Below are positions 1 through 64,000 of a DNA stretch of 64,000 bases, in pieces. This stretch comes from Martelella sp. AD-3 (GTDB taxonomy: Bacteria; Pseudomonadota; Alphaproteobacteria; Rhizobiales; Rhizobiaceae). The notes beneath the pieces were generated by a model. It was not told the origin of the DNA. It saw only the letters and a program-made list of their open reading frames with translations, and made no database searches. Position 1 is the first letter of the stretch. The number at the start of each line of letters is the position of its first letter. Made by a program: the position numbers and the translations under genes. Location: assembly GCF_001578105.1 (NCBI RefSeq), contig NZ_CP014275.1:1736001-1800000 (forward strand), read 5' to 3'.

Positions 1-767
1 GCCGCACGGCTGCCGAAGGCCTGATCGGCATTGCCGAGAAGGGCACGGAGGCCGTCGTTGTCGAGATCAACTCCGAGACCGACTTCGTTGCCCGCAACGA
101 GGCATTCCAGTCGATGGTTTCCGGCATCGCGGAAGTGGCGCTGTCGACCGATGGTTCCGTCGACGCGATCAGCGCCGCGACCTATCCGGCAACCGGCAAG
201 AGCGTTGCCGACAGCATCAAGGATGCCATCGGCACAATCGGCGAGAACATGACGCTGCGCCGCGCCGCCAAGCTTTCGGTCGGCTCGGGCGTTGTCGCTT
301 CCTATGTCCACAATTCCGTCGCCGACGGTCTCGGCAAGCTTGGCGTTCTGGTCGCGCTGGAATCGGAAGGCGATAAGGCGGTTCTGACCGCGATCGGCCG
401 CCAGGTTGCCATGCACGTCGCCGCGACCAATCCGCTCGCCGTGCGCGCGGACGAGGTCGACAAGGATATTGCCGCCCGCGAACGCGCGGTGTTCCTGGAG
501 CAGGCGAAGGAGTCCGGCAAGCCGGCCAACATCGCCGAGAAAATGGTCGAAGGCCGCATGCGCAAGTTCTTCGAGGAAGTCGCGCTTCTCTCGCAGTCCT
601 TCGTCATCAATCCCGACGTGACGGTTGAAGAGGCCGTCAAGGAAGCCGAGAAGGAAGCGGGCGCGCCGATCAGGGTTGCCGCCATCGCCCGTCTGGCGCT
701 CGGCGAGGGCGTAGAGAAGGAAGAGAGCGACTTCGCTGCCGAAGTCGCCGCGACCGCCAAGGGCTGA
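1..767 (+). CDS. tsf: Elongation factor Ts, 3' part (gene cut by window start)
   Basis: EF-Ts is the cytoplasmic guanine nucleotide exchange factor that regenerates EF-Tu-GTP during translation. The window opens inside the gene. The frame begins at base 3 and ends at TGA 765-767, leaving 254 codons; the N-terminal EF-Tu-binding UBA-like domain is missing. The fragment starts with the conserved family segment [12 protein letters not shown] (fragment residues 21-32), followed by the dimerisation and core subdomains. It is the first gene of the usual rhizobial order tsf-pyrH-frr-uppS-cdsA. A strong hairpin separates it from pyrH. Identification is by family motif and synteny; both agree. Confidence 0.97.
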
Positions 768-791
768 TTGCCCGAAAGGCTTGGAATTTGA

Positions 792-821
792 AGGGGCGCC
801 GCGTGACAACGCGGCGCCCTT
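792..821 (+). terminator. Hairpin between tsf and pyrH
   Basis: A perfect 10-bp GC-rich stem pairs bases 794-803 with 810-819 around a 6-base loop (TGACAA). Only TT follows directly, so it is not a classical U-tract terminator. It may be a partial terminator or an mRNA-processing and stability structure that lowers read-through from tsf into pyrH. Confidence 0.5.
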
Positions 822-855
822 CGTGTATCCGGATGGCATTGCTTTTTAGGAGTTT

Positions 856-1581
856 GTGACTTTGACGAATCCGATTTTCAAGCGCGTTCTGCTGAAGGTT
901 TCCGGCGAGGCCCTGATGGGCAATCAGGGTTTCGGCATTGATGTCGCCGTTGCTGACCGCATTGCTTCCGATATCGCCGAGGTTCGTGCCATGGGCGTCG
1001 AGGTCGGCATCGTGGTCGGCGGCGGCAATATTTTCCGCGGCGTCGCCGTGGCCTCCAAGGGGGGCGAGCGCGTGACCGGCGACCACATGGGCATGCTCGG
1101 CACGGTGATCAACGCGCTGGCGCTCGCCACCTCGCTGCGCAAGATGGATGTCGATACGGTCGTCCTGTCGGCGATCGCCATGCCGGAGATCTGCCAGTCG
1201 TTCTCGCAGCGGGCGACGCGTTCCCATATGGATGCGGGCAAGGTGGTGATCTTTGCGGGCGGTACGGGCAATCCTTTCTTCACCACGGATTCGGCTGCCG
1301 CGCTGCGCGCCGCCGAGATCGGCGCGGAGGCGATTTTCAAGGGAACGCAGGTCGACGGCATCTATTCCGCCGACCCGAAGAAGGATCCGCAGGCGACCCG
1401 GTTCGAGGCGCTGACCCATCGGCAGGTGCTGGAGCGCGGCCTTCAGGTCATGGATGTCGCCGCCGTGGCGGTGGCGCGGGAGAACAATATTCCGATTATC
1501 GTGTTTTCAATCCACGAGCGCGGCGGTTTCGGCCAGATCATGGCCGGCGGCGGCCGCAAGACGATTGTAACCGACGAGTGA
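856..1581 (+). CDS. pyrH: Uridylate kinase (UMP kinase)
   Basis: PyrH phosphorylates UMP to UDP with ATP in pyrimidine nucleotide synthesis. It is a hexameric, allosterically controlled enzyme of the amino-acid-kinase fold. The 241-residue product has the normal family length. It shows the N-terminal KVSGEAL, the glycine-rich VVGGGNIFRG, and GTGNPFFTTDSAA typical of bacterial UMP kinases. The start is ambiguous: GTG at 856 lies only 3 bases after the AGGAG at 848-852, while the in-frame TTG at 862 has better spacing (9 bases) and removes two residues. frr follows after about 50 bases. Identity is certain; the start is not. Confidence 0.97.
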   Translation: MTLTNPIFKRVLLKVSGEALMGNQGFGIDVAVADRIASDIAEVRAMGVEVGIVVGGGNIFRGVAVASKGGERVTGDHMGMLGTVINALALATSLRKMDVDTVVLSAIAMPEICQSFSQRATRSHMDAGKVVIFAGGTGNPFFTTDSAAALRAAEIGAEAIFKGTQVDGIYSADPKKDPQATRFEALTHRQVLERGLQVMDVAAVAVARENNIPIIVFSIHERGGFGQIMAGGGRKTIVTDE

Positions 1582-1634
1582 TGAGGCGCTCCAGGCCTTG
1601 AAGAGAAGGCCGGGCGCAAGACGGGAGAATGACG

Positions 1635-2195
1635 ATGAGCGATGCAACCGATCTGAAAGACCTCGAGCGCCGCATGGAAGGCGCCATCAACGCCTTTGTC
1701 GGCGACATTACCTCGCTGCGCACCGGGCGGGCGTCGGCCAATATCCTCGATCCGGTTCTGGTCGAGGCCTATGGATCGAAGATGCCGATCAACCAGGTTG
1801 CCAACATCACCGTGCCCGAGTCGCGCATGCTGGCGGTCAATGTCTGGGACAAGGGCATGGTGAGCGCCGTCGACCGGGCGATCCGCGAGAGCCATCTCGG
1901 CCTCAATCCGATCATGGACGGCCAGAACCTGCGCATCCCGCTGCCGGAGCTGAACGAGGAGCGCCGCCGTTCTTTGGTCAAAGTTGCTCATGAATATGCC
2001 GAAAAGGCCAAGGTTGCGATCCGTCATGTGCGCCGCGACGGCATGGATGCCCTGAAGAAGGCCGAGAAAGACGGGGATATCAGCCAGGACGACAGCCGTT
2101 CTCTGTCCGATGACGTGCAGAAGCTGACCGACGGCGCAATTTCTCGCATTGACCACTTGCTTGCAGAGAAAGAAAAAGAAATCATGCAGGTCTGA
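1635..2195 (+). CDS. frr: Ribosome recycling factor
   Basis: RRF works with EF-G to split post-termination ribosomes. From the ATG at 1635 the protein is 186 residues, the standard length. It starts [16 protein letters not shown] and carries the family run SLRTGRAS (about residues 26-33) and [11 protein letters not shown]. An upstream ATG at 1629 would add two residues, but GGGAG at 1623-1627 sits 7 bases before 1635 and only 1 base before 1629, so 1635 is preferred. The gene lies between pyrH and uppS, as in most Rhizobiales, and the last codons are AAG/GAA-rich. Confidence 0.96.
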
Positions 2196-2221
2196 TTTTT
2201 AACCTGCATTTTTTCAAGAAT

Positions 2222-2980
2222 TTGAGCCACGATATGACCCCTTACGCAGATCCTGCAAAACCTGATCATGTTGCGATTATCATGGATGGCAACGGCCGAT
2301 GGGCCAGCGGGCGGGGGTTGAAGCGTATTTTCGGGCACCGCAAGGGCGTCGAGGCGGTGCGTCGCGCCGTCGACGCGGCGCGGGACGCAAGGATCAAGCA
2401 TCTCACGCTTTTTGCCTTCTCCTCGGAAAACTGGAAGCGGCCCGAGGATGAGGTCCGCGATATCATGGAACTGATCGCGATCTTCATTCATCGCGAGCTG
2501 CAGACCTATCACCGCCAGAACATGCGCTTCCAGATGATCGGCGAGCGCGCGGGGCTTGGCCCCAAGGTTCTCGGCGCGCTTCAGACGGCCGAGGAACTGA
2601 CCCGGAACAACACCGGGCTGCATGTCGTCGTCGCCGTCAATTACGGCTCGCGCGCCGAGATCGCCCGGGCGGCTGCCGCTCTCGCGCGGGAGGCCGTGGC
2701 GGGGCGGATATCGCCGGACGAGATCGATGAAGCCATGATCACCGGCAGGCTCGATACGGCCGGCATTCCCGACCCGGACCTGATCATCCGCACCAGCGGC
2801 GAGCAGCGGCTCTCGAACTTCCTGATGTGGCAGTCGGCCTATTCCGAGCTCGTGTTCCTGCCCTGCCTGTGGCCGGAGTTCTCGCAGGAGAGCTTTGACG
2901 AGGCGCTTGCCGAATATGCCCGGCGCTCGCGCCGGTTCGGCGGCGTCGTTCAGCCGGCCGCAGCGCTGACGGGGTCCTGA
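2222..2980 (+). CDS. uppS: Undecaprenyl diphosphate synthase (cis-prenyltransferase)
   Basis: UppS condenses farnesyl diphosphate with isopentenyl diphosphates to give the C55 lipid carrier needed for peptidoglycan and O-antigen. The signature HVAIIMDGNGRWA, containing the catalytic Asp, occurs near residue 20. The C-terminal substrate-binding run IRTSGEQRLSNFLMWQ is also present. The 252-residue length assumes TTG at 2222; an in-frame ATG at 2234 would remove four residues. Neither start has a strong ribosome binding site. The TGA stop overlaps the cdsA ATG by one base, which implies translational coupling. Confidence 0.95.
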   Translation: MSHDMTPYADPAKPDHVAIIMDGNGRWASGRGLKRIFGHRKGVEAVRRAVDAARDARIKHLTLFAFSSENWKRPEDEVRDIMELIAIFIHRELQTYHRQNMRFQMIGERAGLGPKVLGALQTAEELTRNNTGLHVVVAVNYGSRAEIARAAAALAREAVAGRISPDEIDEAMITGRLDTAGIPDPDLIIRTSGEQRLSNFLMWQSAYSELVFLPCLWPEFSQESFDEALAEYARRSRRFGGVVQPAAALTGS

Positions 2981-3858
2981 TGGAGCGCGAACTCAAGCTG
3001 CGCGTGATGTCGGGCGCGGTTCTTGCCGTCGTCGTTCTTATGGCGACCTGGTTCGGCGGTCCTGCCTTTCTGCTTCTTTCCGTCGCGATCGGGCTTCTTG
3101 CCTTTCATGAATGGCTGGCGATGAGCCGGGCGCGGCCCGCCGGCCGCGGCGAAGGAACGATGACGGTCCTGCTCGCCGGCTGGGCGGCGATGATCGCAAC
3201 CGCCATCCTGACCTTTCTCGAACTCTTCTTGCCGGCGCTGTCGCTTGCCGCCATTGCCGCAGCCACCGCCTATGCCTATGGCCGCAACAGGCCGGTACCG
3301 TTCTGGTTTGCCGGCGCGCTCATCTATTGCGGCCTTGCCATGGTTTCGCTTGCGGCGATCAGGAACGGTGGCGCGGCCGGGCTTTACACGATCCTCTTCG
3401 TGTTCGCCGTTGTCTGGGCGACCGACATCATGGCCTATTTTGTCGGCCGGGCGCTTGGCGGTCCCAAACTTGCGCCGTCGATCTCGCCGGGCAAGACATG
3501 GTCGGGCGCCATCGGCGGAGCGTTCTTCGGCGTCGCGGCCGCCCTTGGGCTGTGCCTGGCCTATGGCGGCACGCCATCCCTGCTTCTGGCCCTGCTGGCG
3601 CTCATTCTCTCCGCCGTCGGCCAGGCCGGCGACCTGTTCGAATCGGCCCTCAAGCGCCGGTGCGGAGCCAAGGATTCCAGCCATCTCATTCCCGGTCACG
3701 GCGGGGTGCTGGACCGCGTTGACGGGCTTGTTGCCGCCGCGAGCGCGATGTTCATCATGGCCTGTTTTGCGATGGTCTTCGGCGCAGGCGACAGTGTCGG
3801 CGCCGTGCTTTATCGGTGGAGCGGCCTCGCGGCCTTGCCGCCTCTACACGGAGCCTGA
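2980..3858 (+). CDS. cdsA: Phosphatidate cytidylyltransferase (CDP-diglyceride synthase)
   Basis: CdsA makes CDP-diacylglycerol from phosphatidic acid and CTP at the inner membrane, the precursor of all phospholipids. The 292-residue product is a multi-span membrane protein. It carries the family signature near the C-terminus as SALKRRCGAKDSSHLIPGHG followed by GVLDRVDG. Its ATG overlaps the uppS stop (TGATG), and rseP begins one base after its own stop. The family is usually about 270-285 residues; the slightly longer C-terminal tail here is unremarkable. Confidence 0.95.
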   Translation: MERELKLRVMSGAVLAVVVLMATWFGGPAFLLLSVAIGLLAFHEWLAMSRARPAGRGEGTMTVLLAGWAAMIATAILTFLELFLPALSLAAIAAATAYAYGRNRPVPFWFAGALIYCGLAMVSLAAIRNGGAAGLYTILFVFAVVWATDIMAYFVGRALGGPKLAPSISPGKTWSGAIGGAFFGVAAALGLCLAYGGTPSLLLALLALILSAVGQAGDLFESALKRRCGAKDSSHLIPGHGGVLDRVDGLVAAASAMFIMACFAMVFGAGDSVGAVLYRWSGLAALPPLHGA

Positions 3859-3859
3859 T

Positions 3860-4984
3860 TTGGGTATCGGATTTACAAACGCGCCCGGAATGATCGTTGC
3901 CTTTCTGGTCGCGATCTCCTTTCTCGTCTTTTTCCACGAGCTCGGCCACTACCTCGTGGCGCGCTGGTGCGGCATCCGCATTCTGGCCTTTTCGCTCGGC
4001 TTCGGCCCGGAGATTGTCGGGCGGACGGACAGGCATGGAACGCGCTGGAAAGTCTGCGCCATGCCGCTTGGCGGCTATGTGCGCTTTTACGGCGACGAGG
4101 ATGCCGCAAGCCGCCCGGATTTCGCCGGCGTTGAGGCGCTGCCGCCGGAGGAGCGGGCAAGGACGTTCAACGGCGCGGCGCTGTGGAAGCGGACGCTGAC
4201 CGTCGCCGCCGGTCCGATCGCGAATTTCCTTCTGGCGATCGCCATTTTCGCCGTCATCTTCTCCGTCTACGGGCGCGGGGTCTCCGATCCCGTGGTCGGC
4301 GAAGTGGTGCCGGACGGCCCGGCGGCGGCGGCGGGCGTGAAGCCCGGCGATATCATGATGGCGCTGGACGGCCAGAAGGTCGGGACCTTCGATGCGGTGG
4401 TGCGCTATGTGAGCGTCAGGCCGGGCGTGCCGATCGACCTGACCGTCGAACGCGACGGCGCGCCGATCGAAATGACGGTGGTGCCGGAGCGAATCGAGGA
4501 AGAGGACCAGTTCGGCAATGCGATGGAGCTCGGCCGGATCGGCGTGGTCGGAACGCGCGACTCGGGCAATTTCAGGGTGGAGCGCTACCAGCCGCTGGAG
4601 GCGATCGGGCAGGGCGCGCTGCAGAGCTGGCACATCGTCGTCAGCACCTATGACTATATTACCAACGTCTTTGCCGGACGGATGAAGGCGGACCAGATCG
4701 GCGGCCCGGTGCGCGTGGCGACGATGGCGGGGCAGATGGCCTCGCTCGGCATCGTCGCTTTCGCCAATTTCGCGGCGATTCTGTCCGTCTCGGTCGGCCT
4801 CTTCAATCTGCTTCCCGTGCCGATGCTGGACGGCGGTCATCTGCTGTTCTATGCGATCGAGGCGGTTCGCGGCCGGCCTCTGTCGGCCCGCGTCCAGGAA
4901 TTCGCCTTCCGGGTCGGGCTGTTTCTGGTTCTGGCGCTGATGGTTTTCGCCACATGGAACGACACGCTGGGCCGGATGGGCTGA
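3860..4984 (+). CDS. rseP: Site-2 intramembrane zinc metalloprotease RseP
   Basis: RseP-family proteases cut transmembrane segments of anti-sigma factors and remnant signal peptides in the inner membrane. The zinc motif HELGH lies in the first membrane helix (about residues 25-29). One PDZ domain follows around residues 145-215 (VVGEVVPDGPAAAAGVKPGD). The third metal ligand lies in the C-terminal helix motif PMLDGGH. TTG 3860 is chosen as start because GGAG at 3850-3853 sits 6 bases upstream, and it gives 374 residues; an ATG at 3890 would cut into the first helix. The gene follows cdsA and precedes bamA, the normal alpha- and gammaproteobacterial order. Confidence 0.94.
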   Translation: MGIGFTNAPGMIVAFLVAISFLVFFHELGHYLVARWCGIRILAFSLGFGPEIVGRTDRHGTRWKVCAMPLGGYVRFYGDEDAASRPDFAGVEALPPEERARTFNGAALWKRTLTVAAGPIANFLLAIAIFAVIFSVYGRGVSDPVVGEVVPDGPAAAAGVKPGDIMMALDGQKVGTFDAVVRYVSVRPGVPIDLTVERDGAPIEMTVVPERIEEEDQFGNAMELGRIGVVGTRDSGNFRVERYQPLEAIGQGALQSWHIVVSTYDYITNVFAGRMKADQIGGPVRVATMAGQMASLGIVAFANFAAILSVSVGLFNLLPVPMLDGGHLLFYAIEAVRGRPLSARVQEFAFRVGLFLVLALMVFATWNDTLGRMG

Positions 4985-5302
4985 GGTTTACATTTTAACC
5001 CTTTGACACTGTTTGATTAACAGGACGGGCCTATGATCTTGTCGAAGGTCGCCGGTTGTGAGATTGTGGCCTTGCCTTTGGCGCGGGAGATGATAGGAAA
5101 CGCGTAGGAGACAGGTTGTCGATTGGTGTAGCCTTCCGTTTACCATAAGTCGAAAAGATCGTGGCGATTTGGCCACGCTTGGGGCGGAAGTTGCATAAGT
5201 CGCACGGCTTTCTATTGCGTGGGGGTGTGAAGTCTTTAGAACAAAAGACCACGAAGCCTATAAAACGCTGATATTGAGCGATCATAAAGGGTAGATAGTA
5301 GC
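4985..5302. other. rseP-bamA intergenic region (318 bp)
   Basis: No coding sequence is convincing here. The stretch holds a small hairpin (CGTGGC and its complement around 5160-5177) and two direct copies of ATAAGTCG 50 bases apart (5145-5152 and 5195-5202). A TTGCAT box near 5191 has a weak TATTGC partner about 17 bases downstream, which could be a bamA promoter. TTGACA at 5003 has no -10 at usable spacing. Confidence 0.4.
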
Positions 5303-7642
5303 ATGGCCGGTTCAAGATTTTTGAACACAGTTTCAGGTGCGGCGCTTTCGCTGGCAGTCGCCGTGTCCGGGGGGGTCGTCGCCGCCGTTGCTGTGCCCAC
5401 AAGCGCATATGCCGCTGTTGTCAGCAATGTCGTGGTCAACGGAACGGGCCAGGCCGGTTCTGATGCGATCAGGTCGAAGCTGACCATCCAGCCGGGGCGC
5501 AGCTTCACCGATGCCGATATCAACCAGTCCATCCGCAATCTCTACAGCACCGGCTATTTCTCCGATGTCAAGATTTCGGTCTCCGGTTCGACGCTTGTGG
5601 TCAATGTTACCGAGAACCAGCTGATCAACCAGGTGGTCTTCAACGGCAACCGCAAGGTCAACGACAAGAAGCTCGAAGGCGTTGTCCAGCTGCATTCGCT
5701 CGGCCCCTACAACGAGGCGCAGGCCCAGGTCGACATCCAGCGCATCAAGGACGCCTATGCGCAGATCGGACGCGCCGACGTCGAGGTCTCCATCGAGACC
5801 GCGACCGTGCAGGACAACCGAATCAACGTGGCCTTCGTCATCGACGAGGGCGGCCGCACAAAGACGCGGAAGATCAACTTCGAGGGCAACAACACCTTCG
5901 GCGACGCGCGCCTTGCCTCGGTGATCTCGACCAAGCGCTCGACGCCGCTGTCCTTCCTGACCCGCAAGGATATCTACAATCCGGACAAGGTGCGTCACGA
6001 CGAGACCCTGCTGCGCGAGTTCTACAACAATCACGGCTTCCCGGATTTCCGTCTGATTTCGACCGATGTCGATTATGACGAGGAAGACAATTCCTATTCG
6101 ATCACCTTCACCATGTCCGAGGGCGATCGCTATCGCTTCGGCGACATCGGCGTGGCCTCGACCGTGGAAGGCGTCGATATCGACACGCTGAAGGGCGACA
6201 TCAAGACCAGATCCGGCAAGATCTACGATGCCGACGACATTCAGAAGACCTCGGAATCGATCGCGGCATCGGTTTCCTCGCAGGGCTATCCCTTCGCGCA
6301 GGTCAATCCGCGCGGCGATCGCAACTTCAGCAACGACACCTTCTCGGTGAACTACGAGATCGACCAGGGCGTGCGCGCCTATATCGAGCGCATCGAGATC
6401 GTCGGCAACACACGCACCCGCGATTATGTGATCCGCCGCGAGTTCGACCTCGCCGAGGGCGATGCCTATAATCGCGAAATGATCGCCCGCGCCAAGCGTC
6501 GCCTCGAGGCGCTGGGTTATTTCAGCAATGTCGATATCTCGACGCAGCCCGGCAGCGCGCCGGACCGCGTCGTCATCGTCGTCGATGTGACCGACGAGCC
6601 GACCGGCGCGTTCTCGATCGGCGCCGGCTACGATGCTGAAGGCGATTCGCTGGTTGTCGAGCTTTCGGTGCAGGAACGCAACTTCCTTGGCCGCGGCCAG
6701 TTCATCCGCGCGTCGGCCGGTCTCGGCGACAACGATTCGCAGATCTACAACTTCTCCTTCACCGAGCCTTTCTTCCTCGGCTATCGCGTAGCGGCAGGTT
6801 TCGATCTCTATCGCGCCTATTCGGCTTCGCAGGACTACTATACCTATGCGGAGACGGCCGGCGATATCCGCCTGACGGCGCCGCTGACCGACGAGCTGAG
6901 CTCGACGATCAAATATGTCTATCAGCAGTTCGAATATAAAGGTACGGGCGACTGGCAGAACCCGAACAACCTGTCTCCGATCTTCCAGAACCTGATCGAC
7001 GGCAGCCCGTGGACGGTGTCCTCGGTCGAGCAGGCCTTCAACTTCTCGAGCGTCGACAATTACCAGCAGCCGCGCGAGGGCATTCTCGCCAATCTCACCA
7101 ATACCGTGGCCGGTCTTGGCGGCGACTCTCACTATTATGCGCTGACGGGTAAGGTTCGCTGGTATCAGATGATTTCCGATCAGGCCGACATTATCGGTTC
7201 GCTGACGGCGCGCGGCGGTCTCGTGACACCGTTCGACAGCAATCTGAACGTGTTCGACCAGTTCACGATCGGCGGTCAGGAAATCCGCGGCTTCAAGCAG
7301 AACGGCCTTGGTCCGCGCACGGTGCAGCAGGGCGATGCGCTCGGCTCGCAGTACTACACCACGATTTCGGCCGAGGCGAACTTCCCGCTGCCGGGTATCC
7401 CTGAGGATATCAATCTGCGCGGGGCGGCCTATGTGGATGCCGGTTCGGCCTGGGGCAATGCCGTTGAGCTTGCCAATACGGCCATCGAGGGAACGGATTT
7501 CTCGATCCGTGCATCCGGCGGCGTCGGCCTCATCTGGAATTCGCCCTTCGGCGACCTGCGCTTCGACTACGCCATTCCCTTCGCCAAGGAAGATTTCGAC
7601 GAAACCCAGCGGTTCCGGTTCGGAATTGCCAACACCTTCTGA
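5303..7642 (+). CDS. bamA: Outer membrane protein assembly factor BamA
   Basis: BamA is the essential Omp85 pore that folds beta-barrel proteins into the outer membrane. The 779-residue protein starts with a signal peptide that ends around PTSAYA (residues 31-36). Five POTRA domains follow (about residues 40-440), then the 16-strand barrel, which contains the Omp85 motif region FTIGGQEIRGF and ends in a terminal Phe (FGIANTF), as expected for outer-membrane barrels. Downstream lpxD is 45 bases away. The neighbourhood links outer-membrane protein assembly with lipid A synthesis. Confidence 0.97.
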   Translation: MAGSRFLNTVSGAALSLAVAVSGGVVAAVAVPTSAYAAVVSNVVVNGTGQAGSDAIRSKLTIQPGRSFTDADINQSIRNLYSTGYFSDVKISVSGSTLVVNVTENQLINQVVFNGNRKVNDKKLEGVVQLHSLGPYNEAQAQVDIQRIKDAYAQIGRADVEVSIETATVQDNRINVAFVIDEGGRTKTRKINFEGNNTFGDARLASVISTKRSTPLSFLTRKDIYNPDKVRHDETLLREFYNNHGFPDFRLISTDVDYDEEDNSYSITFTMSEGDRYRFGDIGVASTVEGVDIDTLKGDIKTRSGKIYDADDIQKTSESIAASVSSQGYPFAQVNPRGDRNFSNDTFSVNYEIDQGVRAYIERIEIVGNTRTRDYVIRREFDLAEGDAYNREMIARAKRRLEALGYFSNVDISTQPGSAPDRVVIVVDVTDEPTGAFSIGAGYDAEGDSLVVELSVQERNFLGRGQFIRASAGLGDNDSQIYNFSFTEPFFLGYRVAAGFDLYRAYSASQDYYTYAETAGDIRLTAPLTDELSSTIKYVYQQFEYKGTGDWQNPNNLSPIFQNLIDGSPWTVSSVEQAFNFSSVDNYQQPREGILANLTNTVAGLGGDSHYYALTGKVRWYQMISDQADIIGSLTARGGLVTPFDSNLNVFDQFTIGGQEIRGFKQNGLGPRTVQQGDALGSQYYTTISAEANFPLPGIPEDINLRGAAYVDAGSAWGNAVELANTAIEGTDFSIRASGGVGLIWNSPFGDLRFDYAIPFAKEDFDETQRFRFGIANTF

Positions 7643-7687
7643 TATTGCTGTCCAGAGCTCATATCGTTTCCGTTCTGGAGAGATTGA

Positions 7688-8743
7688 ATGGATCAGAACC
7701 AGTTTTTCGGTGCGCGGCAGTCGATTCGTCTCGACGAGTTGGCGTCGCGCATCGGATCTGTTTTGTCGAACGCGGATGCCGGCGAGCGGATGGTGGAATC
7801 CGTTGCGCCGATCTATCGCGCCGGTCCCTATGATATCTGCTACATCCTGTCCCGGAACAGCATTGACCAGTTGAAGAGCTGCAGGGCGGCGGCGGTGATC
7901 TGTTCCCCGGAGATGAAGAAGCATATTCCGGCGTCCTTGCCGTCGCTCGTTTCCGATATGCCGCAACTTGCCTTTGCCCGCGCGGCGGCACAGCTCTATC
8001 CGGCTGCCATGCGGCCGCAGCCGGTGATGCAGCGCCAAAGCGGCATCTCCGCGCAGGCCGTTATTGACGATACGGCGGTGATCGAAAAAAGCGTGGAGAT
8101 CGCGCCGTTCGCCGTGGTCGGCGCGCGCGCCGTGATCGGCGCGGGAAGTCGCATCCTGTGCGGCGCGGTCGTGGGAGCGGATGTCAAGATTGGCCGCAAT
8201 GTCACCCTGGGAGCGCATGTTTCCGTCTCCAATGCGCTGATCGGCAATAATGTGATCATTCACACCGGCGCGCGCATCGGTCAGGACGGCTTCGGTTATG
8301 CGCCTGGGCCGACCGGCATGGTGAAACTGCCGCAGATCGGCCGGGTCATCATTCAGGACGATGTCGAGATCGGCGCCAATACCACGATCGACCGCGGCGC
8401 GATGGACGATACCGTGATCGGCGAGGGGACCAAGATCGATAATCTGGTGCAGATCGCCCATAACGTGCAGATCGGCCGGCATTGCGGTATTGTCAGCCAG
8501 GTCGGCATTGCCGGAAGCACCAGGATCGGCGATGGCGTGATGATCGGCGGTCAGGCCGGGCTTAACGGCCATATCGAGATCGGCAGCGGCGCGCAGATCG
8601 CCGCCAAGAGCGGGGTGCTGACCTCCGTGCCGGCCGGCGCCCGCATCGGGGGGAATCCGGCCCGGCCGATCCGGGACTATCTGCGGGACGTGGCGGAGAT
8701 CGCCCGACGCGCCGCCAAATCGGGAGACAAGCAAGGTGAGTGA
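7688..8743 (+). CDS. lpxD: UDP-3-O-(3-hydroxyacyl)glucosamine N-acyltransferase
   Basis: LpxD transfers the second hydroxyacyl chain from acyl-ACP to UDP-3-O-acyl-glucosamine in lipid A synthesis. The 351-residue product has an N-terminal uridine-binding domain, followed from about residue 115 by many left-handed beta-helix hexapeptide repeats (I-G-x-x motifs such as [11 protein letters not shown]). The expected catalytic His lies in the run [18 protein letters not shown] box precedes the ATG. The last codons overlap the fabZ start by 8 bases. Confidence 0.96.
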
Positions 8744-9203
8744 CGAGACGAAGACATCGATGGGGAAGATGGATCTTCTGGAGATCATGAAGTTCCTGCC
8801 GCACCGTTACCCTTTTCTTCTGGTAGACCGGATTATCGAGATCGACGGCGACGACGGTGCGGTCGGCATCAAGAATGTGACGGCCAACGAGCCGCATTTT
8901 CAGGGCCACTTCCCGGAAATGCCGATCATGCCAGGCGTTCTGCTCGTGGAGGGCATGGCCCAGACGGCCGGCGCGATCTGCGCGCGCAAGGCCGATGAGG
9001 TCGACAACCTCGTATATTTCATGACGATCGACAATGCCCGCTTCCGCAAGCCCGTGGTGCCGGGCGATCAGGTGCGGTTCAAGGTCGTCAAACAGAAACA
9101 GCGCCGGCGCGTGTGGAAGTTCCACTGCGAAGCGCTTGTCGACGGCCAGCTCGTCGCCGAAGCCGATATCGGCGCCATGATGGTGCGCAAGGACGAAGAA
9201 TGA
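8736..9203 (+). CDS. fabZ: 3-hydroxyacyl-ACP dehydratase FabZ
   Basis: FabZ removes water from 3-hydroxyacyl-ACP in fatty acid elongation and competes with LpxA and LpxD for hydroxyacyl-ACP, which explains its place between them. The 155-residue hot-dog-fold protein shows the catalytic His and Glu in [11 protein letters not shown] and [11 protein letters not shown]. The start is GTG 8736, inside the lpxD 3' end. The stop overlaps the lpxA ATG as ATGA, so the four lpx/fab genes form one coupled transcription unit. Confidence 0.97.
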
Positions 9204-10030
9204 CCAGGATTTCCAGCTCCGCGAAAATCGACAGGACTGCCATTGTCGAGGACGGAGCCGTGATTGGTGAACATGCCGCGATCGGCGCGTTTTGCTATGT
9301 CGGGGCGAATGTCGTGCTCGGCGACAATGTGAAGCTTCACCATCATGCCGTGGTCGAGGGCATCACGCGGCTCGGCGATGGCTGCGCGGTCTTTCCCATG
9401 GCGGTCATCGGCGGCGCGCCGCAAAGCATTCGCCACGATGGCAGCGATACGCGCCTCGAGATCGGCGCCAATTGCATTTTCCGCGAGGGCGTCACCGTCA
9501 ATACCGGTTCCTCCCATGGCGGCGGCGAGACAATTGTCGGCCACGACAATCTGTTTCTGGCCAATTCCCATGTCGGCCATGACTGCCGCATCGGCAACCA
9601 CGTGATCCTTTCAAACAATGTCATGATCGGCGGCCATGCGGTGGTTCACGACCGGGCGATCCTGAGCGGCGGCGCGGCGATCCACCAGTTCGTGCAGATC
9701 GGCCGCCAGGCTTTCATCGGCGGGCTGGCGGGGGTCGTCAACGACGTCATCCCCTATGCGATGGTCGTCGACAATCCGGCCTTCATGGGCGGGCTGAATG
9801 TTGTCGGCATGCAGCGCGCCGGCATGAGCAAAGGCGAGGTTCATGCCGTGCGGCGGGCCTACCAGGCGATCTTTTCGGCGGGGACGGTTCTGGATAATGC
9901 GCGGGCGCTGCGCAGCGGGCCGGACGCGCTTGAGGGCGCTGCCCGCGAGATCATCGATTTCATTCTCGACCGTGACAGCGAGCGGGCGCTGACCACACCG
10001 GGTTCGCGCCGCCGGGGCAGCCAGGCGTGA
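9200..10030 (+). CDS. lpxA: Acyl-ACP--UDP-N-acetylglucosamine O-acyltransferase
   Basis: LpxA performs the first step of lipid A synthesis, adding a 3-hydroxyacyl chain to UDP-GlcNAc. The ATG at 9200 overlaps the fabZ stop. The 276-residue protein is built of hexapeptide repeats (residues about 5-185) with the conserved [12 protein letters not shown] segment and the active-site His region [14 protein letters not shown] helical C-terminal domain follows ([14 protein letters not shown]). The gene ends in a GTGA overlap with lpxI. Confidence 0.96.
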
Positions 10031-10908
10031 GCGGCACATCGGCCCGCGATGCGGAGCCGGTCGCGATCATCGCCGGAAACGGCCGTCTGCCCCTCTATGT
10101 CGCCGAAGCCGCGCGGCACGCCGGAACGCCGACCTTCATCGTCCAATTGCGCGGCGAGGGCGGCAATGACTGGTCGGATTTCGAACATATGGATGCCGAT
10201 CTTGGCGGGTTTCAGCCGGTTGTCGCTGCGCTGCGCAAGCGCGGGATCCGCAGGATCGTGCTGTCCGGCGGGGTGCGTTCCCGCCCCGAACTGACGAGCC
10301 TGCGCCCGACGGCGCGGCTGATCTGGTCTCTGCCCGCAATCCTGAGAAAACTGCGCAGCGGCGGCGATGACAAGGTGTTGCGCATGGTGATCGACCTGTT
10401 CGAGCGGCACGGTTTTGAAATCATCGCCGCGCAGGATATTGCCGGCGATCTTCTGGCGACCGCGGGCACGCTCGGCGCTGTGGCGCCGGATCGCGAGGAC
10501 CGGGCCGATATTGCGGCCGCCGCCGACGCGGCGCGCGTCATCGGCTCCATGGATATCGGCCAGGGCGCCGTCAGTCTCGGCGGGCGCGTGGTGGCGCTTG
10601 AGGGCGCGGAAGGCACCGACCAGATGCTTGAACGCGTGCGCGCCATGCGCGCGGCTGGCCGGATTTCACAGAAGCGTCGCGGCGTTCTTGTCAAACTGTG
10701 CAAACCGCAGCAGGATCTGCGCGCCGACCTGCCGTCGATCGGGCCGGAGACGGTGCGGGCTGCCGCTGCCGCCGGGCTGGGCGGCATCACGGTGGAGGCG
10801 GGACGGGCGCTTGTGCTGGACCGTGCCGAGGCCATTGCCGAGGCCGACAGGGCAGGGCTTTTCCTGCTCGGCCTTGAACCGGGCGAGGTCTCGGGCCGCA
10901 TTCTCTGA
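10027..10908 (+). CDS. lpxI: UDP-2,3-diacylglucosamine diphosphatase LpxI (DUF1009)
   Basis: LpxI hydrolyses UDP-2,3-diacylglucosamine to lipid X. It is the alphaproteobacterial replacement for LpxH. The 293-residue protein starts at GTG 10027, overlapping the lpxA stop. It shows the family opening VAIIAGNGRLPLYVAE and the C-terminal domain run KLCKPQQDLRADLPSIGP followed by ETV. Its place between lpxA and lpxB is exactly the missing pathway step, so function is well supported by family and context. Confidence 0.93.
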   Translation: MSGTSARDAEPVAIIAGNGRLPLYVAEAARHAGTPTFIVQLRGEGGNDWSDFEHMDADLGGFQPVVAALRKRGIRRIVLSGGVRSRPELTSLRPTARLIWSLPAILRKLRSGGDDKVLRMVIDLFERHGFEIIAAQDIAGDLLATAGTLGAVAPDREDRADIAAAADAARVIGSMDIGQGAVSLGGRVVALEGAEGTDQMLERVRAMRAAGRISQKRRGVLVKLCKPQQDLRADLPSIGPETVRAAAAAGLGGITVEAGRALVLDRAEAIAEADRAGLFLLGLEPGEVSGRIL

Positions 10909-10940
10909 ATATCGGCATTTCATCAGGGGAAGGGACACTC

Positions 10941-12104
10941 GTGTCAAAGAGCTTGAAAATTGGCGTGATCGCGGGCGAGGTTTCCGGTGATCTGCTCGGC
11001 GGCGACCTGATTGCCGCGCTGAGGACGATGCATTCCGGCCCGGTGGAACTTATCGGCGTCGGCGGTGATGCGCTCACGGCCCAGGGGCTCGCTTCGCTGT
11101 TTGACTATTCCGACCTGTCGATCATGGGCTTTACCCAGGTGCTTGCCCGGCTGCCGCTTTTGATCCGGCGTATCCGCCAGACGGCGGACGCGCTGATTGC
11201 CGCGCGGCCGGACGTGCTCGTCATTATCGATAGTCCGGATTTCACCCACCGCGTGGCGAAACGGGTGAAAAAGGCGCTGCCGGACCTGCCGGTCGTCAAT
11301 TATGTCTGTCCCAGCGTCTGGGCCTGGAAGGAATACCGGGCGCGCGACATGCTCGCCTATGTCGACCACGTGCTGGCGGTGCTGCCCTTCGAGCCGGAGG
11401 AGATGCAGCGCCTTGGCGGGCCGCCGACCACATTTGTCGGTCACCGTCTCAGCGAGGAGCCGGGCGTGCTGGCAGCCCGTGGCAACACAGCCTTGCCGGA
11501 GGAGGGGGAGGCGCCGACCATCCTGCTTTTGCCGGGCTCGCGCGCGGGCGAGATCAACGCTCTGGCGCCGGTTTTCCGTGATGTCGCAAGGATCTATGCC
11601 GAGCGCAATGCGATGCCGCGCTTCGTGCTGCCGACGGTCACCCGCCGGGAGGAGATGGTGCGCGCCGCCATTGCCGACTGGCCGGTGAAGCCCGAGGTCG
11701 TGGTCGGCGACGCGGCCAAATGGGAAGCCTTCGGCGCCGCGCATGCGGCCGTTGCCGCTTCCGGCACGGTGGTGCTGGAACTGGCGCTTTCCGGCATCCC
11801 GGTCATCTCGGCCTACAAGGCGGATTTCATCGGCCGGTTCATGCTGAAGAAGATCACCATCTGGTCGGCCTCGCTGCCCAATCTCATAGCCGACCGGCCG
11901 CTGGTGCCGGAATATTTCGATGACACGATGCGGGCCGGCGCGCTGGCACGGTGGATGGAGCTTCTGACGCGGGACACGCCGCAGCGGAAGACCATGCTCG
12001 ATGGGTTCGACGCGGTCTTTTCGATGATGCGCACGGCGGTTGCGCCCGGGCGGCGGGCGGCGGAAGTGACGCTTCAAGTGCTCGAAGACAAGAACAGGCC
12101 GTAG
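10941..12104 (+). CDS. lpxB: Lipid-A-disaccharide synthase
   Basis: LpxB (GT19 family) joins lipid X and UDP-2,3-diacylglucosamine into the disaccharide backbone of lipid A at the inner membrane. The 387-residue protein begins at GTG 10941, behind an AGGGGAAGGGA ribosome binding stretch. It opens with KIGVIAGEVSGDLLGGDL and carries the GT19 segments NYVCPSVWAWKEYRA and LLLPGSRAGEI. It is the last gene of the run that started at tsf and is closed by a bidirectional terminator. Confidence 0.96.
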   Translation: MSKSLKIGVIAGEVSGDLLGGDLIAALRTMHSGPVELIGVGGDALTAQGLASLFDYSDLSIMGFTQVLARLPLLIRRIRQTADALIAARPDVLVIIDSPDFTHRVAKRVKKALPDLPVVNYVCPSVWAWKEYRARDMLAYVDHVLAVLPFEPEEMQRLGGPPTTFVGHRLSEEPGVLAARGNTALPEEGEAPTILLLPGSRAGEINALAPVFRDVARIYAERNAMPRFVLPTVTRREEMVRAAIADWPVKPEVVVGDAAKWEAFGAAHAAVAASGTVVLELALSGIPVISAYKADFIGRFMLKKITIWSASLPNLIADRPLVPEYFDDTMRAGALARWMELLTRDTPQRKTMLDGFDAVFSMMRTAVAPGRRAAEVTLQVLEDKNRP

Positions 12105-12125
12105 CCGACCGAGAGGCCGGACAGC

Positions 12126-12152
12126 AAAAAGGGCCGCGATTGCGGCCCTTTT
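12126..12152. terminator. Bidirectional terminator between lpxB and rpsI
   Basis: GGGCCGC at 12131-12137 pairs with GCGGCCC at 12142-12148 around the loop GATT. AAAAA lies on the left and TTTT on the right, so each strand reads as a stem plus U-run. It serves the convergent lpxB and rplM-rpsI transcripts. Confidence 0.85.
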
Positions 12153-12177
12153 CGATAAGTGCAAGCGGCTTTTGAAA

Positions 12178-12657
12178 TCAGCGCTTGGAGAACTGGAACG
12201 AACGGCGGGCTTTCGCGCGGCCGTACTTCTTGCGCTCGACGACGCGGCTGTCGCGGGTGAGGAAGCCGTTCTTCTTCAGGATGCCGCGCAGTTCTGGCTC
12301 GAAATAGGTCAGAGCCTTGGAGATGCCGTGACGCACGGCGCCTGCCTGGCCGGAAAGGCCACCGCCGGTGACGGTCGCGACGATGTCGAACTGGCCGGCA
12401 CGCGACGTCAGCACGATCGGCTGCTGCAGGATCATCTGCAGAACCGGACGACCGAAATATTCGGTGAAATCCTTGCCATTGACGGTGATCTTGCCGGAAC
12501 CGGCCTTCACCCACACGCGGGCGACGGCGTCTTTGCGCTTGCCGGTGGCATAGGCGCGGCCGAGATCGTCAACCTTGCGTTCGTGAACGGGGGCCGCGGG
12601 GGCTTCGGAGGCCGTGGCGACATCGCCAAGCGTCTTCAGATCGGACAGGTCAGCCAT
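12178..12657 (-). CDS. rpsI: 30S ribosomal protein S9
   Basis: S9 sits in the head of the 30S subunit, and its C-terminal tail reaches the P-site tRNA. The 159-residue product has an N-terminal extension of about 30 residues before the core. The core starts [17 protein letters not shown] and ends in the typical basic tail FQFSKR. Its ATG overlaps the rplM stop (TAATG), as in the conserved rplM-rpsI operon. Confidence 0.98.
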
Positions 12658-13121
12658 TAAGCGCTCCTTACATTCTTCTTGTTGAGCTTGGCAACGTCGA
12701 GAACTTCGGGCTGCTGGGCTTCATGCGGGTGGTTGGTGCCGGCGTAAACGCGCAGGTTCTTCATCTGGCGACGGCCAAGCGGACCGCGCGGAATCATGCG
12801 CTCGACAGCCTTCTCGATGACGCGCTCGGGGAAGCGGCCCTCGATGATCTGGCGCGCATTGCGCTCCTTGATGCCGCCGGGGTAACCGGTGTGCCAGTAG
12901 TACATCTTGTCATTGTACTTCTTGCCGGTCATCGCGACCTTTTCGGCATTGATGACGATAACGTTGTCGCCATCATCGACATGCGGGGTGAAGGTGGCTT
13001 TGTGCTTGCCGCGAAGGCGCATGGCAACGAGCGAAGCGAGACGGCCGAGGACGAGGCCTTCGGCATCGATCACGATCCACTTCTTCACCACCTCTTCAGG
13101 CTTCTGGGAGAAGGTAACCAT
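12657..13121 (-). CDS. rplM: 50S ribosomal protein L13
   Basis: L13 is an early-assembly protein of the large ribosomal subunit. The 154-residue sequence contains the family segments [30 protein letters not shown] and [20 protein letters not shown]. It is the first gene of the rplM-rpsI operon and is preceded by a good sigma-70-type promoter about 100 bases upstream. Confidence 0.98.
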
Positions 13122-13477
13122 TTTCTGATACTCTCAAGTTCATTCCGGCCCGAGGGACGGACGTTTTTTGTTGCTTTGCTTGGGGTTCCAAGCCGGACCA
13201 TATACGCCAGGCGCATATGTTGGCGGTTGTATAGAGAGCAGCTTGCGCAAGGTCAAGCTCTAATATTGGTCAGTATGGATGAATTAATCATATAATTCAA
13301 TGCTTTAAAAATGCGGTAATATATTACCGTAGGATTTGCTTGGTTCTTGCCACTTTTTTGGAGTTCCGGGGACATGACCTGAAATGCCTTGACCGCGCGG
13401 CCGGTCGCAAATCCGCTGGCCTCTCGCGTCAAAATGTGGGAACATAGCATGAACGAAATGCGAAGCGGGAGTACGGG
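13122..13477. other. rplM-VOC intergenic region with AT-rich patch and palindrome
   Basis: These 356 bp separate two divergent genes. Besides the rplM promoter, they contain an AT-rich patch (about 25% GC over 13261-13320) and a perfect 16-base palindrome, CGGTAATATATTACCG, at 13314-13329, which looks like an operator. No start codon with a coding frame is convincing in between. Confidence 0.55.
13228..13256 (-). promoter_or_regulatory. Promoter of rplM-rpsI
   Basis: On the minus strand TTGACC (13251-13256) and TATACA (13228-13233) are separated by exactly 17 bases, a near-consensus housekeeping promoter. The predicted start is near 13221, leaving a leader of about 100 bases before rplM. Confidence 0.75.
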
Positions 13478-13918
13478 ATGACCTTTCAGCGCAGGATCAG
13501 CATGATCACGCTCGGCGTGGACGATCTGGCGGGCACGACCGCCTTTTACGAGCGGCTCGGCTGGAAGCGGTCGTCAGCCTCGCAGGAGGGCGTGACCTTT
13601 TTCGGCCTCGATGGCATCGTCCTCGGGCTTTTCGGCCGCAGGGCGCTGGCGGAGGATGCGGGGCTTTCGGGTTTGCCCGACGAAAAGCCGGCCTTTTCGG
13701 GGGTTGCGCTTGCCTATAATGTGGGATCGGCGGCGCAGGTGGACGAGACCATCGCCTTTGCCGCGGAGTGCGGCGGCACGGTGGTGAAGCCGGGCGAGGC
13801 GGTTTTCTGGGGCGGATACAGCGGCTATTTTGCCGATCCGGAGGGCCATCTCTGGGAAGTCGCCTATAACCCCTTTTCGCCGCTTGATGCGAATGGCCGC
13901 ATGACCTTGCCGGATTGA
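13478..13918 (+). CDS. VOC-family (glyoxalase/bleomycin resistance fold) protein
   Basis: A 146-residue single-copy vicinal-oxygen-chelate protein. It starts RRISMITLGVDDLAGTTAFY, giving the first beta-alpha-beta unit, and ends with the second unit containing SGYFADPEGHLWEVAYNP, where the Glu-containing metal-ligand position of the fold is found. The substrate cannot be told: the family includes lyases, dioxygenases and drug-binding proteins. It has its own promoter region with a palindrome upstream and is not in an obvious operon. Confidence 0.8.
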   Translation: MTFQRRISMITLGVDDLAGTTAFYERLGWKRSSASQEGVTFFGLDGIVLGLFGRRALAEDAGLSGLPDEKPAFSGVALAYNVGSAAQVDETIAFAAECGGTVVKPGEAVFWGGYSGYFADPEGHLWEVAYNPFSPLDANGRMTLPD

Positions 13919-13991
13919 TTGCCTCTGTCTTGCATTCATCAGTCCGGCGAGCGATAAGCCGCTGCGATCGATCGATATGAAGAAGGATGCC

Positions 13992-14786
13992 ATGGCAGGC
14001 ACGAATAGCGAGCTTCCGCTCATCGCCGAAGGGCCGGTGATCATTCTGGTAAATCCGCAACTGGGCGAGAATATCGGCATGGTGGCGCGCGCCATGGCGA
14101 ATTTCGGCCTTGCCGAACTGCGTCTCGTTGACCCGCGCGACGGCTGGCCGAGCGACACGGCCCGCGCCGCCGCTTCCAAGGCCGACCACGTGATTGACGG
14201 CGCGACGGTGCACCGGACCCTCGCCGATGCGATATCCGACCTCAACTTCGTCTACGCCACGACGGCGCGCAGCCGCGACGGGTTCAAGCCGGTGAGGGGG
14301 CCGAGCGTTGCCGCCAGCACGCTTCGCCAGCGCCATCGCGGCGGTGAGCGCACCGGGATTCTCTTCGGCCGCGAGCGTTGGGGCCTCAACAATGAGGAGG
14401 TCGGCATGGCAGACGAGATCGTGACCTTTCCGGTCAATCCGGCCTTTGCCTCGCTCAACATCGCCCAGGCGGTGCTGCTCATGTCCTATGAGTGGATGAA
14501 ATCCGGCATGGCGGACGAGAGCGAGACGCCGTTCCAGGCGGTTGAGCAGACGCCCGCGACCAAAGAGGATCTCTTCGGCTTTTTCGGCCATCTGGAAGAA
14601 GCGCTCGATGCGCGCGGCTATTTCCGTCCGGCCGACAAGAAGCTGCGCATGGTCGACAACCTGCGTTCGGTCTTTACCCGCCGCGCCATGAGCATGCAGG
14701 AGATCCACCTGCTGCGCGGGGTGATCTCGTCGCTTGACCGATACAGCCGCAAGAACCCGCGCGGCGGCGAGGGCAGCGATGGCTGA
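13992..14786 (+). CDS. trmJ: SPOUT RNA methyltransferase, TrmJ-like (tRNA Cm32/Um32)
   Basis: TrmJ-type enzymes 2'-O-methylate nucleotide 32 of tRNA using S-adenosylmethionine. The 264-residue product shows the knotted SPOUT motifs in order: [20 protein letters not shown] near the N-terminus, [14 protein letters not shown] in the middle, and [17 protein letters not shown] 13992 is preferred over the in-frame ATG 13977 because AAGGA lies 4 bases before it. The C-terminal extension is about 100 residues. It overlaps murI by 8 bases. Assignment to the TrmJ family is firm; the exact tRNA target is inferred. Confidence 0.88.
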
Positions 14787-15594
14787 GGCGGCCGAAGGTC
14801 CGGTCCTGGTCTTCGATTCCGGCATTGGCGGGCTGACCGTGCTGCGCGAGGCGCGCATGCTGATGCCGGACCGGCGCTTCGTCTATGTCGCCGACAATGC
14901 CGCGTTCCCTTATGGAGACTGGCCCGAAGAGGCGCTGCTTGCCCATCTTCTGGCGCTGTTCGAGCGCCTGCTCGAAGATATCCGTCCGGCCTGCGTCATC
15001 ATCGCCTGCAACACCGCCTTCACGCTTGCCGGAAGCGCGCTGCGGGCCCGGTTTCCGGCAACCGATTTCGTCGGCACGGTTCCGGCGATCAAGCCGGCCG
15101 CCGAGCGCACGTCCTCGGGCCTGATCTCGGTTCTTGCGACGCCGGCGACAGTCAAACGCGATTACACCCGCGCGCTGATCGAAAGCTTCGCCACCCATTG
15201 CCACGCCCGGCTGGTCGGCTCGAAATATCTGGCGGCGCTGGCCGAGACCTATATCAGCGGCGGCGAAGTGACGGATGAGGCGCTGTGGACGGAGATCGCG
15301 CCCTGTTTCGTGGAGGAAGAAGGCCGGCGTACCGATATCGTCGTGCTCGCCTGCACGCATTATCCCTTCCTTGCCAACCGCTTCCGCAAGCTTGCGCCCT
15401 GGCCGGTCGACTGGCTGAACCCGGCCGAAGCGATTGCCCTGCAGGCCAGGCGCGTTCTGGGCGAGCGACCGTCCGCCGCCATCGAGGGGGAAAACCGCGA
15501 CGTCGCGATCTTCACCAGCAGCGATGTTCGACCGGAGATCAAGCGGCTGATGCAGGGATTTGGGTTGATGGTTGCCGAGGCAGCGGTGGGTTAG
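14779..15594 (+). CDS. murI: Glutamate racemase
   Basis: MurI converts L- to D-glutamate for peptidoglycan in the cytoplasm. From ATG 14779 the protein is 271 residues, with [13 protein letters not shown] near the start and the two catalytic cysteines in ACNTAFT (Cys77) and ACTHYPFL (Cys192). Upstream in-frame starts exist (14734), but they lie inside trmJ and would add unconserved residues. GGCGAGGG at 14766-14773 is a fair ribosome binding site for 14779. It is convergent with mntH. Confidence 0.94.
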
Positions 15595-16904
15595 CCGGCC
15601 GCAAGCCCCGGAATAGGCACGCCGAAGGTTTGCGCCAGCAGCACGATGTTGAGCGAGAGCACGGCGAGCGCGCCGAGGATCGCAAGCGCGCCGATCAGCC
15701 GGCCATTGGCATAATCGCCCATGATTGCCCGGTTGCGGGTGAAGATCACCAGCGAGATCATCGGCACGGGCAAGGCGATCGACAGGATGATCTGGCTGAC
15801 GACCAGCGCCTGCGTGGCGTTGACGCCGAGCGCGACGACGATGAAAGCCGGCGCCATGGTGATCAGCCGGCGCAGCCAGATCGGTATGCGGAAGCCGACA
15901 AAGCCCTGCATGATCATCTGCCCCGCCATGGTGCCGACGACCGAACTGGAGATGCCCGAGGCGATCAGCGAGATCAGGAAAGCGCCGGCCGCCATCCCGC
16001 CGAGAAGCGGCGTCAGCATGTGATAGGCGGTCTCGATCTCTGCCACTTCGCTGTGACCCTTGTGGAAGGCGCTTGCCGCCATCATCACCATCGCCATGTT
16101 CACCACGCCGGCAACGGCGAGCGCCAGCACCACCTCGGTATTGGAAAAGCGCAGCACGCGGCGGCGGTCGGCCTCGTTGCCAACCTTGACGCGGTGCTGG
16201 GTGAGGCCGGAATGCAGGAAGACCGCATGCGGCATCACGGTCGCGCCGATGATGCCGACGGCAATCGCCAGCGCCGTGGCATCGGGGATTTCGGGCCTGA
16301 CCAGGTGGAAGGCGGCCTCGCCCCAGGCGATGGGCGCGATGAACAGTTCGACGATGTAGCAAAGGCTGATCACGCCGATCAGCGCGCCGATGATCAGCTC
16401 CATCGGCCGAAAGCCGCGTCGCTCGAACAGCAGGATGCCGTAGGTGACGATCGCGGTGACCCCCATGCCCGCCATCAGCGGCATGTTGAACAGCAGCGCA
16501 AGGCCGATGGCCCCGCCGAGGAACTCGGCAAGGTCGGTCGCCATTGCCGCGATCTCGCTGACGATCCACATCAGGATGACGACAGGTTTGGAGAATTCGT
16601 CGCGGCAGACTTCCGCCAGATTGCGGCCGGTGACGATGCCGAGCTTGGCCGACAGGCCCTGAAACAGCATGGCGATCAGATTTGCGAACAGCACAACCCA
16701 CAACAGCGTATAGCCATAGCCGGCGCCCGCCTGGATGTTCGTCGCGTAATTGCCGGGATCGACATAGGCGATCGATGCGATGACGGCAGGGCCGACGAAG
16801 AGCAGCGCCGAGCGCGGCTTGATGCGGCCGGAAGCCATGGCCTGTTCGATCGCCGTGTTGGTGCGATCACTCAGCGAGGGACGTCTGGATTGAGGGTCTG
16901 ACAT
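15591..16904 (-). CDS. mntH: Manganese/divalent metal transporter, Nramp family
   Basis: Nramp proteins import Mn2+ (and Fe2+) with protons across the inner membrane. The 437-residue product from ATG 16904 has about eleven hydrophobic helices. The metal-binding motif DPGNYATN is in helix 1 and MPHAVFLHS in helix 6. An upstream in-frame ATG at 16952 would put 16 more residues across the promoter, so 16904 is preferred. An MntR box lies in its promoter, and mntR is divergently encoded next door, which strongly supports manganese as substrate. The 3' end overlaps the murI stop by 4 bases. Confidence 0.94.
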
Positions 16905-16940
16905 TTTCGAATTGGCACAAGGGAGATTTGTAATCGTTCT

Positions 16941-16969
16941 AGATATAGCCAAGGCTACATTTTTGTCAA
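16941..16969 (-). promoter_or_regulatory. mntH promoter with MntR box
   Basis: On the minus strand TTGACA (16964-16969) and TATATC (16942-16947) are 16 bases apart. The spacer and -10 region hold the imperfect palindrome ATATAGCCAAGGCTACAT (plus strand, 16943-16960). Its core AGCCAAGGCT (16947-16956) matches the enterobacterial-type MntR operator. MntR bound here would block RNA polymerase when Mn2+ is abundant. Confidence 0.8.
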
Positions 16970-17064
16970 TTGGCGTTATATCAGAAGGCTGTTTCGAACG
17001 GCTTTGGTTCCGGCTCGGGCATCTCGCAGTCGGACTGAACCGTTCTGGGCTCCGCGTGCAAAAG

Positions 17065-17080
17065 TTTAGCCTTGGCTTTA
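17065..17080. promoter_or_regulatory. Second MntR box, upstream of mntR
   Basis: TTTAGCCTTGGCTTTA contains AGCCTTGGCT (17068-17077), the reverse complement of the mntH core AGCCAAGGCT. It lies 80 bases before the mntR start and suggests autoregulation. Confidence 0.7.
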
Positions 17081-17157
17081 AAGTGTAAGCGGACTTGATT
17101 CCGCCACATCAATGCGCTTACTGCTAAGGCGAACAGGATGGACCGGAGAAAGGCGCA

Positions 17158-17589
17158 ATGGACATGCACGGCGACGGCGCAGACAACCAGGCGGATCGAT
17201 TCTCCAAGGCCCGCTCGGAACGCGCCTCCGCGCTTCTGGAGGACTATACCGAGCTGATCGCGGATCTGACCGAGGAGCACGGCGAGGCGCGGCTGGTGGA
17301 TATCGCCAGAGCCATGGGCATTGCCCATCCGACGGCGGCGAAAGCCGTTTCCCGGCTGAAGCGGGAGGGGCTTGCAACATCGCGTCCCTATCGCGGGGTC
17401 TTCCTGACGGAGGCCGGCGAGGCCATGGCCGAGAAGGCCCGCGCGCGCCATGTGCTGGTGCTTGATCTGCTGCTGGCCGTCGGCGTGCCGCGGGAGGCGG
17501 CCGAGCTCGACGCCGAGGGCATAGAGCATCACGTCTCGGACGAGACGCTGGCCGCCTTCGAGGCGTTTCTGAAGAGCGGACGCGGCTAG
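17158..17589 (+). CDS. mntR: Manganese-dependent transcriptional repressor MntR (DtxR family)
   Basis: A 143-residue DtxR/MntR regulator. It has a winged helix-turn-helix at about residues 40-95 (DIARAMGIAHPTAAKAVSRL), then the metal-binding and dimerisation helices with the family run EAAELDAEGIEHHVSDETL. There is no SH3-like third domain, as in proteobacterial MntR. It is divergent from mntH, and MntR boxes lie before both genes. Many Rhizobiales use the Fur-type regulator Mur instead, so an MntR-based switch is a distinguishing trait. Its TAG stop is the first base group of a palindromic repeat. Confidence 0.92.
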   Translation: MDMHGDGADNQADRFSKARSERASALLEDYTELIADLTEEHGEARLVDIARAMGIAHPTAAKAVSRLKREGLATSRPYRGVFLTEAGEAMAEKARARHVLVLDLLLAVGVPREAAELDAEGIEHHVSDETLAAFEAFLKSGRG

Positions 17590-17653
17590 GGCATCGGGAG
17601 AAAAAGTGGTTACCAGTTTTTCGATAACCCGATGCGCCCAAACAAAGAGATGG
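17586..17653 (+). repeat. Rhizobial-type intergenic palindrome starting at the mntR stop
   Basis: GCATCGGG (17591-17598) pairs with CCCGATGC (17628-17635). Inside, GAAAAAGTGG and CCAGTTTTTC form an imperfect inner stem. The motif AACAAAGAGA follows at 17641, and the same motif recurs after degP (about 27264). The mntR stop TAG directly abuts the left arm. Confidence 0.7.
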
Positions 17654-17687
17654 ATCATCGGGCGGTTCAGATTAACCGCCCGATGAT
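17654..17687. terminator. Terminator between mntR and the DUF1127 gene
   Basis: A perfect 14-bp stem pairs 17654-17667 with 17674-17687 around the loop CAGATT. It lies between two convergent genes and is symmetrical enough to act on both strands, although no long U-run follows. Confidence 0.6.
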
Positions 17688-17689
17688 AT

Positions 17690-17899
17690 CTAGTCCCAGA
17701 ACGGGCGGCTTGCCTCCTGTCGCGCCTGGTGCGGCTCGATGCCGATATCCCGCAACCGCTCTTCGGTCAGTTCGAGGAGTTGCAGTCGCTGCCTGCGCCG
17801 CTGCGGCCAGCGAACGAAGATGGTCTTCGTCGCGTGTCGAACCAGTTTTGCGGCGCGTACGAAAAGGGTGCCGTGGCGGGAAATCACGGTCTCGTTCAT
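17690..17899 (-). CDS. DUF1127 small basic protein
   Basis: A 69-residue Arg-rich protein whose C-terminal half, LLELTEERLRDIGIEPHQA, is the DUF1127 (YjiS-like) motif found in many rhizobial stress- and phosphate-related small proteins. ATG 17899 follows a strong AAGGAG box. A longer frame upstream is open but lacks a good start and overlaps the divergent regulator's leader. Small DUF1127 proteins have been linked to RNA turnover and phosphate or carbon metabolism in Agrobacterium; that role is only inferred here. The nearest gene on the other side is an ArsR-type regulator. Confidence 0.8.
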   Translation of the reverse strand: MNETVISRHGTLFVRAAKLVRHATKTIFVRWPQRRRQRLQLLELTEERLRDIGIEPHQARQEASRPFWD

Positions 17900-18016
17900 G
17901 GGGCTCTCCTTCGGTTGGCGGTGAAGGAGATAGCCCGATCGGGGACCGTGATGCTTCGATCGCGGGCGAAACGTCGGACGCTGACGGCGAGGCGTTGCAG
18001 TGGTAGATTGAGCGTC

Positions 18017-18748
18017 ATGACAAACATGGTTTCGGGAAATACGCTCGCCGCCGTCGCCGCGCTCATCGGCGATGTCTCGCGCGCCAATATCCTGGCGGCC
18101 CTCATGGGCGGCAGGGCGCTGACGGCCGGCGAGCTTGCCGAATGCGCTGGCGTATCGGCGCAGACGGCGAGCAATCATCTGGCAAAGCTTGTCGACGGCC
18201 AACTTGTTGCTGTCGAAAAGCAGGGCAGGCATCGCTATTTCCGCCTGGCCTCGGCGGAGGTTGCGGAGACGCTGGAGCAACTGAGCCTGCTCTCGGCCAT
18301 CGGTCCGGTGCGCTACCGCCCCACGGGCCCGCGCGATGCGGCGCTCAGGCTGGCGCGCACCTGCTATGATCACATGGCCGGCACGATCGCGGTCGGTATC
18401 GCCGATTCGATGGTGAAATCAGGCGCGGTCGTCTTCGACGGCAATGCCGGCATGGTGACCGACAAGGGAGAGGCGCTTCTCGCGGAATTCGGCATCTCGC
18501 TTTCCTCCGCCGGCAACAGCCGGCGGCCGCTCTGCCGGACCTGTCTCGACTGGAGCGAGCGTCGCCCCCATATCGGCGGCTGGCTCGGCGCGGCGGTGCT
18601 TCGGCGCTCCTGCGAGCGCCACTGGCTGCGGCCGGCCGCCGAGGGCCGGGCATTGATGCTGACGCGCTCCGGCCAGGCCGGCCTTGCCGCGCTCTTCGAC
18701 CTGCCCGACGAGATGCTGAAGATCGTCACCCCGGAAAGCTGTGGGTAA
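18017..18748 (+). CDS. ArsR-type winged-helix regulator with C-terminal cysteine cluster
   Basis: The 243-residue protein begins with an ArsR-like helix-turn-helix at about residues 10-90 (LAECAGVSAQTASNHLAKL, then VAVEKQGRHRYFRLAS for the wing). A C-terminal domain of about 110 residues carries a Cys-x2-Cys pair (LCRTCLDWSERRPHIGG) and a third Cys in RRSCERHW, which could bind metal or sense redox state. ATG 18017 lacks a strong ribosome binding site; ATG 18026 is an alternative. It is divergent from the DUF1127 gene with 117 bases between, so it may control that gene. The ligand is unknown. Confidence 0.75.
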   Translation: MTNMVSGNTLAAVAALIGDVSRANILAALMGGRALTAGELAECAGVSAQTASNHLAKLVDGQLVAVEKQGRHRYFRLASAEVAETLEQLSLLSAIGPVRYRPTGPRDAALRLARTCYDHMAGTIAVGIADSMVKSGAVVFDGNAGMVTDKGEALLAEFGISLSSAGNSRRPLCRTCLDWSERRPHIGGWLGAAVLRRSCERHWLRPAAEGRALMLTRSGQAGLAALFDLPDEMLKIVTPESCG

Positions 18749-18825
18749 CGCCGCGAGGCCTCGGCGCAGCCCCTCCTGACCTGTTACAAACAGGCCTCAC
18801 GCAAACAAGAGGACAAAGGCAAGAA

Positions 18826-20352
18826 GTGCAGGTCGATATCGATATGGGAACGACATCGGCGGGTGACGTGGCCACACTCGATATCGAGGAGCTGCTGGCG
18901 ACCCGTCTTCTCGTCCAGGGCAATTCCGGTTCGGGAAAGTCTCACCTTCTCAGACGGCTTCTGGAGCAGTCGGCGAAATGGGTGCAGCAGGTGGTGATCG
19001 ACCCGGAGGGGGACTTCGTCACCCTGTCGGACGCGTTCGGGCATATCGTCGTCGATGCCGAGCGCTCGGAAGGCGAGTTGATCGGCATCGCCAACCGCAT
19101 CCGCCAGCATCGCGTCTCCTGCGTGCTGACGCTGGAAGGTCTCGAGATCGACGATCAGATGCGCGCCGCCGCCGTCTTCCTCAATGCGCTGTTCGATGCC
19201 GATCGCGACCACTGGTATCCGGTGCTGACCGTCGTGGACGAGGCGCAGATGTTCGCGCCGTCCGGCGGCGGCGAGGTCAGCGAGGAAGTGCGCCGCCTTT
19301 CGCTCGGGGCCATGACCAATCTGATGTGTCGCGGGCGAAAGCGCGGTCTTGCCGGCGTCATCGCCACCCAGCGGCTGGCCAAGCTTGCCAAGAATGTCGC
19401 GGCGGAAGCCTCGAACTTTCTCATGGGGCGGACGTTCCTCGACATCGACATGGCGCGCGCGGCCGATCTTCTCGGCATGGACCGCCGCCAGGCCGAACAG
19501 TTCCGCGACCTGAAGCGCGGCAATTTCGTCGCCCTCGGGCCAGCGCTGTCGCGGCGACCGCTGGCGGTGACGATCGGCCCGGTGGAGACCTCCGCGCGCT
19601 CCTCCTCTCCGAAGCTGATGCCGCTGCCGGAAAAGCCGGAGGATGTGGAGGATCTGATCTTCACGCCCGACCCCGAAGACATGACCCGTCAGGCGAGCGC
19701 CCCCCGCCGGGTCGCGCCGCGCCCGCGCCCGACCGTCGACATCATGGATGCCCTGTCGAAGTCCTCCGAAGAGGCCGAGACGCCGGAAGCGCCCGCGCGC
19801 GGGCCGCGCGCGCCGATGATGTCGGATGAGGAGAAGGACGACTGGATCGCGATGACGCTGGCGGAAATCGCCGGCGCTCCGGAGTCAGCTTTCCGTTCGG
19901 ATTCAGAGCTTTACCAGGATTTCCTGATGCGCGGCCGGATGAAGCGGATATCCGGTGCGCCGCTCGCCATGAATGACTTCCGCCGCCGGCTCGCGATCGC
20001 CCGTTCGGGCGCGGACGAGGCGATGGTGGAAAGCGAGCAATGGCAGATGGCGGTCTCGCTGCTGGCGCATGTGACGGAGGATCTGCAGGGCGTGTTCCTG
20101 ATGCTGGCAAAGGCGGCGATTGCCGGCGATGCCTGCCCCTCCGACGCCATGATCGCGCGCGCCTACGGCACGCATTCGGCGCGTCGCGCCCGGCGCTTTC
20201 TCGACTGGTTCGAGGAGCAGGGACTGATCGTGCAGCACACTGGTCTTGCCGGCCTGCGCATCGTCGCCTTTCCTGATCTCGACCGGCAGACGGCGGGCGG
20301 CAACCCGGACGCGCCGGCGGATGAACCCGAGCGGCGGGATGCGGCGGAATAG
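18826..20352 (+). CDS. HerA/DUF87-type P-loop ATPase
   Basis: The 508-residue protein has Walker A QGNSGSGKSH (residues 31-40) and Walker B VLTVVDEAQ (133-141), followed by CRGRKRGLAGVIATQR, the layout of HerA/FtsK-related pumping ATPases annotated as DUF87. The region after residue 280 is Pro/Arg-rich and variable, and a helical C-terminal part follows. GTG 18826 lies behind an A/G-rich stretch. No NurA nuclease gene, the usual HerA partner, is nearby, so it may act alone or with an unlinked partner. Role in DNA processing is inferred from the fold only. Confidence 0.75.
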   Translation: MQVDIDMGTTSAGDVATLDIEELLATRLLVQGNSGSGKSHLLRRLLEQSAKWVQQVVIDPEGDFVTLSDAFGHIVVDAERSEGELIGIANRIRQHRVSCVLTLEGLEIDDQMRAAAVFLNALFDADRDHWYPVLTVVDEAQMFAPSGGGEVSEEVRRLSLGAMTNLMCRGRKRGLAGVIATQRLAKLAKNVAAEASNFLMGRTFLDIDMARAADLLGMDRRQAEQFRDLKRGNFVALGPALSRRPLAVTIGPVETSARSSSPKLMPLPEKPEDVEDLIFTPDPEDMTRQASAPRRVAPRPRPTVDIMDALSKSSEEAETPEAPARGPRAPMMSDEEKDDWIAMTLAEIAGAPESAFRSDSELYQDFLMRGRMKRISGAPLAMNDFRRRLAIARSGADEAMVESEQWQMAVSLLAHVTEDLQGVFLMLAKAAIAGDACPSDAMIARAYGTHSARRARRFLDWFEEQGLIVQHTGLAGLRIVAFPDLDRQTAGGNPDAPADEPERRDAAE

Positions 20353-20385
20353 GGGGAGCGCGCATCCGGTTTTCCTGGAGATGCT

Positions 20386-20604
20386 CTATTCGCCGAGCCG
20401 GGCCTTGAGGTCGTCCAGAACGAAGAGCCGGACGGCCGATGAGAGGTTTAGATCCGGCGTCCGGGCGTCATCGATCTCGCTCAGAAGGCCGGCAAGGCTG
20501 ATCGCGCGCCGGTTGGCGATCATCTTGATTTCCTCGAAAAACGCATCTTCGAGGGAAAAGCTCGTGCGGTGGCCGCGAAGGCTGACGGAGCGTTTGCGGA
20601 TCAA
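20386..20604 (-). CDS. Ribbon-helix-helix domain protein (RHH_4)
   Basis: A 72-residue protein that starts with KRSVSLRGHRTSFSLEDAFF, typical of the RHH_4 family of small putative DNA-binding proteins in Alphaproteobacteria. TTG 20604 overlaps the stop of the DUF4169 gene by 4 bases, so the two are translationally coupled. It is the last gene of the minus-strand unit that begins with ssrA-sspB. The target is unknown. Confidence 0.7.
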   Translation of the reverse strand: MIRKRSVSLRGHRTSFSLEDAFFEEIKMIANRRAISLAGLLSEIDDARTPDLNLSSAVRLFVLDDLKARLGE

Positions 20605-20816
20605 CCGTCCTTGTCCCCGTCCACCGGCGTTCCGGTCATGCGGACAATGCGGCCCTGTTCGAAGCGTCGTTCGTTTTTCTCGCGCTCCAGCCTGTCGCGG
20701 GTCTTTTCACCCTTGGTGCGGCCGTGGATCGCCCGGTTCTCAGCAGCGCCGTCGGCCGCCTTTTGCCGTGCCGCGCGTTTGCGGCTCATCCTGAGATTGA
20801 CGACCTCGGCGCACAT
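20601..20816 (-). CDS. DUF4169 small basic protein
   Basis: A 71-residue, highly charged protein with the DUF4169 pattern: EVVNLRMSRKRAARQK at the start, then AAENRAIHGRTKGEK and an Arg/Glu-rich helix. It starts 6 bases after the sspB stop and overlaps the RHH gene, so all three form an operon. No function is established for the family; co-occurrence with sspB suggests a small accessory protein of the same unit. Confidence 0.7.
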   Translation of the reverse strand: MCAEVVNLRMSRKRAARQKAADGAAENRAIHGRTKGEKTRDRLEREKNERRFEQGRIVRMTGTPVDGDKDG

Positions 20817-20822
20817 CGGCTG

Positions 20823-21302
20823 TCAGTGCTTCTTGCGAAAGGCATCGAGCGAGACGACGGACGCACCGTCATCGCCGCCGGGCCCGTCGTCGTCACCACC
20901 CTCGTTTTCCGGCTCGAGCGGCTTTTCGTCTTCCAGATCCAGCGTGGCGACATCGAATTCGAGCTCGAAATTCACCGAGGGATCGTAAAAGCCGACGATG
21001 GCGTTGAAGGGGATGACGAGGCGCTCGGGCACATCGGAGAAGGACAGGCCGATCTCGAAATGGCTGTCGGTCACCTTCAGGTCCCAGTACTGGTGCTGGA
21101 TGACGATGGTCATCTGCTGGGCGTATTTTTCCTTCAGCGCCTGGGAGATGCGCACGCCGGGCGCGTTTGTCAGGAAGGTGATGAAGAAGTGATGCTCACC
21201 GGGCAGGTGGCCTGTTGCGGCGACCTCTGCGAGAACCTTGCGCACCATGCCGCGCAGTGCGTCCTGTGCCAGAATGTCGTAGCGAATATGGTCTTGCCCC
21301 AT
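20823..21302 (-). CDS. sspB: ClpXP adaptor SspB, alphaproteobacterial type
   Basis: SspB tethers ssrA-tagged proteins to the ClpXP protease. From ATG 21302 the protein is 159 residues. It starts MGQDHIRYDILAQDALRGMV, has the tag-binding fold in the middle (GEHHFFITFLTNAPGVRIS and YWDLKVTDSHFEIGLSFSD), then a flexible Asp/Gly/Pro-rich linker and the C-terminal ClpX-binding tail ASVVSLDAFRKK. The longer frame to 21377 would run into the ssrA 3' region and is rejected. It lies directly downstream of the tmRNA gene whose tag it should recognise, an informative arrangement. Confidence 0.9.
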   Translation of the reverse strand: MGQDHIRYDILAQDALRGMVRKVLAEVAATGHLPGEHHFFITFLTNAPGVRISQALKEKYAQQMTIVIQHQYWDLKVTDSHFEIGLSFSDVPERLVIPFNAIVGFYDPSVNFELEFDVATLDLEDEKPLEPENEGGDDDGPGGDDGASVVSLDAFRKKH

Positions 21303-21404
21303 CACGTCTTTCCCGCCCTTGGCCGTTTGATTGCGCTCTGACTGTAGCCAATTAAGTCGCCTGATGCCGATGCGCAATCTTTATAGGGGATTTTGTTCAA
21401 ATTC

Positions 21405-21726
21405 AGGTGGAGGCTTCTGTTGCCAGGTGCCTCCGGACCCCGCCTTACAGTGCTACCCGCAAGGACTTAAGGTGGGTTTCTGGAACCGCCATTAGGCAGC
21501 TACAGCGTAACCCTGAGCTTTGTTGTCATTTGCAACTACTCGTTTGACCCGATAACGGTGGTATCATGCCGGGTAAAAGGTCGTTCTTTACACTCTTGTC
21601 GATCCTGTTTCGCCCCCATCACAAAAAGGCCTGAACCGCCTGTTTGTGGTGGAGGCGCCGGGTACCGCCCCCGGGTCCAATGAGCTTATTACAACGCCGT
21701 TTATCACCATAGCCGGAAGAACCGGC
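21405..21726 (-). ncRNA. ssrA: Two-piece (circularly permuted) tmRNA
   Basis: Read on the minus strand, the acceptor piece comes first and ends in GCGCCTCCACCA (3' end at 21647). Its T-arm has stem CCGGG/CCCGG and loop GGCGGTA. After a 29-base spacer (21618-21646) the coding piece starts with GGGGGCGAAACAGGATCGAC (5' end at 21617). GGGGGCG pairs with CGCCTCC to give a 7-bp acceptor stem with discriminator A and CCA. The tag frame GCA...TAA (21533 down to 21492) encodes ANDNKAQGYAVAA. A hairpin GGAGGC/GCCTCC (21409-21434) closes the coding piece. This order is the permuted alphaproteobacterial type. The 5' end of the precursor is set by the promoter; the exact processing sites are estimated. 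Confidence 0.93.
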
Positions 21727-21732
21727 AGGCCT

Positions 21733-21760
21733 GATATAAGTGTTTCAAATGCTTCTGCAA
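21733..21760 (-). promoter_or_regulatory. ssrA promoter
   Basis: On the minus strand TTGCAG (21755-21760) and TATATC (21733-21738) are 16 bases apart. The predicted start, near 21726, falls at the GC-rich hairpin that opens the acceptor piece. Confidence 0.65.
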
Positions 21761-21863
21761 AGGGGGGTAGCGCGCAAAAGGCGGGGAAAGGCGTCCCTAT
21801 GCCCTTTTCGCGGCCGCTTTCCTCGCGATAGAAGATAAGACCGATTTTGAACGAGGGAGCATC

Positions 21864-22658
21864 ATGCGGCAATATCTGGACCTTCTGGGCCACGTGCTGG
21901 AAAACGGAACCGACCGGGCGGACCGGACCGGCACGGGCACGCGCTCCGTCTTCGGCTACCAGATGCGTTATGACCTGTCGGCCGGCTTTCCGGTTCTGAC
22001 GACGAAAAAGCTGCATCTGCGCTCGATCATCCATGAACTCCTTTGGTTTCTGAAGGGCGACACGAACATCGCCTATCTGAAGGAAAACGGCGTTTCGATC
22101 TGGGACGAATGGGCCGATGAAAACGGCGATCTCGGTCCGGTCTATGGCGCGCAGTGGCGCTCCTGGCCGACGCTGGACGGCGGCCATATCGACCAGATCG
22201 CAAGACTTGTCGAAGGCATCCGCGCCAATCCCGACAGCCGCCGCCATATCGTCACCGCCTGGAACCCGGCCGAAGTCGACAATATGGCGCTGCCGCCCTG
22301 CCACTGCCTGTTCCAGTTTTATGTCGCCGACGGAAAACTCTCCTGCCAGCTCTACCAGCGCTCCGCCGACATCTTCCTCGGCGTCCCCTTCAACATCGCC
22401 TCCTACGCGCTGCTGACGCTGATGGTGGCGCAGGTGACGGGCCTGAAGCCCGGCGATTTCGTTCACACGCTCGGCGACGCCCATCTTTACGCCAATCATT
22501 TCGAACAGGCGCGCGAACAGCTTTCCCGCATCCCGGGCCCTCTGCCGGTGATGCGGCTCAATCCGGATGTCACCGATCTTTTCGACTTCACCTTCGAGGA
22601 TTTCGTCCTCGAGGGCTATGAGGCCGCGCCGTCGATCAAGGCGCCGATCGCGGTTTGA
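21864..22658 (+). CDS. thyA: Thymidylate synthase
   Basis: ThyA methylates dUMP to dTMP with methylene-tetrahydrofolate. The 264-residue protein has the same length as the classical bacterial enzyme. The catalytic Cys146 lies in [12 protein letters not shown], and the phosphate-binding Arg residues are in DRTGTGTRS and [15 protein letters not shown] precedes the ATG. folA follows after 28 bases, coupling dTMP formation with regeneration of the folate cofactor. Confidence 0.97.
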
Positions 22659-22686
22659 GCGACAGACATGTGAGGAGGCGGGGTCG

Positions 22687-23202
22687 ATGACTGCCGAAAT
22701 CGTAATCATGGCCGCCGTCGCGAAAAACGGTGTGATCGGCAACGGCGCGGCGATGCCCTGGCACCTGGGGTCGGATTTTCGGCGGTTCAAGGCCCTGACG
22801 ATGGGCAAGCCCCAGATCATGGGACGCAAGACCTATCAGTCGATTGGAAAGCCGCTGCCGGGGCGGACAAATATCATCATCTCGCGCAACCCGGATTTCC
22901 TGGCGCCCGGATGCATTGTCGTTACGAGTCTTGAAGACGCTGTTGCGCTGGCCCGCAAGGATGCTGCCGAAAAGGGCCTCGACGAAATCTATGTGCAAGG
23001 CGGGGGCGAGATATACCGGCAGGCGATGACGCTCGCCGACCGTTTGCGCATCACCCATGTGGAAACCGAAGCGGACGGGCAGACCACTTTTCCTGCGATC
23101 GATCCGGCGCTTTGGCAACCTGAAAGCAGCGAGAACCTGCCGGCCGGCGAGAGGGACGACTATCCGACGCGCTACGTGGTCTACGCGCGAAAACCCCGAT
23201 GA
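22687..23202 (+). CDS. folA: Dihydrofolate reductase
   Basis: FolA reduces dihydrofolate to tetrahydrofolate with NADPH, replacing the folate oxidised by ThyA just upstream. The 171-residue product shows VAKNGVIGNGAAMPWHLGSD (substrate pocket), MGRKTYQSIGKPLPGR (NADPH site), and YVQGGGEIYRQAM. ATG 22687 follows GAGGAGGCGGG. The thyA-folA pair is a common operon. Confidence 0.96.
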   Translation: MTAEIVIMAAVAKNGVIGNGAAMPWHLGSDFRRFKALTMGKPQIMGRKTYQSIGKPLPGRTNIIISRNPDFLAPGCIVVTSLEDAVALARKDAAEKGLDEIYVQGGGEIYRQAMTLADRLRITHVETEADGQTTFPAIDPALWQPESSENLPAGERDDYPTRYVVYARKPR

Positions 23203-23245
23203 ACAGGAATTTACCGCGATTTGGCCGCACAGTTGACCGATCGCG

Positions 23246-23274
23246 TTGAAAGCGACCTTCTGCGTCCCTATAAC
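23246..23274 (+). promoter_or_regulatory. Promoter of the hflK-hflC-degP unit
   Basis: TTGAAA (23246-23251) and TATAAC (23269-23274) are separated by exactly 17 bases. The start would be near 23281, leaving a leader of about 75 bases before hflK. Confidence 0.65.
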
Positions 23275-23355
23275 GGGACAAACGCTGAATGCGTCAATGC
23301 GCGGCTGCGGCAATGGTTCCGCAGCCAGGAACTGTTTATTTTGGAAGAGGTGTGA

Positions 23356-24516
23356 ATGCCCTGGAGCAATCAGAATGGCGGCGGTCCCTGGGGAGGGGGC
23401 GGTGGCGGCGGCGACAATCAGGGTCCGTGGGGTCAAGGCCCCAAGCGTCCTGGTGGCGGCGGCAACGGCGGCGGCAATGGCGGACCGCCGGATATCGAGG
23501 ACTTCTTCCGCAAGGGCCAGGATCAGTTCAAGGGCATGTTTCCGGGCGGTTTCAGCATCGGCCTGGTGATGATCGTCATCGTCGTGCTGGCTGGCTTCTG
23601 GGTGATGCAATCCGTTTATACGATCCAGCCGGAAGAGCGTGGCGTCGAGCTTCGCTTCGGCGTTCCCAAGGCCGACGTTTCCGGACCTGGCCTGCATTTC
23701 ATGTTCTGGCCGGTGGAGACTGTCGAGAAGGCGAATATCACGGAACAGCAGCTCAATATCGGGTCGCGGAATTCCGCGCGCACGGGCATCATGCTGACCG
23801 GCGACCAGAACATCGTCGATGTTCAGTTTGCCGTGCTCTACAGCGTCACCGACCCGCAAGCCTATCTGTTCAACGTTGAAAACCCGATCGAGACGCTGCA
23901 GCAGGTTGCCGAAAGCGCGATGCGCGAAGTCGTCAGCCGCAGGCCGGCCCAGGATGTCTTCCGCGACGATCGTGAAGGCATTTCGGAGGATGTGAAGCAG
24001 ATCATTCAAAGCACGATGGACGAATACGGCGCCGGGCTGACGATTGCCGCCGTTTCGATCGAGGATGCCGCGCCGCCGGCCGAGGTGGCTGATGCCTTCG
24101 ACGAAGTCCAGCGTGCCGAGCAGGATGAAGATCGTTTCCTTGAAGAGGCAAACCAGTATGCCAACCGGGCACTGGGGCAGGCGCGCGGTGACGCGGCCCA
24201 GATTCGCGAAGCGGCGGCAGCCTACAAGGACCGCGTGGTCATGGAGGCGCTGGGTGAGGCGGATCGGTTCAATTCGATCTACGAAACCTATGTTGCCGTG
24301 CCCGAGATTACCCGCAAGAGGCTCTATCTGGAGACCATGCAGGAGGTCTTCTCCAGGTCCAAGAACGTCATCATGGATGAGGACGGGGAGGGTGTTGTGC
24401 CCTATCTGCCGCTTGATGCGATCGACCGGAACGCGGCCGCCAGGACGAATGCCGCCAATACGAGCGGCAGCTCATCCTCGTCAACATCGCAGAGCAGCCA
24501 GGGAGCGAACCAATAA
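23356..24516 (+). CDS. hflK: FtsH protease modulator HflK
   Basis: HflK and HflC form the large periplasmic band-7/SPFH complex that regulates FtsH proteolysis in the inner membrane. The 386-residue protein has a Gly-rich N-terminus (residues 8-45), one membrane helix (about 67-88), the SPFH domain (QPEERGVELRFG onward), a long Ala/Glu/Arg coiled coil, and a Ser-rich tail. A GAAGAGG box precedes the ATG. Its TAA overlaps the hflC ATG (TAATG). Confidence 0.95.
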   Translation: MPWSNQNGGGPWGGGGGGGDNQGPWGQGPKRPGGGGNGGGNGGPPDIEDFFRKGQDQFKGMFPGGFSIGLVMIVIVVLAGFWVMQSVYTIQPEERGVELRFGVPKADVSGPGLHFMFWPVETVEKANITEQQLNIGSRNSARTGIMLTGDQNIVDVQFAVLYSVTDPQAYLFNVENPIETLQQVAESAMREVVSRRPAQDVFRDDREGISEDVKQIIQSTMDEYGAGLTIAAVSIEDAAPPAEVADAFDEVQRAEQDEDRFLEEANQYANRALGQARGDAAQIREAAAAYKDRVVMEALGEADRFNSIYETYVAVPEITRKRLYLETMQEVFSRSKNVIMDEDGEGVVPYLPLDAIDRNAAARTNAANTSGSSSSSTSQSSQGANQ

Positions 24517-25466
24517 TGTCTTCAAATCGCATATTCGTTCTGCTTGGCGGTATCGTCGCTCTGGCACTTTTGATCTACGCATCGATTTTCGTGGTCAATC
24601 CGCGTGAACAGGCGCTGGTCATCCGTTTCGGCAAGATCTACGCAGTCAAGACCGAGCCCGGCATTTACTTCAAACTGCCGTTCTCGTTTGCAGGCGCCGA
24701 TCAGGTCCAGTTCGTCTCCAATCAGGACCTCCGTTTTGACCTGGACGATATCCGGGTCCAGGTTTCGGGCGGCAAGTTCTACGAGGTTGATGCTTTCGTC
24801 GTTTACAGGATCACGGACGCACAGCGCTTCCGCGAGTCCGTTTCCGGCGATCGCATGGCCGCGGTTTCGCGGCTGCGCACCCGTCTTGATTCGGCATTGC
24901 GCCGGGTCTACGGCCTGCGCGGCTTTGAGGCAGCGCTTTCGACCGAGCGGACAGCCATGATGAAGGAAGTCGGCGACCAGCTCCGTCCGGCGGCGGAAGC
25001 GCTCGGCATTTCGATCGTTGACGTGCGTATCCGCAGAACCGACCTGACGCAGGAGGTTTCGGACGAGACATACGCACGGATGCGTTCGGAACGTCTGGCC
25101 GAGGCCGAGGCGACGCGCGCGCGCGGCCGCGAACGCGCCGAAGTGCGGCGTGCCGCAGCGGACCGTGAGGTGGTTGAAATCCAGTCGGCGGCTGACCGCG
25201 ATGCGCAGGTTCTGCGCGGCGAGGGCGATGCCGAGCGGAACCGGGTCCTCGGCGAAGCTTACGGCAAGGATCCGGAGTTCTTCTACTTCTACAGGTCGAT
25301 GAACGCCTACAGGGATGTACTCGGTGAGAATTCGACCATGGTTCTTTCGCCGAATTCGGAATTCTTTGAGTACTTCCGCTCGTCAGGCGCGAGTGCACTG
25401 CCGCTGAGCCCGGCGCTGCCCGGCGGCGCGCCGGCCGAAGAGGTCCAGCAGCAGGCAACCGAGTAA
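24516..25466 (+). CDS. hflC: FtsH protease modulator HflC
   Basis: This is the partner of HflK. The 316-residue protein has an N-terminal membrane helix (residues 6-27), the SPFH domain starting VVNPREQALVIRFGKIYAV, a charged coiled coil (LAEAEATRARGRERAEVRRA), and the family end segment DPEFFYFYRSMNAYRDVLG. Start and stop overlap both neighbours by one base each, so the two proteins are made in a fixed ratio. Confidence 0.95.
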   Translation: MSSNRIFVLLGGIVALALLIYASIFVVNPREQALVIRFGKIYAVKTEPGIYFKLPFSFAGADQVQFVSNQDLRFDLDDIRVQVSGGKFYEVDAFVVYRITDAQRFRESVSGDRMAAVSRLRTRLDSALRRVYGLRGFEAALSTERTAMMKEVGDQLRPAAEALGISIVDVRIRRTDLTQEVSDETYARMRSERLAEAEATRARGRERAEVRRAAADREVVEIQSAADRDAQVLRGEGDAERNRVLGEAYGKDPEFFYFYRSMNAYRDVLGENSTMVLSPNSEFFEYFRSSGASALPLSPALPGGAPAEEVQQQATE

Positions 25467-25657
25467 TGCTGCTTCAGGATGTTCTGATCGGATTTGCGTT
25501 TTATCTGATCATCGAGGGGCTGGTCTATGCGCTGGCCCCTTCGCTCCTTGTGGCCATGGCGCGGCTGTTGCCGACAGTGCCGGAAGGCGCGTTGCGCGTG
25601 ACCGGCCTCATTGCCGTGGCGCTCGGCGTCGGCCTTGTCTGGCTGATCTGCGGATAG
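25466..25657 (+). CDS. DUF2065 small membrane protein (YjeT-like)
   Basis: A 63-residue, two-helix membrane protein with the DUF2065 pattern FAFYLIIEGLVYALAP and LRVTGLIAVALGVGLVWLI. It overlaps hflC by one base and sits between hflC and degP, as does yjeT near hfl genes in other Proteobacteria. Its role is unknown; a link to the HflKC membrane complex is inferred from position. Confidence 0.85.
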   Translation: MLLQDVLIGFAFYLIIEGLVYALAPSLLVAMARLLPTVPEGALRVTGLIAVALGVGLVWLICG

Positions 25658-25704
25658 GCTTTCGCTGAGCCTTCCGCTATGATGACAATCGACAGGACGG
25701 AGGC

Positions 25705-27210
25705 ATGATGACGACGGTCAAGCTGAATTCCCCGGTTTCCCGGGTCATGGCCCGGCACATTGCCGGCGCAGGGCTTCTCGCCGTGGCCGTCATCTCGCCG
25801 GTCTCCATGCCGATGATGCCGGCGCGCGCCCAGACGCTTTCCGATGTGTCCGTTGCGGACATCGCCGAGGGATTGCTTCCGTCCGTCGTCAACATCTCCA
25901 TCTCCGAAGAGGGCGGGCCGACGGGCGAGACCCGGCCCCTGCCGGACGTTCCCGAGGGCCAGCCCTTCGAGGACCTGTTCGAGGATTTCTTCGAGGGCGA
26001 GGAGGGGCCGCGCAGCCGGCAGTTCTCCTCGCTCGGTTCCGGCTTTATCATTGATCCCACGGGCATCATCGTCACCAACAACCATGTCATCGAGAATGCC
26101 GACACGATCGAGGTGACGTTCTCCGACGGCGCCACGCTGGACGCGGAACTGCTCGGCGTCGATGACAAGACCGACCTTGCCGTGCTCAAGGTCGATCCCG
26201 ACCGGCCTTTGCCGGCGGTGAAGTTCGGCGATTCGCGCAAGGTCCGGATCGGCGAATGGGTGATGGCAATCGGCAACCCGTTCGGCCTCGGGGGCTCAGT
26301 CACGCTCGGCATCGTTTCGGCGCGCGGGCGCGAGCTCGACGGCCCCTATGACAATTTCATCCAGACGGATGCCGCCATCAACAAGGGCAATTCCGGCGGA
26401 CCGCTGTTCAACATGGATGGCGAGGTCATCGGCATCAACACGGCCATTCTGTCGCCGTCCGGCGGCTCGATCGGCATCGGTTTTTCGGTGCCGAGCGAGC
26501 TTGCGGAAAACATCATCGACCAACTGGTCGAGTTCGGACGCACCCGCAGGGGCTGGATCGGCATTCGCGTGCTGGAAGTGAGCGACGCGCTGGCCGCCTC
26601 GCTCGGCGCCGAGGACCCCGCCGGCGTTGCCGTGGGCTCGATCATCGAAGGCGGGCCTTCTGATGGCGGATCTCTGAAGGAGGGCGATATCATCCTGTCC
26701 TTCGACGGGCAGCCGATCGACAGTCCGCGTGACCTGCCGCGATTCGTCGCCGAGGGCCGGGTCGGAGACCCCGTGGACGTCGAGATCGTCCGCGACGGCG
26801 AGCGCATGACGGTTCAGGTTACGCCTGAACTGCTGGAAGAGCCGGAAGCGGTGGACGAGGCGCTGGCCGACAGGCCGACAGCTGAAGGCGACGCCGACAC
26901 GCCCGGCCTGCCGGTCAGCCTTTACGGCATGACGCTTGCCGAACTCGATGACAATGGCCGTGCGCTCTACCAGATCGACGGCGGTATCGAGGGCGTGCTG
27001 ATTAGCGAGGTGGAAGAGGGTAGCGCGGCCGCCGACGAGGGACTGATGCCCGGCATGGTGATCGCCGAAGTCGGCCAGGACGCCGTGACGACGCCGCAGG
27101 AGGTGCGCTCGCGCATTGTGGAGCTGATTTCTCAGGGGCGCCGCAGCGTCTCGCTCATGGTCGCCGAGCCGGACGGCACGCTCGTCATCAAGAGCCTGGT
27201 GCTGGAATAG
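25705..27210 (+). CDS. degP: Periplasmic serine protease, DegP/HtrA family
   Basis: A trypsin-fold protease and chaperone for misfolded envelope proteins. The 501-residue precursor has a signal peptide ending near MPARAQT (residues 38-44). The catalytic triad is His127 (TNNHVIE), Asp157 (KTDLAVLKV) and Ser230 (GNSGGPLFN). Two PDZ domains follow at about 275-370 and 410-495. ACGGAGG precedes the ATG; an ATG one codon later is equally possible. It closes the hflK-hflC unit, a common rhizobial arrangement for envelope quality control. Confidence 0.94.
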   Translation: MMTTVKLNSPVSRVMARHIAGAGLLAVAVISPVSMPMMPARAQTLSDVSVADIAEGLLPSVVNISISEEGGPTGETRPLPDVPEGQPFEDLFEDFFEGEEGPRSRQFSSLGSGFIIDPTGIIVTNNHVIENADTIEVTFSDGATLDAELLGVDDKTDLAVLKVDPDRPLPAVKFGDSRKVRIGEWVMAIGNPFGLGGSVTLGIVSARGRELDGPYDNFIQTDAAINKGNSGGPLFNMDGEVIGINTAILSPSGGSIGIGFSVPSELAENIIDQLVEFGRTRRGWIGIRVLEVSDALAASLGAEDPAGVAVGSIIEGGPSDGGSLKEGDIILSFDGQPIDSPRDLPRFVAEGRVGDPVDVEIVRDGERMTVQVTPELLEEPEAVDEALADRPTAEGDADTPGLPVSLYGMTLAELDDNGRALYQIDGGIEGVLISEVEEGSAAADEGLMPGMVIAEVGQDAVTTPQEVRSRIVELISQGRRSVSLMVAEPDGTLVIKSLVLE

Positions 27211-27280
27211 GGCGTTGCCCGGAAAAGCGGATCCCGGTACTCCATCCGGAAACGCTTAAAAAACAAAGAGACAGAGCGCT
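27208..27280 (+). repeat. Rhizobial-type intergenic repeat after degP
   Basis: It begins directly with the degP stop TAG. It contains CCGGAAAAGCGGATCCCGG, then TCCGGAAACGC, then the motif AAACAAAGAGA that also follows the palindrome after mntR. It looks like a mosaic of the short repeats scattered through rhizobial intergenic DNA. Confidence 0.6.
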
Positions 27281-27309
27281 CTCGCGATTCGCAACAAGAG
27301 CGGAAGCGT

Positions 27310-27417
27310 CTTGGAGCGCCGTGCGTTCATTCGGACGCACAAAGGACGCTCTAACCTCTTGAATCTAAGCATCGTGCTTTCCGAAAACCGATTCCGATTT
27401 TCGGGCCGATGCGCTAG
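27310..27417 (-). repeat. Composite palindromic repeat, copy 1 (second copy at 57582)
   Basis: Read on the minus strand, it starts with CTAGCGCATCGG at the stop codon of the GNAT gene, continues GATTTTCGG-like and GGAAAGCACGATGC segments, and ends with GAGCGTCCTTTGTGCGTCC and GCGCTCCAA. Nearly the same order of segments over about 108 bases is found on the plus strand at 57582-57690. Confidence 0.8.
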
Positions 27418-27974
27418 CTGTCGCGTTGCCACTCAGCCTTCAGAAGGCGGTAGAGCACGTGGCGTTTGAGATGGGGGTGGCTGTCGGGAATCGAGGGATG
27501 ATCAAAATCGCCCTCAGGGTCCCGCCGCATGCCGAGCCTTTCCATGACCGCCGTCGAGCGGTCATTCCCTGCAACAGCGAATGACACAAGCTGGTCGTGG
27601 CCGCGCTCCTCGAAGGCCAGTGCGATCATGGCGCGCGCGGCCTCGGTTGCGTAACCCTTGCCCCAGTAACGGGTCGCCATGCGCCATCCGATCTCGGGCG
27701 TGCCCTTCGGCGAGATGTCGGCGCTGTAGCTCTTGTTCAGCCCCGTGAAGCCGATCACGTCCCCGGTCCCTTTCAGCTCAACGGCGGGAAAGCCGTAGCC
27801 GTTGTCCGCGATCACCTTGCGGACCGTGTGGAACATCTCATCGCTCTCGGCGCGGGTGCGGCGCATGGGAAAGAAGGCCATGACCGTTTCATCGGCGTTG
27901 ATCTCGTGGAACAGGTCGCGGTCGCGATCCTCCCAGTTGCGGATGACAAGGCGTTCGGTTTCAGTGAGCTTCAC
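27414..27974 (-). CDS. GNAT-family N-acetyltransferase (RimJ/RimL type)
   Basis: The 186-residue protein starts TETERLVIRNWEDRDRDLF, typical of the RimJ/RimL acetyltransferase branch, and has the acetyl-CoA-binding region around WGKGYATEAARAMIALAFE. The substrate is unknown. GTG 27974 overlaps the serB stop (GTGA), so it is coupled to serB. Its TAG stop lies inside a dispersed palindromic repeat. Confidence 0.85.
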   Translation of the reverse strand: MKLTETERLVIRNWEDRDRDLFHEINADETVMAFFPMRRTRAESDEMFHTVRKVIADNGYGFPAVELKGTGDVIGFTGLNKSYSADISPKGTPEIGWRMATRYWGKGYATEAARAMIALAFEERGHDQLVSFAVAGNDRSTAVMERLGMRRDPEGDFDHPSIPDSHPHLKRHVLYRLLKAEWQRDS

Positions 27975-28858
27975 CGTCTGAACTCCTCTTCGTGGTATCC
28001 CTGAATATAAAGCAGCGCGGTCAGATCTGCGTGGTCGATGCGGATATCGGCCTTTTCGGCAACCGTGGGCTTGGCGTGAAGCGCGACGCCGGAGCCGGCC
28101 AGTTCCAGCATGCCGAGGTCGTTGGCGCCGTCGCCGACCGCCATGATCTCGGTCTCTGCAATACCGCGCTTGCGCGCCACGTCATGCAGCGCCTCGATCT
28201 TGGCCTGTCGGCCGAGGATCGGGTCCGCAACCTGGCCGGTCAGCTTGCCGTCTCTTTCGACGAGCGTGTTGGCGCGGTTCTCGTCAAAGCCGATCATCGC
28301 GCCGATGCGGCTGGTGAAGACGGTAAAGCCGCCGGAGACCAGCGCGGTATAGCCGCCATTGGCCTTCATCGTCGCGATCAGTTCCTTGCCTCCCGGCGTC
28401 AGCGTGATGCGCTTTTCGATGATCTCGTCGACAATGCCGATATCAAGGCCGGCAAGCAAAGAGACGCGCTCGCGCACGGCTGGCTCGAATTCGATCTCGC
28501 CATTCATGGCGCGCGCGGTAATGGCGGCGACCTTTTCCTTCAGCCCGACTTCGGCGGCAAGTTCGTCAATGCATTCCTGACCGATCATGGTCGAATCCAT
28601 GTCGGCCAGAAGCGCCTTCTTGCGGCGTCCGATCAGCGGCTGGATCACGAGGTCGATCGCTTCGCCGGCAATAATCTCGCGGATAGCGCTTTCGGCCGTC
28701 TGTCGGATCACATGATGTTCGAGATAGAGGTCGACGGCCACGCCCGCGCGCAGCCAGTCGATCTTGTCCACGGCAACGGCGTTCGAGAGCCTGGAAAGCT
28801 GCGCATCGGTCAAAACGGGGTTTGACGGATCGGCGACAAGCGTGGCAACGAGAACCAT
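27971..28858 (-). CDS. serB: Phosphoserine phosphatase
   Basis: SerB makes L-serine from phosphoserine. From ATG 28858 the 295-residue protein has an N-terminal ACT-like region. Next comes the HAD motif LLADMDSTMIG with the nucleophile Asp, then LVSGGFTVF (motif II), and finally VGDGANDLGML (motif IV). AAGGA lies 7 bases before the ATG. The start codon shares two bases with the miaA start on the other strand, so each gene's promoter must lie inside the other gene unless transcripts are leaderless. Confidence 0.95.
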   Translation of the reverse strand: MVLVATLVADPSNPVLTDAQLSRLSNAVAVDKIDWLRAGVAVDLYLEHHVIRQTAESAIREIIAGEAIDLVIQPLIGRRKKALLADMDSTMIGQECIDELAAEVGLKEKVAAITARAMNGEIEFEPAVRERVSLLAGLDIGIVDEIIEKRITLTPGGKELIATMKANGGYTALVSGGFTVFTSRIGAMIGFDENRANTLVERDGKLTGQVADPILGRQAKIEALHDVARKRGIAETEIMAVGDGANDLGMLELAGSGVALHAKPTVAEKADIRIDHADLTALLYIQGYHEEEFRR

Positions 28859-29762
28859 GACGAATTCCTTGGAAAGCAAACGGCGTGCGATCCTGATAAC
28901 CGGGCCGACGGCGGGCGGCAAGTCCGCTTATGCTCTGCGACGCGCGCGAGAGACTGGCGGCGTCGTGATCAATGCCGACAGCATGCAGGTCTATGACACG
29001 CTACGGGTGCTGACGGCGCGTCCTTCGCCAGACGATATGGAGGGGATCGCGCATTTCCTCTACGGGCATGTGGCCGCCGGCGCCGACTATTCCACCGGCG
29101 CATGGCTGCGAGACGCGGCCGCGCTGATCGATCGGCTGGAAGGCGAGGGGCGGTTGCCGGTCTTTGTTGGCGGCACGGGGCTTTATTTCAAGGCCCTGAC
29201 GGAGGGGTTGGCGGAGATGCCGGAGGTTCCAGCCAAGATCCGTGCGCATTGGCGGCGGGCGCTGGCCGAAGAGGGACCCGAAGCGCTTCATCATGTTCTG
29301 GCCGACCGCGACCCGGTCATGGCGGCGCGGCTGGAACCCGCCGATGGGCAACGGATCGTGCGTGCGCTTGAAGTCAAGGAGGCTTCCGGCCGGTCGATCG
29401 CGGATTATCAGGCGGAGACGCCGCGGCCGCTGATCCGTCCGGATGCGGCGGAGAAAGTCGTCATTCTGCCGGAGCGCCCGATCCTGCATGATCGTATAAA
29501 CCGACGCTTTTCCGCCATGCTGGATCAGGGAGCGGTTGAGGAGGTGAAAGCCCTTCTGGCGCTTGACCTTGCCCCCGAAATGCCGGTGATGCGGGCAATC
29601 GGCGTTCGCGAGATCGCAGCCATGCTCAATGGCGAGATGGATCGCGAAACCGTCATCGAGCGGGCGAGCGCCGCGACCCGGCAGTATGCCAAGCGGCAGA
29701 TGACCTGGTTTCGCAACCAGATGGGCGATGACTGGAAAAGACTCGATCCCGCAGCGCTTTAG
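28857..29762 (+). CDS. miaA: tRNA dimethylallyltransferase
   Basis: MiaA adds the isopentenyl group to A37 of tRNAs that read UNN codons. The 301-residue product from ATG 28857 shows the P-loop ITGPTAGGKSAYA, the family run NADSMQVYDTLRVLTARPS, and RQYAKRQMTWFRNQ near the C-terminus. Starts further upstream exist in frame but would lie inside serB. A ribosome binding site is weak (GAGAA), which fits a leaderless or very short leader. Confidence 0.94.
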   Translation: MTNSLESKRRAILITGPTAGGKSAYALRRARETGGVVINADSMQVYDTLRVLTARPSPDDMEGIAHFLYGHVAAGADYSTGAWLRDAAALIDRLEGEGRLPVFVGGTGLYFKALTEGLAEMPEVPAKIRAHWRRALAEEGPEALHHVLADRDPVMAARLEPADGQRIVRALEVKEASGRSIADYQAETPRPLIRPDAAEKVVILPERPILHDRINRRFSAMLDQGAVEEVKALLALDLAPEMPVMRAIGVREIAAMLNGEMDRETVIERASAATRQYAKRQMTWFRNQMGDDWKRLDPAAL

Positions 29763-29840
29763 CCTCGGCGGGCACCGCCATATCTGCCTAATTTAATTTC
29801 ACCCGGCCGCCGGTTTGGCTATTTTTCTTGCACTCGCGCG

Positions 29841-29869
29841 TTGACTGATGCGGCAAGACGGGCTAATCA
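29841..29869 (+). promoter_or_regulatory. Promoter of the ilv leader-ilvIH operon
   Basis: TTGACT (29841-29846) and TAATCA (29864-29869) are 17 bases apart. The expected start, near 29876, coincides with the ATG of the leader peptide, suggesting a leaderless leader mRNA. Confidence 0.6.
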
Positions 29870-29875
29870 GCCAAC

Positions 29876-29932
29876 ATGGCTATGAAAGAACTTCTTATTG
29901 TGGTGGGATCGCGCATGGGCAGGATGGTGTAA
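29876..29932 (+). CDS. ilv leader peptide (attenuation)
   Basis: An 18-residue open frame MAMKELLIVVGSRMGRMV with five consecutive branched-chain codons (CTT CTT ATT GTG GTG at residues 6-10) and another Val at the end. It directly precedes mutually exclusive RNA stems and a terminator in front of acetolactate synthase. Stalling of the ribosome at these codons when Leu, Ile or Val are scarce would favour read-through into ilvI. It has no visible ribosome binding site. The second ATG (29882) is an alternative start. Confidence 0.85.
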   Translation: MAMKELLIVVGSRMGRMV

Positions 29933-29989
29933 CCATCCGGCATAAGCCACCCATGCGCGACGACAGGCTCCTTGAAGGGGCCTTTTTTT
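29909..29989 (+). promoter_or_regulatory. ilv attenuator: pause stems and intrinsic terminator
   Basis: TCGCGCATGGG (from about 29909) can pair with CCCATGCGCGA (to about 29960), enclosing the small hairpin GGATGG/CCATCC that overlaps the leader stop codon. The terminator stem GGCTCC/GGGGCC (29966-29971 with 29977-29982) is followed by seven T. This is the classic arrangement of leader peptide, alternative stems and U-run. Confidence 0.85.
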
Positions 29990-30034
29990 ATGCCCGGTAG
30001 GAACGCAAACACCTTGAGACCATCGAAACGGAAA

Positions 30035-31813
30035 ATGACGATGACCGCGACGGACAATTTGATGACAGGCGCCGAGATCGTTTTGCAGGCGCTGAAAGAA
30101 AACGGGGTTGAACATATCTTCGGATACCCGGGCGGCGCCGTGCTGCCGATCTATGACGAAATCTTTCAGCAGGACGAGATCGCCCATGTGCTTGTGCGTC
30201 ACGAGCAGGGCGCGGGCCACGCGGCTGAGGGCTATGCCCGCTCCACCGGCAAGGTCGGCGTCATGCTGGTCACCTCCGGTCCGGGCGCGACCAATGCGGT
30301 CACGCCGCTGCAGGATGCGCTGATGGATTCCGTTCCGCTGGTCTGCATTTCCGGCCAGGTTCCGACGACGCTGATCGGCTCGGATGCGTTTCAAGAGTGC
30401 GACACCGTCGGCATTACCCGGCCCTGCACCAAATATAACTGGCTGGTCAAGGACGTGAACGACCTCGCCAATGTCATCCATGAGGCCTTCCGCATTGCCC
30501 AGAGCGGTCGTCCCGGCCCCGTCGTCGTCGATGTCCCGAAGGACGTCCAGTTCGCCAAGGGGCGCTACACGCCGCTCGAAGGCCATCCGATCCGCGAGAG
30601 CTATCGTCCGGAGGTCAACGGCAATGCCGATGCGATCCGCACGGCGGTCGAACTGATGGCGAAGGCGAAACGTCCGATCCTCTACACCGGCGGCGGCGTC
30701 GTCAATTCCGGCGATGACGCCACGCGGTTGCTGCGCGAACTGGTCAGCCTCACCGATTTTCCGATCACCTCGACGCTGATGGGGCTCGGCTGCTATCCGG
30801 CCTCGGGCAAGAACTGGCTCGGCATGCTCGGCATGCACGGGTCCTACGAGGCCAATATGGCCATGCATGACTGCGACGTCATGGTCTGTATCGGCGCGCG
30901 TTTCGATGACCGGATTACCGGGCGCGTCGATGCCTTCTCGCCGAACTCGACCAAGATCCACATCGACATCGATCCGTCCTCGATCAACAAGACCATCCAT
31001 GTCGACGTCCCGATCCTCGGCGATGTCGCCCATGTTCTGGAAGAAATGGTCCGCGCCTGGCGCGCGCTGCCGGCCGAGAAACCGTCGCTCGATGACTGGT
31101 GGGGCAATATCGACCGCTGGCGCGCGCGCGACTGTTTCGCCTACACGCCCAACAAGGACGTGATCATGCCGCAATATGCGCTGGAGCGCCTGAACGCGGC
31201 GGTCAAGGGCAGGGACTTCTACATCACCACCGAGGTTGGCCAGCACCAGATGTGGGCGGCGCAGTTCTTCGATTTCGAGGAGCCGAAGCGCTGGATGACC
31301 TCCGGCGGTCTCGGCACGATGGGCTACGGCCTGCCGGCCGCTCTCGGCGTCCAGATCGCGCATCCGGAAGCGCTCGTCATCGATGTCGCGGGCGACGCCT
31401 CGATCCAGATGTGCATCCAGGAGATGTCGGCGGCGATCCAGCACAATGCGCCGATCAAGATCTTCATCATGAACAACCAGTATATGGGCATGGTCCGCCA
31501 GTGGCAGCAGCTCTTGCACGGCAACCGCCTGTCGCATTCCTATACCGAGGCGATGCCCGATTTCGTCAAGCTGGCGGAAGCCTATGGCGCGGAAGGCATT
31601 TACTGCGACAATCCCGATGAGCTCGATGATGCGATCCAGCGGATGATCGACAGTCCCAAACCGGTGATCTTCGATTGCCGTGTCGCCAATCTCGCCAATT
31701 GCTTCCCGATGATCCCGTCGGGCAGGGCGCACAACGATATGCTGCTGCCGGACGAGGCCAATGACGAGGCCGTCGCAACCGCCATCGATGCCAAGGGACG
31801 TCAGCTCGTCTGA
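30035..31813 (+). CDS. ilvI: Acetolactate synthase, large catalytic subunit
   Basis: This ThDP enzyme makes acetolactate or acetohydroxybutyrate in Val, Leu and Ile synthesis. The 592-residue protein from ATG 30035 has the N-terminal ThDP pyrimidine domain (GYPGGAVLPIYDE, HEQGAGHAAEGYAR), a central FAD-binding domain, and the C-terminal diphosphate domain with GDASIQMC. ATG 30041 or 30062 are possible alternatives. Upstream start codons in frame would fall in the attenuator terminator and are not used. It is expressed with ilvH under attenuation control. Confidence 0.96.
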   Translation: MTMTATDNLMTGAEIVLQALKENGVEHIFGYPGGAVLPIYDEIFQQDEIAHVLVRHEQGAGHAAEGYARSTGKVGVMLVTSGPGATNAVTPLQDALMDSVPLVCISGQVPTTLIGSDAFQECDTVGITRPCTKYNWLVKDVNDLANVIHEAFRIAQSGRPGPVVVDVPKDVQFAKGRYTPLEGHPIRESYRPEVNGNADAIRTAVELMAKAKRPILYTGGGVVNSGDDATRLLRELVSLTDFPITSTLMGLGCYPASGKNWLGMLGMHGSYEANMAMHDCDVMVCIGARFDDRITGRVDAFSPNSTKIHIDIDPSSINKTIHVDVPILGDVAHVLEEMVRAWRALPAEKPSLDDWWGNIDRWRARDCFAYTPNKDVIMPQYALERLNAAVKGRDFYITTEVGQHQMWAAQFFDFEEPKRWMTSGGLGTMGYGLPAALGVQIAHPEALVIDVAGDASIQMCIQEMSAAIQHNAPIKIFIMNNQYMGMVRQWQQLLHGNRLSHSYTEAMPDFVKLAEAYGAEGIYCDNPDELDDAIQRMIDSPKPVIFDCRVANLANCFPMIPSGRAHNDMLLPDEANDEAVATAIDAKGRQLV

Positions 31814-31834
31814 GCTTGAAAAAGGAATAGAACA

Positions 31835-32407
31835 ATGAACGCGAAACTACAGCCGACCGGTTCAGCCTATTTCATCTCGAGCCCGACGGCGCCGCCGGAG
31901 CGCCATACGCTCTCCGTGGTCGTGGCCAACGAACCGGGCGTCCTCGCTCGCGTCATCGGCCTGTTCTCGGGCCGCGGCTATAATATCGAGAGCCTCACCG
32001 TGTCCGAGACCGAGCACGAGGCGCATCTGTCCCGCATCACCATCGTCACCAAGGGCACGCCCGATGTGCTGGAGCAGATCAAGGCCCAGCTCGACCGCCA
32101 GGTGCCGGTGCACAAGGTGGTCGATCTTTCCGTGCGCGCCCGCGAACTCGGGATTGCCCCGCCGGTCGAGCGCGAGGTGGCGCTGATCAAGGTGGTCGGC
32201 AATGGCGACCAGCGCCAGGAGGCGCTGCGGCTGGCCGATGCGTTTGATGCCAAGGTGGTGGATGCCTCGGTCGAGCATTTCCTGTTCGAACTGACGGGCA
32301 AGGTCTCCAAGGTCGACCAGTTCATCTCGATCATGCGGCCGCTCGGCCTTGTCGAGATCTGCCGCACCGGACCCGCCTCGATGAATCGCGGCCCTCAGGG
32401 GATGTGA
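31835..32407 (+). CDS. ilvH: Acetolactate synthase, small regulatory subunit
   Basis: The 190-residue regulatory partner of IlvI. It has an N-terminal ACT domain (HTLSVVVANEPGVLARVIGL, then FSGRGYNIESLTV), which binds valine, and a C-terminal second domain (VALIKVVGNG onward). It starts 21 bases after ilvI with an AAGGA box. A stable hairpin follows the stop. Confidence 0.96.
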   Translation: MNAKLQPTGSAYFISSPTAPPERHTLSVVVANEPGVLARVIGLFSGRGYNIESLTVSETEHEAHLSRITIVTKGTPDVLEQIKAQLDRQVPVHKVVDLSVRARELGIAPPVEREVALIKVVGNGDQRQEALRLADAFDAKVVDASVEHFLFELTGKVSKVDQFISIMRPLGLVEICRTGPASMNRGPQGM

Positions 32408-32415
32408 GGAAAGAA

Positions 32416-32438
32416 GGGGCGAGGAAATGCTCGCCCCG
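32416..32438 (+). terminator. Hairpin after ilvH
   Basis: GGGGCGAG pairs with CTCGCCCC around a short loop (GAAATG region), right after the ilvH stop. No long U-run follows, so termination may be partial. Confidence 0.55.
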
Positions 32439-32496
32439 TCCTGCCGGATCAGGGGCTGCCGTTCCGGCACGGGTTTGAGACAAGAGGGGCAGGGCG

Positions 32497-33093
32497 ATGA
32501 CGCATGAGACGCTTCTGGCATTGCTCGGCTTCGCGTTTGCCGCCTCGATCACGCCCGGCCCGAACAATATGATGGTCTTCGCCTCGACGGTGAATTTCGG
32601 ATTTTTGCGCACGCTGCCGCACATATCCGGCGTCGTTTGTGGTTTCGCCATTCTGATGGCCGGCGTCGGCGCGGGTCTGGGGGCGGTCATCACCGCCTTT
32701 CCGCCCATCCTTGTTTTCGCGAAGATCGCCGGCGCTCTCTATCTTCTCTGGATCGCCTGGAAGATCGGCACGACGCGGAAGATGGCGTCCGGCGAGGCGT
32801 CGAGCGGCAGGCCGCTTACCTTCTTTCAGGCCGTCGGTTTCCAGTGGGTCAATCCGAAGGCCTGGATCATGGGGCTGACCGCCATGTCCGTCTTTACCGA
32901 TCCCGCTCATTACGGTCGCTCCGTCGCGATTGTGGCGGTCGTGTTTGGCCTGATCACGATCCCCAGCATTTCGCTCTGGGCCGGATTCGGTTCGGGGCTC
33001 AGGCACTGGCTTTCTTTCGGCAACCGGCTCAAATGGTTCAACATCGTCATGGCGCTCGTGCTGGTGGCGAGCCTTTGGCCGATGCTGCGGTGA
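32497..33093 (+). CDS. LysE/RhtB-family amino-acid exporter
   Basis: The 198-residue, six-helix inner-membrane protein starts with the family pattern LGFAFAASITPGPNNMMVFA and has FQWVNPKAWIMGL in the middle. RhtB-type exporters remove excess amino acids or analogues. The actual substrate is not evident, but its position after ilvIH makes a branched-chain or related amino acid plausible. A promoter is not obvious; expression could be partly by read-through from ilvH. Confidence 0.85.
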   Translation: MTHETLLALLGFAFAASITPGPNNMMVFASTVNFGFLRTLPHISGVVCGFAILMAGVGAGLGAVITAFPPILVFAKIAGALYLLWIAWKIGTTRKMASGEASSGRPLTFFQAVGFQWVNPKAWIMGLTAMSVFTDPAHYGRSVAIVAVVFGLITIPSISLWAGFGSGLRHWLSFGNRLKWFNIVMALVLVASLWPMLR

Positions 33094-33104
33094 TCTGCCG
33101 TCTG

Positions 33105-33678
33105 TCAGGCATTCGGCAAGGCGCCGCCGGGCGCGCGACAGGCGCGACATGACCGTGCCGGCCGGAATCTCGAGCCGTGCTGCGATCTCCTCATAGGTGA
33201 GGCCTTCCACATCGCTGAGAACCACGAGGTCGCGGGCGGCCGGCGGCAGGGCATCGAGTGCATCCGCGAGCGTCAGGCGGTCGATTTCCAGGCGCTCGTA
33301 GGCTTTGTCGTCCGGCAGTTCCGCGGCGATATCAAGTTCCAGAAAGCAGAGCGTGTTGCGGTGCCGGAAGTGGTTGGCGTTGACATGCACCATGATCGCA
33401 TAGAGCCATCCGGCGAGATTGTCGCCACGCCATTGCGCCCTGTGGGAGAGTGCGCGTTCGATCGTGTCCTGCAGCAGGTCCGCGCCGTCTTCGCCGGAGC
33501 CGGCCAGGCTCCGCGCCATGCGTGCGAGTCGGGGAAGGCAAAGCCGCAATTCCGCTTCGAACGCGTTGTCGGGCGCGGCGAGCCAGCGCCGCCGCGCCGG
33601 TTCGCGATCACGCCGGGCGCGCGACCTGCCAGAGATTGCTGACGCTGGCGCCGGTAACGTCGCCGGGCTTCTTGTCAT
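33105..33678 (-). CDS. ECF-type RNA polymerase sigma factor, boundaries unclear
   Basis: The translated minus strand shows a typical ECF sigma: region 2 (ARMARSLAGSGEDGADLLQD, then GWLYAIMVHVNANHFR) and region 4 (ALDALPPAARDLVVLSDVEG, TYEEIAARLEIPAGTVMSRL). In this frame no ATG, GTG or TTG is near the expected start; the first are ATG 33678 and 33705, both inside the upstream gene. No stop occurs until 32449, so the frame runs antisense through the whole LysE gene. The natural-looking ends GTG 33611 (overlapping the upstream stop as GTGA) and TGA 33105-33107 share a different frame and would give 168 codons. Either two compensating frameshifts or an unusual start and tail are present. Listed limits are approximate. 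Confidence 0.6.
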
Positions 33679-33994
33679 TCGCCCGGAGATAAAGAGGTTC
33701 GCCATTGAGGGCCCATTGTTTCTGCCCGTCCTTGCGCACCACAAACGAGAACTTCGCGAAGGGTTGCGCGGTAGGGTTGGCGATATATGGAGGCCACTCG
33801 GTCGCGCAGCTACCGTAGCAGGCGGATACGTCCCGTGCGTCCCCGTCATAGGTGTAGAGCGTGTGGCCGTTCTGCGCGGCCAGAACCTGACCGTCATAGG
33901 TGTCCATGGTGCGGAAGGTGTTGGTGCCGGCAAAGGCGGCGCCGGCCACGGCAATGAGCGTGGCGGCGGCGAGGATGGATGCTTTCCTGATCAT
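33608..33994 (-). CDS. Secreted COG4315-type repeat protein
   Basis: The 128-residue precursor has a signal peptide (MIRKASILAAATLIAVAGAA, then FAG). Two copies of the 'secreted repeat of unknown function' follow: TYDGQVLAAQNGHTLYTYDG with DVSACYGSCATEWPP, and QWALNGEPLYLRANDKKPGD. The two Cys may form a disulfide in the envelope. It is upstream of and overlaps the sigma factor gene, so the pair may be one stress-responsive unit. Function is unknown; such proteins often accompany ECF sigma factors. Confidence 0.8.
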   Translation of the reverse strand: MIRKASILAAATLIAVAGAAFAGTNTFRTMDTYDGQVLAAQNGHTLYTYDGDARDVSACYGSCATEWPPYIANPTAQPFAKFSFVVRKDGQKQWALNGEPLYLRANDKKPGDVTGASVSNLWQVARPA

Positions 33995-34050
33995 GTCTTT
34001 CGATCCGTTTGGTTGCGTTGCGTCGGGGTTCTGATGACGCATTCAACCGA

Positions 34051-34078
34051 TAGACACGCGGGCACCCTGTTTTATTCC
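34051..34078 (-). promoter_or_regulatory. Candidate ECF sigma promoter upstream of the COG4315 gene
   Basis: On the minus strand GGAATAA (34072-34078) and TGTCTA (34051-34056) are 15 bases apart, resembling ECF -35/-10 pairs. It lies about 60 bases before the gene start and could be the autoregulated promoter of the sigma factor downstream. Confidence 0.4.
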
Positions 34079-34135
34079 AGACGGGCGCAAGTTTTTTTGT
34101 TGCCCCGCCGCGGCGAATCCTGCCAAGTCACGGCC

Positions 34136-35263
34136 ATGGAGTTTTCACCGCAACAGGACGAAGCGCTCAAGGCTGTCTCGCGCTGGCTGAAGGAAGGCCG
34201 GTCGCCGGTGTTCCGGCTGTTCGGCTTTGCCGGCACCGGAAAGACCACGCTCGCGCGCCATTTTGCCGAACATGTCGATGGCGAGGTGCTGTTTGCCGCC
34301 TTCACCGGCAAGGCCGCACAGGTACTGCGTTCGCGCGGGGCCAGCAATGCCCGCACCATCCATTCGCTGATCTACCGGCCCAAGGGCGAGGAGATGATCG
34401 AGGACGAGGAGACCGGAAAGACGTCGGTCGCGCCAATGTTCTCGATCAACCGGCAGAGCCCGCTCGCCAAGGCCGCGCTGATCATCATCGACGAATGTTC
34501 GATGGTCGACGAAAAGCTCGGCCAGGACCTCGTCAGCTTCGGCACGCCGGTTCTGGTGCTCGGCGATCCCGGGCAGTTGCCGCCCGTCTCCGGCGGCGGC
34601 TATTTCACCAATCACGAGCCCGATTATCTCTTGACCGAGATCCACCGCCAGGCGCGCGACAACCCGATCATCGATCTGGCGATGCGGGTGCGCGAGGGTG
34701 ATGAAATTCCGCTCGGCGATTACGGCCAGGCAAAGGTGATCACCAAGCGCGACGTCACCCAGGATCTGGTGCTTGATGCCGATCAGGTTCTCGTCGGCAC
34801 CAACCGCACGCGTCGGCGCTACAATCAGCGCCTGCGCGAGCTCAAGGGGTTTTCGCAGGTCTATCCGCAGGCCGGCGACAAGCTGGTCTGCCTGCGCAAT
34901 GACCCGGCCAAGGGGCTGCTCAACGGCTCTCTGTGGAAGGTGATGTCGGCTTCGAAGGAAACGGTGAAGCCGGGCATCAATCTTCTGGTAAACCCGGAAG
35001 AGGACGATCCCGATCGCGGCGCAGCAAGGATCAAGCTCCTGAAGGCGGCCTTTGAGGACAGCCAGACGGAAATCCCCTGGTCCACGAAGAAACGTTATGA
35101 CGACTTCGACTATGGCTATGCGCTGACGGTCCACAAGGCGCAGGGCTCGCAGTGGAACAATGTCGTGCTGTTCGATGAAAGCTGGGCCTTCCGGGATACG
35201 CGAGAGCGCTGGCTCTACACCGCCATCACCCGCGCGGCCGAAAGGCTGACGATCGTTTCCTGA
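34136..35263 (+). CDS. RecD-like/UvrD-C2 superfamily 1 DNA helicase
   Basis: The 375-residue ATPase has Walker A FGFAGTGKTTLARHF (about residues 29-43), motif II IIIDECSMVDE, motif III VLGDPGQLPPV, and the UvrD-C2 motif YALTVHKAQGSQWNNVVLFD followed by YTAITRAAERL near the end. It is shorter than RecD or RecD2 and resembles phage Dda-like helicases that are common as solitary chromosomal genes in Alphaproteobacteria. ATG 34136 is at the first conserved residues; earlier frame is unconserved. A role in DNA repair or replication is inferred. Confidence 0.85.
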   Translation: MEFSPQQDEALKAVSRWLKEGRSPVFRLFGFAGTGKTTLARHFAEHVDGEVLFAAFTGKAAQVLRSRGASNARTIHSLIYRPKGEEMIEDEETGKTSVAPMFSINRQSPLAKAALIIIDECSMVDEKLGQDLVSFGTPVLVLGDPGQLPPVSGGGYFTNHEPDYLLTEIHRQARDNPIIDLAMRVREGDEIPLGDYGQAKVITKRDVTQDLVLDADQVLVGTNRTRRRYNQRLRELKGFSQVYPQAGDKLVCLRNDPAKGLLNGSLWKVMSASKETVKPGINLLVNPEEDDPDRGAARIKLLKAAFEDSQTEIPWSTKKRYDDFDYGYALTVHKAQGSQWNNVVLFDESWAFRDTRERWLYTAITRAAERLTIVS

Positions 35264-35577
35264 TGCCGCAGGAGAGGCGGGAGAAAACGCGCGGCGGCTG
35301 CATACGCAGTACCTTTAACGGCACCCCGATCACGCAGGAACTTCAAAAGGTCGGGGCTTTGTCGCCGCGCAACCGTCCGCCGTCTGTTTCTAGCGCCAGA
35401 ACCTTACTGCTTGGTTAGCGCAGACGCATTCTTTTCCGCCCTCTGCCACAAAAAAAGCCGAAGCCCGTGTTTGTCATTTGAGCCTTCGGACACTACTCTT
35501 GACGAAAATCGAATCCGGATTGATTTCTGCCGGCGAACCGTCCTGTCGGGTCGCGCAACAATCTCGGGGGGCAGATC
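35264..35577. other. Helicase-ProX intergenic region (314 bp)
   Basis: No coding frame is convincing. The stretch contains a loose hairpin, CCGAAG with CTTCGG about 20 bases later (near 35459-35490), and a TTGACG box at 35499 with no clear -10 partner. A promoter for the downstream binding-protein gene is likely here but not defined. Confidence 0.4.
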
Positions 35578-36582
35578 ATGAAAGCGCATATCGCCACCGC
35601 TACAGTTCTGTTGGGCGCGTTCCCGCTCTTTGCCGACGGCGCGCGCGCTGAGCAAGGCTGCGGCGAGGTTTCGATCGCCGAGCTCGACTGGCCGTCGGCG
35701 GGGCTTGCCGCCTGGGTGGACCGGCTGATCCTCGAAAAGGGATTTGACTGCACAGTGAACATGGTGCCCGGCGATACCGACAGCGCCGTGGCCAGCATCA
35801 TCGTCACCGGTGAGCCGGAGATCATTCCCGAATTCTGGTTCGAGAGCGCGACGCCGGCGCTTGACCATGCTGTCGCCGAGAAGCGCGTTGCCTTTGGAGC
35901 GCCGCTCTTGAACGAAGGCGGCGTACAGGGGTGGTGGGTCCCGAAATTCATCGTCGACGCGCATCCGGAAATCACGACCGTTCAGCAGGCGCTCAGCCAT
36001 CCGGAGCTGTTCATCGCGGCCGAGGGCGGCGACAAGCCCGCCGTGTTCAACTGCCCCGCGGGGTGGGCGTGCCGGGTTTCGACCGCCAACCTTTTCCGTG
36101 CGCTTGATGGGGCGGAGAAGGGATTTGATCTGGTCGACGCCCCATCTGGCGCGGCGCTCGATGCCTCCGTCGCACGTGCCTTCGAGGCGCAGCAGGGCTG
36201 GCTTGGCTACTACTGGGCGCCGACGGCGCTGCTTGGCGAATACGACATGGTGAAGCTCAGCTTCGGCGTCGAATTCAGCAAGCAGGAGTGGGACCGGTGC
36301 ACGATCGTTGCCGATTGTGCCGGTCCGAAGCTCAACGCCTATCCCGTATCAGCCGTCTACACCCTGGTCTCCGGCGCTTTCGTGACTGAGCACGAAGACC
36401 TGATGGACTATTTCAACAACCGTTCCTGGGGCAACGGGACCGTCAGCGAGGTGCTGGCCTTCATGAGCGCCAACGATGCCGGAAACGAGGCCGGCGCCCG
36501 TTATTTCCTCGAAACCTATCCCGAGGTCTGGAAGGCCTGGCTCGCCGAGGATGTGGCCGACAAGGTTGCCGCGGCTCTTTGA
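35578..36582 (+). CDS. Glycine betaine/choline-type ABC substrate-binding protein (OpuAC/ProX-like)
   Basis: The 334-residue periplasmic protein has a signal peptide ending near FADGARAEQ (residues 19-27), then the OpuAC fold with EVSIAELDWPSAGLAAWVD and a Trp/Tyr-rich ligand cleft (GVQGWWVPKF, GWLGYYWAPTALL). Such aromatic boxes bind quaternary amines. No permease or ATPase gene is adjacent, so it is an orphan component or is served by an unlinked transporter. Four Cys residues suggest disulfides. Confidence 0.8.
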   Translation: MKAHIATATVLLGAFPLFADGARAEQGCGEVSIAELDWPSAGLAAWVDRLILEKGFDCTVNMVPGDTDSAVASIIVTGEPEIIPEFWFESATPALDHAVAEKRVAFGAPLLNEGGVQGWWVPKFIVDAHPEITTVQQALSHPELFIAAEGGDKPAVFNCPAGWACRVSTANLFRALDGAEKGFDLVDAPSGAALDASVARAFEAQQGWLGYYWAPTALLGEYDMVKLSFGVEFSKQEWDRCTIVADCAGPKLNAYPVSAVYTLVSGAFVTEHEDLMDYFNNRSWGNGTVSEVLAFMSANDAGNEAGARYFLETYPEVWKAWLAEDVADKVAAAL

Positions 36583-36802
36583 GGCCGTTCGGTCACCGCC
36601 TTGTGAAGCGGGCGTTGCGACGCTATATCAATAATGCGTCGGTTAATGGTTGGTGCTCGCTCGGAGATGGTCTTCGGCGATGTGCGCCGGACATGATCAA
36701 CAGCGCGGACGCCTCTTTGTTCTACGAATCGTCCGCTTTCATGTCCCAACCGTTTTCCGGCGCATCTTCCTTTCAATCGGCAGTGAGGGCGGGGCTTTGC
36801 GG

Positions 36803-37336
36803 ATGCAAGCGATGGGTCGGAAAACCTGCCTCATTATCGGCGGCGCGCGATCGGGCAAATCGTCCCAGGGCGAAAAACTGGCGCGGGCCTTTGACGGCAA
36901 TCTCCATTATGTCGCAACGGCCGAGGCGCTTGATGCGGAAATGCAGGCACGCATCGCCCACCACAAGGCGGCGCGCGGCGACGGGTGGCAGACCCATGAG
37001 GCGCCGCTTGATCTGGTCGCCTGCCTCGAAGGTCTTGTTCGTGCCGAACGCCCAGTGGTTCTGGTTGATTGCCTGACGCTGTGGGCCACCAATCTCATTC
37101 TCCGCGACATGGATATCGGCGCGGCCGGCAGCGCGCTGGCCGGTTTCGTCGCCGAATGTCCCTATCCGCTCTTCCTCGTCGCAAACGAGGTCGGCCTCGG
37201 CATCGTGCCCGACAATGCGCTCGCCAGGAGGTTCCGCGATGAGGCCGGGCTCCTGAACCAGAAGGTCGCGGCCGCGGCCGAAACGGTGATCTTCATGGCG
37301 GCGGGCCTGCCGATGACGATGAAGCCTACATCATGA
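36803..37336 (+). CDS. cobP: Adenosylcobinamide kinase/guanylyltransferase
   Basis: This bifunctional enzyme phosphorylates adenosylcobinamide and transfers GMP to it in vitamin B12 synthesis or salvage. The 177-residue product has the P-loop LIIGGARSGKSS near the N-terminus, VDCLTLWATNLIL in the middle, and FLVANEVGLGIVPDNALARR, all CobU/CobP motifs. ATG 36803 is the first in a conserved frame; ATG 36812 is also possible. No other cob gene and no clear cobalamin riboswitch lie in the 220 bases upstream. The 3' end overlaps the convergent TauE gene by 11 bases. Confidence 0.9.
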   Translation: MQAMGRKTCLIIGGARSGKSSQGEKLARAFDGNLHYVATAEALDAEMQARIAHHKAARGDGWQTHEAPLDLVACLEGLVRAERPVVLVDCLTLWATNLILRDMDIGAAGSALAGFVAECPYPLFLVANEVGLGIVPDNALARRFRDEAGLLNQKVAAAAETVIFMAAGLPMTMKPTS

Positions 37337-38111
37337 GCCACTGATAGACCGGGTTCTGGTCATCGAGAAACACCTTGGCGGCCATGGCGAGGCTCGAGAC
37401 CGCCAGAAGCGGCCGGATGATCTTCGCGCCGCGCTTCATCGCCAGTCGTGAGCCGGTCTGGGCGCCGAGAAACTGGCCGACCCCCATGACCAGCCCGATC
37501 TTCCACAGGATCGCCCCGCCGGCGAGGAACACGGCGAAGGCGCCGAGATTGGACGAGAGATTGAGCATCTTCGTGCGCGCCGTCGCCTTCAGCATGCCGA
37601 GCCCGCCGAGCGTGACGAAGGCGATCATGAAGAAGGACCCGGTGCCCGGCCCGAACAGCCCGTCATAAAAGCCGATCGCCGGAACCACGAGGCCGGCGAA
37701 GACGGGCACTGCGAGGCGCTGATGGCGGTCGGTATCGTCGAGCCCGCTGCGCAGCGCGAAGTAAAGCCCGATGCCGGCGAGCAGGAAGGGCAGAACCGCC
37801 AGCAGGATATCGCCGGAGATCACGGTTGCCAGCGCCGCGCCGAGCGCGCCGCCGCCGAAGGCGAGAAGCGCCATCGGCCATTGCGTTCTCGGATCCACCC
37901 TGCCGCCGCGGGCATAGGAGATCGTCGCCGAGGCAGCGCCGAAAATGCCCTGCAGCTTGTTGGTGCCGAGGGTTTGCAGCGGCGGGATGCCGGCGATCAG
38001 CATGACTGGAATGGTGATCAGGCCCGCGCCGCCGGCGATGGAATCGACGAAGCCGGCGATGAAGGCTGCGGCGAACAGGATGAGCAGCAGGTGGAGGCTG
38101 GCTTCGAACAA
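37326..38111 (-). CDS. TauE/SafE-family sulfite or organosulfonate exporter
   Basis: The 261-residue protein has about eight membrane helices and the family start LFAAAFIAGFVDSIAGGAGL, with TLGTNKLQGIFGAASAT and YDGLFGPGTGSFFMI, the duplicated TauE half-motifs. The family exports small anions such as sulfite or sulfoacetate. The start TTG 38111 is at the natural beginning but uncertain. Context gives no further clue to the substrate. Confidence 0.85.
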   Translation of the reverse strand: MFEASLHLLLILFAAAFIAGFVDSIAGGAGLITIPVMLIAGIPPLQTLGTNKLQGIFGAASATISYARGGRVDPRTQWPMALLAFGGGALGAALATVISGDILLAVLPFLLAGIGLYFALRSGLDDTDRHQRLAVPVFAGLVVPAIGFYDGLFGPGTGSFFMIAFVTLGGLGMLKATARTKMLNLSSNLGAFAVFLAGGAILWKIGLVMGVGQFLGAQTGSRLAMKRGAKIIRPLLAVSSLAMAAKVFLDDQNPVYQWLMM

Positions 38112-38250
38112 TTCGGTCGTGCTCCGTGAGGGCGGGCGCGGGCATGGCCGTGGGCGGTCATCGTTTCCTTTTTCGCCCGGATCGTGTAGGTCGTTTCACG
38201 GGCGGCGCTTCAGCCGGTTTATGATCTTTCAAGAAGCAGGATTCGTTTTC

Positions 38251-39201
38251 ATGCACAAGGTTATTTTCGACACGGACCCGGGCATTGACGATGCCATGGC
38301 ATTGCTGTTCCTCGAGCGTCACCCCGATATCGCGCTTCTCGGCATCACGTCGGTTTTCGGCAATGCATCTGCCGACACCACAACCCGCAATGCGCAGTTC
38401 CTGAAGCGGGAATTCGGCATTTCCGCGCCGGTCGCGCGCGGCGCGGACGAGACCTATGATCCGGCCCGCCCGATGGCGCCCTGGCCGGTGGTCGTGCACG
38501 GCGTGAACGGCCTCGGCGACATCGAAATGCCCGAGACGGTCGAAGATGTGCCGCTCGATCCGCGCCCGGCCTATCAGTTCATCATCGATACCGTCAGGGA
38601 AAATCCGGGCGAGGTGGAAATCGTCGCCGTCGGGCGCATGACCAATCTGGCGCTGGCGCTCGCCCGTGATCCGGAGATCGCCGGCCTCGTCAAGCAGGTG
38701 GTCGTCATGGGCGGCGCGTTTGAGCGCAACGGCAATGTGACGCCGGCGGCCGAGGCCAATATTCACGGCGATCCGGAAGCCGCCGACGCGGTCTTCACCG
38801 CGCCCTGGAAGGTGGTGATCATCGGGCTCGACGTCACGATCCAGACCGTGATGACCCGCACGGTGATGAAGGAACTGGCGCTGCGCGGCGGTCCGGCGGT
38901 CGAGCTGCTTGCGAAGATTTCCGATCCCTATATCGACTTCTACAGCCAGCAGGTGGACGACGGCATGGTCGTGCATGACAGCTGTGCCTGCGTCTATGTC
39001 GTCGCGCCGGAGCTCTTCGGCCTTAGGGCCGGAACCGTGCGCGTCGTCTGTGGCGGCATCGCCGACGGCCTGACGCTGCAGAAGCCGGCCGGCCCGTTCT
39101 TCCCGCCGAGCGCGTGGGACGGCAAGCCGGAACAGCAGGTCGCCATGACGATCGAGGCGAAGAAGGTCGTCGATCTGGTGGCGGCCACGCTTGCGCCCTG
39201 A
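38251..39201 (+). CDS. Nucleoside hydrolase (inosine/uridine-preferring type)
   Basis: The 316-residue enzyme hydrolyses the N-glycosidic bond of nucleosides for salvage. It starts with the calcium-binding signature KVIFDTDPGIDDAMALLF, then VFGNASADTTTRNAQF and VVVMGGAF, and has the His/Asp ligands in VVHDSCACVYVV. ATG 38251 is preferred; an in-frame ATG at 38221 would add ten residues. The preferred substrate cannot be deduced. Confidence 0.9.
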   Translation: MHKVIFDTDPGIDDAMALLFLERHPDIALLGITSVFGNASADTTTRNAQFLKREFGISAPVARGADETYDPARPMAPWPVVVHGVNGLGDIEMPETVEDVPLDPRPAYQFIIDTVRENPGEVEIVAVGRMTNLALALARDPEIAGLVKQVVVMGGAFERNGNVTPAAEANIHGDPEAADAVFTAPWKVVIIGLDVTIQTVMTRTVMKELALRGGPAVELLAKISDPYIDFYSQQVDDGMVVHDSCACVYVVAPELFGLRAGTVRVVCGGIADGLTLQKPAGPFFPPSAWDGKPEQQVAMTIEAKKVVDLVAATLAP

Positions 39202-39318
39202 TGCCAGTAACGTGCTCAACAAGACTGAATTGTTTACCTTGTTGGCAGTAACGCGTTGAATGAATTCCCCGGTGCGCATAACTTGAATTCAAGGGGCTAT
39301 GTGTAACCGGGGGATGTC

Positions 39319-39771
39319 ATGCGTTCTTTTCTTGTCGGTCTGTTCGTTTTGCTCGCGACAACGTCCGCGGCCAACGCGGCCCGCAAGTCCGGCGATGACA
39401 TTTTCGAGCCTGGCAAGGTTGTCGCTGCCGTCAGCCTCAGCACGCAGACGATGAAGGTGATTGTCGGCGGCTATGAGCGCTATGTTTGGCCGGTGTCGAC
39501 GGGCGCGGGAAGCTATGCGACGCCCGCGGGCGTCTATGGCGCGGAATGGCTGTCGAAGAACCACCGGTCGCGCAAATACAACAATGCGCCGATGCCGTAT
39601 GCCATCTTCTTCTATCACGGTTACGCGGTTCACGGGACCGATCAGCTGTCGCGTCTCGGCTCACGCGCCTCGCATGGCTGCGTGCGGCTTCATCCGGACA
39701 ACGCGGCGCTGCTCTTCAGCCTGGCCCAGTCCGTCGGACTGGACAACATGACGGTGGTTATCGGCGACTAG
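39319..39771 (+). CDS. L,D-transpeptidase (YkuD domain)
   Basis: The 150-residue secreted enzyme has a signal peptide ending near SAANAA (residues 16-21) and a YkuD catalytic core with HGTDQLSRLGSRASHGCVRL, where the His and the catalytic Cys of SHGCVRL are found. It makes 3-3 peptidoglycan links or anchors outer-membrane proteins, a major reaction in polar-growing Rhizobiales. The stop overlaps the convergent lipoprotein gene by 4 bases. Confidence 0.93.
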   Translation: MRSFLVGLFVLLATTSAANAARKSGDDIFEPGKVVAAVSLSTQTMKVIVGGYERYVWPVSTGAGSYATPAGVYGAEWLSKNHRSRKYNNAPMPYAIFFYHGYAVHGTDQLSRLGSRASHGCVRLHPDNAALLFSLAQSVGLDNMTVVIGD

Positions 39772-40337
39772 CAGTCGCCGCACTGCTTCAACAATGCAGT
39801 GAAGGTGGTCTTGTCTTTTGGCAGGATGAATGGCGGCTTCACACGCTCCGAGAGCCGGAAGATATCGCCTTGCCGGAGTTCACCCCTGGTTATCGGACGA
39901 GGGCTTGCTATTGAGCAGCTCCAGTAGTCCCCATGCTTGCGCGTGGCGGGATTGTAGGTTTTCTTTCCGTACTGGAAACAGAGCGGTATGACCTCCTCGA
40001 CGCGGACCACAGGCCTGTTGATGTTGGTGAGGTCCAGATTGGGCATGGTATAGCTTCGCACTTCCCAAAGTCCCGGAAGCACGACCGTGTTGCCCGGGTA
40101 CCAGAGGTATGTCCGTCCGTCGGGCGAAAAATACTCCACCTGAGTCCCGTGGACCGGCTCATAGGTCATCCGCGTGTGGCCGGAGAAAGACTTCTCGAGT
40201 GCTTTGCTCTTCGCCGTCGGACCGTTGTAGTATTTTTCGAAGGCGGGATTTGCGCGGGAGAAGGGGCTGCTTTCACTGACGCAGCCCGCCGATACGATTG
40301 CGACAAGACCGATCAGAGTCGAGGCTTTCCAATTCAC
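39768..40337 (-). CDS. Putative lipoprotein of unknown function
   Basis: The 189-residue protein has a lipoprotein signal (VAIVSAGC, lipobox Cys19) and no recognised domain. It contains several aromatic and Cys residues (WSCSIASP, LKQCGDC at the very end), so it may be disulfide-bonded in the periplasm. GTG 40337 is the only start before the signal peptide. It is convergent with the L,D-transpeptidase gene; any functional link to envelope maintenance is speculative. Confidence 0.65.
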   Translation of the reverse strand: MNWKASTLIGLVAIVSAGCVSESSPFSRANPAFEKYYNGPTAKSKALEKSFSGHTRMTYEPVHGTQVEYFSPDGRTYLWYPGNTVVLPGLWEVRSYTMPNLDLTNINRPVVRVEEVIPLCFQYGKKTYNPATRKHGDYWSCSIASPRPITRGELRQGDIFRLSERVKPPFILPKDKTTFTALLKQCGDC

Positions 40338-40486
40338 GCGGCTTCCCCCTGGCAGATGGCAACGGATACATCCTTTCCTGGATACGATGCGATCGCGCCG
40401 AGAGCAACATTTCTCGAGCTCTGAAAAGCTGTTCGCGTGCTTTTTCCGGGGCAGTGCCGATAGCGAAATCCGGCCGCCGCGGTTGC

Positions 40487-41188
40487 TCAGAACTTATAGC
40501 CAAGGCCGACCTGAAATTTGTTCCGGCTCGCCTCGATGCTGAAGTCCTTGTCCCAGCTGAAGTCGTGGCTGATTTTCGGATAATAGGAATAGCGATATTC
40601 GGCGCGGGCGAAGAAGTTATCGGTGAAGGCGTGTTCTATGCCGGCGCCGACCGTCCACGCCTTGACCGTGCGGGTGCCGGTGTCGATCGATTGTCCGTTG
40701 AAACTGCCCGTGCCGCGCCCGCTTGCCAACTCGCCGCCTGCTGTGCCGAACAGCATCGTGTTTTCATAGGCATAGCCGAAACGACCGCGCAGCGAGCCCG
40801 ACCAGCCGAGATCCAGCTTTCCCTCGGCCGTCTCGACCTTGTTGGAAATCACCACCTGGAGGTTCTCGTTGCCCGAGCCGGCGAGATAGTCGAATTCGCC
40901 TTCGATGCCGACGACGAGATTGTTCTCGAACTGGTAGTTGGCGCCGACAAAGCCGCCGCCCAGCCAGTTGTCGATCCTGATATGGTCCTGAACGACGCGA
41001 AAGGTGTGCGGGTCTGCGTCCGTCCAGTGATACCCGGCCAGGGCGCCGACATAGACGCCGGTCCAGTCGAAGGCCGCGGGCGGCGGAGGGGCGGGAGGCT
41101 CAAACGGTGGCGGCGCGACGACATCTGCCCCGAACGCCGGCATGGCCGAGGCCATCATCAGTGCAATAAGACTGAGAGATCTGTTCAT
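40487..41188 (-). CDS. Outer-membrane beta-barrel protein (Omp25/Omp31-like)
   Basis: The 233-residue precursor has a signal peptide (ending near MPAFGADV), a Pro-rich linker, and an eight-stranded barrel starting FDWTGVYVGALAGYHW. It ends in GLGYKF with the terminal Phe typical of outer-membrane barrels. The segment RAEYRYSYY and the opening DWTGVYVG are hallmarks of the rhizobial and Brucella Omp25/31 family. It is transcribed from an AT-rich region. Confidence 0.88.
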   Translation of the reverse strand: MNRSLSLIALMMASAMPAFGADVVAPPPFEPPAPPPPAAFDWTGVYVGALAGYHWTDADPHTFRVVQDHIRIDNWLGGGFVGANYQFENNLVVGIEGEFDYLAGSGNENLQVVISNKVETAEGKLDLGWSGSLRGRFGYAYENTMLFGTAGGELASGRGTGSFNGQSIDTGTRTVKAWTVGAGIEHAFTDNFFARAEYRYSYYPKISHDFSWDKDFSIEASRNKFQVGLGYKF

Positions 41189-41575
41189 TGTTTTCGTCCT
41201 CGTGATGAATTCAAGTATAAATCAATACCATAATGGTTAATTAAATCATAATTGACAATAATTATATTCATATTTTACATTAGTTTTATTTTATGTATCT
41301 AGTTTTCTATTATTATTACTATAAAATAAATTACTTGTTTATTAGATAAGTCGCCTTCGCCCCGGATGTCCGCCGAATCGGGCGCCGGCTCTTGACGGCC
41401 CGGCGTGCGCGGGGCATAAGGTCTGCCATGAACACGGCCCTTTGCATTACCTGCACGATTATTCGCTAGCGTCCCGCTGGCCGGCCGTTCTTGTCCTGAA
41501 ACCCAATCTCTGACAGACGACCCGGCCGGGCCGCCGGCCTGTGCGTGCATCAAGACTGATTTCGGGAGACTGGAC
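41189..41575. other. AT-rich intergenic region between OMP gene and cysS (387 bp)
   Basis: The centre (41221-41340) is only about 15% GC in an otherwise GC-rich chromosome. On the minus strand TTGTCA (41253-41258) and CATTAT (41230-41235) are 17 bases apart and form a good promoter for the OMP gene. The remaining part towards cysS is of normal composition and shows no gene. Confidence 0.65.
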
Positions 41576-43108
41576 ATGGGCGACGCCCTGAAGCTCTACA
41601 ACACGCTGACGCGCGAGAAGGCCGAGTTCCGGCCGATCGATGCCGACAATGTGCGCATGTATGTGTGCGGGCCGACGGTCTACGACTTTGCCCATATCGG
41701 CAATGCGCGGCCCGTGATCGTCTTCGATGTGTTGTTTCGTCTGCTGCGCCATCTCTATGGCGAGGACCACGTCACCTATGTCCGCAACATCACCGACGTC
41801 GACGACAAGATCAACACGCGGGCAAAGCGCGACTATCCGGACCTGCCGCTGAACGAGGCGATCCGCAAGGTAACCGAAAAGACCGCCGACCAGTTCCACA
41901 AGGATATCGCGGCGCTCGGCGTGCTGGAGCCGACGGTGGAACCGCGCGCGACCGACCATATCGACGGCATGGTGGCGATGATCCAGACGCTTCTCGACAA
42001 GGGTAACGCCTATGTCGCGCAGGGTGCCGAGGGCAGGGAAGTGCTGTTCGACGTGCCCTCCATGCCGGACTATGGCCGTCTGTCGCGGCGTAATCTGGAG
42101 GACCAGCAGGCCGGCGCCCGCATCGCGGTGGAAAGCCACAAGAAAAGCCCTGCGGATTTCGTGCTGTGGAAGGAAAGCGCCGCCGACGAGCCCGGATGGG
42201 ACGGGCGCTTCACCTTCGAAGGAAAAACCGAGACCATCAACGGCCGTCCGGGCTGGCATATCGAATGCTCGGTGATGTCGGAGAAACATCTCGGCGAGAC
42301 CTTCGACATTCACGGCGGCGGCCTCGACCTGATCTTCCCCCACCACGAAAACGAGATCGCGCAATCCTGCTCGGCCCACGGCAACCACGTCATGGCCAAT
42401 GTCTGGATGCATAACGGCTTCGTTCAGGTGGAAGGCCGGAAGATGTCGAAGTCCGAGGGCAATTTTTTCACGATCCGGGAGCTGCTCGAGACGGAGAATT
42501 TCGGTGGCCGCAAATGGCCGGGCGAGGTGCTGCGGCTGGCGATGCTGATGACGCACTATCGCGAGCCGATCGATTTTTCGGTGAAGCGGCTGGAGGAGGC
42601 GGAGTCTAGACTTCGCAAATGGCGGAGTATCTCCGTTATTCTGCCGAAACAAAGCTACCCCGCACCACCGAAAGAATTTATCTCGGCTCTCAAGAATGAT
42701 CTTGATAGCGTATCAGCACTCGCTGTCATTGATAGTATATACGACCGAGCGAAAACTGAAGGGGAGAGGTTGGGGGTAGGTGCTTGCCTCAACTTTCTTC
42801 GACTTCAGCAAACGTCAGAAGATCTCGAATACATTTTTGAGCTTTCTGCCAAAGCCGGCGAATATCGGTTTCGGTATTATTCGCGAGATCGTTGCGAAAG
42901 CCTCGATGAAATCGAGACTTTCAACAAGATTTGGGCCTATTTGGACGTTAACCTTAAGCTCGAGGAACGCCTCGCCTTCATCCGCGAAAAAAACTGGGCC
43001 GAGGCTGACCGTATCCGCGACGAACTGGCCGCGCAGGGCATCCAGTTGAAGGATTCGAAAAACAAGGAAACCGGCGAACGCGAGACGACCTGGGAGGTCA
43101 AGCGGTGA
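41576..43108 (+). CDS. cysS: Cysteinyl-tRNA synthetase
   Basis: CysS charges tRNA-Cys. The 510-residue product has the HIGH-type motif [15 protein letters not shown] (about residues 30-44), zinc ligands in [14 protein letters not shown] and PHHENE, the KMSKS loop [10 protein letters not shown], and a C-terminal anticodon-binding region. Residues about 344-458 (42607-42950) are encoded by DNA of only about 47% GC (counted over 42661-42900) against 63% in the preceding part, and this part is unlike the usual rhizobial sequence. The protein is some 40-50 residues longer than the usual form. Both ends are of normal composition, and the frame is intact. Confidence 0.94.
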
Positions 43109-43135
43109 GCACGGTGCATGCAGTTCCGCTCCCTT

Positions 43136-43186
43136 CAATCTCCCCCCTTGAGGGGGAGATGTCGCGAACGCGACAGAGGGGGGTAT
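43136..43186 (+). repeat. REP-like palindromic repeat, copy A
   Basis: CAATCTCCCCCCTTGAGGGG starts this 51-base unit. A hairpin TCTCCCCC/GGGGGAGA is followed by a second hairpin TGTCGC/GCGACA and a G-run that can compete for the C-run. It lies just after the cysS stop and is a direct repeat of copy B (43388-43437). Confidence 0.85.
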
Positions 43187-43249
43187 GGGGCAGAAGCCGC
43201 AAACGCCGGAGGCGCGGAAAGGGTTCACCCTTCTCTGCCCCTGTCGGGG

Positions 43250-43275
43250 CATCTCTCCCTCAAGGGGAGAGATTG
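43250..43275 (-). repeat. REP-like palindromic repeat, inverted partial copy C
   Basis: On the minus strand it reads CAATCTCTCCCCTTGAGGG then AGAGATG, matching the first hairpin of copies A and B with a few changes. The following stretch has a different second stem (CCCC/GGGG). Confidence 0.8.
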
Positions 43276-43387
43276 TTTGTCCGTGGCGAGCCGGTGAGGC
43301 CAACTGGCGCATTTTTCTCGCCAGGGCGAGCGGTGCGACCTGTTGCAGGGCGCGCAGGTTCTTCTTGGCATTTGCCTGCACCTCCAT

Positions 43388-43437
43388 CAATCTCCCCCCT
43401 TGAGGGGGAGATGTCGCGAAGCGACAGAGGGGGGTAT
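43388..43437 (+). repeat. REP-like palindromic repeat, copy B
   Basis: Fifty bases, identical to copy A apart from one missing base in the second hairpin loop (GCGAAGCGAC versus GCGAACGCGAC). It ends three bases before the start codon of the DUF559 gene. Confidence 0.85.
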
Positions 43438-43440
43438 ACC

Positions 43441-43803
43441 GTGCCGCATCACAAGGTGTCGAAACGTTTGCGCTCCAATTCAAGGCGCATGCGAAAGGGC
43501 ATGACCGAAGCAGAACTGAAGCTCTGGAACGAGCTGCGCGCGGGGCGGTTGGAGGGGCTGCAGTTTCGGCGTCAGATGCCGATCGATCGCTACATTGCCG
43601 ATTTCGCCTGCCCCACTCACAAACTGATCATCGAGGTCGATGGCTCGCAGCATGGCGAAAGGCTCGCTGAAGACGCAGGACGCACGACGCGCCTCGCCGC
43701 GCTCGGCTGGACCGTGGTCCGCTTCTGGAACGACGATGTGCTGCGCGATATCGACGCCGTTTGCACCCATATTCTGAGAACCATCGGGGAGCATGAGTCA
43801 TGA
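43441..43803 (+). CDS. DUF559 endonuclease-like protein
   Basis: The 120-residue protein belongs to the DUF559 family, related in fold to very-short-patch-repair-type and PD-(D/E)XK nucleases. It starts (GTG 43441) PHHKVSKRLRSNSRRMRKGM, then TEAELKLWNELRAGRLEGLQ, and has the presumed catalytic core DRYIADFACPTHKLIIEVDG with SQH, and VVRFWNDDVLRDID. It stands directly behind REP-like palindromes, recalling the REP-associated tyrosine transposases, although the catalytic type differs. The stop overlaps the GFA gene as ATGA. A DNA-cutting role is inferred from the fold only. Confidence 0.8.
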   Translation: MPHHKVSKRLRSNSRRMRKGMTEAELKLWNELRAGRLEGLQFRRQMPIDRYIADFACPTHKLIIEVDGSQHGERLAEDAGRTTRLAALGWTVVRFWNDDVLRDIDAVCTHILRTIGEHES

Positions 43804-44300
43804 CGGAACCCAGCTTCTCCGGCGGCTGTCAGTGCGGGGCGGTGCGCTACCGTGTCGAAGGCGCGCTGTCCTATCCGCATATCTGCCATTGCCAGATGTG
43901 CCAGAAGGCATCGGGCAATTATTTCATGCCGCTTGCCGGGACGGATCATCAGCGCTTCAGTATCACGCGCGGCGTGCCGGGCTGGTTTCATTCCTCCGAT
44001 CAGGTCCGGCGCGGCTTCTGCGCGGCCTGCGGCACGCCGCTGTTCTTCGAGACTGTGGGGGATAATCATATCGCGGTCACGCTCGGCAGTCTGGATGACC
44101 CGTCGGCCTTTCCGCCGGTCTCGCAGGATGGCGTCGAGGGCCGGGTGCCGTTCTTCCATGCGCTGTCCGGCCTTCGGGAGAAGTCGACCGATCGTTCCGA
44201 TCTGCCGGGCGGCAATGACGCGATTTTCGCCAGCAATCACCAGCACCCCGACCACAACACCGAAAAATGGCCGCCCGAGGATGACACGGACGCCGGATAA
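43800..44300 (+). CDS. GFA-family (glutathione-dependent formaldehyde-activating-like) protein
   Basis: The 166-residue protein has the GFA zinc fold: GGCQCGAVRYRV, HICHCQMCQKASGNYFM and GFCAACGTPLFF, giving the conserved Cys sets for two zinc ions. The family includes S-(hydroxymethyl)glutathione synthases, but most members, probably including this one, have unknown substrates. It overlaps the DUF559 gene by 4 bases and is followed by cimA. Confidence 0.85.
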   Translation: MTEPSFSGGCQCGAVRYRVEGALSYPHICHCQMCQKASGNYFMPLAGTDHQRFSITRGVPGWFHSSDQVRRGFCAACGTPLFFETVGDNHIAVTLGSLDDPSAFPPVSQDGVEGRVPFFHALSGLREKSTDRSDLPGGNDAIFASNHQHPDHNTEKWPPEDDTDAG

Positions 44301-44343
44301 CAAGGCCGAAAACGGCCGATCAAATGGGATGGAGACCCACGAC

Positions 44344-45963
44344 ATGGAAAAGCGCGAGCGCATCTATCTGTTCGACACCACATTGCGCGACGGCCAGCAG
44401 ACGCCGGGCATCGACTTTTCGGTGGAGGACAAGATCGCCATTGCCGACATGCTGGATCAGGCCGGCATCGATTATGTCGAGGGCGGCTATCCGGGCGCGA
44501 ACCCGACGGACACGGCCTTTTTCGCCGCGACGCGCACGAGATCCGCGAAGATGACGGCCTTCGGCATGACCAAGCGCGCCGGCGTGTCGGCCTCGAACGA
44601 TCCGGGGCTTGCCGCGCTGATCGCCTCCAACAGCGAGGCGGTCTGTCTGGTGGCGAAAAGCTGGGACTATCACGTGGACGTGGCGCTCGGCATCACCAAT
44701 GACGAAAACCTTGCCTGCATTGCCGAGAGCGTGGCCGCCGTCGCGGCATCGGGCAAGGAGGCGATGGTCGATTGCGAGCACTTCTTCGATGGCTACAAGG
44801 CAAACCGGCCCTATGCGCTCGCCTGCGCCAGGGCCGCCTATGACGCCGGCGCGCGCTGGGTCGTGCTGTGCGACACCAATGGCGGCACGCAACCGGACGA
44901 GATCGCGGAGATCATCGCGGACGTCATCGCGAGCGGCATTCCTGGGACGTCGCTCGGTATTCACGCCCATAACGATACGGGTCAGGCGGTCGCCAATTCG
45001 CTTGTCGCCGTGCGCGCGGGTGTGCGCCAGGTCCAGGGCACGCTGAACGGCATCGGCGAGCGCTGCGGCAATGCCAATATCATTACGCTGGCGGCAACGC
45101 TTTCCCTGAAGGAGCGCTATGCCGAACGCTACGTACTCGGCCTCGATGACGAGCAGCTTGCCGAGCTGACCGCGCTTTCCCACGGTTTCGACGAACTGTT
45201 GAACCGCGCGCCGGACCCGCAGCTTCCCTATGTCGGCGCCTCCGCCTTTGCCACCAAGGCCGGCATCCATGCCTCGGCGCTTTTGAAGGACCCGCGCACC
45301 TATGAACATGTGGATCCGGAAAGGGTCGGCAACACCCGCAGGGTGATGGTCTCCGACCAGGGCGGCAAGTCGAACTTCATCAATGAACTGAAGCGCCGCG
45401 GCATCACGGTCGCCAGGAACGATCCGCGTCTCGACAGGCTGATCGCGATCGTCAAGGAGCGCGAATCCATGGGCTATGCCTATGAGGGCGCGGATGCGAG
45501 CTTTGAGCTTCTGGCGCTGCGCGAACTCGGCAGCGTGCCGCATTTCTTCCACGTCGAAAGTTTTCGCGTCATGGTCGAACGCCGCTATGACAGCCACGGC
45601 CGCGTCAAGACCGTGTCAGAGGCGGTGGTCAAGCTGGAGATCGACGGGCGGCAGATGATGTCGGTTTCCGAAGGCGATGGCCCGGTCAACGCGCTCGACA
45701 GGGCCTTCCGCAAGGATCTCGGCAAGTTCCAGTCCGAGATCGCCGACCTCAAGCTTGCCGACTACAAGGTGCGTATCCTCAACGGCGGCACGGAGGCGAT
45801 CACACGCGTGCTGATCGAAAGCATCGATGATGACGGCGTGCGCTGGTGGACGGTCGGCGTTTCGGAAAACATCATTGATGCGTCCTTCCAGGCGCTGATG
45901 GATTCCATCACCTTCAAGCTGATGAAGAACCGCGCCCTTGCCGGCCGGGTCGCGGCGGAGTGA
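44344..45963 (+). CDS. cimA: (R)-citramalate synthase or related alpha-isopropylmalate/homocitrate synthase
   Basis: The 539-residue enzyme condenses acetyl-CoA with a 2-oxo acid. It has DTTLRDGQQTPGIDFSVEDK at the start, the metal-binding HAHNDTGQAVAN, the conserved GTLNGIGERCGNAN, and a C-terminal LeuA dimer/regulatory domain. This layout fits the CimA group, which uses pyruvate to open a threonine-independent route to isoleucine. ATG 44344 is chosen because GGAG lies 9 bases upstream; ATG 44329 is an alternative. The substrate assignment is by family only. Confidence 0.85.
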   Translation: MEKRERIYLFDTTLRDGQQTPGIDFSVEDKIAIADMLDQAGIDYVEGGYPGANPTDTAFFAATRTRSAKMTAFGMTKRAGVSASNDPGLAALIASNSEAVCLVAKSWDYHVDVALGITNDENLACIAESVAAVAASGKEAMVDCEHFFDGYKANRPYALACARAAYDAGARWVVLCDTNGGTQPDEIAEIIADVIASGIPGTSLGIHAHNDTGQAVANSLVAVRAGVRQVQGTLNGIGERCGNANIITLAATLSLKERYAERYVLGLDDEQLAELTALSHGFDELLNRAPDPQLPYVGASAFATKAGIHASALLKDPRTYEHVDPERVGNTRRVMVSDQGGKSNFINELKRRGITVARNDPRLDRLIAIVKERESMGYAYEGADASFELLALRELGSVPHFFHVESFRVMVERRYDSHGRVKTVSEAVVKLEIDGRQMMSVSEGDGPVNALDRAFRKDLGKFQSEIADLKLADYKVRILNGGTEAITRVLIESIDDDGVRWWTVGVSENIIDASFQALMDSITFKLMKNRALAGRVAAE

Positions 45964-46075
45964 GGCGCGACCCGGCGATTTCCATCATCATTGTTGATGG
46001 GTGCTTCACCAGAAACGGGTGGCGCGCGGCGCCAATCGTCGATATCTGCATTTGATCAACCGATGGGAATGCGCC

Positions 46076-47026
46076 ATGGCGGCCAATGAGACTGATACGA
46101 TCGTGACCGCGCCGGTAAAGACGGTCGCCGACGGCGATACGCCCAAGGGCTTCGTTCTGGCGCTCGTCGTCTTCATGATGTGGGGGTTCCTGCCGCTCTA
46201 TCTCAAGCTGGTGGCGCACCTGCCGCCCCTGGAGGTGCTTGCGCACCGCATCATCTGGTCGGTGCCCTTCGCCGGCGTCGTCGTCGGCTATGCGGGGCAG
46301 GGCGGCGAGATCGCTGCGGCCTGCCGCCAGCCGAAGACCCTCGCCGTCGTCGCGCTCTGCAGCGTCTTCATCTGCATCAACTGGGGCACCTATATCTGGG
46401 CCGTATCGAATGCGCACACGGTGGATGCGGCGCTCGGCTATTTCATCAATCCGCTCTTCTCCATTGCCCTGGCTGCGGTGATCCTGCGCGAGCAGCTTTC
46501 GAGGACGCAGCTCATGGCGATTGCGCTCGCCGTGATGGCCGTGGTCATCATGGCGGTCGAGATCGGCAGCATACCGGTTGTCGCGCTGCTTCTGCCGTTC
46601 TCCTTCGGCATGTATGCCTTCCTGCACAAGATCGTGCCCATCGGCGGCAATCCGGGGTTCACGCTCGAGGCGCTGATCATGAGCCTCCCGGCAGCAGGCT
46701 ATATCATCTGGCTGGAAGCAACCGGCAACGGCCATTTCCTCGGCTCGCTCCCCGATGCGCTGCTTTTGATCGGCTGCGGCGCGGCGACCGCCATTCCGCT
46801 GATGATCTACGCCAATGCCGCAAAGCTTCTGAAGCTCTCGACCATCGGCATCATGCAGTATATCGCGCCGAGCATGATCTTCCTGATCGCGGTTCTGGTC
46901 TTCCGCGAGCCGCTGCAACCGGTCAAGCTCCTCGCCTTTGCCCTGATCTGGGCGGCGCTGGCGATTTACACCTCGTCTCTCCTGCGCGCCCGCCGCAGCC
47001 GCAGGCCAGCCCCGGCGTCGCGCTGA
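46076..47026 (+). CDS. rarD: EamA-family transporter RarD
   Basis: The 316-residue protein has ten membrane helices and the RarD family start KGFVLALVVFMMWGFLPLYL, with AHRIIWSVPFAG, NWGTYIWAV and MQYIAPSMIFLIAV. RarD proteins are putative metabolite exporters; the name comes from chloramphenicol-related phenotypes, and the substrate here is unknown. ATG 46076 has a weak binding site. The C-terminal tail is basic. Confidence 0.88.
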   Translation: MAANETDTIVTAPVKTVADGDTPKGFVLALVVFMMWGFLPLYLKLVAHLPPLEVLAHRIIWSVPFAGVVVGYAGQGGEIAAACRQPKTLAVVALCSVFICINWGTYIWAVSNAHTVDAALGYFINPLFSIALAAVILREQLSRTQLMAIALAVMAVVIMAVEIGSIPVVALLLPFSFGMYAFLHKIVPIGGNPGFTLEALIMSLPAAGYIIWLEATGNGHFLGSLPDALLLIGCGAATAIPLMIYANAAKLLKLSTIGIMQYIAPSMIFLIAVLVFREPLQPVKLLAFALIWAALAIYTSSLLRARRSRRPAPASR

Positions 47027-47045
47027 AGGCGGCCGGCAACCGCTT

Positions 47046-47615
47046 TCAGCCGGCAAACAGCCAGGATTTCAGCGCCTTGGTCACGCGGGGCATGACGACA
47101 TAGGTCATCGCCAGCACCTGAATGACGGCGATCGTCAGAGTCTTGGCCCAATGCGGCCAGTCGGGAACGAGCGGCGGCACGATCAGTTGCAGGGGGTAGA
47201 CCAGCACGAATACGACGGCGATCAGGACGACCGACATCTTCCAGCGCGGCGCAGGCCTTGTTACCGGCAGTTCCGGCAGTTCGAACCAGGCTTCAAGCCC
47301 GCTGACGCGACGGCGCTCTGTCTCGCCCTCGACGAGATCGCCCAGAAGGGCGACGTAGTCCGCGCGGGCCGAGGAGTTTTCCCAGGCCTCGCAATGGGCG
47401 AAGCTGTCGAAGCGGTAGATCAGCACATAGCGCCCGCCGGTCTTGCCGGAGGGCTTCAGGATATTGACGCCCATATGGCCGGGGAAGCCCCTGGCCGCCT
47501 CGACGATGCCGTGCAGCCAGGCCTCGTAGTCGGCCTCGCGGCCGGGGCGCACCCGGCGCGAGACCTGAACCGTTACCGGGCCTTCCTCACCGGGCTCGAC
47601 GAACCCCCCGGTCAT
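47046..47615 (-). CDS. Antibiotic biosynthesis monooxygenase (ABM) domain membrane protein
   Basis: The 189-residue protein has an N-terminal ABM domain (VTVQVSRRVRPGREADYEAW to about residue 95), then two membrane helices (VVLIAVVFVLVYPLQLIVP and LTIAVIQVLAMTYVVM). ABM domains are dimeric, cofactor-free oxygenases or ligand binders. It is the last gene of the meta-cleavage operon, coupled to the tautomerase gene by a 4-base overlap, so it may handle a quinone or catechol by-product at the membrane. This role is inferred. Confidence 0.75.
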   Translation of the reverse strand: MTGGFVEPGEEGPVTVQVSRRVRPGREADYEAWLHGIVEAARGFPGHMGVNILKPSGKTGGRYVLIYRFDSFAHCEAWENSSARADYVALLGDLVEGETERRRVSGLEAWFELPELPVTRPAPRWKMSVVLIAVVFVLVYPLQLIVPPLVPDWPHWAKTLTIAVIQVLAMTYVVMPRVTKALKSWLFAG

Positions 47616-47812
47616 GACCCGGCATCGGGCGCGGGGAATTTCGGCTTGCCGGCGATGCCCCAGTGATGGCCCGGCACCTCGCGCAGGACCACGCGCACGC
47701 TCTCGATCGGCACGCCGGTGGTCTCGACAACCGCTTCGGTCAGCTTTTCGATCAGCTTTTCCTTGACCGCATTGCTGCGGCCCTCGATCATGGTTACGTC
47801 GACGAAAGGCAT
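47612..47812 (-). CDS. dmpI: 4-oxalocrotonate tautomerase
   Basis: The enzyme converts the enol to the keto form of 4-oxalocrotonate. The protein is 66 residues and starts MPFVDVTMIEGR, so after removal of Met the catalytic Pro1 is exposed. Counted from Pro1, Arg11 and Arg39 are present as in the classical enzyme, and Trp50 stands where Phe50 is usual. The gene lies between the decarboxylase and the ABM gene, in the standard order of meta-pathway operons. Confidence 0.93.
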   Translation of the reverse strand: MPFVDVTMIEGRSNAVKEKLIEKLTEAVVETTGVPIESVRVVLREVPGHHWGIAGKPKFPAPDAGS

Positions 47813-47813
47813 G

Positions 47814-48581
47814 TCACTCTCCCACGTTGAAGGCGACGGTGCCGAGCCGCTCGACCTCAAGCGTCACGGCCTGTCCGGCAGCCATCGGAATGGCGGCCGT
47901 CGCGCCGCCGGCAAGCACGATGTCGCCCGCCTTCAGCTCCTCGCCGGCAGCCGCCACCATGCGCGCGGCGGCGACGAGCGAGCGGACCGGGTGGCCGAGG
48001 ATCGCGGCCGACGAACCGATCTCGCGCGGTTCGCCGTTGATCGAGAGAACCATGCCGAGATTGGCGATATCGGTTGAAGCGTCCGACCACTGGCCGATGA
48101 CGAAACCGGAGGAGGACGAATTGTCGGCGATCACATCGCCGATATCGAACTTGAAGGCCTTGTAGCGGCTGTCGATGATCTCCAGCGCCGGCGCGACCGC
48201 GGCGACTGCCTCCATTGCCTCAAGCGCCGAGACCTTTCCCGAAAGCGGCTTCTTCATCAAAAAGGCGATCTCCGGCTCCACGCGCGGATGGACATATTGC
48301 GAAAGCGATACGGTTCCGCCTTCTTCCTCGCGCATCGCGTCGGTGAGGCGCCCCCAGATCACGTCGGAGACGCCGACCTGGACCATCTTCGCACGTGAGG
48401 TCAGTCCCATCTTGATGCCGACGCGCTTCTCGCCGCGCGCATAGCGCCGCTGCAGCGACAGCGCCTGGGCGGCATAGGCCTCGTCCATCGAAAGCGCCGC
48501 CTTATCGGAAAACTGCGGGATTTCCGTCGCCGTCATCGCTGCCCGGTCGACAATCTCCGCAATTGCGCTGATATCGGTCAT
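47814..48581 (-). CDS. dmpH: 4-oxalocrotonate decarboxylase (2-oxo-3-hexenedioate decarboxylase)
   Basis: The 255-residue enzyme of the fumarylacetoacetate-hydrolase-like superfamily turns 2-oxo-3-hexenedioate into 2-hydroxypenta-2,4-dienoate. The metal-binding Glu residues lie in [18 protein letters not shown], and [20 protein letters not shown] is also typical. Its close paralogue, the hydratase at 50548, is in the same operon; the two enzymes form a complex in known systems. It overlaps the aldolase stop by 4 bases. Confidence 0.88.
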
Positions 48582-49597
48582 ATCGCCAGCTCCTTTTCCT
48601 TGATCATGTCGAGGGCGACATCGACGATCATGTCCTCCTGGCCGCCGACCATGCCGCGCCGGCCGACCTCGACGAGAATGTCGCGCGTATCAAGCCCGTA
48701 GGCTTCAGCCGCCCGCTCCGCGTGGCGCAGGAAGGATGAATAGACGCCGCCATAGCCAAGTGTCATGGTTTCACGGTCGACCCGCACCGGCCGGTCCTGC
48801 AGCGGTCGCACCAGTTCCTCGGCCGCATCCTGCAGCTTGAAGAGATCGCAGCCGTGCTCGAAGCCATAGAGATTGGCAACGGCGATGAAGGCCTCGATCG
48901 GCGTGTTGCCGGCGCCGGCGCCCATGCCGGCAAGCGAGGCGTCGACGCGGGTCGAGCCATGCTCGACGGCTACGACCGAATTGGCGACCGACAGCGACAG
49001 GTTCTCGTGCATATGCGCGCCGCGCTGGGTTTCGGGCTTCAGAACGGCGTTGTAGGCCTCGAAACGGGCGGCGACGTCCTTCATGGTGAGCCTGCCGCCG
49101 GAATCGGTGACATAGACGCAGTCCGCGCCATAGCTTTCCATCAGCTTCGCCTGTTCGGCGAGCTTTTCCGGCGTGTTCATGTGGCTCATCATCAAAAAGC
49201 CGGAGACGTCCATGCCCATTTCCTTCGCGGCCGCGATGTGCTGGGCGGAGACGTCGGCCTCGGTGCAGTGGGTGGCGACGCGCACGGAGGCGACGCCCAT
49301 GTCGCGGGCGCGCTTCAGGTCGTGGATCGTGCCGATGCCGGGCAGAAGCAGCGTCGTGAGCTTCGCCTTCTTCACCACCTTGGCGGCCTCGGAGATCCAG
49401 GCTTCATCGGTGCATTTGCCGAAACCATAATTGAAGGTCGAACCCGTCAGCCCGTCGCCATGGGCGACCTCGATGGCATCGACGCCGGCCTCGTCGAGCG
49501 CCTCGGCAATGGCGCGGACATGGCCGAGATCATACTGGTGGCGCACGGCGTGCATGCCGTCGCGCAGCGTGACGTCCTGTATGTAGAGCTTGGTCAT
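48578..49597 (-). CDS. dmpG: 4-hydroxy-2-oxovalerate aldolase
   Basis: DmpG splits 4-hydroxy-2-oxovalerate into pyruvate and acetaldehyde. The 339-residue product has the catalytic and metal-binding [13 protein letters not shown], then [14 protein letters not shown] and [14 protein letters not shown], and the C-terminal communication domain that channels acetaldehyde to the dehydrogenase encoded just upstream. Overlaps and gaps of a few bases couple it to both neighbours. Confidence 0.95.
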
Positions 49598-49598
49598 C

Positions 49599-50543
49599 TC
49601 AGGCGGCCTTTGCGATCCAGTTGCGTTTTTCGGCGAGGCGTTCGGCGGTCTTCAGCGCCGCCGAGGTCATGATGTCGAGATTGCCGGCATAGGCGGGTAG
49701 GTAGTGGGCGGCGCCCTCCACTTCGAGGAACACCGTGACCTTGAGGCCGGTGAACTCGCCGCCCATTTCCGGAATATGCAGCGGTGCGTTGGAGCCGATA
49801 TGCTCGAACTGGACAGCCTGCTTCAGCCGGTAGCCGGGCACATAGGCGCGCACCTCTTCCACCATGTCGTGGATCGATTTGCGGATCGCCTCCTGGTCGG
49901 CCTCGTCGCAGAGGCAGTAGACGGTATCGCGCATCATGATCGGCGGATCTGCCGGATTGAGGATGATGATCGCCTTGCCGCGTTCAGCGCCCCCGACCTT
50001 CTCGATCGCCGCTGCCGTCGTCTCTGTGAACTCGTCGATATTGGCGCGCGTTCCGGGACCGGCCGAGCGCGAGGAGATCGAGGCGACGATCTCGCCGTAG
50101 CGCACGGGGCTGACCCGGTTGACGGCGGCAACGATCGGGATCGTCGCCTGGCCGCCGCAGGTGACCATGTTGACATTCGGTTCGGCGAGATTGGCGTCGA
50201 GATTGACGACCGGGATCGTGTAGGGGCCGATCGCCGCCGGGGTCAGATCGACCACCTGCTTGCCGTCGCGCTGCAGGACCGCGTTATGACGCTTGTGGGC
50301 GCCGGCGGAGGTTGCGTCGAAGACGATGCGGATGTCGCCGTAGCAGTCGAGCTTCGTCAGCCCGTCAATGCCCTCATGCGTGGTCGCGACGCCGAGGCGC
50401 GCGGCGCGCGCCAGCCCGTCGGAATTCGGGTCGATACCGACCATGGCGGCCATTTCCAGCGTCTTCGACTTGCGCATAACCTTGATCATCAGGTCGGTTC
50501 CGATATTGCCGGAGCCGATGATGGCGCATTTGATCTTTTCCAT
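49599..50543 (-). CDS. dmpF: Acetaldehyde dehydrogenase, acylating
   Basis: DmpF oxidises acetaldehyde to acetyl-CoA with NAD+ and CoA while bound to the aldolase. From ATG 50543 the 314-residue protein starts [19 protein letters not shown] (Rossmann fold), has the catalytic Cys in [16 protein letters not shown], and ends in the typical C-terminal helix. Upstream in-frame codons lie in the preceding hydratase gene and are not used. Confidence 0.95.
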
Positions 50544-50547
50544 CGTC

Positions 50548-51342
50548 TCAATCCTTCGAAAATGCGGCGCGAACGGTGCCGAGCCCGTTGATGCGGGCCT
50601 CGAACACATCGCCGGGAGCGGCAGGCTGCATCGGGCCCAGCGCGCCGGAGAGAATGACGTCGCCGGGTCCGAGCGCGCGGCCGGCCTTCGCCATGGTGCG
50701 CGCCAGCCACAGTGCGGCGTTGAGCGGCGAGCCCATGCAGGCGGCGCCCGCGCCGACGGAGACCGGCTGGTTGTTCCTGAACATCACCATGCCGCACATG
50801 CGCTGGTCGAAATCGCCGACGCGCTTCGGGCTCTGGCCGAGCACGTAAAGGCCCGACGAGGCGTTGTCGGCAATCGTGTCGGTGATGCGGATGTCCCAAT
50901 TGGCAACGCGCGAGCCGACGACCTCGATCGCCGGCACGACGTAGCCGATGGAGGCCATCAGATCGACCATGGTGATGAAGCCGCCGGTCAGAGGCGCCGC
51001 GATCACATAGGCGATCTCGGCCTCGACCTTCGGCTGCATGACGCGCGCGAAGGCGATTTCCTCGCCGTCCATCACCTCCATGTCGGCAAACAGCATGCCG
51101 TAATCGGGTTGGCCGACGCCGAGCTGCTTCTGCACTGCCTTCGAGGTCAGGCCGATCTTGCGGCCGGAGAGCTGGCGCTCCTCGCCGCCCAGCCAGCGCC
51201 TGGTGTTGATCTCCTGCACGGCATAGGCCGCCGCAATGTCGCCCTCATCGAGAAGGTCGCGGATTGGTGCGGCGGGCTGGCCCGTCTCCCAGGCCTGCCA
51301 GAGACGATCGGCGGCCTGTTGAATATTTTCTTCGCTGCTCAT
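50548..51342 (-). CDS. dmpE: 2-oxopent-4-enoate hydratase (2-hydroxypenta-2,4-dienoate hydratase)
   Basis: The 264-residue enzyme adds water to 2-hydroxypenta-2,4-dienoate, giving 4-hydroxy-2-oxovalerate for the aldolase. It has [20 protein letters not shown] and the metal-ligand Glu pair in [20 protein letters not shown]. It is clearly paralogous to the decarboxylase DmpH in the same operon. Assignment between the two roles follows operon order and the substrate-loop differences, so it is good but not certain. Confidence 0.9.
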
Positions 51343-51351
51343 GATGTTGTC

Positions 51352-52827
51352 CTAGAGTTTGATGCAGACATTCGTCAGCTCCGAGTAGAATTCGAGGCCG
51401 TGAACGCCGCCCTCGCGGCCGATGCCCGACTGTTTGGAGCCGCCGAAGGCGGTCCTCAGATCGCGCAGGAACCAGGAATTGACCCAGACGATGCCGGCCT
51501 CGATCCGGCGCGCGACGCGATGGGCGCGCGTCAGATTCTCCGTCCATACGGCACTGGCGAGCCCGTATTCGGTATCGTTGGCAAGGCGGATCGCTTCCTC
51601 CTCCGTATCGAAAGGCGCGATATGGCAGACCGGACCGAAGATCTCCTCGCGAACGGCGCGGGCGCTTTCCGGCAGGCCGGTGAAGATGGTCGGCTCGATC
51701 CATGCGCCGCCGGCAAGGTCCTCGTTCATGTCGGGCACGCCGCCGCCGGTGACGACGGTCGCGCCGTCCTTCTTCGCGAGATCGAAATAGGAGAGTACTT
51801 TCTCGCGATGTTCCTGCGAGATCAGCGGGCCGAGACTGGTGCCGGCCTCTTCCGGCGCGCCGAGCTTCAGGCCTTCGGCCTCCTGTTTCAGCCGCGCGAC
51901 GAACGCATCGAAGATCGGCCGCTCGACATAGAGGCGCTCGGTTCCGAGACAGACCTGGCCGCAATTGGCGAAGACCGAGCGCATTGTCCCCTCGATCGCC
52001 TTGTCCATGTCGCAATCGGCAAAGACGATGCCGGCGTTCTTGCCGCCGCATTCCATCGAGACCTGGCGCAGGCCCTTGGCGGCCGAGCGCATGATGACCT
52101 CTCCCGTGCGGGTCTCGCCGGTAAAGGTGATGGCGTCGACGCCCGGATGTTCGGTGAGATAGGCGCCGGCCGAATCCGGTCCGAAGCCGTGGACGACATT
52201 GAAGACGCCCTTCGGGATGCCGGCCTCGTTCATCACCTCGCCCAGCAGGGTTGCCGTCAGCGGGGTTTCCTCCGACGGCTTGACCACGACGGTGTTGCCG
52301 CTCGCCAGCGCCGGGCCGACCTTCCACGTCATCAGCAGCAGCGGCAGGTTCCACGGCGAGATCACGGCGACGACGCCCTTCGGTTTGCGCACGCCGTAGT
52401 TCAGCGCGCCGGCGCCGTCCGGCGTATCCAGCATGAAGCTTTCCGTCGGAACGTTCTTCACCAGATCGGCGAAGACCTTGAAATTGGCCGCGCCGCGCGG
52501 AATGTCGACATGGGCGGCAAGGCTTTTCGGCTTGCCGGTGTCGAGGATTTCGGCCTCGAGAAAATCATCGAAACGCTTGGCGATGCCGTCGGCGACAGCG
52601 TGGAGCAGGGCGGCGCGCTCCGCGAGCGGCAGATAGCCCCAGGGGCCGGAAAGCGCGGCGCGGGCGGCGGAAACGGCGGCATCCACTTCCGGTCTCAATC
52701 CCTCATGCACGATTCCGATCTTGCGCCCGGTCACCGGCGAGACGTTGTCGAAGGTCTTGCCGGAGCTGCCCGCGGTATATTCGCCGTCGATGAAGTGCAT
52801 TGCCTCGCGCAGATTGATCTTGAGCAC
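51352..52827 (-). CDS. dmpC: 2-hydroxymuconic semialdehyde dehydrogenase
   Basis: This NAD+-dependent aldehyde dehydrogenase oxidises the ring-cleavage product to 4-oxalocrotonate. The 491-residue protein has ISPWNLPLLLMTWKVGPALA, VVVKPSEETPLTA, the catalytic Glu in SMECGGKNAG, and the catalytic Cys in FANCGQVCLGTERLYV. GTG 52827 is the first start; ATG 52800 (HFIDGEYTAGS) is also close to where related enzymes begin. No hydrolase for the alternative branch is present, so the pathway here uses only the dehydrogenase branch. Confidence 0.92.
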   Translation of the reverse strand: MLKINLREAMHFIDGEYTAGSSGKTFDNVSPVTGRKIGIVHEGLRPEVDAAVSAARAALSGPWGYLPLAERAALLHAVADGIAKRFDDFLEAEILDTGKPKSLAAHVDIPRGAANFKVFADLVKNVPTESFMLDTPDGAGALNYGVRKPKGVVAVISPWNLPLLLMTWKVGPALASGNTVVVKPSEETPLTATLLGEVMNEAGIPKGVFNVVHGFGPDSAGAYLTEHPGVDAITFTGETRTGEVIMRSAAKGLRQVSMECGGKNAGIVFADCDMDKAIEGTMRSVFANCGQVCLGTERLYVERPIFDAFVARLKQEAEGLKLGAPEEAGTSLGPLISQEHREKVLSYFDLAKKDGATVVTGGGVPDMNEDLAGGAWIEPTIFTGLPESARAVREEIFGPVCHIAPFDTEEEAIRLANDTEYGLASAVWTENLTRAHRVARRIEAGIVWVNSWFLRDLRTAFGGSKQSGIGREGGVHGLEFYSELTNVCIKL

Positions 52828-52866
52828 GATCGTGATCCTTTATGCTTTTCAAGCCTTTAGTGTTTT

Positions 52867-53298
52867 CTATTGCTCCCAGAGGCCGATTGCCTGAAGCCCG
52901 GCCCGGGCGCAAATCTCGTCCTCATCGGCCGAGGCGCCGGAAACGCCGATGCCGCCGATGAGTTCGCCGTCCGCCCGGATCGGCAGGCCGCCGGGAAAGG
53001 CGGCGACGCCCGGCTGGCCGGTGATGCCGGCGAGAACCGCCGGCTCCCCCGCAAGCGCTTCGTAGAAGGCGCCCGTCGCCGCATTGAATCCCGCCGCCGT
53101 ATAGGCCTTGTCGCGGGCGATATTGCCCGATGGCAGGAAGGCGCCGTCACCCCTTAGGAAGGCGAGGGGATTGCCGCCGGCATCGACGACGCAGGCATTG
53201 ACCGCGACGCCGAGTTCGATGGCCTTTTCCACCGCCGCGCCCACGGCCTTGTGGGCGGCGGCGGCGGTCAGCCGCAGCGAGGTGCGGGTGACGTCCAT
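52867..53298 (-). CDS. GlcG/HbpS-like heme-binding domain protein
   Basis: The 143-residue protein has the HbpS/GlcG fold: ACVVDAGGNPLAFLRGDGAF, FPGGLPIRADGELIGGIGVS and the end segment DEICARAGLQAIG. Family members bind heme or cobalamin or protect from oxidative stress. Its start overlaps the dioxygenase stop (TGATG), so it is made together with the iron-dependent ring-cleavage enzyme. Genes of this family recur in aromatic meta-cleavage operons; their task is not established. Confidence 0.82.
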   Translation of the reverse strand: MDVTRTSLRLTAAAAHKAVGAAVEKAIELGVAVNACVVDAGGNPLAFLRGDGAFLPSGNIARDKAYTAAGFNAATGAFYEALAGEPAVLAGITGQPGVAAFPGGLPIRADGELIGGIGVSGASADEDEICARAGLQAIGLWEQ

Positions 53299-54218
53299 CA
53301 GGTTACGACCGACAGGAAGGCTTCATTGAGCTGGCGCTCGTAGTAGAAGATGCCGCGACCGACATTGTTGTGATCCCAGATGCGGGTCGGATGGTCCTTG
53401 TAGGCGGTGTAGCCGCCGGAGAAGACCTCGTTGCGGTTGCCGGACGGATCGAAGAAATAGATCGTCTGGCCGCGGGTAATGCCGTGCCGGGTCGGGCCGA
53501 GGTCGCGGCTCATGTCATAACGCGTCATGATGTCGGCGGCGTTGCCGATCGCGTTCCAGTCTTCGAGGAAGAAGGCCAGGTGATGCAGCTTGCCGGGCTC
53601 GTCATGTTTGACGAAGGCAATGTCATGCGCCTTGTTCGACACCGTCATCCAGATCGCCAGCGTGCCGTCGGGCAGGTCGACGCGCTCGGGCAGGTGGAAG
53701 TCGAGCACCTTGGTGAAGAACTCCTCCACCTGGTCGATATTCGGACCGTAGAGCAGGCAATGGTCCATGCGCTGGGCGCGCATGCCGCGCGGCTCGGTCT
53801 TCCAGGTGTAGGGGTTGCGGGTATCCGGGCCGTTGTCGGAGAGCTCCATGTCGGCAAAGAGCTCGATTCGGTGGCCGGAAGGGATGGTGAAGCCGATGCG
53901 CGGACCGACGCCGGGCTGCTCGCCGGCAGGCACGTCGTCCACGGCCAGGCCCCATTCCTCGATGCGGCGGCGGAAATTGTCGACGCTGTCCTGGCTGTCG
54001 GCCTTGAAGGCGAAATAGTCGATGCCGGCGCGATCGGCCTCGCGCAGCACCACCGAATGGCGATGGAATTCGTCGTACCCCTTCAGGTAGACGCGGCCGT
54101 CGGCTTCCTTGCTGACGAGTTCGAGGCCGAGCCGGTCCACATAGTGGGTGATCGACTCGTCCATGTCGAGAACGCGCAACTGGGCGATGCCCGGGCGCAG
54201 CAGACCTTCCTGAGACAT
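53298..54218 (-). CDS. dmpB: Catechol 2,3-dioxygenase
   Basis: This Fe2+-dependent extradiol dioxygenase cleaves catechol to 2-hydroxymuconic semialdehyde. The 306-residue protein has two VOC-type modules. The iron ligands can be placed as His153 (RMDHCLLYG), His213 (KLHHLAFF) and Glu264 (NRNEVFSGGY), nearly the same numbering as the classical enzyme, and GPTRHGITRGQTIYFFDPSG carries the family signature. It follows the ferredoxin gene, whose product can re-reduce the active-site iron. Confidence 0.95.
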   Translation of the reverse strand: MSQEGLLRPGIAQLRVLDMDESITHYVDRLGLELVSKEADGRVYLKGYDEFHRHSVVLREADRAGIDYFAFKADSQDSVDNFRRRIEEWGLAVDDVPAGEQPGVGPRIGFTIPSGHRIELFADMELSDNGPDTRNPYTWKTEPRGMRAQRMDHCLLYGPNIDQVEEFFTKVLDFHLPERVDLPDGTLAIWMTVSNKAHDIAFVKHDEPGKLHHLAFFLEDWNAIGNAADIMTRYDMSRDLGPTRHGITRGQTIYFFDPSGNRNEVFSGGYTAYKDHPTRIWDHNNVGRGIFYYERQLNEAFLSVVT

Positions 54219-54241
54219 TTGGCGTTCCTCCTAACCTGTTC

Positions 54242-54607
54242 TCAGACTTCTTCCCGTTGTCTCTCGCTTCGCGTCTCGCCCGGCACGCGTGGCGGACGAT
54301 AGGCGGGTTCGATCACGAGATCGCTCCTGGCGATGAGCCGGCAGGCAAGCGCATAGCCTTCCTCCTGCTCCTGCTCGGAGACGTGATAACGGCTCATTTT
54401 CAGGGTTTCGTAGCTTCCGGAGATGACCCGAACCCGGCAGGCGCCGCAGCCGCCGCGGCGGCAGCCGATCCTGACGGGCGGACGCTCATGCGACGATGTC
54501 GCCCGTTCGATGGACAACAGAACCGGCTCGCCGTCCCGGCAGGAAAAGACCCTCGTGCGGCCGGCGATACGGATCGCGTGTTCCTTCGTGGCGTTGCTCT
54601 CGGTCAT
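54242..54607 (-). CDS. Plant-type [2Fe-2S] ferredoxin, DmpQ/XylT-like
   Basis: The 121-residue protein has the cluster ligands in GCRRGGCGACRVRV plus a last Cys in GYALACRLIA, the pattern of ferredoxins that reactivate oxidised catechol 2,3-dioxygenase (XylT/DmpQ/NahT). ATG 54607 follows GGAGGAG directly; a longer frame to 54667 would run into the operator region. It is the first gene of the operon and lies just before the dioxygenase gene, which supports the reactivation role. Confidence 0.88.
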   Translation of the reverse strand: MTESNATKEHAIRIAGRTRVFSCRDGEPVLLSIERATSSHERPPVRIGCRRGGCGACRVRVISGSYETLKMSRYHVSEQEQEEGYALACRLIARSDLVIEPAYRPPRVPGETRSERQREEV

Positions 54608-54660
54608 CTCTCCTCCCGCAGTCGAAACCGATGATCGGAGACTGCGCCCGGCAATCTCGT

Positions 54661-54735
54661 TTGTCAAACATAAAAACGATATTTTTTAAAAATGAGGATT
54701 AAAAACGATATTTTATAATTTTATCGTTGTTTTTG
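54661..54735. promoter_or_regulatory. Operator/promoter region between ferredoxin and GntR genes
   Basis: Two direct copies of TAAAAACGATATTTT (54671-54685 and 54700-54714) are spaced 29 bases apart. A partly inverted third ATCGTT element is at 54723-54728. The patch is about 17% GC. On the minus strand TTGACA at 54662-54667 could be the -35 of the catabolic operon, with a weak CAGTCT 17 bases on. These sites are likely bound by the GntR regulator encoded next door. Confidence 0.65.
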
Positions 54736-54792
54736 ATCGTCGATATGTTAATCATTGAGGAAGACAAGCATGCCGCATGGATTGGAGAGGTC

Positions 54793-55509
54793 GTGACGCA
54801 TCTGAAGAAGGTCGAGGAAATCAGCGCCACATCGGGCAGCCGGACGACGATCGAGCTCGTCTATGAGGCGCTGCGCCGGGCGATCCTGTGCGGTGAGATC
54901 CCGCCGGAAAGCCGGATGCGGGTGGAGGATCTGCGCGCGACCTTCGGCGTCGGCTCGTCGACCGTTCGAGAAGCGCTGTCGCGGCTGCTGGCCGAGAACC
55001 TGGTGACCACCGAGGGTCAGCGCGGCTTTCGCGCCGCGACGATCTCGATCGAGGATTTCAAGTCGATCGTCGAGATGCGCGCGCTGCTTGAGGCCCGCGC
55101 GGTGCGCCATTCGATCGAGACGGGTGATGACGACTGGGAAAGCGCCTTCGTCGCCGCCCATCACCGCCTGGCAAAGCTCGAGACCGAAGCCGTGGGGCGT
55201 GAGGATGAACTGGTCGGTGACTGGGAAAAGCGCAACCGCGCCTTTCATGACGCGATGACGGCGGCCTGCACCAATGTCTGGCTCCTGAACTGCCGGTCCA
55301 TGCTTTACAGCCATTCGGTCCGCTATCTGCAGATCTCTTTCGCGCAGAAACGGTGCATACCGCGGGACGTGCGCGGCGAACACCAGGCGATCTTCGAGGC
55401 GGTGATCGCCCGCGACGCGGCACGCGCCGAGAAACTGACCGCCGACCACATTTTCCGCACCGTTCCCGAGATCGAGGCGCGGCTTGCGGAGATGAAGCTT
55501 TCCGCGTGA
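54793..55509 (+). CDS. GntR-family (FadR/FCD type) transcriptional regulator
   Basis: The 238-residue protein has an N-terminal winged helix (IELVYEALRRAILCGEIPPE, then LRATFGVGSSTVREALSRLL at about residues 45-65) and a C-terminal FCD effector domain with metal-type ligands (FHDAMTAAC, HQAIFEAVIARD). GTG 54793 is preferred because GGAGAGG precedes it; longer starts (54745, 54727) would overlap the operator repeats. It is divergent from the meta-cleavage operon and probably controls it. The effector is unknown; a ring-cleavage intermediate is plausible. Confidence 0.88.
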   Translation: MTHLKKVEEISATSGSRTTIELVYEALRRAILCGEIPPESRMRVEDLRATFGVGSSTVREALSRLLAENLVTTEGQRGFRAATISIEDFKSIVEMRALLEARAVRHSIETGDDDWESAFVAAHHRLAKLETEAVGREDELVGDWEKRNRAFHDAMTAACTNVWLLNCRSMLYSHSVRYLQISFAQKRCIPRDVRGEHQAIFEAVIARDAARAEKLTADHIFRTVPEIEARLAEMKLSA

Positions 55510-55518
55510 GGCCCGGCC

Positions 55519-56052
55519 ATGGTCGCGCGGCTTGTTCCGGGTATCGAGGCTCCCTCATTGCGGTGCGAGACCGTCTCGCACGGCCTGTTTGATCTTGCGG
55601 TGGACGCGCCGGAAGGTGGCACGTTCATCGCCTTCCATCGCGGCCGCCACTGCAAGTGGACGCGCAACGCGCTGAAGGAGCTTGACGACCGGATCGGCGA
55701 TTTCGCCATTCGCGGCATTCGCCTGATCGCCGCATCGGCCGACGGACGGGCCGAGACGGAGCGGCTGAAGGAGGAGATGCAGATCATTCGCCTGCCGCTC
55801 GCCCATTCTCTGGATGTCGCGGCGATTGCCGAAGCCTTCGGGCTCTATGTGACGCGCGCAAGCAGCGAGCCCGAGGCGCCGGCGCTCAATTTCGAGCCGG
55901 CGCAGATCTGGGTGAGGCAGGATAATGTGATCGGCGCGGTCGCGATCCAGAGCGGGCCCAATCTCTGGGCAGACGCGACGAACACGCTGCGCGGCATCGA
56001 GAATACGATGAAGAAATTCCCCGAAAGGGGAACGGGAGAAACGGGAAAATAG
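55519..56052 (+). CDS. AhpC/TSA-like redoxin protein
   Basis: The 177-residue protein has a thioredoxin-like fold similar to peroxiredoxins: the run FIAFHRGRHCKWTRNALKEL stands at the usual active-site place, with a single Cys (Cys45 region) and no second Cys in CxxC spacing. IRGIRLIAASADGR matches the following strand and helix. It starts 9 bases after the GntR gene and is probably co-transcribed. It may protect the oxygen-sensitive dioxygenase, but this is only inferred. Confidence 0.7.
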   Translation: MVARLVPGIEAPSLRCETVSHGLFDLAVDAPEGGTFIAFHRGRHCKWTRNALKELDDRIGDFAIRGIRLIAASADGRAETERLKEEMQIIRLPLAHSLDVAAIAEAFGLYVTRASSEPEAPALNFEPAQIWVRQDNVIGAVAIQSGPNLWADATNTLRGIENTMKKFPERGTGETGK

Positions 56053-56306
56053 CCTGAAGGGAACCGTTCCGACCCTTTTCGGGACACGCGGACGAGACAA
56101 CGAGCGCCGGCGCTTTCATGCGACCGGAAGGCGTCCGCCCAGAGCGAGGCGCGTCGGCGAACGGGAGGTCGCCGGCCGCATTTGAGGAAACACCTTTTCC
56201 GAGCCGGTTTCGTTTGATCCGCGCACGCCTGTCGCGCGCGGAACGGGCGAAGCTGTGCCGAAAAGCGGGCTCATGCACGACAGGACGTTCAGGAGGAGGA
56301 AACCCC
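56053..56306. other. Intergenic region before the ABC transporter genes (254 bp)
   Basis: No gene and no clear promoter pair are seen. A frame open upstream of the binding-protein gene lacks family similarity and is not used. Confidence 0.4.
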
Positions 56307-57584
56307 ATGTCCAGAAAATTCATCACGCGCAGGACGTTCATCAAGACCACGGGCGTGGCCGGAACGCTGGCCGCAACCGGCGGGCTCGCCATGCCGGCGA
56401 TCGCGGCGCCGAAGACGATCAAGATCGGTTTCGTCTCGCCGGAAACCGGTCCGCTCGCCATCTTTGCCGAGCCGGACCGTTTCACGATCGAGCAGTTCTC
56501 CAGGGGACTTGCCGACGGGCTGATGATCAACGGCACGAAGCATCCGGTCGAAATCATCGTCAAGGACAGCCAGTCGAGCTCGAACCGCGCCTCGTCGGTT
56601 GCCCAGGACCTCATCTTCAGCGACCAGGTGGACATTCTTTGCGCCGCCTCGACGCCCGACACCACCAACCCGGTGGCCGACCAGGCCGAACTGAACGGCG
56701 TGCCCTGCGTGACCAATGACACGCCCTGGCAGCCGCATTTCTTCGGCCGGCAAGGCGATCCGAAGGTCGGCTTCCAGTACACCTACCACTTCTTCTGGGG
56801 TCTTGAGGACGTGATCTCGACCTTCATCAACATGTGGGACGAGGTGCCGACCAACAAGGTCGTCGGCGCGTTGTGGCCGAACGATCCGGACGGCAACGGC
56901 TGGAGTGACAAGACGGTGGGCTTCCCGCCGGTCATGGAAAAGCGCGGCTATTCGCTTGTCGATCCCGGCCGCTTCCAGTCCGGCTCCGACGATTTCTCCG
57001 CGCAGATTTCCGCCTTCAAAAATGCCGGCGTGGAAATTGTCACCGGCGTTGTCGTGCCGCCGGATTTCACCACCTTCTGGACCCAGGCCGCCCAGCAGGG
57101 CTTCGCCCCGAAGGTCGTCAACGTTGCCAAGGCCACCGAGTTCCCGCAGGCCGTCGCCGGTCTCGGCCAGCGCGCCGACGGTCTTTCGGTGGAAGTCTGG
57201 TGGTCGCCTTATCATCCCTTCTCCTCCGGCTTCACCGGCCAGTCATCGGCCGAGCTTGCCAAGGCCTACGAGGATGCGACCGGCAATCCCTGGACGATGC
57301 CGCTCGGCTTCAAGCACGCTTTGTTCGAGGTTGTGGTCGATTCGCTGAAGCGCACCGAGGACATTTCCGATCCGGATTCGATCGCAAGAGCGATCGCGGC
57401 GACCAATTATAACTCCGTCGTCGGCCCGATCGATTTCTCCAAGGGGCCGGTCCCCAATGTCGCCAAGACGCCGCTGGTCGGCGGCCAGTGGCACATGGAC
57501 GGCGACAAGCCGGTTCTCGAGATCGTCGAAAACAAGGACCATCCGGAAATCCCGCTCACGGGCGCAATGAAGCCGATCGGCTAG
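56307..57584 (+). CDS. ABC transporter substrate-binding protein, branched-chain amino acid/aromatic type
   Basis: The 425-residue periplasmic protein has a twin-arginine signal (RRTFIKTTGVAG) and a cut near PAIAAP (about residue 33), followed by a Peripla_BP_6 fold (KIGFVSPETGPLAIFAEP). It begins at ATG 56307 behind AGGAGGAGGA. The Tat signal is unusual for LivK-type proteins and common in those importing aromatic acids in Alphaproteobacteria. Context with the meta-cleavage operon suggests an aromatic compound as substrate. The TAG stop opens a palindromic repeat. Confidence 0.85.
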   Translation: MSRKFITRRTFIKTTGVAGTLAATGGLAMPAIAAPKTIKIGFVSPETGPLAIFAEPDRFTIEQFSRGLADGLMINGTKHPVEIIVKDSQSSSNRASSVAQDLIFSDQVDILCAASTPDTTNPVADQAELNGVPCVTNDTPWQPHFFGRQGDPKVGFQYTYHFFWGLEDVISTFINMWDEVPTNKVVGALWPNDPDGNGWSDKTVGFPPVMEKRGYSLVDPGRFQSGSDDFSAQISAFKNAGVEIVTGVVVPPDFTTFWTQAAQQGFAPKVVNVAKATEFPQAVAGLGQRADGLSVEVWWSPYHPFSSGFTGQSSAELAKAYEDATGNPWTMPLGFKHALFEVVVDSLKRTEDISDPDSIARAIAATNYNSVVGPIDFSKGPVPNVAKTPLVGGQWHMDGDKPVLEIVENKDHPEIPLTGAMKPIG

Positions 57585-57690
57585 CGCATCGGCTTGAAAA
57601 TCGGGTCTGATTTTCGGAAAGCACGATGCGTCGTTTCAACACGATGGAGCGTCCTTTGTGCGTCCTAATGGACGCGCCGCGCTCCAAAGC
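57582..57690 (+). repeat. Composite palindromic repeat, copy 2
   Basis: It begins with the stop codon of the binding-protein gene (CTAGCGCATCGG), then GATTTTCGGAAAGCACGATG, then GAGCGTCCTTTGTGCGTCC and GGACGC..GCGCTCC stems. It is the inverted counterpart of 27310-27417. It lies inside the transporter operon, between the binding protein and the ATPase genes. Confidence 0.8.
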
Positions 57691-57741
57691 GTGCGGTCCG
57701 GGGAGGGCGCGCCCTTCCCGGACCCCGCCGGGAGAGTTTTC

Positions 57742-58476
57742 ATGACGACGATCCTTTCGCTTTCGGGCGTCAACAAGCGTTTCGGCGCACTGACCGTTGC
57801 CGACAATGTTTCCTTCGACCTGCCGGAAGGCCAGGCGCTCGGCATTATCGGTCCGAACGGCGCCGGCAAATCGACGCTGTTCAACCTGATCGGCGGCGCG
57901 TTGTCGCCGTCGTCGGGCGCGATCTTCTTCGAGGGTCGCGATGTCACCCGCAGGAGCGCTGCCGAGCGCTGCCGTATGGGCATTGCCCGCTCGTTCCAGA
58001 TCCCGCACCCCTTCACCGGCATGAGCGTCTACGAGAACCTGCTGGTGGCCGCCGCCTTCGGCGCGCCGGGCGGCAGCGGCGGCAAGGCGGTATGCGCCGA
58101 TATTCTGCAGCGCACCGGGCTGATGGGCAAGGCCAACCGGCCGGCCGGCAGCCTGACGCTTCTGGAGCGCAAGCGGCTGGAGCTTGCCCGCGCGCTCGCC
58201 TCCGGGCCGAAGCTTCTGCTGCTCGACGAGATCGCCGGCGGGCTGACGGAGGCGGAGTGCCATGACCTTGTCGAAACGGTCCGCGGCATCCGCGATTCGG
58301 GCGTGTCCATCATCTGGATCGAGCATGTCGTGCATGCGCTGACGGCGGTGGTCGAGCGGCTGATCGTCATCGACTTCGGCCGCATCGTCGCCGATGGCAA
58401 GCCTGCCGCCGTCATGGCCGATCCGCTGGTGCAGGAAATCTACATGGGGATCGCCGTCGATGACGAAACTGCTTGA
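57742..58476 (+). CDS. ABC transporter ATP-binding protein, LivG type
   Basis: The 244-residue ATPase has Walker A GPNGAGKSTLFNLIGG, the Q-loop ARSFQIPHPFTGMSVYENLL, a degenerate signature LTLLERKRLELARALA as in LivG, and Walker B LLLLDEIAGGL. It energises the two permeases encoded downstream. ATG 57742 follows GGAGAG. It overlaps the next ATPase gene by 17 bases. Confidence 0.92.
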   Translation: MTTILSLSGVNKRFGALTVADNVSFDLPEGQALGIIGPNGAGKSTLFNLIGGALSPSSGAIFFEGRDVTRRSAAERCRMGIARSFQIPHPFTGMSVYENLLVAAAFGAPGGSGGKAVCADILQRTGLMGKANRPAGSLTLLERKRLELARALASGPKLLLLDEIAGGLTEAECHDLVETVRGIRDSGVSIIWIEHVVHALTAVVERLIVIDFGRIVADGKPAAVMADPLVQEIYMGIAVDDETA

Positions 58477-59182
58477 AACCGAAGGCCTCGAAGCCTTCTA
58501 CGGCGATTTCCAGGCGCTGTTCGGCGTCGATATCTCTGTCGGCGAAGGCGAGGCCGTGGCGCTGATCGGCGCCAATGGCGCGGGAAAATCCACCTTCCTC
58601 AAGGCGCTGACCGGCCTGGTGCCGTCGCGCGCAAAAACGCTCTCCTTCAACGGCGCGCCCGTGTCGGGCTGGCCGGCCGATCGCATCCACCGCGCCGGCA
58701 TGGCGCTGGTGCCGGAGGGCAGGCGGCTTTTCCCTTCGCTTTCCGTCGAGGAGAACCTGCTGGTCGGGGCTGCCGGCGGCCGGTCAGGCGCATGGAACCT
58801 CGACGCGGTCTATGACCTGTTTCCCGATCTCGTTGAAAAGCGACGGAATCCCGGCACGGCGCTCTCCGGCGGGCAGCAACAAATGGTGGCGATCGGCCGG
58901 GCGCTGATGTCGAACCCCGTATTGCTGCTCTGCGACGAGATCAGCCTTGGTTTGTCGCCGAAGATCATCCGCGACATCTATCAGGCCCTTCCGAAAATCC
59001 GCGCCTCTGGCGCCTCGGTGCTCGTCGTCGAGCAGGATGTCGGCCAGGCGCTTGCCGTCGCCGACCGGGTCTATTGCCTGATGGAGGGCAGGGTGACGCT
59101 GACCGGCACACCCGCCTCGCTCACCCGCAAGGAAATCGCCGCCGCCTATTTCGGCGCGTCCGATCTGAAGGAGGCTTCATGA
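58460..59182 (+). CDS. ABC transporter ATP-binding protein, LivF type
   Basis: The 240-residue second ATPase has Walker A GANGAGKSTFLKALTG, the signature ALSGGQQQMVAIGRAL, Walker B VLLLCDEISLGLSP (Cys precedes the Asp), and LVVEQDVGQAL. The start at 58460 overlaps the LivG gene, and the end overlaps the permease start by 4 bases (ATGA). It pairs with LivG in the heterodimeric motor. Confidence 0.92.
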   Translation: MTKLLETEGLEAFYGDFQALFGVDISVGEGEAVALIGANGAGKSTFLKALTGLVPSRAKTLSFNGAPVSGWPADRIHRAGMALVPEGRRLFPSLSVEENLLVGAAGGRSGAWNLDAVYDLFPDLVEKRRNPGTALSGGQQQMVAIGRALMSNPVLLLCDEISLGLSPKIIRDIYQALPKIRASGASVLVVEQDVGQALAVADRVYCLMEGRVTLTGTPASLTRKEIAAAYFGASDLKEAS

Positions 59183-60042
59183 TGGTTTTCGTCAACGCGG
59201 TTCTGCAGGGCATCCTGCTCGGCGGCCTCTATGCGCTCTTTGCCGCCGGCCTCAGCCTGATGTTCGGCGTCATGCGCTTCATCAACATTGCCCATGGCGA
59301 CTTCATCGTCACCGCGGCCTATCTCATGGTGGCCTTCGTCGTCGGCTGGGCCATTCATCCGGCAATCGCCGCCGTCGCGGTTCTCGCCATTCTGGGCGCG
59401 GCCGGCTATCTCAACCAGCGCGTTCTCCTGAACCGCATGCTGGGCAAGGATATCCTGCCGCCGATCCTCGTGACCTTCGGGATGTCGATCATCATCCAGA
59501 ACGCGCTGCTGGAGATATTTTCCGCCGACAGCCAGCGCCTTGTCGCAGGTGGGCTCGACACCGGCAGCCTGTCGCTGGGCGGCGGGCTTGCCGTCGGTTA
59601 CCTGCCGCTCCTGATGTTCGCGACGGCCGTGGCGGTGATTGCCATCCTGCAGTTCATCTTTTATCGCACATCGCTCGGGAGGCTCCTGCGCGCCACCTCC
59701 GATGACCCGGAGATCGTGCCGCTGATGGGGGCGAAAAACGCCCACATCTTTGCGCTGGCAACGATGATGGCGAGCGTTGTCGTCGGCGTTGCCGGCATCT
59801 TTCTGGCGATGAAGACGAATTTCGATCCGTCGGCCGGACCTGTCCGTCTGATCTTCGCCTTCGAGGCGGTGATCATCGGCGGTCTCGGCAGCCTCTGGGG
59901 CACGCTGGCCGGCGGCATCATTCTCGGCATCGCCCAGACGGTGGGGGCCCAGATCGACGCCGGCTACCAGATCCTGGCGGGGCATCTCGTCTTCCTCGCC
60001 CTTCTCGTCGTGCGGCCGCGCGGCCTGTTTCCGAAAATGTGA
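59179..60042 (+). CDS. ABC transporter permease, LivH type
   Basis: The 287-residue, about eight-helix membrane protein starts NAVLQGILLGGLYALFAAGL and has the family runs MRFINIAHGDFIV and FAFEAVIIGGLGSLWGTLAG. The last contacts the ATPase. ATG 59179 or the following ATG 59182 may be used. It is coupled by overlap to the LivF-type gene. Confidence 0.92.
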   Translation: MMVFVNAVLQGILLGGLYALFAAGLSLMFGVMRFINIAHGDFIVTAAYLMVAFVVGWAIHPAIAAVAVLAILGAAGYLNQRVLLNRMLGKDILPPILVTFGMSIIIQNALLEIFSADSQRLVAGGLDTGSLSLGGGLAVGYLPLLMFATAVAVIAILQFIFYRTSLGRLLRATSDDPEIVPLMGAKNAHIFALATMMASVVVGVAGIFLAMKTNFDPSAGPVRLIFAFEAVIIGGLGSLWGTLAGGIILGIAQTVGAQIDAGYQILAGHLVFLALLVVRPRGLFPKM

Positions 60043-60051
60043 GGTGAGCCG

Positions 60052-61062
60052 ATGACCCTTTCCCTTCCGACCGCGCCGCCCGTCCCGCGCGATTTCGTCT
60101 CGCCCGGCCTGCGCACGGTTCTCGCCGCAGCGCTCGTCCTCTTTGCCGTCGCGCCGCTTTGGGCCGGGCCTGCGGGGTTGCGGCTTCTGATGGAGGCCTT
60201 CAGCCTTCTGGCGCTTGCCCAGATGTGGAACCTGCTTGCCGGTTACACTGGGCTGATCTCGGTCGGCCAGCAGGCATTTGTCGGGCTCGGCGGCTATCTG
60301 TTCTTCGCGCTCGCCATGTTCCTGAACGTGCCGCTGCTCGTGGCCATTCCGGCCGCAGCGGTGGCCACCGCCGTCATCGCGGTTCCCACGGGATGGGTCG
60401 CCTTCCGTCTGAAGGGCGCCTATTTCGCCATCGGCACCTGGGTGATCGCCGAGGTCTTCCGGCTCACCATGGCGCAGATCGGCGCGCTTGGCGGCGGTTC
60501 GGGGATTTCGCTGCCGGTTGCCATCGTCCGTTCGCTCTCGGCCGACCGGTTTGCCCGCGAAATGATCATGTATTACATCGCCTTCGGCCTCGGCGTCGTC
60601 TCCATTGTCGCCGTCTGGGGGCTGTTGCGCTCGCGCTGGGGTCTGGCGCTGACGGCCATCCGCGACAGCGCGCCGGCGGCGGAAAGCGTCGGCGTGCGCG
60701 TCGAGGCGGTCAAATTCATGGTCTATGTGTTCGTAGCCTTCTATACGGGCCTGACCGGCGCCTTCGTTTTCCTGCAGAAGCTGAGAATCACGCCGGACGC
60801 CGCCTTCAGCGTCAATGAATGGACGGCCTTCGTCATCTTCATCGTCGTCATCGGCGGGCTTGGCTCCATCGAGGGGCCGATCATCGGCACGGTACTGTTT
60901 TTCCTCTTGCGCTGGATCGCCGCCGACTGGGGCGCCTGGTATCTGATGGCCATGGGCGCGATCGCGATCGCGGTGATGGTGGTCAACCGGCGCGGCGTCT
61001 GGGGCGCGCTCCGGTCGACCTTCGGCACGCTCTCGGTCCTGCCGGTTTCGCGCAGGCTTTAG
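60052..61062 (+). CDS. ABC transporter permease, LivM type
   Basis: The 336-residue second permease has about ten helices with NLLAGYTGLISVGQQAFVGL and FIVVIGGLGSIEGPIIGT, the LivM hallmarks. It starts 9 bases after LivH and is the last gene of the transporter operon. The complete set (binding protein, two ATPases, two permeases) indicates a working importer. Confidence 0.92.
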   Translation: MTLSLPTAPPVPRDFVSPGLRTVLAAALVLFAVAPLWAGPAGLRLLMEAFSLLALAQMWNLLAGYTGLISVGQQAFVGLGGYLFFALAMFLNVPLLVAIPAAAVATAVIAVPTGWVAFRLKGAYFAIGTWVIAEVFRLTMAQIGALGGGSGISLPVAIVRSLSADRFAREMIMYYIAFGLGVVSIVAVWGLLRSRWGLALTAIRDSAPAAESVGVRVEAVKFMVYVFVAFYTGLTGAFVFLQKLRITPDAAFSVNEWTAFVIFIVVIGGLGSIEGPIIGTVLFFLLRWIAADWGAWYLMAMGAIAIAVMVVNRRGVWGALRSTFGTLSVLPVSRRL

Positions 61063-61243
61063 CGCAACGGGCGGCGCATCTGGCCCGCCCGCTAAAACGT
61101 TCCCGATATTATTCCTGAAATTCAATGGACTATGCCGCCGGGGCTTCGAGTCAAGGGGCAAGGCTCTGCTGGCAAGGCCAACGGTCACGGCCGGTGTGCC
61201 GTGCGTCATGTTGACAAGCGAAGGGCCGCTTTTCGTGTAGTCT

Positions 61244-61275
61244 GGATCCTCGGGTCAAGCCCGAGGATGACCCGG
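61244..61275. repeat. Alphaproteobacterial palindromic repeat (ATCCTCGGG type)
   Basis: ATCCTCGGG (61246-61254) pairs with CCCGAGGAT (61260-61268) around TCAAG, with flanking GG and GACCC. This sequence family is dispersed through many alphaproteobacterial genomes. Confidence 0.7.
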
Positions 61276-61302
61276 AGTGTGGCAATGGCTTTGTCGACAA
61301 GC

Positions 61303-61327
61303 AAAAGGGCGGTCTTCGCAACCGCCC
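61303..61327 (-). terminator. Terminator of the giant coiled-coil gene
   Basis: GGGCGGT (61307-61313) pairs with ACCGCCC (61321-61327) around a 7-base loop. Read on the minus strand, the stem is followed by TTTT, just after the stop of the gene at 61359. Confidence 0.75.
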
Positions 61328-61358
61328 CTCAGCCTGATCGTTAATTCGATAGCCGGTC

Positions 61359-64000
61359 CTATTTCAGCCGACCCGCCGCGTGGGCGAGCATGGTGTAGAC
61401 CTTGCCGGTGTCCGACGTCAGGTAGGACTGGACGGCGCCGCGGTCGCGGTTCTTGCGCATCACGTCGGAGAGCAGCTTCTCGAAATCGGCGATATAGCGG
61501 TCGACGGCGGTCTTGAATTCGCGGTCGCCCTCATATTTCGCCTTGATCTCGTCAAAGGTGCGCTGGCCCTTGAGCGTGTAGAGCCTGCGCGTGAAGACGT
61601 CCCTTTCACCCTGCTGGTAGCGGCCCCAGAGTTCGACCGAGGCATCGTGGTCGATGGCGCGGGCGATATCGACGGACAGCGAGTTCAGCGAATCGACGAC
61701 CTGGTTGGGCTTGCGCTCGCCGGTCGTTGACTGCGCGGGGCGCGCCTGCTGGCTTTCGCGCTGGCCGGCTTCCTCGCGGGCGGCTGCCCTCAGAAGATCA
61801 CTGATCCAGCCTTCTCCGCCCGGCGCATTGCCGGCGGTACGCGTCACCGCCTGCTGGCGCGGCGCGTGCGCAGGCTGCTGTTTCGGCATTGCCGCCGAAA
61901 GGCTGGGCGCGCTCAGCGAACCGGCGGGCGGGCTGGCGAAGGGCCGCCGGGCGACCGGCTCTTCCGTCTTCTGCTGCGGGCGCGGCGCTTCGGGCGCGGA
62001 AACCTGCGAGCGCGATGTCGCGATCATTGACGAGATATCCTCAAGGGCGCGGATCTGGTCTTCCACGGCCTTGCGCATGGCCTTGGCGCTTTCGCGCGCC
62101 TCTTCGGGCATGTCGTGAATGCCGCGCTTGACCGCCTCGCGCGTGTTTTCAAGTTCGGCGCGGATTTCGGCGGAGATCCGCTCGATTTCCTGCGTGGCGC
62201 CGGAGAACCGGCGGGCGGCGTCGTCCACCGAGCCGCGCATGGTTTCGGCAACCCGCTGCGACATGCTCTCGGCATCCTGCCCCGTCTTTTCCATCGTGGC
62301 GGCCACGGCTGCGGCGACACCCTTCAGTCCCTTCTCGATCTCCTGCGAACGCTCGGCGAGGCCCTGTGACAGGAGGCCAAGCGCCTCCTGGCGTTCGGAA
62401 AGCGTGCTGGCGAGGTTCGACTGCGCGCTCTCGATCAGGTTCGAGGCGCGGTCGAGCACGCCGGCATGGCTTTCGATCTGCGCGACCAGGCTCTGCACCG
62501 TTTCAAGAGCGCCGGCGGCGCTGCCGTCGAGCGCGTCGACCTTGGCGCCAAGCAGGCTGCTGGACTGCTCGAGCGAAGCGGACGAACGTTCCGCGGTCTC
62601 GTTGATGCGGTTGGCGGTCGAAGCCAGCTGCTCGTCGGCGGAAGAGAGGCGAGCGGCGGCCTCGTCGACCAGACCGGCGAGCATCTGGTGGCTCTGGGAG
62701 AGGTGGCTGACGAGCGCTTCGACATTGCCGGCAAGCGCGTTGCCGTCGGCGCGCAGCTGGCGGCTGCCTTCCTGCGAAGCCTGGTGGATCCGCTCGGCGG
62801 CAAGACGGCCGGTCTCGCCATAGCTCTCGATCAACGGACGGGCCTTCTCCTCGATCAGGCTGCTGAGCGTGCTCGTGTGTCCGGAAAGCATCGAATTCAT
62901 GTCGCGGGCGCGTTCGTCGAGCACATTGCCGACGGCGTCGCCGCGCGCAGCCAACACGCGATCGACCGTGCCGAGCGTTTCCTCCAGCGCCTTCATCTGG
63001 GCGCCGAGGTTGTCACGCAGCGACTGCGCCCGCTCGGTCATCGATTTCTCGGATGCCTCGAGCTGACCGGACAGCATGTCGGCCGTGCCGGCAATGCCGC
63101 TGTTCAGCCGTTCGCCGCGTTCGGCCAGCAATTGCTCGGCGTCGCCCATCGTCCGGCGGATCGTCTCGATCTGGTTGTCGATCCGGCTGCTGGTGGCCGA
63201 CAGGATCTCGGAAATTCGCGTGCTGTTTTCCGACGCATGCTCGCCGGCAAGGGCTGCCTGACTGGCGAGTTCCGCCTGCATTTGACGGGCGCGGTCGAAG
63301 ATTTCGTGGGCCGAGCCCTCCATGCTCTGCCGCGCGGAGGCGACGGCGCCCGCAACCTGCTCGGTAAAGCCCTGTCCCGCCTGTTCCAGCTTGAGGCGGG
63401 CGTCCTCGGCGCTGCGTTCCATGTCGGCGGAGGTTTCGGAGACCGTGTCGCGGATGCGTCCGGCAAGCTCGCCGGAGCGGCGGTCCATTGTGTCGCTGAT
63501 CCTGACGAGGCCCTGGTCGAGGGCGCTTTCAAGGCCGGAGAAGCGGCTCTCGATGTTTGCCTGGCCTTGCTCGAGGGTCGCAGCAATGGCGCTGCGGCGG
63601 GCGTCGAGGGTCTCGCCCAGCCGCTCGACGGCGGCGCCGCTCGCGGTCTCGATCACGCGCGCCTTTTCGTCCAGCGTGCCGGCGAGACGTTCGTCGATCT
63701 GCGAGCCGGCCAGCATAAAGGCGTTTTCGTGGGTCAGCATCGTTTCGTTGAGGCTGCCGGCAACGCGTTCGCCGGCCTGCTCGAGCCGCGCCGTGTTTTC
63801 GGCAAGCGCGTCGTTGATGCGGGTGTGAACGGCATCCGCGGACGAGGCCAGACGGTCGGCTGCCTCCTGCGTCGCCCGTTCGAAGCCGGTGCTCTGCTCG
63901 GCAAAGGTCGTTTCCAGCCGGTTGCGGGTCGTCTCGCCGGTCTCGGCCAGACGTTCGGCATGCCCGGACAGCGAGGAAGAGAGGCGGTTTTCGACAGCGC
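61359..64000 (-). CDS. Giant coiled-coil protein, C-terminal part (growth-pole ring protein-like)
   Basis: The frame is open from its stop at 61359 to the window end, giving at least 880 C-terminal residues; the start is outside. Most of it is an Ala/Glu/Arg/Ser-rich helical repeat region similar to apolipoprotein A1/A4/E domains (for example SLRDNLGAQMKALEETLGTV). Next comes a Pro/Ala/Gln-rich linker (about 61850-62000), and last a compact conserved end domain (SVELWGRYQQGERDVFTRRL, FKTAVDRYIADFEKLLSDVM). This layout matches the very large protein of Rhizobiales known in Agrobacterium as GPR, which forms a ring at the growing pole. The assignment is inferred from architecture; sequence comparison is needed. 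Confidence 0.65.
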   Translation of the reverse strand, partial: AVENRLSSSLSGHAERLAETGETTRNRLETTFAEQSTGFERATQEAADRLASSADAVHTRINDALAENTARLEQAGERVAGSLNETMLTHENAFMLAGSQIDERLAGTLDEKARVIETASGAAVERLGETLDARRSAIAATLEQGQANIESRFSGLESALDQGLVRISDTMDRRSGELAGRIRDTVSETSADMERSAEDARLKLEQAGQGFTEQVAGAVASARQSMEGSAHEIFDRARQMQAELASQAALAGEHASENSTRISEILSATSSRIDNQIETIRRTMGDAEQLLAERGERLNSGIAGTADMLSGQLEASEKSMTERAQSLRDNLGAQMKALEETLGTVDRVLAARGDAVGNVLDERARDMNSMLSGHTSTLSSLIEEKARPLIESYGETGRLAAERIHQASQEGSRQLRADGNALAGNVEALVSHLSQSHQMLAGLVDEAAARLSSADEQLASTANRINETAERSSASLEQSSSLLGAKVDALDGSAAGALETVQSLVAQIESHAGVLDRASNLIESAQSNLASTLSERQEALGLLSQGLAERSQEIEKGLKGVAAAVAATMEKTGQDAESMSQRVAETMRGSVDDAARRFSGATQEIERISAEIRAELENTREAVKRGIHDMPEEARESAKAMRKAVEDQIRALEDISSMIATSRSQVSAPEAPRPQQKTEEPVARRPFASPPAGSLSAPSLSAAMPKQQPAHAPRQQAVTRTAGNAPGGEGWISDLLRAAAREEAGQRESQQARPAQSTTGERKPNQVVDSLNSLSVDIARAIDHDASVELWGRYQQGERDVFTRRLYTLKGQRTFDEIKAKYEGDREFKTAVDRYIADFEKLLSDVMRKNRDRGAVQSYLTSDTGKVYTMLAHAAGRLK

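Follow-up and report, generated by a model that had tools for sequence, protein, structure and literature searches.

In the window, by which we mean the whole 64-kb stretch of DNA analysed here, a small DUF559 gene lies directly behind copies of a dispersed palindromic repeat, and we regard it as practically certain that DUF559 genes and palindromic repeats of this kind form a pair. REPs are common bacterial repeats, and RAYT, the REP-associated tyrosine transposase, is an enzyme of the Y1/HuH type (Pfam PF01797). The initial annotation of the locus had raised the possibility of a pairing analogous to, yet distinct from, that of REPs and RAYTs, with DUF559 in place of RAYT. This proposal is supported by the clustering of the repeats beside DUF559 genes and by the covariation of repeat and protein, and it extends to taxa beyond the rhizobia. 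The results suggest that DUF559 is an enzyme dedicated to handling these repeats and different in kind from RAYT, and we infer that it mobilises or maintains them.

The locus in the window and its protein

The features of the locus are listed below in terms of window coordinates.

41576-43108, plus strand: cysS (cysteinyl-tRNA synthetase), the left border of the site
43136-43186, plus strand: palindromic unit A, consisting of a first hairpin, ATCTCCCCC-cttga-GGGGGAGAT, a second hairpin, GTCGCG/CGCGAC, and then a G-rich tail, AGAGGGGGGT
43225-43276, minus strand: palindromic unit C, complete, comprising both hairpins and the G-rich tail
43136-43276, no strand assigned: complete inverted doublet A-C, REPIN-like, about 140 bp, with the hairpins outside and the G-tails inside
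43388-43437, plus strand: palindromic unit B, with its tail facing the gene
43441-43803, plus strand: DUF559 gene, GTG start, 120 codons
43800-44300, plus strand: GFA-domain gene, the ATG of which overlaps the DUF559 stop (ATGA)

Units A and B are direct copies upstream of the DUF559 gene, as initially annotated, and are nearly identical, the sole difference being one extra base in the second loop of unit A. Both start with CAATCTC and end with a G-run plus TAT. The core ATCTCCCCCCTTGAGGGGGAGAT, with up to three mismatches allowed, is matched three times in the 64-kb window compared with no match in 100 dinucleotide shuffles. Unit C had been described as inverted and partial. The inverted orientation is correct, but the minus strand carries a full unit, and A and C therefore constitute one complete inverted doublet. 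Two further details of the initial description hold: unit B ends three bases ahead of the GTG at 43441, and single units fold with DNA parameters into two adjacent hairpins, at -14.2 to -14.7 kcal/mol (z of -4.1 to -4.7). With the same type of parameters the A-C doublet reaches -46 kcal/mol (z of -8.15). Units A and B show no GTAG or CGTC terminal tag by eye, and Rfam at gathering thresholds returned nothing at the repeats of the window. At other positions in the window Rfam places an Alphaproteobacterial (permuted) tmRNA (21406-21765, minus strand) and an Atu_C8-type sRNA (29878-29999, plus strand).

The genome from which the window is taken contains two DUF559 genes in total. The palindromic units of the gene in the window lie on its upstream side only, and a C/T-armed hairpin is absent from the 260 bp examined downstream of each of the two genes. 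The start at GTG 43441 is supported by three relatives in which the site is occupied and in which the same codon is ATG. We note that a 232-codon frame (43105-43803, plus strand) crosses all three repeats into DUF559, and annotators may call from it a longer protein with a repeat-encoded N-terminus. At two other DUF559 loci, L084 and L113, it is the downstream repeat that encodes the C-terminus of the DUF559 frame.

The window protein is a member of DUF559 (PF04480), with an E value of 8.5e-41 and a score of 138.7 bits compared with the curated cut-off of 20.6. A nuclease-type fold lacking a tyrosine transposase motif had been predicted for it, and this agrees with the results. No Y1_Tnp match was found in a Pfam scan of the protein, which besides DUF559 gave just a sub-threshold match to MTES_1575, and no HuH/Y1 tyrosine transposase domain was identified in it. 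Structure searches with an AlphaFold2 model (pLDDT 88) against the PDB using Foldseek gave 3HRL (NGO0050 of N. gonorrhoeae) as the best match (E 3.0e-9), followed by 3R3P, the homing endonuclease I-Bth0305I (E 6.1e-5), with a weaker match to Vsr (1VSR; E 4.8e-3). A PDB sequence search also matched I-Bth0305I, at 1.2e-4. Two NCBIfam models remained below their cut-offs, namely the vsr model TIGR00632 (15.6 bits versus 97.85) and NF007294, the DUF559 equivalog PRK09767 (96.8 bits versus a curated 218). PADLOC matches were weak (best 17.6 bits), and an anti-phage defence role was rejected.

Five residues, Glu21, Asp50, Asp63, His67 and Asp74, are invariant in a 30-sequence alignment. They occur in the same order as the catalytic residues proposed for Caulobacter VsrA (E73, D102, D115, H119 and D124; PMC12907096), and the spacing is identical up to the histidine. 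Both the fold and these candidate catalytic residues (E, D, D, H, D) are as in Vsr and VsrA and place the protein among the PD-(D/E)XK / Vsr-like nucleases. On the basis of the modelled Vsr-like fold and the invariant residues matching VsrA, the DUF559 protein is very likely to be a metal-dependent nuclease, not a tyrosine transposase.

Association of C/T-armed hairpins with DUF559 genes

A PF04480 match is present in 64 of the 190 genomes of a class-wide sample. The association was examined for 80 DUF559 genes from 47 genomes, in regions of up to 20 kb. These consist of 78 of the 83 class-wide hits above 90 bits together with two hits of 52-54 bits (L140 and L141). The hits above 90 bits that were left out are G071:C382, G081:C58, the truncated G071:C501, and G025:C176 and G056:C22:36189, both of which contain a stop; G119:C5 was kept despite an internal stop.

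Hairpins with C/T arms, as recognized by a strict detector, occur at 2.75 per kb within 300 bp upstream of the domain, at 0.78 per kb from the start of the domain to the stop codon and at 1.72 per kb within 300 bp downstream of the stop. Beyond 300 bp the density is 0.00-0.09 per kb in every bin, and it is 0.002 per kb in shuffles. Equal frequency of the repeats away from DUF559 genes, which the initial annotation had named as a point against the pairing, is therefore not what is found, as 1.7-2.8 per kb within 300 bp compares with less than 0.1 per kb beyond. The strict detector was positive for 58 of the 80 genes (27 of 31 loci that had been inspected earlier and 31 of the other 49). A flexible detector applied within 300 bp was positive for 78 of the 80, with hairpins upstream of 65 genes, downstream of 63 and on both sides of 50. 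All 78 genes scoring above 90 bits are among the positives, and the two misses are L140 and L141. For the 49 loci outside the 31 inspected earlier the flexible detector was positive at 47, but this subset is not wholly independent because the detector was built after inspection of the 22 strict misses, 20 of which were then positive.

In the same regions C/T-armed hairpins were found at 54 of 843 control ORFs of at least 100 amino acids (p 2e-74 compared with DUF559) and in 22 of 422 control intergenic gaps with a minimum length of 50 bp. The expected clustering of the units beside DUF559 genes is thus borne out. Likewise, the suggestion that most genomes might have DUF559 genes without repeats does not hold; nearly all of the genes carry them, with arm sequences that depend on the lineage. 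None of 20 hand-picked divergent or fused DUF559 domains, covering 20-66 bits, has hairpins, although the flank considered may still be intragenic where the domain is fused. Given the complete agreement above 90 bits and the absence of hairpins from this control, the pairing seems to belong to a stand-alone, high-scoring DUF559 subfamily.

Comparison of whole genomes leads to a similar picture. DUF559 at 90 bits or more is present in 31 of 37 genomes of the class-wide sample having at least five generic hairpins versus 16 of the 153 others (p 4.7e-18), a test that covers only part of the repeats, since the generic pattern represents some arms only and counts a single copy in the genome of the window. 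The corresponding values for Y1_Tnp are 9 of 37 repeat-rich genomes versus 35 of 153 others (p 0.83). In 12 family pairs discordant for DUF559 the carrier has more repeats in nine, fewer in two and the same number in one (one-sided p 0.033), and among 23 genomes of the genus and family the repeat of the window is more frequent in those with DUF559 (p 0.0024). Individual genomes deviate in both directions. G198 has 11 forward and 13 reverse matches of the window's repeat without DUF559; G157, G178, G144, G139, G011 and G016 have at least five generic hairpins without a full-length DUF559; and G197 and G210 have DUF559 with just two and no matches of the window's repeat, respectively.

No Y1_Tnp match was found in the genome of the window or in 22 relatives, with control genomes being positive, and C/T-armed hairpins were present at none of the 20 Y1_Tnp loci examined (ten of 30 loci, clipped at contig ends, were left out). 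A hidden RAYT mobilising the repeat of the window was rejected on these two grounds.

Geometry, specificity and history of the repeats

The orientation of the hairpin closest to the gene was determined at 160 loci. Upstream, the G-tail points to the gene at 75 loci and away from it at 19, is ambiguous at 40, and no hairpin is present at 26; downstream, the corresponding numbers are 67, 17, 42 and 34. At 41 of the 54 loci that could be assigned on both sides the hairpins form an inward pair with both tails to the gene. The median distance is 57 bp from the start of the domain and 34 bp from its end. Two-sided DUF559 loci have the same geometry as the gene-less doublets, with the gene in place of the doublet spacer. 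The inward bracket is not universal, as indicated by the two DUF559 genes of the window's own genome, which both have repeats upstream only.

The units around a gene are private to it. Upstream and downstream units of the same gene share a k-mer Jaccard similarity of 0.206 at 104 loci versus 0.062 when shuffled, the maximum of 2000 shuffles being 0.082. In genomes with several loci the similarity is 0.229 for units of the same locus (n = 30) versus 0.076 for units of another locus (n = 86). Repeat similarity also follows protein identity, with a rho of 0.232 over 156 loci (maximum of 500 permutations 0.124), in data that contain at least one cut or shifted translation. Within the five genomes having at least three loci the rho is 0.449, a value reached by none of 2000 permutations, in keeping with the initial expectation that unit and protein subfamilies would co-vary.

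C/T-armed repeats are dispersed across genomes, both singly and as REPIN-like doublets. In the 5.04-Mb genome of the window the core, with up to three mismatches, has 31 forward and 28 reverse matches, and its reversed control has none. The plus-strand copy comes first in 15 of the 16 clear inverted pairs, so that the tails face inwards, and the starts are 106-120 bp apart. The entire A-C doublet recurs at least seven more times in this genome, in copies of about 140 bp that are 87-93% identical, and many copies occur in relatives of the genus among the matches listed. Copies of the window's repeat lie mostly away from a DUF559 gene; REPs, likewise, are found mainly at a distance from the RAYT gene. 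The other DUF559 gene in this genome (L001) is directly preceded by a C/T-armed hairpin pair of a different sequence. In all seven genus genomes that carry a gene of the L001 type, its own pair, 82-83 bp apart, is found just upstream. Gene-less pairs with arms of this type are present elsewhere too, at a spacing of 82-83 bp in G194, G190 and G200 and, in G194, also of 94 bp; the one in G200 could be the mark of a lost gene.

The cysS-GFA site was read in 11 of 13 genomes of the genus. Four of these (G000, G199, G200 and G194) have DUF559 at the site, four others (G198, G192, G195 and G190) have another palindromic doublet, and in two (G191 and G193) the site is truly empty. In G201 an apparent C-terminal DUF559 relic with decayed repeats (L181) was recognized by eye, which is apparently a stage of DUF559 loss. 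A unit lies right before the DUF559 gene in G000, G199 and G200, and there is none at that position in G194. The gene at this site looks old, with losses, and not like a recent insertion. The leader sequence and the relic point to loss elsewhere despite the empty sites of G191 and G193, and loss is more evident than gain.

Insertions of doublets were sought by comparing G000 with G200. After removal of duplicates, 30 loci listed for the core in the genome of the window gave 25 sites, two of which were non-comparable. The 23 two-genome comparisons yielded neither a doublet with a clean empty counterpart nor a target duplication; some doublets are shared, and at other sites the repeat is absent or partial amid other sequence in the second species. 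At four of the 23 sites (L015, L017, L030 and L031) one species carries the DUF559-type doublet where its counterpart has a CGTC-like one. Such alternative doublets at orthologous sites (the DUF559 type versus the GTCATCCTCGGGCTTGACCCGAGGATCC type), also observed at the cysS-GFA site (L175, L178, L179 and L180), appear as if one element had replaced another. A third, longer doublet type with CTCTCCC-type arms is found in G200 at L025, L032 and, in part, L006, where the genome of the window has the window type.

Proposed function and taxonomic breadth

The DUF559 loci share several properties with REPtrons, in which REPs are accompanied by a RAYT, the enzyme family known to go with these repeats. 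In both, a small gene has its own palindromic repeats beside it, in many cases arranged as an inverted pair, and the same repeats are dispersed as singlets and REPIN-like inverted doublets. The enzymes are also repeat-specific where several families coexist, as has been described for REPtrons (PMC3733652). Unlike in a REPtron, the enzyme is a Vsr-like nuclease without a Y1_Tnp match, and the repeats, with their C/T arms and G-rich tail, fall by eye outside the GTAG and CGTC classes of PMC3733652. The CGTC class as a whole apparently has no dedicated transposase, according to the same source. It resembles the C/T-armed class in consisting of dispersed palindromes in rhizobia and other bacteria, and what we presume to be CGTC repeats occupy the same sites in relatives, but the C/T-armed class differs in sequence and has a partner gene. 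Vsr genes have been characterized beside cytosine methyltransferase genes (PMC12907096), whereas the partner of DUF559 is a palindromic repeat, and the vsr model is not reached. The DUF559 protein is like homing endonucleases of the I-Bth0305I (EDxHD) type in its sequence match and its second structural match. In contrast to these, the gene in the window lies between cysS and GFA, outside an intron or intein, and is flanked by dispersed palindromes.

In our view, stand-alone DUF559 proteins are probably dedicated nucleases of a C/T-armed REP family, so that gene and repeat would make up a REPtron-like pair whose enzyme comes from a superfamily unrelated to that of RAYT. We consider it highly probable that the protein acts on its own repeat; that it also drives the spread of the repeat we favour with some reserve. 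With comparable reserve we lean towards the existence of another class of REP-dedicated enzyme that evolved independently, in which a Vsr-like DUF559 protein, encoded next to or within an inverted pair of its own C/T-armed REPs, drives the copying and persistence of these REPs and of REPIN-like doublets. The nuclease would recognize the hairpin in cruciform or lagging-strand DNA and would nick at or near it, and host repair could then copy the repeat or doublet to other sites. A Vsr-like fold is not expected to give a covalent DNA intermediate. The DUF559 enzyme, unlike the HuH tyrosine transposase, would thus neither hold nor rejoin the DNA covalently, which favours a homing-like or repair-driven spread over classical transposition. 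The gene with its bracket may represent the autonomous form and the gene-less doublets its derivatives.

The DUF559 protein VsrA of Caulobacter has been linked to the DNA damage response and is described as a putative mismatch-repair nuclease with a proposed role in very short patch repair (PMC12907096). DUF559 might be a host-serving, Vsr-like mismatch or DNA-repair enzyme, with the palindromes as loading or regulatory sites that it does not spread, and the fold, whose closest matches are 3HRL and I-Bth0305I, followed by Vsr, would suit such a role. We consider this unlikely, as the specificity of Vsr would not predict a private repeat family for each paralogue, nor would it predict the scattered gene-less doublets. 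It is quite improbable that DUF559 is a homing-type selfish gene lodged inside REPs, cutting repeat-like targets and spreading itself among repeats that existed before it and were spread otherwise. This would be consistent with the assignment of a DUF559-containing gene to the EDxHD homing-endonuclease family (PMC9403480), with I-Bth0305I as the second PDB match and with the alternative palindromic doublets at orthologous sites of two species. However, a guest that came late would predict neither the bracket geometry and repeat-protein covariation that recur within genomes nor a repeat abundance that tracks the DUF559 gene.

The closeness of the hairpins to the gene (medians of 57 and 34 bp) and their good folding would fit a role in terminating transcription of the DUF559 gene or in the stability of its mRNA. 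As the only role of the hairpins this is very improbable and was rejected, since they lie on both the upstream and the downstream side and tend to be oriented inwards, their sequence is paralogue-specific and homologous doublets are dispersed genome-wide. Passive co-location of DUF559 genes and REPs in tolerant intergenic sites, which do exist, as indicated by the different repeats found in different relatives at cysS-GFA and other sites, is scarcely credible and was also rejected, because such hairpins accompany 78 of 80 DUF559 genes compared with 5% of other intergenic gaps (22 of 422) and none of the 20 Y1_Tnp loci, and because of the orientation bias and the protein-repeat covariation.

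The reading of DUF559 as the dedicated nuclease of its own repeats bears on genomes of this genus and family, which carry REPs and in which RAYT was not found. One large C/T-armed REP class is now linked to a specific nuclease family, and a second class of REP-dedicated enzyme, if real, would explain REP-rich genomes without RAYT. The link serves as a guide to function for DUF559, a domain of unknown function, and calls for caution where its members are regarded solely as mismatch-repair enzymes. With 3HRL as a solved homologue the question becomes a simple biochemical test. No connection between DUF559 (or COG2852) and REPs was found in the open-access literature, mostly at the level of titles and abstracts and with most subscription papers and bioRxiv outside its scope. 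No DUF-named domain is mentioned in the accessible text of PMC3733652 or PMC3686654.

The DUF559 nuclease is widespread in Proteobacteria and is also found in assemblies labelled as several other phyla. In a phylum-wide sample a PF04480 match is present in 86 of 249 genomes; 15 of the 26 new loci from this sample lie outside the class, and hairpins were seen by eye at all 15. A further set of named loci, the best 80 of 582 confirmed relatives, is rich in Mesorhizobium and represents one subfamily, as all were drawn by one conserved-peptide pattern. With the detector unchanged, 78 of these best 80 loci were positive, with a hairpin density of 4.11 per kb near the gene versus 0.18 per kb beyond 600 bp; at the two negative loci, L243 and L290, imperfect versions of the hairpins were recognized by eye. 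Some of the named loci come from records that bear the labels Xanthomonas, Legionella and Serratia, and seven have labels outside Pseudomonadota (Nitrospirales, Dehalococcoidia, Kuenenia, Syntrophaceae, Dadabacteria and two Gastranaerophilales). These seven appear to be metagenome-assembled, and their phylum labels should therefore be taken with caution. In 14 of 18 picked genomes labelled outside Pseudomonadota the generic hairpin pattern is present, with at least seven copies in 11.

Some genomes are rich in DUF559, with ten matches in G012, nine in G385 and eight in G290, and the paralogues of G012 apparently have different repeats each. Judging the flanks by eye, DUF559 apparently lies between ruvC and ruvA at L033 and L061 and between carA and carB at L041 and L044, with the two loci of each pair coming from different families.
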